Source: Owenia fusiformis
Taxonomy: Eukaryota > Annelida > Polychaeta > Sabellida > Oweniidae
Reading direction: 5' to 3'
DNA length: 64,000 nt
Assembly (NCBI GenBank): GCA_903813345.2
Contig: CAIIXF020000006.1
Coordinates: 34,013,524-34,077,523, forward strand
Under the pieces are notes generated by a model. It did no database searches and was not told the origin of the DNA. It saw only the letters and a list, made by a program, of their open reading frames with translations. Each line of letters starts with the position of its first letter. The stretch's first letter is position 1. This document shows, piece by piece, positions 1-64,000 of this stretch. The position numbers were made by a program, and so were the translations under genes.

Positions 1-2824
1 TTGGACAATCATAATAATTCTGAATGCAAATTGGAATATTTGAGATGTTTCTTGAGGCATTCTATAATATGACAGTAATGTCAGTTGAAGATATGAATTT
101 TCCCAATAACAATAGAGTAATCACTGATTTCTGAAGAACTGTCTTTTGAGAGAAGAAAAATATGGATTTTTACTTAGATTTAATACCCCCTACTATCTGT
201 GTGGTCTATGTATCAGGCTTGATTGTTAATCCGGGGCAAAGTTTGACCTCAGAGGTCTGTAGAAGAGACCCCTTAGTCTTTTATCTAGCAGACAATTGCC
301 TTATCCATCCAAACATGACAATGCGCCTAAATTAGCAGAGGAATCTATCGGGCAATCATACGGTATGTCACGGAATCAATAAGAAAAAATCGGCAAACTT
401 GCTCATAGCGAATTGGTGGAAATATTGTTTTCTTATTAGATTGTAATCAAATTAGACTCTTGGCGTGTGGACGGATGGAATATGTGACGCCCTCTGTCAA
501 TCTGGGTTTAGCCTAATCAAAAAGTATACCCTTAATCCACACAACACTTGATACATATACTCGAACTATCATTGCAGCTGATTTTAACAGTTTGATTCTG
601 ATACAATCTTTATAGTCTCAAATGAAGCTTATTGGCCAGTTACCCTTCTACTCACCCTTTCTAACAATACTTTTAAATCTTAAATTTATTTTACTTTTCA
701 AGGCTGCGATGAGAAATTATACTTTGATGATCTTAATAGGATTATCAACAGAAATGTTATCTAAGGTTGCAAAGTTGGATTAGAGATTTCTATTGAAATG
801 AATTATGGGTAAAATTTAAACATGCTAGTACTCTCGCGATAGTAACCTATGCATATGATGCATCTATTGTCAGGATTATTTCTTAGATTTCTCTGTTAAA
901 TTCTAATTAAATAATAGGTTTTTCTGGATTTAGTTCAGTTTAGGGTGTTGATAATTACTTTTTTTAACCACTGTTCATTTCTGTTACTTTTTCAGAATTT
1001 GGCATTTGAAATTATTGCATTCGTAACTTTTATTCACGTTAGGGTTTAATTGACGAGGGGATTTGCCACCTAATCATTCACCATTGTTAGCCTGGCAATG
1101 TATCACAATGCTTTCTCTTAATAGGCCCCAAATCACGTTATCTAACCCTTTCTGCGTGAATTGATCCTCACGTCAATCACTGCCTAAATTAAGCGATTTT
1201 GTCTCGGCTTTTTGTTCTTCAGTTCTATTGAAAAACAATGATTGATTCCCGTTGTTAATTCGAGGTAATTCCCTTTTATTTCGCGACATTTTATTCTGTG
1301 GTTTTGTTGAACTGTTCAAATCCCATGATGCCCTCAACAGAAGAAGGGAGTTCTCGGTACATGTTTTTCAAAATCCGTCTGCTTGAGGGAGCAGTCATTA
1401 TTCATTTATTGGTCGATAGGGGAAACATATAAAAACCATATAAGCAGAACAGTGAGATTTATAACAGTGGGTATGCTCATTTTCTTTCATCAGGAGCTGG
1501 CTTGATAAATGTCTTTATGCGGAAAGATGCTACGGGTCACTGACGAAGACTCATTACTTAGTCATAGTGGTAGATTATTGTTATCTTCAATTAGCCTTTG
1601 TCTCAAATAAAAAACTAAGGAAACACCCTAGTTAGGTTTTAAACAGGCTAAGTCAAAATAATTCAATAAAGCACGTTATTATGATGCTAATCAGGATGGT
1701 TTTTGTTATACTTGAATAATTGTTATATACATTCTTACTACTTTTAATTAAAGAACACAAAGGGCAACATTCGGCAAGCAAACAATCCAGTTTCCTACAA
1801 ACGATATCATTGTAAAATACCAGTGATATTTTAGAATGGAACTGTATTGTCATTAAAAGTATTATTATATTTTGATTAAAACTGATTCAATTATTGCTTT
1901 GTAATTGTGTCTGAACTATTAAAAAACAACATTGTTGGTTAAATATTAATGACTAGTATCAAAGGATTACTTCTAGGTATTATTATTTATCATTGTATTT
2001 AGTTTGATAATAGAACAATGAATCCCTTTTTCAAGCTATAGGTCAAAGAACGTCATATAAATGTCTCGCAATGGAATCAGAAAGGATTAAATAGTTTTAT
2101 GGCCTTAATATCACATATTTTACTTTCCCAGATTAATGCTTATTAATTAATAATAATAAAATACACAAATGGCAACATAATATAATTACACACAAGAGAG
2201 AGAGATAAAACAGTTTTAAAAACTGGGAAGGCAAAGGGCAATATTTGGGGTCACTTGGGATTATTTTAGGGTCACCAATGGCAAAGTCAGGATCTAAAAA
2301 TAGGCATTTAAATTCTATTATTAGATAAAGATATAACGCTATCTTTTCACTCATTTTGGTGAGGCAATTTTACCTCACTTGCCTCACTTGCTTGACAAAT
2401 GCCCTGATCACATCATAAACTATATTAAAGAATATGATCTTATAAAACAAATACTATAATCATCAGTACAAACACAATGTGATATAATGTACAATAAACA
2501 GAGTATATTAAAAAGTTCACAACTTTGACGCCCCGAAATGGAAATGTGGATGTACTCTGAAATGTACATTTGTATTTACATAAAAGAAACTATTGACTAA
2601 GCGGGGGTGGTTGTGATGACAGTACTGTTCTCTATTCTCATTGATTGCATATACGCCTATCAACATCTTTTACTGATTGTTCAAATGTTGACAAAAATTG
2701 ACATGGTATTATATGCGCCTTTGTTGTATTTTTCTTACTGCTTAGATTCCTCCTTTGTTAAAAAACAAAAAAATACAAAGGGCAACACTTGAAGGAAGTG
2801 AACATATAAAACCTAGTAAACTAC

Positions 2825-3260
2825 ATGTACATAAGCAGAGACATAGCCAGGGTCTGAAAATAGGTGAGGTGTATATTAATTTGTCAACAATTAATTTGGA
2901 GATATATTAATGTTAGATCATATAGTATCAGTATCTGATAGCTACCAACATCTACAAATGGGTAAGTCAGTTTCATCTCGAAAGATAATTTTGTATTATG
3001 AAATTAGACCTCTGAAGCCCCTATATCTAGTTAACTACTAGTGAGGTGATGTATGTTAACGGTAGCTTGAATAATTTAATTTTTCACTTTTCTCCTAAAT
3101 TATGACTTTATACATCATAAATTAGTGATAAAAGAAAAAGAATTGATTTTAACATTTTGACCAAATCCTTTAAGCAGAGACATAGCCAGTGTTTGACTTT
3201 GAAAAAAGGTAAGGCAATAAGAATTGGGGAGGCAAATTGCCTCACCTGCGTGGCTACACC
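2825..3260. repeat. TE-like direct repeats (agcagagacatagccag)
   Basis: The motif agcagagacatagccag occurs near 2834 and again near 3174. Each is followed by a similar stretch containing ggtgaggc or ggtaaggc, and the second copy ends in a GTGGCTACACCC-like segment. A related gaggcaa/cctcacttgcctcac segment lies near 2360-2395. This looks like remnants of one dispersed element. The class is unknown. Confidence 0.35.
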
Positions 3261-3949
3261 CATGTCAGTGTCACACTTTAATGTTGAATTTAATTCAAAA
3301 TGGAATACATCAACGTTTTGACCCGATCCCTCAATAGATAGATATTTATTGCTTATATCAGAATCATGATTTATATTTTAGAAACAAAGCTTTATTTTAA
3401 CATCATTGTTTTCGAGAGTAATAAAGATATATCGGTGGTGTAATCTGTAAACTATACACGCGAATCCCGTAATCCCAAGACAAATACCGTAATACGTTGT
3501 TACCATTTATTTCAATTGCAGTACTTATTAAAATTGCAATCTCAGTGAATAAAGGTTGCAATAGTAAAACACTCGTGGTCACACAATTGAAAGTAGAGCA
3601 CCTCTTTAAAGTAACTTTCAAAAGTCTAATTTTTTTCTTTATTTCTTTATAAAATTTTAATTTTGATTATTAGATATACTTAGATTTTGCTGGTCAATAA
3701 CCAGTCTGTTTGTTTACAACTCCACTTATTCAGGGGAGTTTCTGAGCATAAATTCGGCAAAAAAGAGTAGTCTAAAAATATATCTATGATGATCTTATAT
3801 CTGAGGTTTGCCAGAACAACAACTCAAATTTTCATCTAGAATGCCTCTAATTCACAATAAAGACATTGTTTCGCTAAAATAGAAATTCATTGACGTGTTA
3901 TGGTGGTTGATGGATAGAATTTACTGATGGGGAGATTAGTATGTATCCT

Positions 3950-4125
3950 GTGAAAGAATTTCATGTGGATCAACTTTTAAGATTTGACATATGGGAGAAA
4001 AAATGGGAGTTATCAAGAAATGAGATAAATAAACATGCAGTAGACATGTTAAATTATATAACAATATAAGAAAATATAGTACCTCATTCAATATTTTTAG
4101 AGAAATTGTATAATTATTAGCTGCT
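3950..4125 (-). repeat. Interspersed GCAGACGGA-family repeat, copy
   Basis: Degenerate copy. The order of sub-motifs (gagaaatgrgataaa..aaac, aaattatat, aagaaaat, cattcaatatttttagagaaat) matches the family in the orientation called minus here. The terminal 9-mer is lost. Confidence 0.5.
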
Positions 4126-4464
4126 GGATACTTGAAGATTGGGATAGTTCTATATGTAGATGAGAGATTGTCTTTTATCTTCTGCTTAACTATGAGCTAA
4201 AACAATGCATTTCAATTCCATTCATAACAATTAGAGAATTATCCTCTTTGTAATTTGATCACAATACACATTATTCAAATAGTTGTTTGGGAAGTAGTAC
4301 AACTTTGTTTGTCTGCTTGGAAAATATAGTAAAGGATTATGGGAAATATTGGAAAAGAGGGTTGGGTGCTAATTTGAAACAAAAGTAGTTTCTCTTTCAT
4401 TAGAACATATCAATGTAATTTTTTCAGCTTCTATAGTGAATCGTTACAACTGAAGTAATTGAAC

Positions 4465-4655
4465 CAATTGTCGTCTGCTCGTGATTATTCTTTCTCTTTT
4501 TCCCTCTCTAAAACCTGAATAAAACAATTGATATCTTTGCATTTTCATCAAGCATAAATTCTCCCCTTCAAGTATGGCCATTCCTTGACAATTGCTCTCT
4601 TTTATCCTCTTTTACCTGGAAAATGATGACCATCTTGAAATTTTATTGCACGGCA
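4465..4655 (+). repeat. Interspersed GCAGACGGA-family repeat, copy
   Basis: It begins with tcgtctgctcg (one base from the conserved terminus). It continues with ctctctaaaacctgaataaa, cttttatcctcttttac and a final gaccatcttgaaattt. The orientation is the T-rich one. Confidence 0.6.
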
Positions 4656-5153
4656 ATGAAGATGTATTACTGGAACAAGAGCAGGCACTTGAGGTGACTT
4701 TCTATTATGCCCTAATTAGTCTAAGACAATAGGCAACTCCTTTGTAGCTCTCTAACTTACAAGCAATAATGGATACATAAACTAATCATCACAATTTTCA
4801 AAGAAAATTGTCGTTAAAGCAGTTAGGTTTGTACGTCCTGTTTTCTGCTTTGAAATAGGAGCGTCATTTATTAGAATTTGATCAGCGAGAATATTTTTTT
4901 CATTTCAGTTACTTTATTTGTATAATACAGCCATCCAGTACAATTCTGCAGAATGTGTCCAAATTTGCAAGATCTGTGGCATTGAGAAATATGTGGCTCA
5001 CCACCACTCAGGTCAAGGTCAACATCTAGGTCAAATCTCACTTTTTTCTTTTGGTTAAAAGGGTATCCTTAATTTGGAGTCATTTTTTGTTCAGTTTCAC
5101 TAGTCTTGAATATATGCCAACTTTGTCTTGGAATACATATTCCTGTATATATT

Positions 5154-5340
5154 CAGTAAAACCTGTGTTTATTGAACACTTTTGAGGAAAAAACATGCAG
5201 TGTTGGTAGGTGTTCACTACAGGGTAATTTATACTTAAGTTAACAGAGTATGCGTGGAGGAAGGGTGTCTACTAGAGACAGGCATTCACTAGAGAGAGGT
5301 GTTCACTAGAGAGAAGTATTCACCAAGACAGGTTTTACTG
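5154..5340. mobile_element. hAT-like MITE with 13-bp terminal inverted repeats
   Basis: CAGTAAAACCTGT at 5154-5166 is the exact reverse complement of ACAGGTTTTACTG at 5328-5340. The flanking octamers TATATATT (5146-5153) and TATGTATT (5341-5348) agree at 7 of 8 bases, as expected for an aged 8-bp target duplication typical of hAT elements. The interior has short repeats of ttcactagagaga. It has no coding capacity, so it is non-autonomous. The superfamily rests only on target-site length and is tentative. Confidence 0.65.
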
Positions 5341-5754
5341 TATGTATTATACAATCAACTTTAAACTCTATTCTATTTTTTCCATTAATACACCATTAAC
5401 TTGACATTCTACATATTATATAGAAATACATTTATTTGAAAATCAGACACTTCATTCAAATTTTACAGAGAAAATGTGTTTAATAAGCCACCAGATACTT
5501 CATAACTACAAATACATCTGCTTCTTTGATATAAGGCATTGTCTTGAGGGAACTTTGATAGAATTGCATTCTATGAGATCTCAAAGTCATTGAGTATTCG
5601 AATCAGTTCATTATATTTTATTGTTCTGCACGAACAATAATCAGGCGTGTTCTTATTAATTCACATTCTACTGTCCTGCTAAGAATACGCAATTGTTAGC
5701 AAAATCAAAGAAACAAGTCCTCTCGTAATAATGGCATATAAGTCATTGTTTCTT

Positions 5755-5900
5755 CGCTCTATTTCTCTTTAATATTTGACTATAGGATGTTTAGGTTGGT
5801 AGGTTTTGTATGATTTAGTATATTGCTTGTCTGTTTCTTTTCTTGATTTCTTGCTAATTCCACTCTTTTATTGGTGATATTCTGTTTAAAATGTAAATGT
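5755..5900 (+). repeat. Interspersed GCAGACGGA-family repeat, partial copy
   Basis: It keeps tctctttaatatttgac and the family's second half (cttgctaattccactctttta ... tttaaaatg). The terminal 9-mer is not visible. Confidence 0.4.
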
Positions 5901-6165
5901 TGTGATATTTTATTCCAAGGCTGTTCCCATTGATCTTAGGGAGTGTTTTGTAAAATACAGGGTAACCAATATGTGTCTGTTTAATCAATATACGTATGTT
6001 ATACAGGGTGATCAGTATTCAGAAGTGAGCCAGATTTCTTTCTTGATGCTCTTTTGTGAAAAGCTTATTACATTTATTGTATAGATTCTAGTTGCTTATA
6101 TATGCCTCATTTCACTTCAAATTCATCCTCTGAATGCAGGGCTCCAGATATCATCCACTTCATAC

Positions 6166-6820
6166 AAAACCCCCGAGTGTAAAATTTCTTAAAAACCCCC
6201 GAGTGTAAAATTTCCTAAAAACCCCCAAGTGTAAAATTTCCTAAAACCCCAGAGTGTAAAATTTTCTAAAACCCCCAAGTGTAAAATTTCCTTAAACCCC
6301 CCGAGTGTAAAATTTCCTAAAACCCCCAAGTGTAAAATTTCCTAAAACCCCCAAGTGTAAAATTTCCTAAAATCCCCAAGTGTAAAATTTCCTAAAAAAA
6401 ACAAAGTGTAAAATTTCCTAAAAAAAAAGTGTAAAATTTCCTAAAACCCCCAAGTGTAAAATTTCCTAAAACCCCCGAGTGTAAAATTTCCTAAAACTCC
6501 CAAGTGTAAAATTTACTAAAACCCCCCCGAGTGTAAAATTTCCTAAAAAAAACAAAGTGTAAAATTTCCTAAAACCCCGTGTGTAAAATTTCTGAAAACC
6601 CCCAAGTGTAAAATTTCCTAAAACCCCCAAATGTAAAATTTTCTAAAACCCCTCGAGTGTAAAATTTCCTAAAAAAAACAAAGTGTAAAATTTCCTAAAA
6701 CCCCCATGTGTAAAATTTCCCAAAATCCCCCAAGTGTAAAATTTCCTAAAAACCCCAAGTGTAAAATTTCTTTAAAAACTCTAAAAACCCTCAAGTATAA
6801 ATTCTCTTAAAACCCTCCAG
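6166..6820. repeat. 25-bp tandem array (minisatellite), about 25 copies
   Basis: The unit is close to AAAACCCCCAAGTGT plus AAAATTTCCT. I count about 25 GTGTAAAAT cores, the last ones degenerate. The variable part is the C tract (4-7 C, or replaced by A-rich AAAAAACAAA). The A-rich variant recurs near 6394, 6546 and 6667, hinting at higher-order duplication. No open frame crosses it. Confidence 0.9.
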
Positions 6821-7637
6821 CATCTAAATCAGATCTAAGACAACTTTCTAATTTACGAGCAAAATAATATCATGTGAGTTAATGAATTGATTTATTGTCG
6901 AGGGGCCCATAGATTTGTTAGGTTAACTCTCTCCTGGGGCTCTATAGGCATTGTTATAGATGAAAAATAATGGTGGCAAAATCAAGATGCATCGAGAAAA
7001 ATTAGGATCATTGTACACCGACGTCTCTAATAACAATTGAAGTCATTAATTTAAGATTTTTATACGAGCGAGAGGTGAAGATTTCCAGAGATTGATGGGA
7101 CTTGATTACGAGGGATCAGGAGTGAATAATATGTTTTGCGTTTCTTTTGTTCGTTGCTTTGTTATTGTCTAGAATCTTGTTTAATTTAAATGCGACTGTA
7201 TCTAAGTGTTAATGAAATCAGGCTTTATTTGTTGCCTTTACAAAACAAAAGGAACTCATAGGACTCTAAGTCCTGTATCAAACCCCTGCACTCCCTCCCT
7301 ATCTTTTCTCTCTTTTCTATGATGTTTGATTGGGGGGGGGGGAGATAAAGGACTTGGACCAAGACTATCATAAGACCTAAGTAGAATGCTGCAAATGGGT
7401 TATCATTCAATGGAAACACTTTAACAAAACCAATTATTAAGCAGCAACTATTTTAGAATAAAATGGCTCAAGCCAAAAATTGGCACAATCGCTGAATCAC
7501 AGTTTTAGGGTTTTGGGCATAAAACAATTTCATAATGCAATATAACTTCCAGTAAAGCCATTGTCTTCTTAGACAATTCCCAATACACCCAGAGATCTTA
7601 TATAAATGGATTTATTTGGTATTATGGCCGAATTAAA

Positions 7638-7815
7638 TATCCGTCTGCCGAGTGCTTATTTCATGGCATTTCTCTCTAAAATTTGAATAAAGTCCCGGAT
7701 GTTCATGCATTATTGTACAATTTGGAATGTTTTCTTAATCATTCTTTATTTTATTCCGAGCGATTATGAATCATTTTACTCATTTTCTGTTTTTAAAACT
7801 TGACCGCCATTCGCT
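7638..7815 (+). repeat. Interspersed GCAGACGGA-family repeat, copy
   Basis: The conserved terminus TCCGTCTGC is at 7640-7648. It is followed by tttctctctaaaatttgaataaag, a gcattattgtacaatttgga block, and an ending of tttttaaaacttgaccgcc. Confidence 0.7.
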
Positions 7816-8279
7816 TTCTCTGCGGGTAAGGTCGACAGTGGTATGGGAATGATTTCATGATGACAAAGTAGGGGTTTAATTGTTTCAACGATTGTTCATT
7901 GGTAAGGATTATCTTAAATGACAATAGGGGGAAAATAAGATCGTTACAAAGTAAAATATAGATTGCTCAGATTTTGAAATCACTCAACTGGGAATTGGGA
8001 TGATTTTACCCTTGAAGAATAACACAGTATGGCATATTATCTTCCAGAATCAACTTTTCATAATTAGACTCCAATTCAATCTAAAAAAAATGATACAAAT
8101 TCAAATTGAATTGATTCTAGATAGTTATAGATATTAAACATATGAAATTCACTTAATTTAAAAAATTATATAATTTCTTATATTGATAAATACAAGTGGG
8201 CAAGGGTGCCAAAGTCCCATTATGACAATTATGAACCACCTACTGGCCATGATTAAAACATGATGGTCATAATTTAGAA

Positions 8280-8432
8280 TCCAATATTGAGTGAAAATGA
8301 GTGAAATAGACAAGAAATGGAGGAAACAGGTATGAACTAGAAACTCTAAATTATTTAGAAATAACATGAAATCAGACAATTCAATCAAATTTTAGAGAGA
8401 TATTTGAAGAATTACACATCAGCAGACGGACG
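8280..8432 (-). repeat. Interspersed GCAGACGGA-family repeat, copy
   Basis: It contains gtgaaatagacaagaaatggaggaaacagg, ctctaaattatttagaaat, atcagacaattcaatcaaattttagagaga in family order. It ends at GCAGACGGA (8422-8430). Confidence 0.7.
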
Positions 8433-8772
8433 TTTTGAACAAGGGTGATGTATAACTCTATTATCTTCTATTCTTTGATTTTTCTCCTGACACACAATGG
8501 CTCATTAATGAGGATGATTTACTGTTATTATTGTGTGCTAGAGAAATCATATCTACTTCTGTGTCTCAATTGATTGAAGACGAAACAGTATTGGATATAA
8601 GGTCAGAAATTTTGGAGCGATTTGTGATTTGCTGGATATAGAAATGGGTAAGTTACAGAAGTTTGTCTTGGATAAAACATGTATTAAGTTTTTTAATTAA
8701 TACATATTAATTGTATGATGTTTATAAGAATTATTGTCAAACTGATAAAAACTTCATTTTAAATTGTCAATG

Positions 8773-8801
8773 ATCAATCAATCAAACAATCAATCAATCA
8801 G
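8773..8801. repeat. (CAAT)n microsatellite
   Basis: Short run of CAAT units with one AAAC interruption. Confidence 0.8.
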
Positions 8802-9384
8802 TTATTGATGAATTTATTTTTGTTGTCAGAGTTATATCAATATATTCGATAAGATAATACAGATTTAAATGTCAATAAGTCCACGTAAAATCAAAACATG
8901 TTACATGTTGGATATAAAGGTCAAAACAGTACATTTTATATTCTTCAAAAAGAAAATGAAGATGCACTGCATTGGTCACTGACATTGAACATGTAAAATT
9001 TACTCTTGACTCTTGGTAAAAATGGTTCTATATCCACTGGTGATTTCTTTAAACTATTTTGAACCATTGTTTTTTGTCCTAATTTAGTTGCTATTGAAGT
9101 TCACACAAAGGAGTTACATGTTTTTTCCCACAATCAGTAATGAACCACATTACATAAGGATGCATCATGTTCAATGGAATATAGGTAATTATGGGCACAG
9201 ATTGTGCGCTAATCTTTTCTCATGGACTTTAATAATACATATTATATGTTATTAGATAATCTTTAATTACATTTGATGATCAAAATTTTTAAATAAGAAG
9301 ATGCTGTGGAAGTTTGGATTATAAGAGATGGTACATAAGTAAGTATTTGTAATGGAATGTGGGAACAGTGTCATACTTGTCATA

Positions 9385-9535
9385 TTTTGAAATGCAGATT
9401 TAAGTCAAAAAGAGTGGAATTAGCAAGGAATAAAGTAAACAGGCATGTAGTTAACATTCTAAATTGTTAAGAAATGTTAGAAAACCAGATACTTCATTCA
9501 AATTTTTGAGAGAAATTATATGAATAATCTAGAAC
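9385..9535 (-). repeat. Interspersed GCAGACGGA-family repeat, copy
   Basis: It is one of the cleaner copies: gagtggaattagcaaggaataaagtaaacagg, cattctaaattgttaagaaatg, ccagatacttcattcaaatttttgagagaaatta. The terminal 9-mer is absent. Confidence 0.65.
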
Positions 9536-10519
9536 ATGGGATGCATGGGTTGATGTCTTATTGTGCCTTTAAGTCAAGGAGACAATGGATCAAATGGACA
9601 ACAAGTGATGAACTCTGAATCATCGAAACAGTAGAAAATCAAAATCTCAATCAGGAAAGCTGGCGAGTGATTTGTTTTTGAATGAGGTGTATATATAGCG
9701 GTATAATTAAGTGAATACTGTGATTAATGAAGACCTAAAGTATAATAGGCATTGTCATGCAAGCAGTATTGTAATTCTAATGACATTAGACAACCGACTC
9801 GCCAGAGAAAACAATAGAATCAGACAACTGGGATTAAAACTAAGTTCAAAATAAGATTTAAGTAATGATTTTTCTCCGCTTTCTAGCTCGTAGGTGTGAT
9901 TTGCTTAGTTTCTGTTGAGATTTTAGTGGAAGTTTTCGTTAATAGACTTGTGAAGACACGATAACTGACATTATTGACCAATAAGTTTGTTGGATGTACA
10001 ATTGGAGATAAAATTGCCGTCACATCGAATATAAGTCTTATTCTATATAATCAATAAGGCATTATCTTTGGGCTGCACCGAGCCTTTGTTGTCGCTAAAA
10101 TCCAATCATTTCAGCGCAAATGCAGCGTCTTAACCCATTCTGACTTCAATTAAATCACCATAGTGGAAAATACAATAGAAGATCAAGCCGGTTTAAGACA
10201 AGGTCAAATTTTATTTTTTATTTCTGGATTTGTTTCATGATGATCTGGCAATCTTTAAACTAGGCTTAAAGAATGTGTGATAAGAATAGAGATGAATGGA
10301 TTAGTGTTCTGTGAGTGGTATCTTGAATAGATTTAATTAAATTGAGCTGTGGTAAGTGTGTATTTCTAATTTTGATTCCCACACATAGGTGTCTCTTGTG
10401 TTCTTATAATCCATCTGCTAATCTCTCCAATTAGTGCTGCCATCTTTTGGAGGAATATTCTTGCTGATGTTGTCCATTTGAAAAATTTATTAACATTAGG
10501 TTTTCAAGTTCACAGTATT

Positions 10520-10655
10520 TAAAAGATGAAATGAAGTAAAAACGCAGAGTGAAATAAGCAAAGAATAACTTATTCATACACAGAATCAATCAGCAAAATA
10601 ATTTCATTAAAAAAGCAAGAAATCAGTCTGTTCATATTTGAGAGTTGAAAAGTGA
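10520..10655 (-). repeat. Interspersed GCAGACGGA-family repeat, copy
   Basis: It has gagtgaaataagcaaagaata, aaaaagcaagaaatcag and ttcatatttgagag in family order. It is diverged. Confidence 0.45.
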
Positions 10656-11304
10656 GAAATAATCTATGTCAAATATCAGATATGAATGACATTCAAGCAT
10701 GAAGAATACAAAAATGATCCGACGTGAGATTACTTATCCCAGACTTAAATTTCTTTTTGGTCACGCTTTTCCTCCCCATTTTATTCTAGCATTTGACTGG
10801 GCTATTTATCATTTTTAACATTTTAGACAATTTGAATTGTTGACCACATGCCTATTTATTTTATTACTTCTAATTCAATATATTTGCTATATAAATTGCA
10901 TTTTATAATATGCCTGCCACGAGTTTTTCTTGGGCACTTTTGTGTTTTGTAAGATGTGAGATGCAATTTCCTTACAAATCCTCCAGATAACCATCTGAAA
11001 TTTTTAATAGGAATTCTTCCTTATCTTCAATATTGTCTTCAATTGTTTTGTCGTCAATCTGTATCAAGTTATTATAACTCGCGTCGTTCTTCTTTCACCG
11101 AAGATCCTATTTGGTTTCCAGATGAATAACAAAGCTCTGACGAAGACATAAAACCGACATTTAATGCATAGTTTTGGCTCTGGAAAGATAAATGGGCACC
11201 CCTAATGAAACTACAATGCTTATTATTGGCAACTATAAATAGAGGTTTCCCACATATGGCTGTAATTATCTAGGTGGTAAGGGCCAGATTGCTTCTGATT
11301 TTCA

Positions 11305-11475
11305 CCATCCTTATCGTCTGCTCACACTCACTTTACCCAATTTCTCTTTAAGATTTGAAGAAAGGATCAAATTTTATTTAATTTTTATATAATTTAGAGT
11401 ATAGACCTAATGCCTGTTTATTGTATTCCATTCATTTTACTCTATTTTTGATTGGAATTCATGGCCACCATGAAT
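11305..11475 (+). repeat. Interspersed GCAGACGGA-family repeat, copy
   Basis: tcgtctgctcacactcac at the start is followed by atttctctttaagatttgaag, tttttatataatttagagt and cattcattttactc. Confidence 0.6.
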
Positions 11476-11924
11476 TTGTTTACAGGGATTTCTGCAGAAT
11501 CCTTTCTATTATCTTCTCAGCTCTGGATTTCCATTGAATTTTAATTGATAGCCAGAGAAAGTTATTCCTTATGAAAGTCAAAATGCCCAAAGAGCATTAT
11601 AGTGCCAGATAATAGATTGTTCCACTCATAGATACCTCCCACCAAATCCCTACCCAAATTCTGGTGCAATGAACCAAGTTGGGCCTTATGAGAGACAAAC
11701 AAAAGAAGAAGAATACCAGATTTCTCATATGAAATCCAAAACCATGAAGATAGTATTAGCCTACTCCAAAGGCAAGTGTCCCAAATGGTAAGTATAAAGA
11801 CAGAGGAAGGCAATGGGGGAGACTGGGATTAAGATAATAGAACTGACCAGGCTTGGGATTAAGGTATTATTACTGGTCCTGCAGCTGTTGAAAGCTAGTG
11901 GCAGATCATGCTTAAAATTCCTGT

Positions 11925-12090
11925 CTGTTCTTGCTTATTCCAACCAATTTCTCTCTAAAATTTGAATGAAGTATCACATTTTCTTGCATTTTTATACAAT
12001 ATTAGATGTCTTCTCTATGCTTATATACTTTATTTCTCAAATTTTTCTCTCTTAACCACTCTATGTTGCATTTTGAAACATGACCATCAA
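11925..12090 (+). repeat. Interspersed GCAGACGGA-family repeat, copy
   Basis: It matches the family through tttctctctaaaatttgaatgaagtatc, attttcttgcatttttatacaat and cattttgaaacatgaccatc. The leading motif has decayed to ctgtctgttc. Confidence 0.65.
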
Positions 12091-12752
12091 AAGCTTTTCG
12101 TCCAGGTATTGTGGCAGGACCAGAGTTGCAAAAGGAAATAGAAAGCTGCCTGTTGTTCCCTTCCTTCATTCATTATAGACCATTATAATTAGAATTGGTC
12201 GATGGTCTGCATATTCATTTTTTCAATGTCTTGTATGGCTTCTATAATTGTTCCTTTCTAGATGCATTTTGAAAGTAGTAATCACTTGCTCTGTATCATC
12301 ACTGTCATCAGAGTCATTAGACTTTGTTGTGAATTTCAATTTTAACATCTTTGACATTGTAAGTCCTTTTCAAAAGTTTACAATTACTTCTTTTAGTGAG
12401 AGGTTCTTCTACGATTGGAATTACCACATCAGTCATTGTTTGGGTCAGAAACATTGTTGTTCTTTTCGCCACCATTATCATCTTCAGCATCATTATTTTC
12501 ATTGTCATCTTTATGATTAATTCACCAATTTTAATATGATCTTCCCTGCCTGGAAATATATTGTCTTGATGATAGTAAATTTAAATTGATATCAAAAAAT
12601 AAAGAAAATATTCTTAGATTGTTCATAATCTGGAAAATAGAAATCAGGATAATCGGGATAATTAAGTATTCAATATATATTTGTGAACAAATCTTGTAAA
12701 TGAACATTCAAAATATGATTACTTTTGGGCCTGGTTGATATGAATTCAAAAG

Positions 12753-12835
12753 GACCCTCCAATGTAAACACCTTTCAAAGGGAACACATATGGCAATACT
12801 CTCAGAAGTGTTCACTTTAGGTAGGTTTTATTACA
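12753..12835. repeat. Fragment related to the 5154-5340 MITE
   Basis: caatgtaaacacctttcaaagggaacac through gtgttcactttaggtaggttttatta resembles the interior and one end of the hAT-like MITE. No intact terminal repeats are present. Confidence 0.35.
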
Positions 12836-14254
12836 TGAACACATATACTATATAGATCTATGATTGGTAGATAAGTTATTGTTTGTCAGTAAAGACAGTA
12901 CCTGGCTTTGTTAATCCTATGGATTATCCCTGGGATTATCTTTACAATGAACAGGATGTGCTTGTTAAAATGATGCCCCACTGTTCCTATAACCATTGTA
13001 GCACTAATTCAAATCACAGAAGTCACTTATTATGTGCAGATTTATTCACATTCGCAGGTTGTATCTCGATTTTACCCTGAGATTCGCTGCATCCCATGGC
13101 ATAATCAGATGCAAATGCCACCCTTTAGAAACAATATATGTAGCATTTTGTAAGTGTGAATGACCTTTAAAAGTACAGCCAATTGTTACTTTTTGGAAAA
13201 GCAGTTCAAAATTCACTCACAGAAGGATGTAAAATGTCATTTTGGAGTTAATTGAGTATTTTGACATTTATTTGCTTTCAGCTTTCAAGATTGTTTTTTG
13301 TATTTGGACCAACCGCAAAATACAATCTGTTTGGAAATGCATATTTTTGAATTTCTGGTATTTTGTATTGTACTTTTGTTTCTTCATTTATCAGCTGTTG
13401 CTATTGGTAACTCGTAACTATTGTTATTTGCGTCACACATCTGTGGTAGAAATGTCAAAATAATATTCTTGTTGATGAGTTCTAGTCTTTGTTAGGGCAA
13501 GATATCATATGTTTGGGAAAAGTTTGCTATATTTTTATATGATTTTTGGGGCTTGGATGTGATTTTGTTCTTTAAATGTTGCCACATGTGCTGTATAATT
13601 ACACATTCTTCTTTAATGGGAACCTCTTCATACAAATTTTTTTCACAAGAATCTTGGTTTTGAACAAAAAGGTTATTGTCGAAATTTGGGTAGACTTTAC
13701 CAAGTACTGTACTTTTGTGCATTGTACATTTATAGATTTGTTTCAAATTGCTTTGCACTCAGTCACTCTAAGACTATTTCATGTGTTTAACATTGAAAGA
13801 AACAAAGTTTAATTAGGCTTCACATAATTGACAAATCTGATCCTTAATTTCTCCCAAAGGGTTGATATCAAAACCATTGGTTTAAATAATTTCTGTTCCT
13901 GGATTTTTGGATCCTTGTTCTTGAGTATAATAGATCTAACAGGTCTGGCCTTGAATGAAATTTCATGTTGCTCTCATTTTTAAATCCAAAATAAAATTGT
14001 AAGGATCACGATTTGTGAATTATGAAAAAAATCAGCTGTGTTCTAAGTCATATATAGACATGCAAAAAACTGACCCTTTGTTTATTTTTTGAGGGAAGTA
14101 ATGCATAGAATATTAGTCAAGCTCTAAACATGGGTATTATTCTATTTCATTTGATTTCTTGTAACTGGTGGCTAATTAAAACTGGTAATTAATACATACA
14201 TAAAAATATCCACACAAAAGTCTCAAACTGCTAGTTTATTTTCTTATTAAATTG

Positions 14255-14360
14255 AGTTAAAGAGAGAAATTAGCAAGGAACAGCATGAAAGATGAAAATA
14301 TTGGTTTACATTCATATAAAGATACAACAAATTTAGGGAGAAAATATTGAAATTACTTTG
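14255..14360 (-). repeat. Interspersed GCAGACGGA-family repeat, partial copy
   Basis: It keeps agagagaaattagcaaggaac, catataaagatac and aaatttagggagaaaat in family order. It is heavily diverged. Confidence 0.4.
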
Positions 14361-14514
14361 ATTTTATAGAATAGAGATACAGGAAATATCCTGGAACAAA
14401 GATATAACAAATGTAGCTAACTTTCTATTAGAATTCCACTTGATGGGTTGAGACATTTGATCTTGTATTGGTTAGAGATATGACAGTTTGACTGTGAATA
14501 AAATATCACAGAAA

Positions 14515-14682
14515 TATTGTTAAAGAGTATAAATAATAGTGAAATAGAGTGAAAATTGCAAAATTTTATGACTCAACATATAAAGTTTAAGCTCTGAATT
14601 ATATAGTGATACTATAAAATTAGATGGTTTATTCAATTTTTATCGAGAAAATTAATAGAATATTTCGTGAGCAGACGGACAT
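14515..14682 (-). repeat. Interspersed GCAGACGGA-family repeat, copy
   Basis: gtgaaatagagtgaaaattgc, ctctgaattatatagtg and ggtttattcaatttttatcgagaaaatta precede the intact terminus GCAGACGGA at 14671-14679. Confidence 0.65.
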
Positions 14683-14949
14683 TTTGTGGAAGATATCAGA
14701 CTGATATGATGTTCTGGTCTTGTTTCTGATTAAAGATTACATGATTAAAGATTAGATGATGAGTTGATTATTAAGATAATTAATTCAGCATTAGACTATG
14801 TTGTCTAAAATCCTAATGAATATGTGAAACTTTCTTTGAAGTTGGAATATATGCATGTGGCTATATGATAATGCTACATGCATGTGCAAAGGACTTCCTG
14901 TTTTTCCTTATTCTACTCCTAGATTTGATTGAATGTAATGTACATGTAA

Positions 14950-15065
14950 TTCTTATATTTTTATACCATTTAGGATGTCACAAACGCCTTGTTATGTCAC
15001 TTCCTAATCTTTCAGCTCCTTTTAACCTCTTTCTGAATTTTGAAACATGACCAACTTTGAAATTC
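14950..15065 (+). repeat. Interspersed GCAGACGGA-family repeat, partial copy
   Basis: It holds only the second half: tatttttataccatttaggatg through gaattttgaaacatgaccaac. Confidence 0.4.
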
Positions 15066-16156
15066 ATTTGTGGTTAGTGACAATGTCTAGTCTCTTCCTA
15101 TTGTAAAGTAAAATACGTTACATATGTGCATAGAAACCATTTTAGAGTGATGACTGAGGAAACAAGACAACTGTTTCCTAAGTAAACAACAGTAAATATT
15201 ACTGTAAAATTAGATAGTTTGACACTTTTAACATTTTATATTATTAATGCCTTTTTAGTGATTTTATGTGGTCATGTGTGACATATTGTTACAGTCTCTT
15301 AACTTTTTGTTCGTGGTGTTCAGTAGTTAGCATTCTAAATTTGGTGTATGTAACAATTTGTGTTCAGCGTCTGTAACAATTTTGTGACATTTTGTCGTGT
15401 TAATGCCTTGGCTTTGTCATGATATGTTTTTTTAAAAATGGCGATAGAAATTCATTTATTGATGATCTCTCAATGTGTATCCATTCATGGGCTTTCAAGA
15501 ACATTGCACTCTTTTGAGAATCTAAAAATGATATGCACTCGGATGATGATCCATGTGCACTAAGTTGAAAGCATAAAAAAATCATGAGAAAATCTGATGA
15601 TTTTGGACATTTCCTATATTGCAGGTTTTGGATACAAAATCCAGAGGGTTTACATAAACACAGAGGGGCTCGATTGTGTCTGTTATTTATGAGTACCTTA
15701 TGTTGGTATACTGCCTACAATGCCTTACAATAGTTCATCTTTTACAAAGCTGTTCCATACACTGTATCTTCATACTCTCCATATGCTACTGGAAACCAAG
15801 AAAAATTCAGTACTTTTACATTTTTGAAAAGTTTTAAACTTTCAATTGACATGTAGAACACATAGTAATATTTGTAAATGTTTATTTGGAAAGCGTTCAC
15901 TATTTGAAAAATGATTTTTGATGACTAAATATTTTTTAATTTAGTACTTGTCTTTTACTATAGGTGGTATTATCCAGCTGCTGAGCCAGAAACCATGATT
16001 TATCTACTACTACAACTGGGGGTGTTACATCTAGTCCTCTTTGCAGACTTTGCTTGTTTACAACAACAGTTGTTGTTATTTATACCAGTGTAGTAGACTT
16101 ATGTTATATTCCTTGATGGTGTTCTGATTTCCTATTGGTATCTGGTATTGTTTCAG

Positions 16157-16302
16157 TTTGGACTTGGACGGAAGAACAATCCACGCGGATCAACTTAATC
16201 CTAATCTAAGAGATAATCCACCAAGTGACTTGATCGATTTATCACAAATATCTACAATAGATGTATAACGAAGTTGTTAGAACCTTTATGATACCTATAT
16301 AG
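16157..16302 (+). ncRNA. Candidate non-coding (5' UTR?) exon
   Basis: A stretch of higher GC than its surroundings is bounded by tattgtttcag and a perfect donor AG|GTAAGA. All three forward frames contain a stop, so it cannot be an internal coding exon. One frame is open for about 36 codons before TAA at 16266-16268. A 13-codon ATG frame (16261-16302) ends in TAG exactly on the last exon base. It could be an untranslated SoxD exon 28 kb upstream of the start codon, an exon of an unrelated transcript, or chance splice-like sites. No transcript evidence is available. Confidence 0.3.
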
Positions 16303-18349
16303 GTAAGATATTTATTTTATGTGTTTAGATTATTGAAGTTGTTCATTTGATTTACGTATAATTTGGGAATCACAAATCATGAGGGGGAATAATAGAAAAA
16401 CAAAGGATAATAACATCCTATAATTAATATCAAATGTGATATTAAAACATTAATCAAGAATCTTATTTAGAGTATTATGTTTTACTAAGTTTGGATCATT
16501 ATGAGTCCAAAATGAATTTCTAATGATCCAGAGATTGTGATATAAGGTGAGAGTGGGGGTGTAGTTCAGGCATGTTTTCTTGTTTCTTGATCATTTAGAA
16601 ATGATCATTTTTGTTGAAAATCAAATTCAGAATTTTTTTCTCAGAAGCCTGAAGAACATCAATTAAGAAGATTTACTTATAACTTGTTTTTATCACAAAT
16701 CATGTAGCATGTTTTTCCTAAGGTGTACAAAAGCATCTACTTGCTGTATTTTAAAGTTTGTATCGTAAGTTAATTGTAATACCTGGTAATATGATCTTAT
16801 GTATTTGAGACATTTGAAGTTTCATGAAATGGTGGAGCAGCTAAACAGGCCATGATTTATTATGAGGCAAAATTTATATTCAATATAATTTTCTCCAACA
16901 TATGTTGATAGTCCAGCATATATGATTCCAATTGCCCTAAATAATGTTCATTTTGATTGGTGAAATTACCTACACATGATCATAGGTAACGTGAACATTC
17001 ATCCAAGCCTGATTTCTCCCAGCTCTCATTTTAAGACAGTTAAGGTAAATAGAAGACTCCATGATAAGCTACTAAGAACATTGTATTATTATGAAGCGTG
17101 AGTGGGGCATAAGATAACAAAACACTTTTAGTCTTAGACAAAACAGCTTCCTTTTGGCTCGGGATAAATTGTTACAAAGGTACACGATTTATCAACACCT
17201 GAGTCAGACTAACTCAACTCACAAGCGATGATCTCAGATGAGAACAATGCCTGGGATGATGTAGTCATCGAAGGGCTTAAAAAACTTGAAGATTACTTTA
17301 TTTTGTCACCTGTTTCGTTTGTGTTTCATTTTTTCCGAAAACAGTTGACACATTCATTATAATCTTTTTGTTGTCAGTTGATGTTGTCATAGTAATAGTC
17401 TATATGAGGTGAATTTTTCATATTCTTTAAAGATGATCTTTATTAATCACAAGAATTTACAATTAAATTCACCAAGCATAATCTAAATCTCATTGCACAA
17501 TTGAAAATCTTGAATCATAATGAAAAGCATCAATCCCAATGTGTTTACGCTACATCATAATATTTGGTATTATTAATTATAATGTGTTGCTTAGCTCACG
17601 CTAGTGGAAAATTAGGATGTATTGTGTTTCTGTCCCATGAAATTAACAGCTCACAACACAAGGGTATTAGGTGTCTCAATTAACGCTTAATTAATATGTA
17701 ACTTTCAACAAGTAGCGATTCAAGTTTTTATAAATTAGTTTTTTAGAACAGCTATCTCAGTGGAGAGTTTAATGTTACCTGCACAATTCTTGGAAATCTA
17801 GAAACTTAGTAACTAGGAGATCTAGAAACTGCGTAAATCACGAAGATTTGAATAGAGGAGAGGGGGTGGTTTTATGTTTATTTTGAACCTAGAATTGTTG
17901 AATATTAGAAATGTGCACCTTCCTGTTTATTCAACAATTCAACATTGTTTGTGTTCTATTATAAGACACAAGATTGGTTGAAGGTTTAAATTATGAATTC
18001 CACCTCCATTAATCAGTCTCTCTTTTTCGGCTTATTTTGGTGAGTTGGTACAAAAACCTGCCTTGGCGGTCAATGTTCCTTAATAACTCATTACAGATGT
18101 TGAAAACTCACCAGAATAACAACAAAATACATTCCATGCAATGGAATAATTTTTCCATACTGTGATTATTATGCCATATAAATGTGTCTGCATTTTGAAG
18201 GGCTTTCCATTACTTGCCTTTATTTTAGCCTTACATACCACAGAAGTCAGTATTTCCCAATTAAAGCTTTGTGCTCATTAGTGTGGGTCTAGCTGGAACA
18301 ATAAACAGGGGGTAAAACAATAGCTCTTTGTGTATGTTCCCATAGTGAA

Positions 18350-18515
18350 ATACCCGTCTGCTTTTGTTTATTTCAGTCATATCTTTTTAAAATTTGAATA
18401 AAGTATCTGATTTTTAAATTTTTTTACATAAATTAGTGGGTTGACTGCATCCCTGTATATTTTATTTTAAGTTATTTCTACTATTTTTGCCATATTTTAC
18501 ATTTTAAAACTTGCC
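18350..18515 (+). repeat. Interspersed GCAGACGGA-family repeat, copy
   Basis: cccgtctgctt (one mismatch to the terminus) leads into tttttaaaatttgaataaagtatctga and ends in tttaaaacttgcccac. Confidence 0.65.
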
Positions 18516-19451
18516 CACTTTGCATTTTCTTGGTGGGTCTTCAACACATTCTTTAACAGATTTTCCCAGCTGTATAAGAGAACAATTGTGAGTAAAGCAC
18601 GATTCTGAATCTGCATTTGATTTACTGGAAATTGAGCCAGTTACTTATTATTTTTCCAGGATTTCCAAATTTTACTGTAATTTTTAATGAATGTTTCTCC
18701 AAATAGCCACAGGACATCGAATAGCAGTTGACCTTTAGATGGCACTAATTTTCCAAGGTGCCTGGATGTAGAAAAACAGTAACAAGAGAACATTAATTTT
18801 ATTAATAAATGACTGCAACATTTACATGTTTTATTGTAAGGTCTTTAAGAATGTAGTTGTGGGTGTTGTATATAAAACAATAGGAAATGAGGAAGTTAAT
18901 GTGTATTGTTTCTGACAAAGTAAATAAATATATAAGACAATTCTTCATTGTAATTGCTTGTGTTTATAATGGCTAATATACAAGGCTTTTCACATAGTAG
19001 AGACTGATTTAGGGGGAGGGGGATGGGGGTTAAGGTAATTTACCTTACAGAGACAATAGGACATCAGTGTTGCATAATAAACACAAATACCATCAACAAT
19101 GAAATAAGCATAACAATTAGAAATAATTTATTAAATTTGTCAAGAGCAATTGAAAAACAGCTCCAGGTCCTATTTATATGCCAAGATGGTGGCGCTTAAT
19201 TGTTTCTATTTGTTATGTCTCAGAGTTATTTTTCCCATCATTGCAATTACAAAACCAGAATTAGATTCAACCAGATTGTATTTATTTACTACAAGTCATG
19301 TATACAAGCGAAATCACAAACAAAAATCAAACTGACCAAAGTGGTGGTCTCTTGGGTCATGTCATACCAGATTGTTTGAAATGGCTCAAATCAAGTAAGC
19401 AAAGTTCACCAGCATTGTTGATTCTTCCTAACACAAGAACCCATGTTTCAA

Positions 19452-19625
19452 ATATCCGTCTACTCATACATTTTAACTTATTTCTCTTTAAATTTGAATG
19501 AACTCTTTGATTTTCTTGCATTTCTATACCATTTAGAATATTCCCTATGTGTGTAATTAGTTCATTCTCGAAACTTCCATTTATAGCACTCTTATTTCCA
19601 ACTTTAAAACACAACCATTCGTAAA
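19452..19625 (+). repeat. Interspersed GCAGACGGA-family repeat, copy
   Basis: tccgtctactc is followed by tttctctttaaatttgaatgaac, gattttcttgcatttctatacc and aactttaaaacacaaccattc. Confidence 0.65.
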
Positions 19626-20837
19626 CCTTTATTCCAGAGGAGTCTATTCTCAGTAACAATTAGTCAAATATGTAGACAACAGCAATAGATGACAGTGTAA
19701 CTCACAACAACTGTTGGTCTTACCCATCAATTTTATGTCAACAGATGCCAGCTTCCTATGGGCATCTCCCATTCACATTTCCGTCTGCTTCTTTCCGTTA
19801 TTCCATTTTCTGTAAATGAGGATTGAAGTTTTATATTGTTTGATTAGATAAGGAGAATTTGTTTCATGTTTGGGAAGATTTAAAAGTTTTCTGTAGTTCC
19901 TTGCTATTTTGCATTGTTTCTCATAGAAATATGAACTTTGACAGTTTTGAACTGAAATCAACAAGCTTTGCAGCTTTCACCAACCATTGATTGTTAAAAT
20001 TTCACGGTTGCTTTAACTCTGGCTGCCAATTATTTTCAAGAAACCTTTGGAAGATGAAATACATATTGAGATCAAAGAATTTATTGCTGATGATAGATAA
20101 GAGTGGAAAGTGGTGGAAAGAAAGAATAACACAGAAAGAAACAAAGACACCAACTAAAAAAAAACATAAAGAAATTACCTCAATCACTCATCATCTTCGC
20201 CTGCTGTTTTTTCACTAGACCAATCTATGACTCAAAATTAGAATTAATGCAAAAAAAGTTTTGATAAAGATTGTTGTGCTGAGTCAAATAGGACATCTGA
20301 CACTTTATGGATCAGATCAGCAGCAATAATGGGGAACCCAACACCTTGAAGACCATGATAAGCTTTGGTATGTTCTGCTAGAAAGCCCCTCAGCTTTTGT
20401 ACTTTTTGCCCTAGATAAGAGGCTAGATCCTATGCGAATTAACCAACCAGGTGAAGGGGTTCGTGCTTGTGAGCGCCAAGAGATGATTCTGTCAGTGGTA
20501 TCTTATCGTAACTATTGTGTAGGTTATTGTAGTGGCAGAAACTTTACAAAGCTTTTGTTATCAACATTAAGATGCTCTGAGTCTGGAACCTCCATTTCTG
20601 CACTACTGGGTGATGATATATTGGGTGGGGCTCACTTGAATCAAAATATTCAGCAATAATTGAAATGTTGATAAACAATTGAAATGCTGCTATGTTTATC
20701 AAAATTAAATCAAAACTCATTAATCAAAATATGAAAAAATGATAACCAAGTTAAGCTTAACAAACAGAAGACTTTTGTTTCACATATCATTGATTATTCA
20801 GAATATAAGTTAGATGCTACCCCCTCACATGCTGTGT

Positions 20838-20970
20838 GTACAATGATAATACTCACTATGGAGTGATAATACCCACAACCAACAATGATAATAATAAACC
20901 ACAACAATGATAACATACCAAGGACAATGATAATACAGAGCTACAAAAGATTATAACAACTGATAATCAG
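20838..20970. repeat. About 21-bp tandem array of ACAATGATAA (SOX + GATA-like) motifs
   Basis: Exact ACAATGATAA occurs at 20840-20849, 20882-20891, 20904-20913 and 20924-20933. A GTGATAATAC variant sits at 20863-20872 and a TGATAATC variant near 20961. Spacing is 20-22 bp, about two helical turns. ACAATG resembles the SOX core and GATAA the GATA core. The sequence between cores is only loosely conserved. Confidence 0.75.
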
Positions 20971-23900
20971 AAGTAAAATGGGCAACAATCCTAACTCTTT
21001 TCCTTTCAGAAACCTTTAACATTGAAAATGCTTTACAAATTCTTTTACATTCTCTAATGATCTTGATCTTATCCATGATGTAAAGTAAACAGAAGATGGC
21101 CCAAACAGCTGGCGAAATAAAAACAAAAAGTTTACCAGAATATTGTCTAAAGATGCTTCATTAACTCTTCATTTCCTTGACCATTAACCTTGCTTAGTTC
21201 TGAATTATCAATTTGACGTTTAATTCTTAAAATCTATTCCTATTACTATTGACCATAAGTTATTTGAATTGATGAACGGTTACTTTCGGAAATATTAGTA
21301 ATGTCTTTCGCAGTTAATCAGAAATGATAATTGACTCGGAGGTTCGTTTTTTTCAGTTTTTCAATCAAAATACTTAAATGAGTTTCCCCTATGTTTTGTG
21401 ATATTAATTAGGTAGGAGTTCGCGGATACTATTGGGATCATGGAAAAATCTATTTTCATCTTGATAATAAAGTTATTAACTCCGACCTAATCTATCACTG
21501 TTAAAAAATGATGAATTTCACGGTTTTTGTATTCTCTCTGGCCTTACACAATTGGCTTTATGCTACTGTGCGAAATTAAAAAGCAAAGGTTCGTGATTTA
21601 TTAACTCTTATTGTCATTAATCTCTGTGAAGGGCTACATTATTTAATACTCACCTAATGACTTATGAAAAATGTTGCAAAAGTGAAATTTGAATAATCGC
21701 TTTTGTATTTGGTTGCACTATTTTATGCCCTAATCCCAAAGGGGCGTAAATCGGCTAGAATCATGATCCGGGGTTGTGATTCTGTGTTTTTGATAATGGG
21801 TGGAATTAATATAGAATAAAAATGAGCAAAATGCATAATAATGCATATGGGAATTGGTTTTGGGCTGTTCTTTATCCAGTCAATCAAGCCATACTGTCAG
21901 CTGAAAATAATGAAATATTTTATTTTTCTGTTGTTTAATTTTGTTCCCCAGGCAATCTGAACTGATTTCTCATTGGTAAAAACTCATTTTGCATGTGCAT
22001 GAATTCACATCATCCAAATAATTTTGCAGTGCTAGTTCAAGCGCCTGTATTACCCCCTTCCCTTACTCGCTCAAACAAAAGATAAGATAAAGAGATACTT
22101 GTAATTTTAATGTGATGGAACAGATTTTGCCCCAAAATTCACAAATTTTACTTCTTTTACAATATTAAGTATCATTTCGTCTGTTGAGTTGAATTCATTC
22201 TTGCTTTTTCCATTTCTAAGCTATAATTATTCTCTCCAAAGTGGAATAAAAATATAATGAAGCAGAGGAAGTGCCACATGATTTTAATGAGATCTATATA
22301 AGGGAGGGGGTAGATTGGTAAAACGGTTATAGAGTTATTTAGCCAATGATCTGTTTTCTGTTTAAAAATACTAGAGACAAGCAGCAATTAAAGTTGTCAT
22401 ATACATATCATTAAAAGAGAATTTGACACAGAATTTCATGTTCAGGAAATGTTTCTTGTCACACATGCTGTGCCATCATGGACTAATCATTATCTATGGG
22501 GTTCACAAATTGCATTCCATGGTCATTCAACTTTCTTTGACATATCAACAGAGAAAGGAGGAATTATAATGTAATTTGAGCTAAGGATTATCACATGCTA
22601 GATAGAGAAGAGTCATTAATCCATGGGGTACTGTCTTGCAAGTAATTAAAGACTTTAGAAGATAAAATTAACACTTGAATTTATGGGATTACAATTAAGA
22701 CTTTGACATCTGGAAATTGCAGACACCATAATGAAAATGTTTAAAATGGATTTAGTGATTGTTAATTAGGGATTCAAAGAAATTCCTATAGAGGCAAACA
22801 TCCCTAAATTCTACCAGATATTGAAATAAGATAAATAATGGAGTATAATTGATAAATAAAGACTTTGAAGTCCTGTGTTCTTTCTATAAATGAAACCATC
22901 TCTGTTAGATTATATTATCTCTGTTCATTTACCAAGGTCTATACCTACTTGAAAATCACAGTGCTTGGAAAAACAAAACTATACATTTCGCCCTAATTCA
23001 TTAAGCACTCATAAAAGTTCCAAAGGGAGCTATTTCCTTTGTAGTGGTATTTCTTGTGAATGGTTCCACTTAGACTTGCTGTACCTTGTCCAAAACACTT
23101 TCTTTCTTTAGGCCTTGGTAATAGGAACAGCGACTTAGGTCTGTTTAAAACAGTAGGTGTTGTAAAGTATTGTTTTTCTAATCGTGCCTCAAATATACCA
23201 CAATAAATTTAGCTCAAGTTGATAATAGCGCCATTGCCTCCATTTTAACAACTGACAACAGGAAATGCCAAAATCGTATAATAAGCAAAGGTGTCAGCCA
23301 TTTTTGATAAATATCACATATGCTATGTTGATGATATGCTATTTTAAAAGGAAGATCCTGTTGCATGAATATATATGAGTTCTGGATACAATAGTATCAT
23401 ATATAGCAATGTATTATGGGTAAACACCTGCCTTGTAGTTTAGGTTTCCAAATGTTGCCCCATGTAATTTCTGATTTGATACAGTTTCAAAAAATATTTT
23501 AATGAAGATTTTTTTCGTATGAAGTGACTTCATAAGTTCGAGCCACCCAGAGCCAGGAACGAGCCTGTATATATAAGTTTGTGGTTTATAATTGCTTTGT
23601 TTTAAAACATTGTAGCTATTTCCTCTACCCACTCAATCAGAGCACTTGACTTCTTTTGAGTGTAACAATAACTTGGCGATTATGATGAAACACACGTTGC
23701 AGGCTTTTGTACCCAATGTTCGATCTGTCAGTTTCATTCTCTATATATGCATGCATTTGTTTTCTTTTCATAGTTACAACTGATTACTGCGCAGATCAGA
23801 TTTCTATTATAACTAGCATAATCCCACATAGCAGGGTTCCCAAAATTATTTCTGAGGCATTTTGACAGTCAGAATTTCTGATTTGGCTCATTACATTATT

Positions 23901-24959
23901 ATCAAGTGAGGTTTTGTTTTGGATGCGATATCTTGGATAATTATATTACCAGCTGGGGTTTTGGTGTTGTTTGTATTTACACATGATTTTCTTGTGATGT
24001 AATATGCAAGTATTAGGTGTGACATTTTAAAAATGCACCTTCATGTAATTTGATTAAACTTGTTTAAGTTGAATATAAAAAGAATATCTCCGCTGCAAGA
24101 ATGTAAGAATGTCAAAACAGGTAGATAAGATAACTATAGCAAAATATGAAAATATCAAACAAAAAAGATCAAATGGCTAGAATTCTAATACTATTTTCAT
24201 TTTTCTGTTTAAATCAGATTGTGATTACTCAAACAAACCATTATCACAAACCGACACAAGTCTTTTAAGTGTTCAAATGCCTTTTTGCTCATTTTCCGCA
24301 AACACATCACAAAATCCTTTTTGAAGTCTCCTTCTTCATATAGGCCATTTCACATCTTGGTCCAGAATGGTAGCTTAATTTTTAGTACAAAGTTATTTTA
24401 CTCTGAGGGCATACATGTTAATCAAGAGTAGAAAGAGTAGAAATACAAAGCAATGTATGATCAAAGAGTGAAAGACAATATCAAGATAGTTGAAGGTGGT
24501 GAGGACTTCCAGATGTTCGAACTGACCTCTATGTAGAGCCCTTTCTCTGGAGAAATGTCATATTTAAAAAAGATTTGAATAGAATTCCAAATTAGTACTG
24601 TTTTGAACTGTCATTCAACTGGTTAATTACTTGGCTTGTATTTCATTTAAATTGATGTGATAACAAAATGGTTGAAATTGATCATATTGATAGGAAGGGA
24701 AAATGAATTTGATTGGTGATTATGACAAATTAGGACAATGATGACAACGAAGGTCATTTTATTGTTACAGATCACAAAATGCAAAAGTTACAAAAGAATC
24801 AGAATGAAACAAAAAACAATTCCTGATTCCAGATGCAGGTGTTCTTTGTAGCTCATTTTGACTTTCAATCAACAAATATGACCTGTAATATGCTAGCCCT
24901 TTGATGGCTGATATTATGTGTTAAGATCCCTGGATTATATGTCAAGTTGGTCTCAATTG

Positions 24960-25095
24960 AAAGTGTAAAATATCATGAAAAAGGGTGAAATGAACAAGGA
25001 ATAAAAAAATTGGAATGTAGTTTACTCTTTAGATTATACAAAAATGCAAGAAAATGGGACACTTTATTCAAATATTTAAGAGAAATAGCTTAAAG
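24960..25095 (-). repeat. Interspersed GCAGACGGA-family repeat, copy
   Basis: gtgaaatgaacaaggaataaa, ctctttagattatacaaaaatgcaag and gggacactttattcaaatatttaagagaaat match the family. A related CCGTCTGC motif lies just downstream, near 25129, in the opposite sense. Confidence 0.6.
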
Positions 25096-28000
25096 AAGAT
25101 GACACTTGTGTGTCGATTCAAGCAGAGGCCGTCTGCAGGATTTGAGGTATCATTCATTGGAGTAATTTGCATCAGTTTCCTGGAAACAAACTTTTACAGA
25201 GATGAACCATAAACAGTATAATCTGGTACAACATCATACTCTTGGTATTGTATCCATATTTTGGCTTTATGTTACCGTTTATCATCAAATTCTGGAAATG
25301 CAGAATAAGGATTCAATTATTGCTAGTACAACATCATACCTTTAATGACTTTTTGTTGTACCCTACCCTCCCCTTTTACTTTCGAAGATTTTGGTTTTGC
25401 ATTTTTAAAAGCGAAATCAGTAAGAAATGCGGGCATTAAGGGTACCCCTACCCAATCAACCTTCATCAAAGATTATGTGGAGGAAAATACATTATGGTGG
25501 GTGGGCAGGAGCTAGTCTTTGTACTTTGTGTGAATCTGTTCTGAATTTTCACATTTTCTCTGTAATGTTTTCTTTTCCTTTAATTTTGTGACCTTTATAT
25601 ATGTTTCTGCCCTTTCCTTTCAGTCTATTTTACATTATTTCTACTTCTGTGGTGATCTACTCAACAGCGATACATAATATTCTGAAAAACTGTACATGTT
25701 TTTTCACCTATGTATGCATGATATAGCACTATTTGAAAGCCGATGAGGGATGTATATTTCAAATGTTGATATCTGTCAGTTTCGTTGTCGGGACGTTGTC
25801 AGCTTCATGCTTGTTTCAAAAGAAACTTATGTTTTGTCTGAGATGAGTGGTTGCTATAGTTACGATTGTGCTCACCTGTGGAAGGTAATCAATTTCAGCG
25901 CCTAACAAAAGGATTGATAACTTTACAAAAAGCGCCATATATTTTGGCTCTCTGCTAATGGTACATGTTAGAATTGGACTCGTCTTATTTTTCTCTGTCT
26001 GTCTGAGACACGGAAGCTTTCTAAGAATATTGATGGTTATTGGTAGAGAAAATTGATAAATATTAACAAGTTTTGAAATGTTACAAAAAATGAGTTTTTG
26101 TTACCTTTATGGTCAGGATGAATTGGTTGATTACTTTGAAACTTTTTAAGATTAATGTGTCGGAATTCACAAAAGGAAACTGGTACTTGAGCGTATTATT
26201 TCAACACTTGAAATATGAATACTGAGTCATTGTCTCAGTACGTCAGTCTATTAGCAAGAACAAGGATGCTCTAATCTTATGGCGATCATTAAACTTAATT
26301 ATTTCGACAGCTATTGTGATAGGTTGGAACTTTGCACCTAAATACCAGTCTTTGTTTCCTGTCTGGGCTCTACCTTGAAGTACCCTTTTGTTTTGCATTT
26401 AAACGATAGCTTCATCTTGTAATACTAGCCCCTGACCACAGGGTAACCTTCGTGCAGTGCACCAAAATGTTTATTTCCGATCTGGTTATCAATTGTTATT
26501 TTCTGATTTGTTTTTCAGAGTTAATTTATGTATTCGTACCTGGAAAGCGTGATTTATGCTCACGCAGACATAAAAACTTACATATGGTGTCAGAATTTAG
26601 TGTATGGTCAGTCAGGTGTGGAATTCAACATTAGTATGAGTAGTAACGGAAATGACAGTTTGAGTTCAGAGTAAAAAGGGCATGTTAATTTTTTATTCAT
26701 TACTTATTATATGATTTATTATACATATATAGTTTTGGGCTATAGGGGGTTTGTTTTTTTCTTAACTGGTATGCACTTAGAGTTTGCTTTTTCTTGCTAA
26801 GTTCCATTACAACTTTTGGTCCTTTCCCTTTGGCACTAGTGCTTATATATTTGTAGATATAATCATTTTTTGGAATTCTATATCATATTCTGGTTCCGAA
26901 GTGAACTCGAAGTGTTCTAAACTTAGTAAGTGCTGTATGTCTGGTTTTAGTGTGAAGCCTTGTAATGTCATAACTTACAATGGATGAAAATAGGCATATG
27001 TTGATAAGTTAGCCAAACAAAGATGTCCATTTACTCATTAGAAGCGCTGGTATCCAGAGTCAGACAGTAATAATAATGTAATTCTATATGCCTCTAAGCC
27101 TTGCTATTCTTGCCCCAACCACAGCACCAAATTTGGCAAATGGCCTATCACACTACCTCTATTATAAGCTAAACAATGTACAGCTTTACAAAGCCCTTTT
27201 AATCCACTGGGAAGGAGATAATCCACTACACAGGTTGGGAGATTATCTATGCAATAACACTGGTAGGGAACTTATCAGAGCGCAGAAGTTTCTGTGTAGT
27301 TGATTGAGAATCTTCCAAAGTTGAAACATTTCAAGCTGCTTTTGTTGTTAAGTGCAGTTCGTGTATGTCAATATTACATTGTATGTTTGTGTAACAGTTA
27401 GAACAATCTGGTGCAGAATTCTTTAGTCATTTCCTTTTATGTCAATGCACCATACTCATTTGAAAAAAAAAACAAAAATAACAATTAGAAACAACAATGA
27501 TAATTCTACTTTTTATGTGCAAGAATTCGTGGAGATAAAGCTGACACTAATCCACTGAAGTGGTTACCATGGTGATTGACCATTCCAATAGTTTACTCGT
27601 TTCACCACTTGTTTATTTATAACCATAGCAACTGAAATATAAAAAAATAATTCAGGGACACTGAATTGCTTTGTGTGGCACCATATAAGCATTTATTTGG
27701 AAATTGTATACTTCTGTTACAATTAACGTTATTGGGAAGCATAAACAAACCACACTGAATTGAACAGGAGGATTTAGGAGCATTCCAACTGCTTTTCTGT
27801 TTTGTTTTACATTGTACATATTTATGGATAGTGGAGGCTCTGTTGTTTAGTAATCTCCATTGGAAAATGTACTCATTTGAAAAGAAGAAAGAAAAAGCTG
27901 TAAAGTTTAGACACCAAAAATATTAAACACCAGATTTTTTTATTGTGGAACTTTTATCAAGATCCCTTAAGTCGTGACCAGCTCCAGTAAAAGCAAGAAA

Positions 28001-28394
28001 CAATGCGTTCCTTTATGGCATAGTAAAACAATAAACCACTGAGAGGTTTGGAAACTTTATAGCTTCTACAATTAGCTCTGATGATGGATAAAAGGTTGGG
28101 TGTAACTGTTCTGCCATAAAACAAAAGCTATTGATAAACTTTTCTAGTGCCCTTCTCCCACTTGGTTTTATTATCAGTGAGTTAGAAACCTCCTATCTTA
28201 CACTACTCACTTTGCATTAATTTTAACTGAAATATTTTCTGATAACTTCAGATTTCTTGGACCAATTCTCAATCAATTAAATTTGCATTTATGTTAAGGT
28301 AATACATATGTGCCCATAAAGTACCCGTTGTATGTACTTTTGTATTAGTACCATCTTATTGAAGACTACTCCTTATTTTTATCAAATAAAATGG

Positions 28395-28555
28395 TTGGGA
28401 TCATGTTTTGAAACCTAAACTGTAATATAAAGAAGTTGATTGATAAGAAATGGAGCTTAGGTGTTTGAAATAGATACTCTAAATTGTATTAAAATGCAAG
28501 AAATTCAGCCTCTTTAGTCAGACTTTACAGAGAAAATGATTAAAATAATCTAATT
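28395..28555 (-). repeat. Interspersed GCAGACGGA-family repeat, copy
   Basis: It begins at ttttgaaacctaaac and contains actctaaattgtattaaaatgcaag and agactttacagagaaaatg in family order. Confidence 0.55.
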
Positions 28556-29019
28556 GGCATTTGAAGCTTCTGTTATTTAGCACAAGAGACACCCTTGTAT
28601 AAAGCTGAGTATAACATATAGTGTTGATCAGAAGATAAAGCATTTGTTCTGGTTTCCACCAATAAGTAAAGCCCAAGATTTTACCTTGCAGATTTTCTAT
28701 TCATGAAACACAAGCTTTTTGAGACTAGGAAATGAAGTAAAACAATATGCCATTATAGTTGGAGATTAGGGGAATCGGTAGCCACAGAGCGTAGCTTTGT
28801 GTTGATAGAAACGTTTGTTTCAGGGATAAACAACTAAACAAAGAACAATTGAATCTTTTGAGATTTGAGAATCAGATTAACACCATACTTAATGGTGAGA
28901 GTAGAATACATGAAAGAATGAATCCATATGTAGAATTTTATCTTCATTTTGTTTTACTTAATATAATATTTGATATTTTTTATTTTCAGATTTGATTGCT
29001 GAAAAAATATAACAATTAA

Positions 29020-29033
29020 GTTGCCATAGTAAC
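29020..29033. promoter_or_regulatory. RFX X-box-like palindrome
   Basis: GTTGCCATAGTAAC fits two RGYAAC half-sites in inverted orientation with a 2-bp spacer, the classical X-box layout. Binding is inferred. Confidence 0.4.
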
Positions 29034-29559
29034 CGATGACTTCTCAATGAGCGCATCCATGACTAATATATAGCTTTTTCATGTAAGTATAAGGAGATAT
29101 TTACTTTTTATTAACAATTTATTATTTGAATCTATGACTACTTATAGATATAATTGTCAAACCAACAAACATTTCTTATATTTTGGGTGGAAGCAAAGTG
29201 ACGCCACATTATTACTTCAACTTTAAAAGCCGTTCTTTTATTTCACACAAATTCAATTATCATATTAGAAACATGTTTTGTTGTCATAATTTTTCAAACA
29301 AAAGTGACATTGACATTATTATAGTGTATAAAGTCAGCTCCCATGTTCCGTTTCCCACCTACACTTTTCACAGAGTCTGGCACGAAAAAATGTTGCATTT
29401 TTAATTGGAGACATGTTTTATTGTTGTTCTCTGTATTAAAATGAAATTAAGCCGTGGAAACTATTCTTAAATTAGTTGTCAGAGTTGGTCTCCACTGTGC
29501 TTGTGACAGTGATTTATATACTGTGAAAACTCTAGCATTGCATGGATAAAAAACTTTGA

Positions 29560-29727
29560 TGGTCACATTTTCAAATGCAAATTAATGCAAAGAAGAGTGA
29601 AATTAGCAAGAAATAAAGTATACAGGAATTTAGAAGACACTTTAGATTATATAAAAAATCAATAAAATCAAATCCTTTTTTCAAATTTTAAGAAGAATGG
29701 ACTAGAATAAGCACGAGCAGACGGATA
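29560..29727 (-). repeat. Interspersed GCAGACGGA-family repeat, reference copy
   Basis: This copy shows the whole family layout: a ttttcaaatgcaaat start, gagtgaaattagcaagaaataaag, a variable linker, ctttagattatataaaaaat, aatcaaatccttttttcaaatttta, then the conserved terminus GCAGACGGA at 29717-29725. It is about 150-180 bp with no open frame, no poly(A) tail, no tRNA-like box and no clear terminal inverted repeat, so I leave it unclassified. About 28 copies occur in this window in both orientations. Confidence 0.75.
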
Positions 29728-30500
29728 CTTTCAGAATAGGGTGTATTATCATTTCTATGACATTTAAAATGTCAGAATGGATAAAAAACAAAATGTAGCA
29801 TGTCTAGAAGAAAAGACTTCTCTTGGTTTATATGATCCCATGAACCCTTTTGTATTGAATTATTAAAGGACTCAATAAAGGTCAAATTTTTGTAAAATAT
29901 TATTAAAAATTGTATTTTCGTACATGTCTTGAATTATTAAAGCATTCATCTAAAGGTTTGTGTTTGGGTTCAATTTAACATTTATTTGAAGAAGGAAATG
30001 TTATTATTTCCACAGTTTGAACTCATATAACATATGTTTGTTGTTAAAATAACAGAAGAGAGTGAAGATTCTGTATCACAGATGATAAGAAGATATAATC
30101 TGGAATTTCATGATATCATATCCCCTTCATGTTATCTCCCATTGTGCAAAAAATGTAATTAAACTGAAAATGAAAAAGTTTGTAGCTGTCAATAAGGTAC
30201 ACTGTTAAGGAAAAGTACAAGTTAGATTACCAAAGGAGAAGATTCGAAATAGGCCTAATGAAGTACATTTAGGATTCAAAATATCTAGAAAGAAGTTAGG
30301 GCAGATTGTAAGGGTCCCATAACCCATAGAGAGATAAGTTTCCTATTTTCTTCAGATTATGGCCATTATTTCTAGCATTGTCTTAACTACTCCAAGCTGG
30401 CCTTGCCATTATATTGTCATACCCCCCACCATCCTAGCTTCCTCTGACAGTGGAGAGGTCAAAGTGTCAAATGGAGGACCATCAATCTGCTTTTAGAAGA

Positions 30501-31000
30501 NNNNNNNNNNNNNNNNNNNNNNNNNNNNNNNNNNNNNNNNNNNNNNNNNNNNNNNNNNNNNNNNNNNNNNNNNNNNNNNNNNNNNNNNNNNNNNNNNNNN
30601 NNNNNNNNNNNNNNNNNNNNNNNNNNNNNNNNNNNNNNNNNNNNNNNNNNNNNNNNNNNNNNNNNNNNNNNNNNNNNNNNNNNNNNNNNNNNNNNNNNNN
30701 NNNNNNNNNNNNNNNNNNNNNNNNNNNNNNNNNNNNNNNNNNNNNNNNNNNNNNNNNNNNNNNNNNNNNNNNNNNNNNNNNNNNNNNNNNNNNNNNNNNN
30801 NNNNNNNNNNNNNNNNNNNNNNNNNNNNNNNNNNNNNNNNNNNNNNNNNNNNNNNNNNNNNNNNNNNNNNNNNNNNNNNNNNNNNNNNNNNNNNNNNNNN
30901 NNNNNNNNNNNNNNNNNNNNNNNNNNNNNNNNNNNNNNNNNNNNNNNNNNNNNNNNNNNNNNNNNNNNNNNNNNNNNNNNNNNNNNNNNNNNNNNNNNNN
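30501..31000. other. Assembly gap (500 N)
   Basis: It is exactly 500 undetermined bases. The round number suggests a placeholder, so the true length is unknown. Apparent open frames through it are artefacts. Confidence 0.99.
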
Positions 31001-31929
31001 GACCATTGTGACATTATTTTTTACATTTGTCATGCAGTCAATAGTCATACTTTATTTGATTAAATACTGAATAAAAAATCATGTTCTTCTAATCCTGATG
31101 AATATATTTGTTATCAACAATGTGTGGATCAATCTTGAGATGAAAGATGAAAGAATATTGTAATTATCCACCATAAATCTACGAACAAATATGATCAATC
31201 ACAATTTCCTAAAAAAGTGGCGAAACTTCAAAACTCATTTTTCACTTTCACTCAAATTACGTTTCATATGTAACCGTGTCTTAATCCGGTGGACAATTCT
31301 TGGGAAATAAATGACATTTTAATGTAATATCAAAAGTCATTGGTTATCAGTAATTTTCAACACGCCCAGCGCGTTTTTGCAATCATTTTTCATACAAATC
31401 ACCTCGATTTTCTTTTTTATATTCATGGAATTTTTATTCTCTTAATTTAATAGATAATTAACGGCATTATACTCCAGTGTATAAACAAATCATTTAAAAT
31501 CGTATAATTAAATTTTCAAAGTGACACTTTCTATAATCATTTTAGCCGAACATGACAGTTGCTTCTAAAATACATTATTGACATAAGAAGAGGCCCAATG
31601 TAGGGCCTTATGTAGTGAAACACTATCAGACTCAGCCTCTTGCAGATATCTTAAGTCTGGTAACATCTACATATTCATTATTTATTTAATTGCATAAAAG
31701 AAGACAAATCATGAACAATGTTGGAGAGGTTAAAAATGTGAAGCGATCAATCAAAATTAATTCATACTTGGAAAAATGAAAAACTCTGAATCATTATTAT
31801 TCAAAGTTACCCGAAATCTGAACTGTCGCCGGGAAGAGTAATTAATCCCTTCCGATTTGACAACAGTTCATAAGAGTCATATAATAATTCAAGTCTTGTA
31901 GAGGGACACTGTACCCTTCCCTTGTTTGA

Positions 31930-32110
31930 GATGTCCATCTGCACATGCTCATTTTATCTATTTTCATCCACTTCTCTCTAAAATTTGAATGAAACATTTG
32001 ATCTTTTGATGTTACTTCATAATTTATAGTTTAGCCCACATGACTGTTATGTTCCCAACTGCCTGGATTCACTAATTTCCTCTGTATTTTACAATTCAAA
32101 ACATGGACAT
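31930..32110 (+). repeat. Interspersed GCAGACGGA-family repeat, copy
   Basis: tccatctgcacatgctc, cttctctctaaaatttgaatgaaac and acaattcaaaacatggacatcc follow the family order. Confidence 0.6.
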
Positions 32111-32249
32111 CCATAATATTTTACTGAGGGTAATTACCTCACAGACTAATTAAACAATACCCCTGTCTTTGTAGTTCTGGGTAAGGATGGGTCATGATGA
32201 GATATAACTATTTGGCTCCTGTAAAGAAATGGTATTGATGGGGTTGCTT

Positions 32250-32410
32250 TTTAGAATGTAAAAAGTGTGGCAAATAGTGAAGAGAGCAAAGAGTGAACTA
32301 CATAGGCATAAGTCATTGCTCTATATTGTATGTAAGTCCAAGAAAGTCAAAAAGTTTATTCAAATTTTAGAGAGAAATCGCATGAAATTGGCAAGAACAG
32401 GCAGATATTT
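32250..32410 (-). repeat. Interspersed GCAGACGGA-family repeat, copy
   Basis: aagagagcaaagagtgaac, gtccaagaaagtcaaaaagtttattcaaattttagagagaaatc and agaacaggcagata match the family with a decayed terminus. An 83-codon open frame over it is not otherwise gene-like. Confidence 0.55.
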
Positions 32411-32520
32411 TCAGTTTGGGATCTCACATATGGTAGAAATCAATCATACTCTCAAGCCATTGGAGACTCCACTTGTCATAAACTTCTCAGTGAAAGTGTC
32501 CAAACTTTTGTTTTAAATTT

Positions 32521-32619
32521 TATCCCATGGTACCTTGATACTAGAGATCAAGGTATCCCATGGTGCCTTGACACTAGAGGTCAAGGTATCCCATGGTGCC
32601 CTAATAATAGAGGTCATGA
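32521..32619. repeat. Three 33-bp tandem units with a conserved hairpin
   Basis: Units start at 32521, 32554 and 32587, each with TATCCCATGGT. In unit 1 CCTTGAT pairs with ATCAAGG. In unit 2 the arms are CCTTGAC and GTCAAGG, so both arms changed in a pairing-preserving way. Unit 3 has lost the pairing. Confidence 0.85.
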
Positions 32620-35600
32620 TTTTCCAGCGTACCCTAAATGGTGCATTGTGTTTAATGGTTGTTAATTTTATTTCTTAATTTTTTCATTGATTTTTTAAAT
32701 AGCACATAGGAGTTACTATGGATGTATTTTGCATCATTCACTGCACAGTGCAATTGGTAATAGATCGGTTTTTGAACCTGGTCGAAGCCCTTGCCATTAT
32801 CATTCAATTTCCAGAAAAATAATGACTTATTATCAGTGGACTCGGGAGATTAATGTTAGGCAAAGATATCTTATGAACAATCAGGAGTCAAATCCTGACT
32901 CATTTCTTCAGTGATTTTTGTCATTTTTATGGGAATTTCAGTAATTTACAAAATCTATTCATTTAGTTTTACAATGGATAAGGTTAATAATGGCAGTTTA
33001 TTGAACCCAATAAATGTAACACCCAAAAAAGTTTTTAATTATTTGACATTTTGGTTCCTACTGAGAAAGGAGGACTTACTGAGCCTATTATTTCCAAAAT
33101 TAATATGTATACCATTGACGTAGATTAGGCATGGGCTTCAGGTACACTGCTGTGTTTTGTTAAGTTTGGCTTTTGTGCTCCAACATGTAAAATTGCTTTG
33201 ATGAAAGGTTTTTGTATATAGCATGCAGTTTCAACTTCAGGCATAGCAGTTCACTACAGTGCTATATTTTTTAACAATACACATGTCTATTCAGAAAAAA
33301 TATCATCGCTTGAGAACACATGGACAAGCCTTTTACAAAACAACCTGAAAAAGTTCAAGCTTTTGTGTTTTATTTTGTTTTATTCTCGCAGTTGTATTTT
33401 CATATCTGACAGTTATGGTTGAATATGTGTATGATAGATGAAAAGGTTGAATTGTTCAATTAAAGATGTTTTTTGTTAGTTTTGGAATGCGAAAGTAGGT
33501 GTATAGAAATTGAACTAGATATAACAATAACCTGGTGCGTACAGGTACACAGCTAAAACTAACGAGCAGGGCGAACACCTGAGCGTTATCGTGAGAATTA
33601 AAAGACAAGAAACATTTTGGCGAATAAATATTTCTCAACACGATTGTGGATTCAAGAAAATGGAAACTAGAAGTACTGATAAAGAAAAGTAGGCCATTTG
33701 ATAATTATTATGTAATTATTAGAAATAAAGCCAATTAAAATTATTTTATTAAGGTATACATGTAGGTTTAAGAAGACTAATTGATAAACTATTCAGAATG
33801 TTTATGTATAAATATAGTTTATTTAATTAATTGTAGAGTTATTCGTAGAGTCATTCGTTTAAGTATTTTACAAAAGTAAGTATATACTGCCTTTCATAAT
33901 TTTAAAATGCAATAGTAAAAGGAAATGGGAATAATCATATTTTATTTTAGCTTACAGTTTATATTGTGTTGATAAAGTAAATGTAGGGAAAGTGAAGGAA
34001 TTATGGGAGATGCATACCTCCTCTGTATAATCATTATGGAATCCAGATGATTTGCATTGTGGAAGATATGCACCTTCTGTGTTGCTAAAATATATTATGA
34101 ATGTCGCATCATGGGAGATACAGAACATCCTTTATGTTATAACTAAAGTAGTTGATAGAAAATCATTTTAGCCTCAACAAATATTGTATGAGAACGCTAT
34201 GAGATGTCACTATAAATTCTAACAATTGCCGCAATGGTCTGGACGAGAATAGACAAAATATAATGAAATTAGATAGAAAATACTTTGTGAAATTGAATTT
34301 TTTCTCGTAAAATTTGATTGTTATGATTGTGGTCAATTCTCAATTGTATTAAATGAAATTATTATTCGCCAATTTGTTAGTTCAGAATAACTGGACATTT
34401 TCTCGGTGATTTGATTACAGAAATGTCATATTGTTTTGATGTAATTTTTTCAAAACGTTTTGTGGATGCCAGATATATTTTTCTAGAGCTTTATAATGAA
34501 GTACCGTAGTATGTTTACTTTGTGATGACTTTGATTTGGATAAGTCTTAATGAACGCAAATTCAGAAAAAGATAGTTCTGTTGTTGAAATTAGATCCTCC
34601 CCTTAAAGCATCCTTAGATCCTCCTAAAAGCTTAGAATATCAACATATTTAGGGATTCTATCAAATTGCATTAAGATCTTTTTTGTAAGTTTTATCGCAA
34701 TCTTCTACCATGAACTTATCCAGCTATCAGAAACTTCTCAATTATGACATCATAGGGGGAAGTATCAATATATCATGCAGTTCACTTGTAGCTTTTCTAA
34801 TATTAAGGGATCATAGATGATCCCCAAGCAAAACTTTTGCAATGACCCCTTATAGTTTAGTCAAAGAACAAGAGGCTGCATACTGAAGTAAAAGCGCAGA
34901 ATTATATGAAACTTTAGATGTTGTTTTCTAATGAAACCAAAATAATAAGTTGCAACTTTAGAATTTGTCTAAACAATTAAGAGCTTTAATGGCATTAACT
35001 TGCAGGCTTGTATTTTGGCTAGACAAATAGCGCAGCTTTTAATGATCGTTGGCCGCAAACTCTGAAGTTTTTAAGTAGATATTGTTAAAGGAACCATGTG
35101 GTATATGTCTGTTTTTGTGGGTTTTGTTTCAACTGAACTCAAGTGTATCCTGATAACTGAGAGCCAAAGTTATCCCTAAAAAAATTCATGAAGCGTGACT
35201 GAGATAAAATAAAAAGTAAAATGGCTGAATAAGTTTTAAGTATATTGGTGTGTGTGTATATGTATTTTAATTGCATAGAGTTATATTTCTTTTATATTTC
35301 TTTTATTGGCTTTTAAATGTGAGCCATGACATTTTATCAAGAAACTACGTCATTGGAAATTCTGGTATATAACAGTATAGAACATCCCTCTGTTGTAATA
35401 GGTAAGAAAAACATCAAATTAAGGAACACCTAAAATCATTCACTTGAACAACAGCCATTCATGTCTTATGAGTAACCAGGTTTTTTATAACGTACAATAT
35501 ACTCTTGTGTTAGAGGACAAAATAAATTGAAATTGTTTGGTTATTTAATAGATTTGCTGCGGCGCTGACATTGATGTATACTCAGTAATTGGGGAATAGC

Positions 35601-36601
35601 GAAGGCCCCATCAAACCTTAACATCTTGATTTATCAAAAAATGCACATACTTTTTCAATTAACGAGCTAACGGTAACTTGACAGGTTATTTTAGCAGAGT
35701 AGAATTTATACAGTTTAGTTTATAACTACAATGTTAGGTTTTCAGTGTGGCATGGAGGTTTGAAATGAAATGAAAAACACTGAGATATTTAGAAAGAACC
35801 AAATATACAATAGGATAGAATGGCACCAGCGATTTGAGTGAAAAGAAAATTTGATTGTTTTCCTAGAGTACATTTTCCAAATAAGGAGGTGATAAGAGAT
35901 AAAAAATGAAGAATATATAATTAAATCTATCTTATTTTAAAATACAAGTGAATTGATTGGTTATTAAATCAAATGAAATTCTCAACTTATATTCAGTTAT
36001 AAATAAATGAATTATTGCGTCAAAATGGTTTTATTACTCAAATTGGCTTGTCAGCAAAAGACAGATAAATACACGGACTGTGGATTTTACTTGTATCATC
36101 ATTGTGCTTCAGTGGAACCTCCGAAAACAATAAATTGAATTTAAACCTCTCATAAGATCATGCCTTTTCAAAAGCCAATGAGAATTTACATGTAGGTTTG
36201 ACAAACAGGATCCTTTAAATTATTCCATTTTTATCAATAGGTGTAATTGAATAATCGAGTAATGGCGAAAGAAATAGACTTGATGACGTGTAATTATGAA
36301 GTTTGCAACATATTAATAACACCCTGACACTCTCTAGAAAAATAGTGGATTTGTGCTCGGGGTCGAAAAATAACAGAATTCTAATTTTATTATCGAGTGT
36401 TAGACATGGTCCGTTGATTCGTAAAGACATATATAAAATAATGTGAATGTCAAAATTGTTCTCATTTCATAAATCATTTAGTAAATAGGGTTCGCCAATC
36501 CAGCATATTGGCCCTTTGATAGTTCAGGACATCCATTGTTGGCTCATTGAAAGAAACTATGAGGCGTACTTATTTGTAGCTAAAGGTTGCTTTACAAGCA
36601 G

Positions 36602-36630
36602 ACAAACAAACAAACAAACAAACAAACAAC
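36602..36630. repeat. (ACAA)n microsatellite
   Basis: About seven ACAA units. Confidence 0.9.
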
Positions 36631-38050
36631 CTCTGCATAAAGATTGACTGATAAATTTAATGAAATTAAATGATTGATCAATTGAAGGTACTGCAAAGCA
36701 TATGTATGAAAATACTGACAACAGAAATACATGTGCAGTTTTATGTTGGATGGGCAGGGGAGAGGGATAGGGGGCTTGATGCGAGACTAGATATTTCTAA
36801 ATGTTGTAGTCAGTTAAAGACAATGCTTTACAGCTGTTTAGTCTGATCTTCTACTAATTGAACTGTCTGATTTTACATTCTATTCAATTGCTTTCTTGCT
36901 TAAAATAATAACACTTATGTTTCACCTCTTATAACAGACTTGTATATGGTCCTTATATACCCATAGGCCTATTATAATAATGTCAAGAAGGGGTCTTAAA
37001 TGCTCAAGTGGACTCTTGTTATATGTTTCCGAGGGGTCCTGATAAAGGTTCATCTTTTCTTTGGGTGGTCATTAAAAACAGTTTAGGTCTAAATCAGAAC
37101 TTAAATGAATCGTGAATTTTGTATATTCTGATGGGCCGATAAATGAAAGAAGTAAAACAATTAAAAATCAATCGTCCATTTTCAGTTTCTTAAGAATATT
37201 TTATGTTTAGCTATGATTGAAATTGGAACCATGCATTGAAAAAACCGGACCACGGCATATTGATCCATGTAAATATATCAATTCAATTAGAACAATTTAT
37301 TCCAATAAAATAAATCGTAACAATTGTACCAAATAAAACTCCATTTCCTCAGAGATGTTCTATTGTTTATTTAATACGTTTTAACTGAAAGTGCATATCG
37401 ATAAATTTCTTTGTGATTCCTTTTCATTTTTAATAACAATAGTAACCACTCAAATGAGATGGTTTTGAAAGAAAAGGAATTATTGCAGAGGCTGTAGAAT
37501 ATTACAGTTCATCTTAACGATAAACAATAGGCCCTCTAAAGTATTGAAAACTAAATTACGAAGTGAATGACTTGAGTTAATAGGGTTCAGTGAGCTATTC
37601 TTACTTAGGAAAAATAAACTTCAGTATTTGAATAACAATGCCTAACTTTTTTACAAGATAAGTGAAACGCGTCAAGCGATACAAAAATACCCATAATTCA
37701 ATAATTACGAAAATAGACTTTTATTTGTGACGCACGGCAAACCTCAATGCAAAAACATGAGCACAATGAGGGGAGAACTATGACTTTACAATTGTAATCA
37801 GAATTATGATCTGAGGAAATTGTATCCCAGTACAATTAAAATAACTCCACATGGTTATACGTTTTAATGACACATTTTTCATATGTGACCACGCATCATT
37901 CTTCCTTTTACCACAATCAGTCAAGGAGACAACCAGAATACCTCAGAGCTGACGAGCATCTGAAGAAGGATGGGCCTGAGAGAATCTTAATTTCCAAGAG
38001 ATCTGCATATTTTTATCTGGATTTATTGCTTTTCCAGGATGTTAATTTTG

Positions 38051-38330
38051 TAAAATAATCAGATTATGTGTGTATGTGTGTTTTTCATTGTAAAATAATC
38101 AGATTATGTGTGTATGTGTGTTTTTCATTGTAAAATAATCAGATTATGTGTGTATGTGTGTTTTTCATTGTAAAATAATCAGATTATGTGTGTATGTGTG
38201 TTTTTCATTGTAAAATAATCAGATTATGTGTGTATGTGTGTTTTTCATTGTAAAATAATCAGATTATGTGTGTATGTGTGTTTTTCATTGTAAAATAATC
38301 AGATTATGTGTGTATGTGTGTTTTTCATTG
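38051..38330. repeat. Seven perfect 40-bp tandem units
   Basis: The unit begins TAAAATAATCAGATTATGTG and ends in TTTTTCATTG. Units start at 38051, 38091, 38131, 38171, 38211, 38251 and 38291 with no substitutions between them. Each contains a TGTGTATGTGTGT tract. Complete identity means very recent amplification, strong homogenisation, or an assembly artefact. Confidence 0.98.
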
Positions 38331-39204
38331 GAATTCACTGGGCAAATTGTATCAAAGTGAGTTGTGGGCTGGTATTGTTTACATGTCTTATTAAACTCAT
38401 TTTTATGTGATTTTTATACAAATTATGGTTTGATGTTATAAATTTTCTGGATCTCTATTCATTACATCACCATCATTCATTTGAGATTTCTTGCCTCAAT
38501 TATGTCTCATTACAATCATATTGTATGAGCATTGTAGAATTACTTGAAATAAAACCTGAGAAGAAAATGCCAACAAAAAAACTTAAGATGAAAAATAGGA
38601 AAATCTATAACGATATTAAACACTTATAATTGTCCATGACAATACACTTAAACACCTCAATTATAACTCCCCAGATGTGGTCAATTTTGAACAATACAAA
38701 ATAACGCTTTAGAATTGTTACTATAGGAAAAAAGAACATGTGTTCCAGTGCAGTGATTATTTCATTCTCTACAACTGTGAAACCTATTGATGAATTTTCC
38801 AATGGAAATGTATCGTTTAATTAGTCAAACAATAGCTATTACAATATCAATGCAAGTATTGACTATGTTTTTAAAATCTGCTTTTTCATATTTGTATTTC
38901 ATGAGTATTCAATTGATTAATTAACTTCTTGTATAAACACTGGTTGTTTCTGAGCCAACTTTATTATATAAAATCATGAATCTGAAGGTAATATGTTTTT
39001 TCATAAAAATTTGTGAGACAATTAGACTTATCGAAGGCTTTTCACCAGATTTCTACTTTGCCGCTGTAATCTGGCTGTAATTCCTAATTAGAATAACAGC
39101 AACAACAAAAATAATGTGAAAAGCGTGAAATAATCACACGATTTCTTACTAATCATAATTCCTTCAGTCACAATAAGAAAATCTGACGACAATGCGGTTG
39201 AAAG

Positions 39205-39370
39205 CCTGAAAACAAAATTTCACTGATTTCATATTTTGATGAGCTAAGTTACAGAAGAAATAAAAGTAAATTGTAACTGATGAAAAATAGGAATGTTGGG
39301 GACACTCTAAATTTTATAGAAATGTAAGAAAATCGGGACACTTCTTTCAAATTTTTGAGTGAAACTATGA
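39205..39370 (-). repeat. Interspersed GCAGACGGA-family repeat, copy
   Basis: cactctaaattttatagaaatgtaagaaaatcgggacac and ttcaaatttttgagtgaaac match the family. The terminus is lost. Confidence 0.6.
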
Positions 39371-40869
39371 AAAATAGTTTTTAGCATACTGACATTTACA
39401 GGACATTGGTACTTATATTGCCCTCCCAGCTTTTTTCAAGACATCCTAGTACCTACCCATTGAAACACTTAATTCAAATAATCGGCAGGAGTCACTGCTC
39501 AAAATCACAATAAATTGATTTCAGCATTTTGAAATGAACTAATTTTCAAGAAAATGTCAAAAATCTTTGATAAAAGTCTTGGTTTCTTGTTCTATGGGGT
39601 AATAACATTGATAATTGAACAGTAGAGGAGAAAATGACTTGATGACAATACGATTACCTGGCGATTACAGGATAACAACTTGATAAACCTATTAATAGCG
39701 TACCTGTAATGGGACTTGATATATGAGAAAGTGCCATTTCAATCCCAGCCTTCCTTAGGTTATTGGTTTGCGTTATTACTTCAATGATTTTTTTCAATTC
39801 AACATTTGCATGGTCCCTTTGAACAATCCTCTTGTATAACATCGAAAATAGTTACGATTCAAAACTAGGAAGTTTGAGAAAAAATGCATTCTGGGATTGT
39901 ATCCCTCCTTTGAATTAAAAAGCTATAGGTCCCTTTTCAATAAATGAACACCATGACCCAGAATCCATTCAGCTTGATATTTGCAAATAATATATAAAAA
40001 TGTATAGTCCCTTGTATTCAGAATTGTATTCATATACTTTTTTAAAATTCGGTCAAATCAATAATAAATATTTGAACTTCCTCAATGGTATGAGGAACTA
40101 CATCAACAATTTCACACATGTTTATAAATGATTATAGACCAGATTTGTCTCATTTGCATCCTTGATATATGCATTTAATAAGAAGGATATAGGATTACTA
40201 TAAATCATAATCTCTATATAGACACGGATTAACATTTATGATTGTGATACTAAAATCTTACACCTTAGTATAATGGATGTTAGCTTAAGAGGATCTTCAC
40301 CTGAAATCCTAAAATCAAACTTCCCTTAGAATAAGTTCTGCATATGAGCATGGCATTCTCTGACGTCTCTCAGGATGAATTTTAAGAAAATGTTTTTTTG
40401 TTGTCTAAAGGCCTGAATTAATCATATGTATGAATGCTATCTTTTTAAAAAATATTGACCTACATATAGTTATGATTTGAATATTTTTAAGAACTTTAGA
40501 TTTAGTCAAGATGAGAAAGTTAGTTCTGGGGGTGTTTCTGACTAATACATAATGATAGTACTCTTTATAAAGGAACTTAGTACGAAATGGCAATTTGCAA
40601 TTTAAGGCGTAATTGTATCTACTTTTACTGCCCTTTGATTCATTCTGATTGATGGGTTTTAAAACAAAGATATCTATTGCAAATAATTGTTACAATTATG
40701 CGTTGGGTATTGTCAAATGATAGGGTATACTGCATTATGGGATTGACGTCAAAGTCTTGATGCGATCGCAACTTATTCTTTGAGCTTTTAATGCATTTAA
40801 AGTATAGTTTATTGGCGAAATCATATCAGGTATCGAATAATACCTATATATGAGGAATTGTGATAACCA

Positions 40870-41010
40870 ATTTTTAAATCGGTAATTAAGTAGAAATGAG
40901 TAAAATTGGCAAGAATTAACATTGCTATACAAGATGTATACATTCTTAATCGCTAATATATTCAATAAAATCAGACACTTTATTTAAATTTTGTCGTAAA
41001 TTATATAAAA
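40870..41010 (-). repeat. Interspersed GCAGACGGA-family repeat, copy
   Basis: gagtaaaattggcaagaat, aatcagacactttatttaaattttgtcg and aaattatat follow family order. Confidence 0.55.
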
Positions 41011-42989
41011 TAAAAATAAATGGGAGAAATTTTAAATGTGGGTTTAGATGTAACAGTCCAGAAAGAAAGTATTCTTAAAAAGCTCAGAGTAAGAAATCAA
41101 TTATAACAATTAAAACAAGATTGGTTTATAAACATTTAAGGGCCTCATTCATTCTTCAAGTGGCCAGGAATATGTATATTGATGAATGTAATGCTAGGAT
41201 ACCCTGTAGAAGGTAACCATGATTCAATGATTACATTAATTAGGCAAGAATAATGGAATAGAACATACTATTATCTGACAATTTCCTATAGCTGATAAGT
41301 CGTTAATTATTATTCTAGTAGAATGCCTAGATCTTGGTTTTAAAGGCCTCATGTTCAATTTCATAAAAAAGTCGTAAAATTTTAAACTACTAATTTGCAA
41401 GAAAATAAAATATAATATGAATCAATATGATCAAATACCTCGTTATTAAGATTTCTATGAAAAATCCTGTTGATCCCTTCCCTGTGAATCCCAATTCTCC
41501 TTACCCACCCACCTACTCATAATACATCCATGAAAGATAAAACTTTATATTTCCTGGCGACCTATTATGTTTAATTCGACGTCTCACACAGAAAAAGTCG
41601 TGTTTATTCTATGAATTAGACACAATTATTATATATTATAGGCGCTAATGTGATTAATTCTCTGATATTGTTTACTGAAATGCTTTGTTTTTGTTAAATA
41701 TAGAATCAAGCCGCTAGATCTTCATGGAGGATGTTTAAGGAGGGGATTACCAATGTTTCGAATATTAACAATTAGAATCATTATATTGGGGGTCGTATCG
41801 GTAATGACACTTTCTTTTGAAACAATGTCTGTGACTTTTATATTTTTTATGTTTTAGCTTTATTATTAAATGATGAAAGATTTCCAAATAAAAAACAAAA
41901 ATTGAGTTTTTGAAGTATGTAACTGTATAAAAATAATGCTTGAAAGTGTTATTTTAGTAGCTTTTGATACAACCGTCTATGTTTATATTAACACCAATCA
42001 ATATTTAATCAGGATTAATCACTGAAAACAATAGGTATTTAAGTTCGATTTTGAAAACTTTAATTTGGCTTTCAACATCAGTCAAGAGCAGAATGATACA
42101 AAATCACCTAAAGCAATGTGGAATTTTTATTGAAAGAATAGTACAATAGATGATAGATTTCACTTCCTATTTTTTCAAACATGTCATATCCAAATAAAAA
42201 AAACTAAGAAAAAGCTAACCGCAGATCTATTGAATTCAAGAAATTAAGTTCTCATAGAAATCTCTGTATTATAATAGGCTGTGGCTTGGGTTGAAGGAAT
42301 TAATAGGAAAACCAATATACTGTAGCCAATAAAGCATATTTGGAATCTATGAGACAGTCAGTGTGGAATAGGATACGGACACGGTGACAAGCACATATTG
42401 AAGCTCTCGGACTCTGATGGTCACTAGTTTAATCTCTGCCTGCTTCATGCATATGATTGGCCTAAACTGAAGGAACTAATATATAGTAGCTGGGAAACTA
42501 ATCAGTATATGAGAAAGTTTTCCCAGAGACACAGTGTAGAGTCAATCAAGGACTTTTTATAGGTTTTCGGATATTGAACTTAAAATGGAGACAATCCATC
42601 ACATGTTATGGTAAGAATTATTTTAGCTGGTTTTGTTTTACAAATATAGGCGAGTAGATTGTGTAATCTGTTATTTGCTTATTTTGATTACAGTGATATC
42701 CTAAGGAATTTTAAAGGGTTTTATATCAAAAGATTTGGTTGATAAGTTAGTGATTATTTTCTCTTGCAAGATACTGTTGATTGAAGCATCAAAAAATATT
42801 ACCGATTTTTTAGTTGATTCAGTTGAGTATTTTTTGTTTCTAAGTATTTACAGTACCTGGTTATATTGCATTCATTATTCCAATATCACAAAGATTGTTG
42901 CAAAAATAGAAATGAAATGTTTTTAGAAACGATTTTGAGTTATGGCTGTAATTGATGTTTCCCAGAATTAAAATATGAATGTGGTCTTA

Positions 42990-43145
42990 TTTATTCCCTG
43001 CATTTTCTCATTAAAATTTGAATAAAGTATCTAACTTTCTTACATTTCTATATAATTTAGACCATTATCAACATATCTATCTACTTTATTCCTTGCTAAT
43101 GACACTCTTTTTGCTCTTATTTTGCTTTTTAAAACAAGATCCTCA
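42990..43145 (+). repeat. Interspersed GCAGACGGA-family repeat, copy
   Basis: ttctcattaaaatttgaataaagtatc, tttcttacatttctatataatttag, ctttattccttgctaat and ctttttaaaacaagatcc form one of the better forward-orientation copies. It carries AATAAA at 43021-43026. Confidence 0.7.
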
Positions 43146-43369
43146 CAAGATTTTTTCCATGATTTGTAAGTGTGTGAACAAGCCGGTATTGTCGACAGTA
43201 GTCAGGGAGAGAATTACCTATTAATAATTTCTATAGCTCTTATAATTGATTGTTACATTCCCGTCAAGTGCCCATTTGCTCCGTAGATGGAAAATATATG
43301 TTCATTATAATCACTATATTTTACACAACTTTTTCGTGAATTTCTATTTGAAGGCTTCTTAAGAATTCA

Positions 43370-43383
43370 GTTGCTATGGTAAC
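43370..43383. promoter_or_regulatory. RFX X-box-like palindrome near SoxD coding start
   Basis: GTTGCTATGGTAAC carries two inverted RGYAAC half-sites (AGCAAC on the other strand, GGTAAC on this one) separated by 2 bp. It lies about 760 bp upstream of the first coding exon. Function is inferred. Confidence 0.4.
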
Positions 43384-44130
43384 CACTTTTGATTACGTAT
43401 GGATCTCAATAATTATAATACGTTGTTGTATTGTGCTTTCCTTGGATTTGCTGGAACGTTATTTGATCTATGGCTCTCCATTTGGCTACAAAACTATTGT
43501 AATAGCGCCTGTTTGTAGAACGGAGACTGCATTGCGTTAATTCAATATTTTCTACTAATCTCAAGTAGTTCTGATTAGCTAGCATTGAAGAGCAGTTTTG
43601 GGTTGTCAAGCTATTGTTTAATAAACTTGGGGCATTATTCTCTGTGATTATTCTTGGGATATCTGAACAAGGTATTACTATAGAACTGTTTCTTAGACTC
43701 ATCAAAGATAAAGAAATCATTAAGATCTTAATCAGAGGATTCCCGAATCAAGGACATATTTTGATGGTTTCATATTTTTTAACAATGAGATTAAAAGTTT
43801 TGAAGTCACAATGGCTTTTTAACACTAAAGAATTAATTAAATTATGATGTTTCATTTTTAATGAGGTAATGAGAAATTAATTGATATTATGTTTAATACC
43901 ATTTTAAAATGAAGCCATTTGAAGCAACTTTTGTTTCTGACAGGCATTGATTTCAACTTTAATTGTAACTTGTGTCTTTATTGTAATAAAAAGTTAACGA
44001 TTTGCATTTAGATACAATTAATGCTAATCACTGTTTCAAGTTACATCTGTTGGAAAATATCACAATTCACTAAAGAAAACAATTTAATTGATTGTGCTTC
44101 TAATTTACATATTGATTTGACTATTTGCAG

Positions 44131-44590
44131 GAACATGTCTTCTAAAAGAAAAAACACTCCCATCAAACTCAGTAAAGACGAGATGTCTATCGAACAACAA
44201 GTAATGGCGGAGAAGCTCCATCAGGTGGCAGCACTGGCTGCAAGTGAAAATGAGGCTCAGAGCCCACAGTACGAGGAGTCCTCGTATGACAACACAGAAC
44301 CAATGAACAAGAAACAAAAACTGTTTGAAGATTCTGATGCTATAATGAACAATAACAATCTCAAAATGAACGGGCGTAAATCAATGGACACGATTCTACA
44401 GAGACTAAGCTCCAAAGCTAGTAGTGACAATAGCTCTAGAAATGAATCGCCTTCTCCCGACAGAATCTCGGAAACTGTACAGAAGGTTCTAGAAGACAAT
44501 ACTACTGCTCAAGATAAAGAAAAACACTTAGATGATATGATCGTTCAACTCCAGAGTCTAAAAGAAAAACTATCTACAGAAAAAAACCAG
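44131..44590 (+). CDS. SoxD: SoxD coding exon 1 (residues 1-152)
   Basis: The acceptor is ctatttgcag|GAAC and the donor CCAG|GTATGA, leaving phase 0. The exon starts 4 nt before the ATG, so at least one 5' exon must lie upstream. It encodes a polar N-terminus with MSSKR, an [11 protein letters not shown] segment comparable to the conserved basic/hydrophobic block before the SOX5/6 zipper, and [19 protein letters not shown], the recognisable start of the SoxD zipper. The coiled-coil register ends after about three heptads at the exon boundary. Confidence 0.93.
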
Positions 44591-47500
44591 GTATGATTAA
44601 TTTGTTGTATTTGATCAAACATTGCTTGTTTTATAAACCCAGATTGTATTTATAAAAGATCCAAACAAGAACAAAACTCTGACTGGTTATCATTGATGCA
44701 AAGTAAAATGTTGCTTCATCATTACAATAACACTGGGTCCTATCTATGGTAACTATAACCAACTTGGGAGTAAAATCTCATGGGACACGTTTTCAAAAAT
44801 GAAATTATGACAGATTAAGATGAATTGGTGAGAAATAAAGTAAACAGACATGACATCAACACTTCAAATTATGTAGAAATTCCAGAGAGTAAGATAGTTC
44901 ATTCGAATTTTAGAGAGAAATGGAGCGAAATGAGCATGATTTGTGAATTTTTTATCTCCAGGGGGGCTATCAATGTTCTCCATTTGCTCTCAAAATGTAA
45001 CGGAAATAAAACAAAATCAAAGACGAGTATTTGTGAGATAATAAACATCTGGGGATGAAGAAACAAAGTATAAGATAGCCACAGCCTTTTTAGGATGAAT
45101 TGATACCTTATATATCATCATAACAGAGGCTACTGTTACTCTAAGTGCATGCCGTTATCTTGAGTGGATGAAACTTTGTCGTTTCTACTCTTTATATTCT
45201 CTTCGCCCTATCTCTACCTTCTTTTCTTACATGTTTTACTAACTTTGTTTGAAAGCCAAGAATTGAACAAAGCGGTTATTTTCGGACTGTTTGACTGATG
45301 CTACTAATATTTTCCCAATTTGCGATTAAAAGGTGCTCAGTTTCTTCAGTTATTATTTTGTCCAGATCTTCAACAGTTTCATTTTCACGCTTTGAATTTA
45401 GAGATAATCAAATCATCTTAGCTTTGTGGATGTTAAGTATTGTTTCCTGTTATTTTCTTTCCAGATTGTTCTCAAGGCCTTTCTTACATCTTATCTCAGA
45501 AAGTATTACACATAGCTTAACCAGCCATAGCACTAATATAAGTGTAAATGAAAATATGGAAATCTGGTAGCTGGATTCTAATTAAGGATAAATTTTTATC
45601 TGGTGAAGTCTGAGATCCTTTATCCAATTTACAACTTCAAAGACAGCATGTGTCTTATGTTCGTTAACTTATATTGTACTGCGATGATTTGGTATTGATA
45701 TATTATAGCCTGTTCTGCATTTGTAATCCTAGAAATCTTCATAGGTGTAATCGAATGATCATAATTGGTGTTTGTAAAAATTATTTCGCCAACTTTTGGT
45801 TCATATTTTTTGATTGATTTTTTATGTTGGTTAATCATTTTTTGTTTATTTTCACAGTTGTTTTTTGTAAAGTTTTTTTAATGAAGGGAACAATGCAACA
45901 ATAAATAAAGTGCTTAACAATACCATATTTCAGTTCACAAAAGTGGCACATGCTTTTGGAATTTGACATACTGATCATATTAACCGTTGCTGCGGTTTAT
46001 TATGATACTCCATCGCAGGGATGCCCATATTTGGCGCAGCATAATTTACTAATATAATACAATACCAAAAATCTGTTCTAACACCCATGAAAGACAAGCA
46101 TATCTCTAGCAAAAGAATAACATCTTTTGTAGGAAACTGAAGCTGGCTTCCTTATGGAGTGCAAAAATACCATAAACATAGCCACTACCGCCCTTGTGAC
46201 AAGAAACAATGTTTCAAAATCACTAATTTACAAAATTCTACATAATTAAGAATATGTTTATTTAATTTTTTCAAAAATAATTATATTTTATTGTTTGTTG
46301 ATATTATAAGTTGCAATAGTTGGCGTTTTTAGTTGGAATTTTGGTAGATAATTGAAGAAGTTTCTTTATTTGGATAATCAATTAGGTATAAAGCAAAGAT
46401 GGTTTTGCTCAAGATGTATCCCTTTTATAAATATTATACTTAAGTTTCTTTGTGGTGTGCTTATTATCTACCTGTGCTATATTTGGACTGTAATTGCTCA
46501 TTAGTTGTTACCAGAATCCTGACTTTTCCCATGGAGGAAAAAACTGGGTCTTGTTTTAAAATGCAAAATGTGCTAGAAAAGAGTGGAATAAGCATGGAAA
46601 AGAGTATATAGGGTTAAAGTTAATATTCTAAATTGTATGGAAATGCAAGAAAATCAGACACTTTATTCAAATTCTTTTGAAAAATCACCTGAAAATGTTT
46701 AATCAAAGTGAATTTGAACAATGGGGAATCCTGTCTTTGGTTGGCTGCAGGTTTCCAAAAGAATGTGTTAATATCAATAATGGAATGATTTTCCACTTTT
46801 TATGATCTCTGCTTTCTGTTGTTGAACATTGATTTTGAGCAATGTAGTCATTAGCGCACAATTGTTTTCTCTTTTATGTCAGATAATTGACTTTTTGTTT
46901 CTTTACAATCACAGATGCTGGATGATTGAACCCATTTAGCACACATATCCTGAAGTCTTTAATTGACTTTTAGGTTATGTTACAAAATATAATAAAAAGG
47001 TATCAACTTTTTTTGACAAATTGGCATAATGCGGACTTCTTTAAATGTTTAAATTAAGTAGAATAGCAAGTAAATAGGTTGGAATAGAGGAAACAGTTTA
47101 TGTTATATTAAGTAAATATCATGAAACAAAGAAATAAAGTAAAAAATGAGAAAAAAGAATGATAATTTTGCAAACTGACATTTATGGAAAGTTTCTCTCA
47201 AGCCTGTATTGTATTGTGACTCTTGATTCATTAATGATTATGTGTCAGAAATTTTGATTGTTCCCAGAAAAAGGTTGATGATTTCGCTTCTGCGCTTAGA
47301 TTTGGACAATCATTAATGGCAGGAAATGCAAGTTTTAACAGCATTGATAACAATTCAAAGAATTCTCATCATTTTCTTAATTCACAAGAAATTATAGTTT
47401 TGTTGAATTAAGTATCTGCGATGATTTTCTACTCAACTCGTTAAGTTATCGGGCGTTGTACTAAATATAATTGTTTGCGTTTACAATCAATTTCCCCGAT

Positions 47501-50500
47501 TGGGGAAAAAAACACAATTAACGTCATCTAGAGTTGAATTGTTACAATATATTGACAGACTGACTCCAATTTAAAACGCTAGTAAGACAATTTCAAGTTA
47601 GAATAGATGATTTTATAGTGATTGTAGTATCGGGGATGTGGGACCCGCAATCAGTTACTGGGGTCTTTGTTATCAACTGTCCAACAATAAAACACATTAG
47701 CAGACTCAATCATGCTTGAATAACTGAAAATTGTTTCTTTTCTCCTCATTATTATCGTGCCTTTGATTTTTCTCATCTAACGAGGATTTAAGAATATTCG
47801 ATAATGAACAAAGAAGTTCTGTTAAGGGCCTCTCATTGGAAAGATATCCGTCTGCTCATGAACTTTTCGTAATTTCTCTCCAAAATTTGATTGAACTACC
47901 TGATTTTCTTGCATTTATGTATAATTTACAGTCTTCATTACAGTGTAATTTGCATTTTTCCTTGCTAATTCACTCTTTTATATGAAATTGATCATCTTCA
48001 AATTTGATCTCTGTATATCTTATGGATGGGCTGATTCATATGAATGATGATTAAACGGGATTGCAAATAAGTAGTTAAGTATGCTATCCAAGTATGTAAT
48101 AGAATTTGCTTTAAGACCCATTGTCTTTACGGTAAAGTCTTCTTGAGTTCTTTGATGAGGGATAATGCAGGCATGACCAGGTCTGGACAACCCATGAATT
48201 GAATCACAGGGAAGTCACGATTTTAAATACAAATAGAGTAGAAAAAGAGGATTTACCAAGGTGTAGGTCACTCAGGCATATAAACTATGTGGTTAAATTG
48301 TATATATGTGACAGAAAATCAGAGATACCTTAAAACTTTTTGTGAATGGTATAGTTTTAGTACAAGCATTATTTCAGTTGTTGCAAAAAACAAATGTTTT
48401 TGTCATCTGAGTTTATATAGATTTGGATGAAATACATTTATTTTTTAAGTTTTATGACCTTTTATGCCCTGGCTTTTCTTTTGTAAGCAAACATCATATA
48501 AATGAGAAACACAACACTAAATTATTCAAAACAAAAACTGATGATAAAATTGAAATAAATGCTTTGGTTTTCCTGTTTACTTTATTTTATTCATGGTTGA
48601 AGTCTTGCTTTCAGACTTGGGGTAAGGTTTCAATAAACAAAACATTCCGAACTAACAAAAAGTTGTTTTATTAATAAACAAACATTGTCTTCCAGCAATG
48701 TGTATTATACCCTCAAGATGGCTACCATATTGGTAGAATGCACAAATAGTTCACAAAAGTTCATTGGGGATTTTGTTTCTTTTTTGTTAATGTTTGTATT
48801 CTGTATAAGATAGGTACCCGTGATGAAATCTGGTGAAGATCACGTTTGGTCTCTCTTATGTTTATTGTTCGCTAGTGATAGAGTTACATTCTAGTTGAAT
48901 GAATCACTCATCTCATCTTTTAGTTATCATGAAGCTTCATCTTTGCATCAATTGTTTGCATCTTTATTCATCCGTCTGCTAAAGTGTCCGTCTGAATATA
49001 TCTATTTCGTGAGATTTCTCTAAAAAATTTGAATAAAGTGTCTTATTTTTGGGCATTTCTTTATAATTTTAAGTTTTGAGTCTATTTTTGTAATGTTTAT
49101 TTCTCGGTAATTCAACTCATTTTTACAATTTTTTGCAATTTAAAACTCAGTGAATGTGATGTGTTATTGATGAGTACCCTCTTGTTTGATTGAATGATGC
49201 CTGGGAACATATTGTATCGGTATTTGTCAATTTGAATTTTTATCAATTTTTTTATCACCCTGCGGACATCTGGGTGTCAATTATAGGTATCAGAATTCCA
49301 AGACATGCACACAACTTAAAAAGTTTAATAATTGAACTTTCTGATTATTAAAAAGTGAAAGTCTGAGCAAAAGAAAATTGAGAAGGCAAATTCAGTGCAG
49401 TTAATGCTATATATGGACATTCAAATTGCCAAAATATTAATTAACTAGCCAAGAAACAAGAAAAGGAACACATTTTGTGACCCATCTTGTACCTAGTTAT
49501 ATAGGGGTGTAGCACTTACCAAAATGTTTGGAAATTTTGATACTTAAGACAGCAGCATGTTTCATCTATCAATGCATATATCTTTTTCGGAAAGAACCCG
49601 TGCTTTGATTTGCTTGATGATTTTTGTTTGTAGTTAGATTGAAGCCGATCTTCCTACTGCTAACGGGTGGTCCCGTGGTTATTGAAATTGAAACAAACCC
49701 TCTCTTGAAAGCATGCACCTTATCTGACTTATTCTCCAGTGTTACACAATATAACACATGATTGTTTTATATTAAATAATTGATTTTTTATTTTCCATAA
49801 TTTTTATGAATTAAGAATAATATACAATTATTATAACTCTTGAGTTCTGGGATTGAAAACTTCCATTTATAATGATTTGGAAGTCTGGGATTAAAACACC
49901 GCTATTCAAGATGGATGCCTCAAAAGATAATGTACCAAAAAGCGTAAAAGAACAACAAACTTTAACCAACAAAATGTTATAGCTTTTCTTAATTTAGCAT
50001 TGCCCATTTGATCTAAAATAAATACAGAAGTGAGCTCGAATATTTTGATATATGAATACTGGGGATGATTAGTACATGACAGGGGAGAGAAAACGTGATA
50101 AAAACAACAAGATTCCCTTAACAACATAGTATCTTTTTACCCAATTATCCTCTCTGTTTATTTCAAATAATGCAGGAAATACACCTTCCCAATACCACTC
50201 TAGCTCTATAAGAATAACATGGCCTGGCTACCATATGTTTTAAGCTATGATATTATAGCTTTTTTCCTTTATTTCATCTTTACCTACGTCTACTTCAAAG
50301 TACAAATTCAACAGGAAATTGTTACAGGTTTAGGTGTTAGATGTTTAAATAGAATTCTTATGACTTAATGTTTTTATAAGCAAATTTGTTGAATAATATT
50401 GAACATTGCTTTTCATTTTGTTTTATTTTTAGGGACTATGTGAGAAATTTATAATTTCTCAGAATCTTGTTTTGCTTTGGAAGAAGGGTCAATATTCTTT

Positions 50501-53500
50501 ATTTTTAACACCTCAGACTTTTGGGACTTTCCCTTTTAAAACAATACAGTTGAGCGTTTAAGTAAAACAATAGAGCGTTTCTATTAGCCTTCATCTTGAC
50601 CAATTACAAAGTCAAATCAATTGTTCTGACTTTAATGTTAGCTTTCAAGTTGAATTCAATTAGATGACACTCTTCTCCTAGAATAACAACAGTGTCTTCC
50701 TAGTGCTGTCTGAATACTAAACCTACCCTAGTGGACTCGGTAGTGGGCTTCACAGAAAAACTAAGTTCTCTATAAAAGTAAAAGTGTCTTTGGTTGCTTT
50801 ATTCTGTGACTGAACTGTATTTCATTAAGATTTCCTGGAAATTCTGTCAGGGATCCTGTTCTTGTTTCGTTCTTGTACAAAGCTCAACAAAATAAGTTCT
50901 AAAATATAAAACCATGTTCTTTTATGTATATTCCATTTTAATTAATCTTTTTTTCTTTTCTACTTTCAGAATTTGAATGCAGACAGAAGATCACCAAGTT
51001 GTAGTCCAGGTATGTGTAATGTTTTTGTTGATTGTTTGGTCATTGATTGATTGTTTGGTCATTTAGTGACTGCTTGATTGTCGATTGATTGTTTGCTCAT
51101 TGATTGATTGTTCGGTCATCTAATGACTGCTTGATACTTGCTTGATTGTTTGCTCATTGATTTTTTAGTATATTGTTTGTTTAGTTGATTTGTTGATTGA
51201 TTGATTGTTTGATCAACTAACTTATTTGTAAGTTTAATTAATCAATTTCCAATTAGTGATATACACTTACTTTAGTATATCTAGTGTGAATCATTTAATT
51301 CAAAGGATGTTACAATTTATTATTTTTAAGTGCAATTCTCCATTTACTTCCATGGTACTTACATTCTCCCACATACCCCTTTGACTCCCGGAATGAGATA
51401 TCTGACCAGTACAGAGGAAGCAAAAACCATCCATCCTTCAAACCATTATCTCAAATCCAACTTACATCATGTATTATAGCTGAACCCATTTTGAAAGTAT
51501 CATGTTGGTCAAGTCCAAAATAAGGTGGAATAAAGTGGATTTAGCAAGGTTCTGTAATTGAGACTCCAACTTTTAAGAAATGCAAGAAAATATGAGAAAT
51601 TGAGTGGAATAGTGTGTATGAATGTTTGGGTACGAGCACCTCTTCTGCTATCTATCCAAATTTTCTGTGAAGTATTCTCAGCATAAAGACTTAACGAATC
51701 TTGCATCATTGAATCTAACATTGTGTTCCTTTAATTAGAGGACACTCTTTTTAAAGAGTAGTGATATAAACTGAAGAGGATGGTTCTCTTGTGAGTAGGT
51801 ATAATTGAGTGCTTTTGGTTGTCTTAACAATTCTTCTTATCCACTGTTTAATTGGGATATTTTCAGTGTGTGTATATTTCTCGGTGATTATACATAACAA
51901 CTGTTAATCTAGAGGAGTTTGTTTCTCAAGGAGGTTGGCTCGTATTATAATGCACTATTTCCTGGCCGAATAACACCTCTTGTTTTATAACTCTGGTCAA
52001 GAACTTGTATATCAAGATTTGGTTCCAAAGGTTTTGGGCCATTCCTTGAATTGTGTCTATTTCCTAAGGTCTTTGGGGCTAGTTTTGACAAATGTTCTAG
52101 TACCCATATTTTCTTCAAATTGTACAAAAATGTTGGAAAATCAGAAACTTTATTCAATTTTTTGATAGGCTAGATATCTTATGAAATAAATATTAGCAGA
52201 CGGAGATATCAGCAGACGGATGGATAAAAATGCATTGGTTGATGCAAGAAATATGTGAGGAGACATTTGGTCTGGTTGTTATGTAAGTTACGGGATATAC
52301 AAATATTGTTCTACCATTGTGGTTAATCCACCCAGAAATTCTTTCTGTTGTTTGGGTATCATTCTACAATGTATCCTGCTTATGGAGTTAATTTTTGTAC
52401 AAATATGCAATAATAATTGTTCAAATTAAAACAAAGGCTAAAGAATCTATAATAACATTAATTGATGTTTGCAACAATGGTATATACATGGGATTAATCT
52501 GCGATCATATCAATTTGCCTAACGCGATAATATTTCCTTAAATGTGTTATTTGTTTTTGTTTAGATTAGTTTTTATTTTATAATAGATTCAGACAATGCA
52601 AATAAGTGTTTTAAAAATAATTATGGTTTCCTGGGATTGAGATAAATTGACTTGATGATTGGGTTCACCTGTTGAGCATTTGCACATTTTCTCATTAGTT
52701 GAAAGTTACGCACCTGGCTGTATGGATCAGTTTGTTGGTATTTTATGAAATAGCGATGCTGGGACATTAAGATATCCTGACAGTAAGCAATATTTTGAAC
52801 TTACATAAACACAATAAAATACACAGTAAATGTGAGAAATTGCAGTGAGAATGCATGGAAGGTAAAAAGTTAGATGTCTGAATTCTATCAAAATGAAAAA
52901 CATGACACTTGTTTTTGTGAGAAAGTATTATCTTATAGAAAATATTGAGAAATTATTTGGAATATGAGGTTTTACCTGGCTGAGATTTTTGGTAGCATCC
53001 AGTTATAGATGTTCAATTTGACAGTACATAGGGTTAGGTACATTAATCAACATTTCAACCCTCTGAAATCATACTAAATCAACAGTTTTCTTATCACAAC
53101 TAGACAAATAAAAACTGAAATTTTGCTCAATAAATATTTCTACGAAGATAAATCGAATGTTTTATAGAAGAAAATGCCTATAATAATGACATAGAATCTT
53201 CATATAAATAAATAATACACTAATTGGCTTTTGGTTTTGACACATGAATGTACTTATTCAGAACTTGAAGGCCTCCCCACTGTTTTGATAACCCTACCTC
53301 CGAAAGGAAGAATATTGTCCCCAGCTTGTTGGATGGGTGGGTGGTGGTGTCTCAATTTACTTTTCTGTCAAATCCAATTTTCAGGAATATTTCTTGAGAT
53401 GAAAATGTAGAACTGATAAGTTTTTTGGCTTGCTGGGTTGTTTTAAGGTGGCTATTTTTGACTGTAAGGTACGATATTGTCCAACGTGTATCTTTTCATA

Positions 53501-56500
53501 TTGATATTCCAGATAATTGATCATGATGATTTTTGAGCCTAATCACATTCAAGAAATAACGAGCAAGGTTGTTAATCTGACGTGATACATTTTAATAAGA
53601 CCGATCATAATTGCGCTTATGTTTCTTGTCATGATAATTTATGGAATTCAAACAATTGACTTTGTTATTAGAATATCAAGTAAGAAGTTTGCTTTGACAC
53701 TCAGGTTCAAGCCAAATGATAGAATTTCTGCTGAGATTTGCTGGGAATGAAAATTGATACAAATACGATCTATGAATAAGTTTAAATGAATTCATGCTAT
53801 TATTGTTTGTCGGTTTCCTTTAAACTCAATGCCTTTTCTTTTTTAATGTTCATTAAGAAATTGAACTCTTGAAGTGTTTTCATAAAATCATGCATGAGGA
53901 GAAATAGATTTTTTGAATGATCATATCTTTTATTTAAATGATAAGAAGAATGCCTATTATTGCACGTGAAATAGAACACTATTGATTTCATGCGATGTCC
54001 TTAAAAATAATACTATTAATATACCCTATTATAATTGGAAAGTCATTTTTCATTCTCGGATATAAAGGTGGCATGATTTGGCTTAAGTTGGTGTGAAAGG
54101 GCTGAAAAGGGGATCACCCATTTATAACAATTATCCTTTATGGTTAAACCGAAAACATAAAAGATCTGCCCACAATGAGTGACCAGTAAACAATTCAAAC
54201 AACAATATTTGAACATTAAAATAAATTTGTATGGATGTCACAAAAGGACAGCCTTAATTTATCAAAAATTCACAAAAGAAATTTTGACAGAGAAAATAAG
54301 ATAATGAACAATAGGGGTCCCATAGTTTATTGTGGGTGCCAAATTAAGGGCTCAGAGGGTCTCAGTTTATAGTAAGGGCATGAACTGTCCTTAGGATTAT
54401 TTCAGGCTCGTCCTTGTTCTCTTTGTCCATGTTCATTAGACGTGTATTGTTTGAGAAACCTTTCACCACATGCATGAACTTTGGGCAATGGTCAAAATTA
54501 AAAAATATATATCATCGATTGACCAGTCAGAGACGATGGGTATATTGTTTTCAATCTATTGTTCTCACACCTTCAGACTGTTAATAACCATATACATCAA
54601 TTTCTTTACAAGTTAATAATTTGTATTTAACACACATTAAGAACTTTCCCATGATAAAGGAATAATTGATCTTCTGGTAAGGAGTAGCATGGGCGTAAAG
54701 GTGTAAATTAATAATGATTAACCCAAGGTTTTTAACAAGCACACCTTTATTTAAAGGTTTGCTGTCAATTATTTTTTCTGAATATTTCCTACATGGCTCC
54801 TTTAAGGCCCTTTCTGTTGCCTTATAAATCCTTATAAATTTTTTATCATATCAGATGGAATGTTAATTAGTAATTTCACTGTGTAATAATTTAACACCCC
54901 ACAGTAGCTAATCAGTTGAAAAATTCCTATTTTCTCATATTCTTAAGTCAAATCAGATCTGCACACATATAGACATCTGGGGTTTAATTAAGAAATAATC
55001 CTGTTCACCTTTATGATAAGTAAAGAATGATTTGTGCTTAGTATCTCCCCATGTTTGAGATACCTGCTTGAGAATGCGTCTATTTTGAGGTCGATTTCAT
55101 AGTTTTATGTCTCGTCTGTAATCTGTTGGCTCATCGTCACCAGGGGGCCGTAGGTAAAAATGACGGGCACATCTTTTAGCTTATAATTGGCTGCTTTATC
55201 CCGCTAACAGAACCGACAGATAATCAGGTTTGTTCCGAAAAAACAGCAGGGTTCGCAGTATTTTCTGAGTTCTTCACCTATTTTCTTGCGTTAGTTATCT
55301 CTCTTTTGGTTTGAATTAAATTCTCCCCGTTAGTTGTCATAAATCATCGCCATTCTTTCTGACAGTTTCAATGATTAAACTAAAGATCATTTTCATATCC
55401 AGTGGCTTTTCTTGATTTTAATACTCATTTAGCAGTGATACTTCCTGCAAATTATGCTCTTGTTAGACCTTTCAGAATGCTAACTGCCTGATAAATCCAT
55501 CATCTTTTCTTCGCATTTTCTCTGTGTAATTTCAATAGAGTGTTTGATTTTCTTGCATTTTTATATGATAAAAAGTCCAGAGTCCTTGCTTTTTCACTTA
55601 AACAATTATCATGTTCTCTCTCTTTCACTATAGTTTGTGTTTTGAAATATCTGTTTTTTTTCATGGGCATGCTCCATGCTTTCCTGATGAGACTTGTTTA
55701 TCATTGACCAACATAGGGGGCACATAAGATGCATTTTGTGTAATTAAAACCTATTTTTTAAATTGGAAATAGTTTGTGGTTATATTTATTCAACAAGGAT
55801 GCTGGGTGATTTACTGACTTAGAGAAATAAGGATACATTGTGTTGTAAATTAAGCAAATGTGTTTTTAATTGAAAAATCTGTGACTTATTGTTTTTCACT
55901 TTCTTTATTTCAGACTTGACTAACCAGTCCCGTAGCTCTGCAAATTCACCCCTTGCCACTCCATGCTCTACCTCACCATGTCACTCCCCGCAATTGCACA
56001 TGTCACCACATACAGCAGCGCCACCTAATGTCAACTTGTGGAACAACTCAGGGTTACCCATAATGCACCAGCATCACCAGCAGACGGATGATGACCAACC
56101 GCTCAATCTCACTAAGCCAAAGTCCAGTAGTGTGGGTAGTCAGCGAGCTGCGTCACAGATCATCCAACGCTCACCAGAGACTGAGAACCCACGGGAAATT
56201 GGACAAGAGAAGGCGTTGGCTGCACCCCCTCCAGCTCACAGCAACAGCACCTGGAAGAAGCAGTCTCCATTGGCATCACCCCATGAGATGGCACGTCAAC
56301 CTTTCGGAATTGTTCCACCGTTTTCACCTTACTCAGGAATGTCACGCGCCACCCCTGCGATGTCTGTCAATAACATGATGGCCCATCACAGAAGCCTCTC
56401 CCCCAAGCACTCTCCCCCACCCCCCAGTCGACAGGAAACCAAGTCTGGCTTAGATAAATTACACGTAGGTCACAATCATCCACTTAGTCACCATGAAAAA

Positions 56501-59500
56501 AATTTCACATACCATAATTATATCACAATATTATTATTATTATTATTATAGTATATTAGTATCACAATTATAAGCACCCAAATTAGAAAATCCAGTGTAT
56601 ATAAATGAAGCTAACTATCCTTGGTTTTACATGACAGGAAAAATGATGTGTATTTCTTTTGTAACCTTCAGGAGAAACTTGTACAAGAGACTATGGCTCG
56701 CCAAGCGGCAGTTAGCTCTGCAGGTGGCGCACTCTTTTATCCTGGTTTACCACTCCCCATGTATGCCAACACCCCAACGATGGTCCCACATGGGATGGGA
56801 ATGCCAATGATGAGGCCAGAGAAATCGCAAATGGAGATGCCCAAAGAGGAAAGTCAAGATGGCGGCTACGTGCAACACTTGCAAAGTAGGTTGATGGAGG
56901 AATCGGCTGGGGATACAAGTAGGTCCATGTTTTAGATATATCCTTGCTACCATTTCATGATGCTCAGGCTTTAACTTTTGAATTACGGTACATCATTCCC
57001 CTCTATCTCAAACCTTTAGAAAGGGGAGAGGGAGTGGGAAAGGGGGAGGTTTTTTATCTCCTTGTGGGAGGGCACTGAATGGGATATCACTGGGCGGCTG
57101 ACATTAATGCAATAACAATGGAAGTATACAGTTATGTACATGTATTATAGACTTTATGGAAAGGAACTCATTATAGTGGGAAAAAGGATGAAATATTAAA
57201 TTGAAATACAGAGTTGATTATCAAATGAGCATCATCTTATGAATAGCAAGGAAACGCTGCTTTGCCTTACTGTCATGACATGTAATCTTCACTCCTTCAC
57301 TGTATTTTGTCACATTGATGTGTCACCTGTGTTTTTGTCACATTTTCATGTCACCTTTGTAAGTGTCACATTTTGCTCTCCTATTGTAATGACATCGCAG
57401 CTTGTAGTGGCTTTTAGATTTAGAATTTGTAAGTGATTTGTAAGTCTAAATAATTAAAAGTCTGCACCATGCAACACAGCTTACTAAAAGATTAAGACTA
57501 CTTAATTTATGCAAACTCAAATAGATGTTAAATTACTAATATTCCACACAAATTTTCTATTTATTTGTTAACATTTTATGGAAATAAATTGTTTATTAAA
57601 GAGATAATAAAACAATTGTTCATCCATTATTTCAGGTAAAATGTTTGGTGCTAAGATTATTAGGTCCCAGAAAGAAAAGAATGACCCGAACAAACCTCAT
57701 GTGAAGCGACCAATGAATGCCTTCATGGTTTGGGCACGGGAAGAGAGACGCAAGATTCTCAAGGCCTGCCCCGATATGCATAACTCTAACATTAGTAAAA
57801 TTTTAGGTAAGAATAAAAGATTATTGATATTTAGAACGTAGTTTTTTGTGGTTTGGGTTTATTTTGTTTGACTATAATTTCAGTATTAAAAACAAAATCA
57901 AAATGTTTTTGAAAACTGATCGATGCAATGTTATGAAACATTTGATGTAAAAATTTTAGGGGGTTGTTCAAAATATTTTACGATGAAGGTGCTGAGAGGG
58001 TTGTTCAAAAACTAATTGTTTTGATTCTAACAGGGTCCATGTGGAGACAAATGACTGATGAACAGAAGGCGCCTTTCTTCAAGGAGCAACATCGATTGAG
58101 TGAAATACACAAAGAGAAATGTAAACAATTATTGGCATTTTTGCCTGCGGGGAAACTTTAGATTGCTAGAGCATCATATTGAAGATGCTTGCATTCTAAT
58201 GTTCGCTCCGTTTTTGCAAGCCAGTCTCGTCGCTAAATAAATGTATCATATCTTAAACAATTTCTCAAACTATAGAACTGACACGCTAGAATTTCAAGTT
58301 TTCAAAATTTTGATTTTTAAAAAATTTCATTTTAAGTTCTGTGTGTTATTTGGTTTTCATACATAGACATTAGAGGTGTGATTTACTTGATAGATCAGGT
58401 TTTAGCAGTGTGACAGATATTTGGCATAGAAGTGTGGGATTTAGACAGATCGGAACAGGGTTACTGGCCTATTCTAGTCGTTCATACGACCCTTAGACTT
58501 CCTAGATTTTCCCATAATTGCTTTAGCTCTGCTATGCATGACTGAGTTTATACAAATATGAATGTGTGTTGAGTAGAATGCATGAACCACAAGCTATCAA
58601 AGTTTTCTTCTTTCAATATTTTTCTCAGAAATTTCTTAGAATTTTCTCAGAATTCTTTTAACTCCACCTAGAACTGTCTGTATTAAATTTCTTCATCTTG
58701 CATGTTGAAACTCTTTTTACCGATACTATTCTTTTTCAATGTCCAAGCACAATTCTTGAAACTACCTCATTTTAAAAATATCTCCATAATCTTTCTTTGC
58801 TCTCTCTGCTCAGCATTATATTGAAATCTTGCTGCCTTTAACGCAACTTGAACATGTCCCGTAATACATCTTAAGATGCCAGTAGCCTTTTTCCGGGGCA
58901 AAGGTTTGAGATATGAGAAAAAGCGATCAGACATTTATGAAATTCTGGCTATGTATGCATGACTTTTTCCTTTTAGATTTTCCTTCCAATATGACCCATG
59001 AACTTAGGAGACATCTATTGAAAGCATGAATTAATATTTCTATCAATTGAATTTAAAAAAGAATTAAAAAAAATCTCATAAAGATGGCGTAACATACCAA
59101 CAAAGAAAACATCCTATATTTCTAAGAAATTAAAAACCAAAAATGAGAAGACTAACTGACCAGCATGAATTATTAACATAAAAATTCATAGGAATAAAAA
59201 ATAAAGCATGTTGTAGAAAATTGAATTTTCAATACTTTATTTTAAAGTTTTCTTTGAATAGTTTAACCACTCATTTTTCTGTTAAATCTTTCCCGAGATA
59301 TGATACATTTATATCAAGTTTTAATCTCGACAACATGAAATACAAATTCATCTTTTGAACAAGTCTCATCCTTTAGAATGATTAATAATCCAGTTGCATT
59401 CATTACTTCATCATTACAGGCTTCCAGATGGAATTAACCAACCAAAGATCCCATTGGATTCACTCCTTGCTCAGATGGACACCCCACATTCAATTCATTT

Positions 59501-60817
59501 TCATGAACCACCACAAATAAAACAAGCAATAATTCCCCTACCCCTTTTATCATTACACCTCAAGTTTAACATTGAGTTTGCTATATGTTTACCCTGTCTG
59601 TTTTTAAAGGTGCTAAATGGAAAGCAATGTCAAATGCGGATAAACAGCCATTCTACGAGGAACAGTCACGGTTGAGTAAGATCCACATGGAGAAACACCC
59701 TGACTATAGATACAGGTAAATATACGTATTGAGACGTAAAAAAATGAAATAGGTTTGCATTTTGTTTACCACCAATACTGGTGATCAATACCTCTTGGTG
59801 TCCAAATATCAATCAATAAAACATGAATAATTTGTTTCACTGCCAAAATATTTACTCAACAGCACATTCTCTGATCATGACCAATAATGACTAAGTATTT
59901 AAATTAAAGCAAAGTTCTACTATAAATTATATTGCAAATCATTTTATTCCAGACCTAGGCCAAAGCGCACCATCTTTGTTAATGGAAAGAAGATGAAGCT
60001 CCCAGAATACAAGGCTCTGATGAAACAGACCCGTAACACTAATCTGGGTTCTTTCTATGGGCAGGAGTCACCCAGCTTTGCCCCTACCAGTATGCCTAGC
60101 CATTGTAAGTAATAAGTAAAATATAATATCTAGATTTAAAAACCTTGAACTAATTATATTAATAAATGTGCCTTAATAAAAGAAAAATATAACTTTTTGA
60201 TGACTTCTGATGATTTTGAAATTGTTAACGAATTGATACATTTTATAAATAAACTTTTTAATCAGCGTCGGGAGCTATTTGAAAAAGGAAAGATTGTATG
60301 ATAGTATTTGTGAAACAATGCATGTTGTTTTTTTTAACTGTATAATTATATGTAAATGTCTTGTAATTGATTTTGTGAGGAAAACAAGTGTTTGGTTTGA
60401 AACACAATAAAATCTTGAATCTTGTCTATGAAGTAGTAATGGGAGAGTGAAATCAGCAAGGAATTGATTCACAAGAGATCTCATTTGTATTTTTCACAAA
60501 AGTATCAAGGTGATAGTTATTAAATGAAACATGTTCTTTTTTCAGCAAATGGATCATCTCCGCCATCTTTATTACCCAGCATGCCATCTACTTCCCCTAA
60601 TCAGTTTATGGGAATGGGAGAACCATCACACCTTGCTGCCCAACACGCAGCATTTCTCCAGCAACAACACCTTCAGCTTAGAAATCTTAGACATGAAGAG
60701 GACATGGCTAAAAGCCGTCCCAATGACGATGATGAGGATGATTTAAGTGACTCTAGTGCCGACAATGTGTCTGAAAATGTATTCCCCGAGCCAACCAGAA
60801 TGGAGACTGCCTCCTAG
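44135..60817 (+). CDS. SoxD: SoxD-family HMG-box transcription factor (8 coding exons)
   Basis: Spliced CDS assembled from 44135-44590, 50970-51009, 55914-56464, 56672-56918, 57636-57806, 59610-59715, 59953-60104 and 60546-60817. The sum is 1995 nt, giving 664 residues and a stop, with every junction in phase. SoxD proteins (Sox5/6/13) are nuclear, sequence-specific DNA-bending factors that bind AACAAT-type sites, usually without a transactivation domain of their own. Family marks, in order: MSSKR start as in SOX5/6; residues 128-146 with leucines in zipper register; PLNLT at 228-232, like the PLNLS CtBP-binding motif described for SOX6; HMG box about 454-530 with [24 protein letters not shown] and PDYRYRPRPKR; acidic tail 635-640. 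It is shorter than vertebrate SOX5/6 and lacks most of the zipper and Q-box. The start is chosen because ATG 44135 lies 4 nt into the exon in good context (A at -3) and matches the SOX5/6 MSSKR. An upstream start in an unseen exon remains possible. Confidence 0.95.
44790..44935 (-). repeat. Interspersed GCAGACGGA-family repeat, copy in SoxD intron 1
   Basis: gatgaattggtgagaaataaagtaaacag, aattatgtagaaat and cattcgaattttagagagaaat match the family. Antisense to the gene by the orientation used here. Confidence 0.6.
46555..46690 (-). repeat. Interspersed GCAGACGGA-family repeat, copy in SoxD intron 1
   Basis: ttttaaaatgcaaaatg, gagtggaataagcatgg, attctaaattgtatggaaatgcaagaaaatcagacactttattcaaattc. 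It is among the best-preserved copies, lacking only the terminus. Confidence 0.7.
47845..48005 (+). repeat. Interspersed GCAGACGGA-family repeat, copy in SoxD intron 1
   Basis: The intact terminus TCCGTCTGC is at 47847-47855. It is followed by atttctctccaaaatttgattgaac, gattttcttgcatttatgtataattta and ccttgctaattcactctttta. The AATAAA found in other forward copies is mutated here. Confidence 0.75.
48220..48350 (-). repeat. Interspersed GCAGACGGA-family repeat, diverged copy in SoxD intron 1
   Basis: agagtagaaaaagaggatttaccaagg, aaattgtatatatgtgacagaaaatcag in family order. Confidence 0.45.
48968..49155 (+). repeat. Interspersed GCAGACGGA-family repeat, copy in SoxD intron 1
   Basis: Two termini lie in tandem (TCCGTCTGC 48971-48979 and TCCGTCTG 48987-48994). 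They are followed by gatttctctaaaaaatttgaataaagtgtc and an ending of tttaaaactcagtg. AATAAA at 49032-49037 is on the sense strand of the intron. Confidence 0.75.
50970..51009 (+). CDS. SoxD: SoxD coding exon 2, 40-nt microexon (residues 153-166)
   Basis: It has a strong acceptor (ttttcttttctactttcag) and donor CCAG|GTATGT. It encodes [13 protein letters not shown] plus the first base of Asp166. It enters in phase 0 and leaves in phase 1, which is exactly what exons 1 and 3 need. That agreement is the main evidence it is real. Confidence 0.85.
51027..51230. repeat. TGATTGTTTG-rich imperfect tandem array
   Basis: TTGATTG/TGATTGTTTGGTCA units are arranged in longer repeats with agtgactgcttgat (51065 region and again near 51123). 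Seven ATTGTT hexamers (AACAAT on the other strand, the SOX core) fall in about 190 bp. Confidence 0.8.
51510..51605 (-). repeat. Interspersed GCAGACGGA-family repeat, partial copy in SoxD intron 2
   Basis: ggtggaataaagtggatttagcaagg and cttttaagaaatgcaagaaaat match. The rest is missing. Confidence 0.4.
52095..52222 (-). repeat. Interspersed GCAGACGGA-family repeat, copy in SoxD intron 2
   Basis: aattgtacaaaaatgttggaaaatcagaaactttattcaattttttgata precedes two tandem termini, GCAGACGGA at 52196-52204 and 52212-52220. This mirrors the doubled terminus at 48971. Confidence 0.7.
52820..52935 (-). repeat. Interspersed GCAGACGGA-family repeat, diverged copy in SoxD intron 2
   Basis: gtgagaaattgcagtgagaatgcatgg, aattctatcaaaatgaaaaacatgacac in family order. 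Confidence 0.4.
55138..55148 (+). promoter_or_regulatory. CTCF-like core motif
   Basis: CACCAGGGGGC matches the core of the conserved CTCF consensus (CCASYAGRKGGC) except the first C. It lies 766 bp upstream of exon 3, in a relatively GC- and CpG-rich patch. Occupancy is inferred. Confidence 0.35.
55470..55660 (+). repeat. Interspersed GCAGACGGA-family repeat, copy in SoxD intron 2
   Basis: gcattttctctgtgtaatttcaatagagtgtttgattttcttgcatttttatatg and gtgttttgaaatatctg match. The AATAAA is mutated to AATAGA. Confidence 0.6.
55914..56464 (+). CDS. SoxD: SoxD coding exon 3 (residues 166-349)
   Basis: The acceptor is ttctttatttcag and the donor TTACAC|GTAGGT, leaving phase 0. It encodes a Ser/Pro/His/Gln-rich linker with many SP dipeptides (possible proline-directed phosphosites) and [14 protein letters not shown]. 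The latter aligns with the QPLNLS.KPK segment of SOX5/6, which binds CtBP corepressors in SOX6. Base composition is much richer in GC than the flanking introns, supporting coding status. Confidence 0.92.
56465..56671 (+). other. SoxD: SoxD intron 3 with (TTA)n microsatellite
   Basis: 207-bp GT-AG intron. A TTA trinucleotide run lies at 56531-56549. Confidence 0.85.
56672..56918 (+). CDS. SoxD: SoxD coding exon 4 (residues 350-432)
   Basis: The acceptor is tgtaaccttcag|GAGAAACTT and the donor GATACAA|GTAGGT, leaving phase 1. It encodes [14 protein letters not shown] and a Met/Pro-rich stretch ([20 protein letters not shown]). It then encodes an acidic/polar segment ending in [13 protein letters not shown], in the position where SOX5/6 have a second short coiled coil. 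Confidence 0.9.
56919..57635 (+). other. SoxD: SoxD intron 4
   Basis: 717 bp. It contains a purine-rich patch near 57019-57050 and a short TGTCAC-containing repeat at about 57305-57375 (TTTTGTCACATT recurs at about 35-bp spacing). No other feature. Confidence 0.85.
57636..57806 (+). CDS. SoxD: SoxD coding exon 5, first half of HMG box (residues 432-489)
   Basis: The acceptor is cattatttcag|GTAAAATG and the donor TTTTAG|GTAAGA, leaving phase 1. It encodes the N-terminal strand and helices 1-2 of the HMG box ([18 protein letters not shown], then [13 protein letters not shown]). SoxD-type signatures are [18 protein letters not shown] and the [15 protein letters not shown] run. C476 replaces a phenylalanine usual in vertebrate SoxD. 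This exon is shared by both predicted isoforms. Confidence 0.97.
58034..58161 (+). CDS. SoxD: Alternative terminal exon: second version of HMG-box second half
   Basis: The acceptor is ttgattctaacag. Exon 5's final G plus GG gives Gly489, then [28 protein letters not shown] and [13 protein letters not shown] before TAG at 58159-58161. About half of the first 31 residues are identical to exon 6, including W, M, KxPF, EQ, RLS, IH and EK, the positions that build helix 3. No donor follows in frame. The product would be about 530 residues, lacking PDYRYRPRPKR, its basic nuclear-localisation cluster and exons 7-8. Most likely a tandem exon duplication used as an alternative 3' exon. A decayed duplicate is possible, but the open frame, phase and intact acceptor argue against it. 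Confidence 0.75.
58236..58241 (+). terminator. SoxD: Poly(A) signal for the short SoxD isoform
   Basis: AATAAA lies 75 nt after the stop of the alternative exon. T/GT-rich sequence follows at about 58335-58370. It would define a short 3' UTR for the truncated isoform. Confidence 0.5.
59610..59715 (+). CDS. SoxD: SoxD coding exon 6, canonical second half of HMG box (residues 489-524)
   Basis: The acceptor is gtctgtttttaaag|GTGC and the donor TACAG|GTAAAT, leaving phase 2. It encodes [35 protein letters not shown], the third helix and start of the C-terminal tail of a SoxD HMG box. It aligns residue for residue with vertebrate SoxD. Confidence 0.97.
59716..59952 (+). other. SoxD: SoxD intron 6
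   Basis: 237-bp GT-AG intron. Nothing else seen. Confidence 0.9.
59953..60104 (+). CDS. SoxD: SoxD coding exon 7 (residues 524-575)
   Basis: The acceptor is attttattccag and the donor CCATT|GTAAGT, leaving phase 1. It encodes [20 protein letters not shown] and KALMKQTRN, the conserved post-box SoxD motif (vertebrate counterparts read RPRPKRT..VDGKKLRIGEYKA.M), then a Ser/Pro-rich linker. Confidence 0.95.
60105..60545 (+). other. SoxD: SoxD intron 7
   Basis: 441 bp. It carries a fragment near 60435-60475 (gggagagtgaaatcagcaaggaattg) that matches the start of the interspersed family. Confidence 0.85.
60546..60817 (+). CDS. SoxD: SoxD coding exon 8, C-terminus (residues 575-664) and stop
   Basis: The acceptor is gttcttttttcag. 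It encodes a Ser/Pro/Met-rich segment, a Gln/His/Leu stretch ([18 protein letters not shown]), an acidic patch [12 protein letters not shown] (from 634) and the end [10 protein letters not shown], with TAG at 60815-60817. The acidic patch parallels the acidic C-terminal region of SOX5/6, although the last residues are different. Confidence 0.93.
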
Positions 60818-61186
60818 ATCTCAAAATGGCAGATGTGTCACATTGAATACATCATTAACCCTTTTGGGCCAAACTTATCTATCTAATCTGAAATGATTAA
60901 TGAGGGATTCATTAAAGTGGACTTGCAAGGGTTAAAAAATCCTAGACTGATAAAGTTCATTATTTACATCTGCCAGCCATCTATATTTAAGAAGACAAAC
61001 CAACCATGACGGAAACATTCACTGAACTGTACATATATATAATGTGTCTTATGACTGCTTCCAGTCCATAGGGGGCTGTATATTTAAGACTTGAACTGAG
61101 GGCAAAATCATGACAAGGTGCTTATTTAAGTTTAATGTATACAATATGGCTTCCCTTGTTTGCACAACTTCAGTGTGAAGGCCATT

Positions 61187-61237
61187 TGGTTTCCATGACA
61201 ACGAACATAAATTATATGGTAACCATGACAACGAACA
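61187..61237. repeat. Duplicated CCATGACAACGAAC motif in the 3' UTR
   Basis: ccatgacaacgaaca at 61193-61207 and 61223-61237, preceded by GTTT and GGTAA. Both resemble degenerate X-boxes. Confidence 0.6.
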
Positions 61238-61642
61238 AACAACAGCTGACTGAATATGTGTCAAAAAACAAAAAATTGTAGCTTCAAAATGTGTAATAAG
61301 CAATATTGACTGTATGGAAGATTTAGATTTCTAGTTTGACAAACTCTACATTTTTAACCCATTGTGACTCCGTGAGACTCCCTTATGGATAGGGGACACC
61401 AAAGGGTAAAATTGATGTAGAGTAAATGTACATGTATTTAGATTTCAAGTGTTGTAGTATGTTATTAAACATCTATTTTATACTGTACCCTGCTTCCTAA
61501 TAAGGTGGTGGCAATTTAATGTAATCACACCAAACTTGTATATAAAACTATAGCTTAACATTGCAATTGATGAATAGCAATTCCACATTGTTGTACAGAA
61601 AAGAAGTGGCTGCAATTTTTTGTTTCTTGAAAAGTATAATGC

Positions 61643-61648
61643 AATAAA
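61643..61648 (+). terminator. SoxD: Possible proximal poly(A) signal of full-length SoxD
   Basis: AATAAA about 830 nt after the stop codon, followed by tttgtgtaataatcagtgtaat. Confidence 0.35.
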
Positions 61649-61932
61649 TATTTGTGTAATAATCAGTGTAATATTATCTATACAAGTGTTTGCCATATAT
61701 AGCCTTTTGGCTATACATGTTTATCCAAATATGGGCATCGGGTATTAAATATGCCCATTTATGGAGCATGTAAGAAATCTCATCGAAGGTGCTTTTAGTA
61801 CATATAAGTATATGAAGTTAAGAATTATTGGTTTAAAATGAGAGTTTAGATTATCCAGATGAAATAAATTGATTCTAAAAGAAGTGGAAATTTTGTAAGT
61901 AATTCAAACAAAATAAATGTAAATAGAGCAAC

Positions 61933-61994
61933 AAATAGTGTAATACACAATGAAAAGTGTAACACACAAATAACAGTGTAATACATAAGTGTAA
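61933..61994. repeat. Short AGTGTAA(T/C)ACACAA repeats in the 3' UTR
   Basis: Four imperfect units of agtgtaatacacaa type. Confidence 0.65.
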
Positions 61995-62510
61995 TCTGCT
62001 GGGACTTAGTCAATATTGAACCATGGAGAGATGTGCAATATTTGGTCAAATCACAAGCCAGGTAAAATTCACTGCGGTCCTGTTCTTATTCACTGTGGTC
62101 CTATACTATTCTTCGCAAATGATATTCTAATTTAAAGTACATACGTATATCATTTGAAGTAAAAAACCGAAATTGACCAATTCAAGTAAATTGACTGGTC
62201 GATACTTCAAGAATATTTTGTACATGAAACCCCTTCTACCCTATCCAACCTACACTGTTTTTGACTGATAATTTCTTGTTAGAATAGATGTTGGATTTCG
62301 ATCCCAGCATACCTTGAGTAGCAAGGAATGTTGGGAAGGATCAACCTTTATTGCATGTTTTTGAAGAATGTAATATTGCTAAAAATTTGCAAGAACAATT
62401 GAATATATTTTGAAATGTTTTACAAATATTTTTAGTTAGGTCAAGGTGTCATGACAACCTGTTATTTTGTTATTTGTTTGGCATAATAGCCATTTATAGG
62501 CAAACTTACA

Positions 62511-62618
62511 TTTTGTATAGGCAATCTTATTGTACTATTTTGTATAGGCAAATGTATTGTACAATTTTGTAGAGGCAAATATATTGTACCATTTTGCATA
62601 GGTAAACTTACTGTACTA
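62511..62618. repeat. Four 27-bp tandem units in the 3' UTR
   Basis: Each unit begins TTTTG(T/C)A, carries AGGCAA or AGGTAA, and ends TTGTAC or CTGTAC plus two bases. Units start at 62511, 62538, 62565 and 62592, and a partial unit precedes them. Confidence 0.85.
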
Positions 62619-63535
62619 TATTAGGTGGAATGTTGATTGACTAAATGAAATAAAACAGAGAAACATGAAATGTGGACAGGCCAGTGGAAATTTCCATTGA
62701 GGTCCACCTTTTGTGTTTTCCTGTTCCAAATACTTGTATATTGTAAATAGAATATTGAAAATAGGACCAATTTTTATAAGTATTTGTAGCATATGAAAAT
62801 GGTTACTTTATGGGTGACTGATATATAAGAGGGTATATGTTTAATATAAGTTACTGTGAATATGGAATATGAAATGAGTGATTTATGAACAAAAATGAAT
62901 TTGAAATTGTATAAATTAAACTATAAAATTGAATATGTGTTGACTAACAAATGAAATCCATTGCATAAATGTGCTCTAAATTATTTTCAGTTGTTTTTGA
63001 TAATTGGTTGTTTGAGGAATGCCAGAGTTTACCTTGCCTTGAGATAAGTGTTCACAGTATAAAAGAAATTTGAGTTTTTTGGAAAATAAGCAATTTGTGT
63101 TAAGAAACATTTTGTTTGTTTCCTTCATAACAGTGTCATAACAGAATGCAATATTGATATGATTTTAAATTTTCTCAGGGTTTTAGTTATCTGTACTTCC
63201 TAATTTACAGTGTGGAAATATGAATGCTTAGTCTCCAACTTTAAACAAATCTCTTAATCTTAGAATATCCATAGAATCAAGGATACCAAGAAAACCTTAC
63301 ACAATGAACAATTTTCTTTACAGACATGGTGTTAAGAGATATTTTCAGCTTGTTTTTTGTTTTTCAAATGCTTATCTGTTGTGTGACTTACTGACTTATG
63401 GGACTAGGCTAACTTACAACCAATATAAAGTGTGTGACTATATACTGTAAAGAATATATTAAGCTAAAATGGTGCAAAGAAATATACGCCATTCATAAAT
63501 TGTTAAACTAACTTATGAAGATGTAATAATTTAAT

Positions 63536-63558
63536 ATTATATAATATATATATATAAA
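63536..63558. repeat. (AT)n-rich microsatellite
   Basis: A run of AT dinucleotides near the end of the putative 3' UTR. Confidence 0.7.
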
Positions 63559-63747
63559 ACTTGTTTTTGTAAATCTAAATGGAGGAATGTTACTGCGATG
63601 ATGATATCATTGGATTGATATTATCAGAGTTAATATTTGCTCTATTTTGATTGGTTGCCCAAATGTTATGTTAAATAGAGTTCGTAGAAGCTTATACCTG
63701 TGGATACATATCTTTATGTAGGAATATTCATAGAAATCTAAGTTGAT

Positions 63748-63753
63748 AATAAA
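63748..63753 (+). terminator. SoxD: Probable distal poly(A) signal of full-length SoxD
   Basis: AATAAA is followed by agg, T-rich and TGTA-rich sequence. This would give a 3' UTR of about 2.95 kb. Confidence 0.45.
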
Positions 63754-64000
63754 AGGTTCTTAAAAATATTTAATTGCATTGTTTTATTGATCATTTATAC
63801 ATGTACATTGTTTACATGGATATTGGTAGATATATTATTTGATGATATTTTCATGAAACTCTTCAACTTATGAAATTGAAATAATCTGCCACTCATCATT
63901 TCTATTAGCTGACCAGTGACCAGGTAGGTACATATGATATGGCAGACTCTCACATTCACAAAATTTAGTGGATTGAACCTGCAACTTGCGTGACTTGTGA

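Follow-up and report, generated by a model that had tools for sequence, protein, structure and literature searches.

In the SoxD gene of the annelid Owenia fusiformis the exon that encodes the C-terminal half of the HMG box is present in two copies, and the upstream copy probably arose by duplication of this exon and serves as an alternative last exon. Reading the sequence in this way, we give this explanation a probability of roughly 0.62. The gene lies in the window, by which we mean the whole stretch of 64,000 bases of contig CAIIXF020000006.1 that was analyzed and to which all positions refer. We propose that the second HMG-box exon of SoxD was duplicated in tandem and that the upstream copy, from 58034 to about 58260, now serves as the last exon of a second transcript, in which exon 5 would be spliced to 58034 and the RNA would be cleaved after the AATAAA at 58236. 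The predicted product is a shorter SoxD, which would retain the N-terminal region, followed by an HMG box that is almost complete but has a different third helix, and would end in 13 distinct residues that replace the PDYRYRPRPKR tail and all that follows it.

A detailed inspection of the sequence indicates that the gene in the window is SoxD, and its predicted exons are listed in Table 1. The canonical box, composed of exons 5 and 6, finds SOX5 (1i11) as its best PDB match with an E value of 5.6e-42, and an approximate SOX6 query aligns with both HMG-box exons and with exon 7. The same query matches the 5' coding exon weakly (E 0.003), and this exon ends with a coiled-coil-like stretch. In detail, the exon with the PLNLT motif, which we take to be a CtBP-binding motif, the exon preceding the box and exon 5 form one continuous frame without a stop, and the canonical chain continues from exon 5 through exons 6 and 7 to the last coding exon. 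The phases of the 5' exon and the PLNLT exon are incompatible, which means that one or more exons in this interval are unplaced, strongly diverged or very short. No convincing Q-rich coiled-coil exon, as is usual in SoxD, was seen between 44.6 and 55.9 kb. The window also contains a run of exactly 500 N at 30501-31000, for which a scaffolding gap or a withheld stretch is possible.

Table 1. Predicted features of the SoxD gene in the window; a slash marks an exon boundary.
Feature	Position	Strand	Remarks
SoxD 5' coding exon	44135..44590	+	open frame 44012-44593; donor CCAG/GTATGA
SoxD exon with PLNLT motif	55914..56464	+	open frame 55874-56548; TTCAG/ACTT, ACAC/GTAGGT
SoxD exon preceding the HMG box	56672..56918	+	open frame 56615-56932; TTCAG/GAGA, ACAA/GTAGGT; frame suits both neighbours
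Exon 5, first half of HMG box, common to both forms	57636..57806	+	phase 1 end; Pfam HMG_box positions 1-35, 48.2 bits
Second HMG exon, alternative copy; 42 residues starting with the common Gly, then TAG	58034..58161	+	frame; Pfam HMG_box positions 36-66; one genome copy found; constraint
Probable 3' UTR following the alternative stop, AATAAA included	58162..58241	+	GC 0.432 in 58162-58235; change-point 58233
Canonical exon 6, second half of HMG box and start of PDYRYRPRPKR tail	59610..59715	+	AG/GT flanks; box 88.9 bits
Canonical exon 7, PRPKR tail plus the SoxD part downstream of it	59953..60104	+	absent from alternative form
Canonical last coding exon, acidic C-terminus and stop	60546..60817	+	absent from alternative form

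Exon 5 ends in phase 1 inside the conserved KILG motif, with the donor context AAAATTTTAG/GTAAGA cutting between KIL and G, and the two downstream exons finish the same Gly codon in the same phase, just as the first-pass annotation of this DNA had described it. The alternative exon begins at 58034 behind the acceptor context TTCTAACAG/GGTCC, and its stop codon ends at 58161. Over 29 codons it aligns with the canonical exon without any gap, and 15 of the encoded residues are identical. At the level of DNA, 32 of the 87 bases differ, with 9, 8 and 15 differences at the first, second and third codon positions, respectively. Beyond GAGAAA none of the next six codons compared encodes an identical residue, so that the earlier count of about 15 identities in 31 aligned positions was correct, and the last 13 residues of the alternative exon have no likeness to the canonical exon. 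The homologous part contains neither a stop nor a frameshift. It had also been claimed that the stop is followed by an AATAAA 75 nt further on, and this signal is indeed found at 58236-58241.

With the alternative exon as query, the whole genome (498,259,871 bases in 525 contigs) yielded five matches. The exon itself comes first and the canonical SoxD exon second (E 0.0035), followed by three further boxes of the Sox type with E values from 0.013 upwards. As the canonical SoxD exon is the best genome-wide match after the exon itself, the homology is not due to chance. The runner-up as a source is an unsplit box with an E value of 0.013, presumably of the Sox30/SoxH type, and the sequence alone separates an origin from SoxD (0.0035) only weakly from an origin from this box. 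Nevertheless, we rejected a copy derived from another Sox gene, because the position, the phase and two residues favour SoxD: the alternative exon retains Gln in EQ and Ser in RLS, and among the nine comparison boxes only SOX5 has them at these columns. At the DNA level, the alternative exon together with the preceding intron finds nothing but itself in the genome. There is no second SoxD among the five matches; the HMG-box model has 29 matches in the genome, of which eight stretches were fetched, and a second SoxD among the others is conceivable. Seven of the fetched stretches were readable and two of these are apparently halves of one gene, which leaves six second halves for comparison. One of the loci, L007 (G000:C8:1953045-1954082), has two HMG-box matches in an open frame of 630 residues and looks like an HMG gene whose two boxes are not separated by an intron. 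Another one, L008 (G000:C1:14730421-14730588), has a 65-bit match to positions 1-56 of the HMG box and an in-frame TAA, which suggests either the end of an exon read into its intron or a broken copy; it is the stretch that our filter removed from the comparison. Contigs of bacteria, archaea and viruses, scanned with peptide patterns derived from exon 5 only and thus blind to the alternative exon alone, contained no true relative. The sole pattern match, in a Planctomycetia bin (L011), was discarded, as it has 11 residues in common, little else and no Sox box.

The fit of the predicted product to the Pfam HMG_box profile (69 positions, curated cut-off 25.4 bits) supports a second homologous HMG exon that is in phase and ends the protein. 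Alone, the alternative part reaches 21.6 bits (E 3e-4), which is below the cut-off. Together with exon 5 it reaches 81.0 bits and covers positions 1-66, compared with 88.9 bits for exon 5 plus the canonical exon, so that the alternative form passes the cut-off and extends into helix 3. SOX5 (1i11) is again the best PDB match of this composite (E 2.1e-29), and the short protein is expected to adopt the HMG-box fold, with an altered helix 3. The complete three-helix box of the first-pass annotation is supported in part: most of helix 3 is present, while the final three positions of the profile are lacking, as is the conserved tail. Sox proteins carry a basic tail of the form P-x-Y-x-Y-x-P-R-P/R-K after helix 3, and this pattern is visible in the Sox boxes that we compared. 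The spliced alternative product has no such tail and ends without the C-terminal region and its acidic end, in agreement with the earlier statement that PDYRYRPRPKR is replaced by 13 other residues and a stop and that the C-terminus is lost. In other Sox proteins the tail after the box contributes to DNA binding and contains a signal for nuclear import. For the short SoxD a weaker or altered binding and bending of DNA is likely, perhaps together with a reduced nuclear import.

The signals around the alternative exon were scored with an approximate splice-site weight matrix, and all scores depend on it. With this matrix the acceptor of the alternative exon scores 3.5, compared with 0.85 for the canonical exon and 3.2 for exon 5. 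It ranks sixth among the 98 AG sites between 57830 and 59700, and one of the five sites that score higher lies inside the exon itself (58084); hence the score permits the use of 58034 and does not prove it. No donor with a score above 0 is found inside the alternative coding exon, and the only one within 58034-58400 is at 58376 (GAG/GTGTGA, score 3.9), 135 bases past the start of the ATG after AATAAA; for scale, the real donors at 57807 and 59716 score 4.6 and 4.4. Homologous exons in tandem that are entered in the same phase are typical of mutually exclusive exons and are found here. In such a pair each copy is also flanked by an acceptor and a donor, and by this matrix the alternative exon lacks the donor; it combines an acceptor, an in-frame stop and a poly(A) signal as alternative last exons do. 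An AATAAA lies within 110 bases of 15% of random points in the window, and therefore the signal by itself is weak evidence. The GC content is 0.269 in the preceding intron, 0.421 in 58034-58235, 0.267 in 58236-58295 and 0.317 in 58296-59609. Within 58034-58235 the homologous part has a GC content of 0.425, the tail one of 0.390 and the stretch between the stop and AATAAA one of 0.432. The best change-point falls just 5' of AATAAA, with a modest log-likelihood gain of 3.5. Equally GC-rich stretches of 202 bases make up 372 of the 58,729 non-exonic ones in the window (0.6-0.9%); the 74-base UTR stretch alone is mildly GC-rich and matched by 2,702 of 59,907 non-exonic stretches (top 5%). Exon-like GC from the acceptor to just before AATAAA fits the expectation for a terminal exon; the use of the exon in RNA and cleavage near the position given above are inferred. 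The intron before the alternative exon does not fold better than its shuffles (z 0.80; 166 of 200 fold as well).

To assess selection, the alternative and the canonical exon were compared by pairwise codon maximum likelihood under four settings, which gave a dS of 1.74-1.82 and a dN/dS of 0.20-0.27. An omega of 1 was rejected (p 0.002-0.017) and an omega of 0.5 was not (p 0.08-0.27). Since the canonical exon is itself conserved, we also fitted a model with separate branches, in which the best omega of the alternative branch was 0.3-0.5 and the p value against 1 ranged from 0.03 to 0.38 over nine settings. When the canonical branch was modelled as constrained and the synonymous clocks were set equal, the alternative branch had an omega of about 0.3-0.4 and a value of 1 was not rejected (p 0.08-0.10). 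In the dN/dS analysis suggested in the first-pass annotation the pairwise omega against the canonical exon is below 1, and the omega of the alternative branch does not differ clearly from 1 by rate alone. The rates alone are no proof of constraint on the alternative copy.

Stronger evidence for selection on the copy than the rates is provided by the amino-acid outcome of the changes. We simulated neutral decay of the canonical exon down to the observed base differences (within 1) and accepted 24,743 copies, with an ancestor assumed to be equal to the canonical exon at the protein level and with the 29 codons only. The alternative exon fits eight other Sox boxes with a score of 68.5 and the canonical exon with 76.5, whereas the neutral copies have a mean of 10.3 (sd 12.3). 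If the exon had been duplicated long ago and the copy had decayed neutrally without ever being used, the branch-specific rates would be no obstacle, as they do not clearly differ from 1, and 839 of the 24,743 neutral copies attain an identity of at least 15/29. However, only six of them attain the observed BLOSUM similarity to the canonical exon and none the observed fit to the other Sox boxes, which makes such a relic very improbable. A smaller first simulation was consistent with this one for identity and stops, and in it 0 of 412 copies attained the BLOSUM similarity. As 15% of the neutral copies are free of stops, the absence of stops is uninformative. Furthermore, the retention of residues tracks the conservation of the sites: the residues kept in the alternative exon tend to be the Sox-conserved ones (one-sided p 0.006 for all nine comparison boxes, 0.016 when SOX5 is omitted and 0.019 for SOX5 only; L007 was included in this test and excluded from the simulation of 24,743 copies). 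Selection on the amino acids of the alternative exon is thus supported, and together with the profile match the simulation bears out the idea of a second HMG exon that closes the protein.

A constraint of this kind is an average over the whole history of the copy and is compatible with a recent loss. It is conceivable that the exon was for a long time one of two mutually exclusive exons with its own donor and that, after the loss of this donor, it persists as a remnant that is spliced rarely or not at all. A good donor is absent near the homologous place, where 58376 is the only site above 0 in 58034-58400, the homology stops at GAGAAA short of the end of the canonical exon, and a lost or moved donor together with 13 last residues unlike the canonical ones would also fit a decaying exon. 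On the other hand, the acceptor is present and scored above the canonical one, the homologous part is free of stops and frameshifts, and the exon-like GC continues up to AATAAA. We consider a recently retired exon unlikely, but with a real chance of being correct. The donor-like site at 58376, which scores near the real donors, might instead join the copy to the canonical exon as a poison exon, whose stop would lead to nonsense-mediated decay and to a lower dose of SoxD. HMG-like amino acids would be unnecessary in this case, yet they have been retained, and GC is at the level of introns from about 58236, well 5' of 58376, which leaves this explanation a slight chance. The homology also ends beside a GT at 58121 (AAAT/GTAAAC), and a cryptic donor at this place would create an 87-base cassette of phase 1-1 that preserves the frame and would be spliced in series with the canonical exon, adding 29 residues and doubling helix 3. 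This donor scores -1.7 and a second helix 3 would probably interfere with the folding of the box, so that an in-frame insert is hardly credible.

If the alternative last exon is used, its choice might be under the control of an RNA structure. A perfect inverted repeat of 17 bases connects 58237-58253, which includes all but the first base of AATAAA, with 59296-59312, about 300 bases 5' of the canonical exon, and inverted repeats of at least 17 bases occurred in 0 of 300 shuffles of 57807-59609. Pairing of the two arms in RNA could hide the AATAAA once the region before the canonical exon is transcribed. The window contains five other perfect inverted repeats of at least 15 bases within 2.5 kb, some of which share words as in a dispersed repeat, and therefore the 17-base repeat is a lead only. 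That SoxD switches its own third helix by an alternative last exon, with a tail-less and C-terminally truncated product, and that this switch is maybe set by RNA pairing, is in our view doubtful as a whole. We also looked for a mobile element starting from the repeat and dismissed it, as 58162-59400 matches only itself in the genome (common words skipped). The 17-mer has 45 genome matches with at most one mismatch, compared with 17 for its reversed control, and besides the two arms described here no two matches lie close together among the matches listed. It is possible that the repeat is the relic of an old mobile element. Elsewhere in the window, perfect inverted repeats of 16-19 bases were observed at 7671-8400, 9488-11975, 31972-32376 and 46641-49043, and several of them share words such as TCTCTCTAAAATTTGA and ATTCAAATT, which suggests a dispersed repeat family.

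Through its N-terminal part the short SoxD may still be able to meet SoxD partners and might act as a tuning or antagonist form. A dominant-negative action is a guess, because the N-terminal part of the gene is only partly visible and the stretch of 44.6-55.9 kb revealed no Q-rich coiled-coil exon. If the alternative exon is used, we would have a Sox gene that varies a fold-forming part of its own HMG box through the choice of an exon. The same choice would couple the variant box to the loss of the tail and the C-terminus and thereby provide a built-in modulator of SoxD targets, and the duplication of half a domain would have created a regulator without the duplication of a gene. For its detection the exact RNA junction is given by 57806-58034.

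Among the genes suited for comparison, UBF is a Pol I factor with several HMG boxes and egl-13 is the SoxD gene of C. elegans. Several transcripts, as predicted here, have been described for other SoxD genes: the HMG box is present in all isoforms of Sox102F of D. kikkawai (PMC11297484), egl-13 uses alternative promoters and a common stop codon (PMC3685541), and human L-SOX5F lacks 35 amino acids outside the known domains, next to a SOX5 variant without the coding exons 12 and 13 (PMC4063782). A duplicated HMG exon is not described for any of them in the available parts of these reports, and it is likewise not mentioned in the accessible text on SoxD of echinoderms (PMC11218330) and Drosophila (PMC6127262). 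This is consistent with the first-pass annotation, which knew of no described SoxD isoform of this kind, as far as the open-licence literature goes and among the matches listed. Splicing within an HMG box is known from UBF2, in which 37 amino acids of box 2 are removed (PMC10558777), but there the box is altered by a deletion and not by a substitute homologous exon. Alternative exons for DNA-binding domains are already known from FOXP1 and unc-62. The exons 18 and 18b of FOXP1 are mutually exclusive and encode part of the DNA-binding domain, and their exchange alters the DNA-binding preference, with exon 18b preserving the reading frame (PMC11701043). FOXP1-ES and the SoxD gene would thus both exchange exons of a DNA-binding domain, in FOXP1 within a forkhead and with the frame kept, in SoxD within an HMG box and with a copy that ends the protein. 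In C. elegans the mutually exclusive exons 7a and 7b of unc-62 encode part of a TALE homeodomain and are used in a stage- and tissue-specific manner (PMC3585033; PMC3685541). Both are internal exons that continue into the rest of the protein, in contrast to the alternative exon of SoxD. What appears to be new here, as far as our literature search reaches, is that such an exchange would take place in a Sox gene and that a variant half of the domain would be coupled to an early end of the protein.
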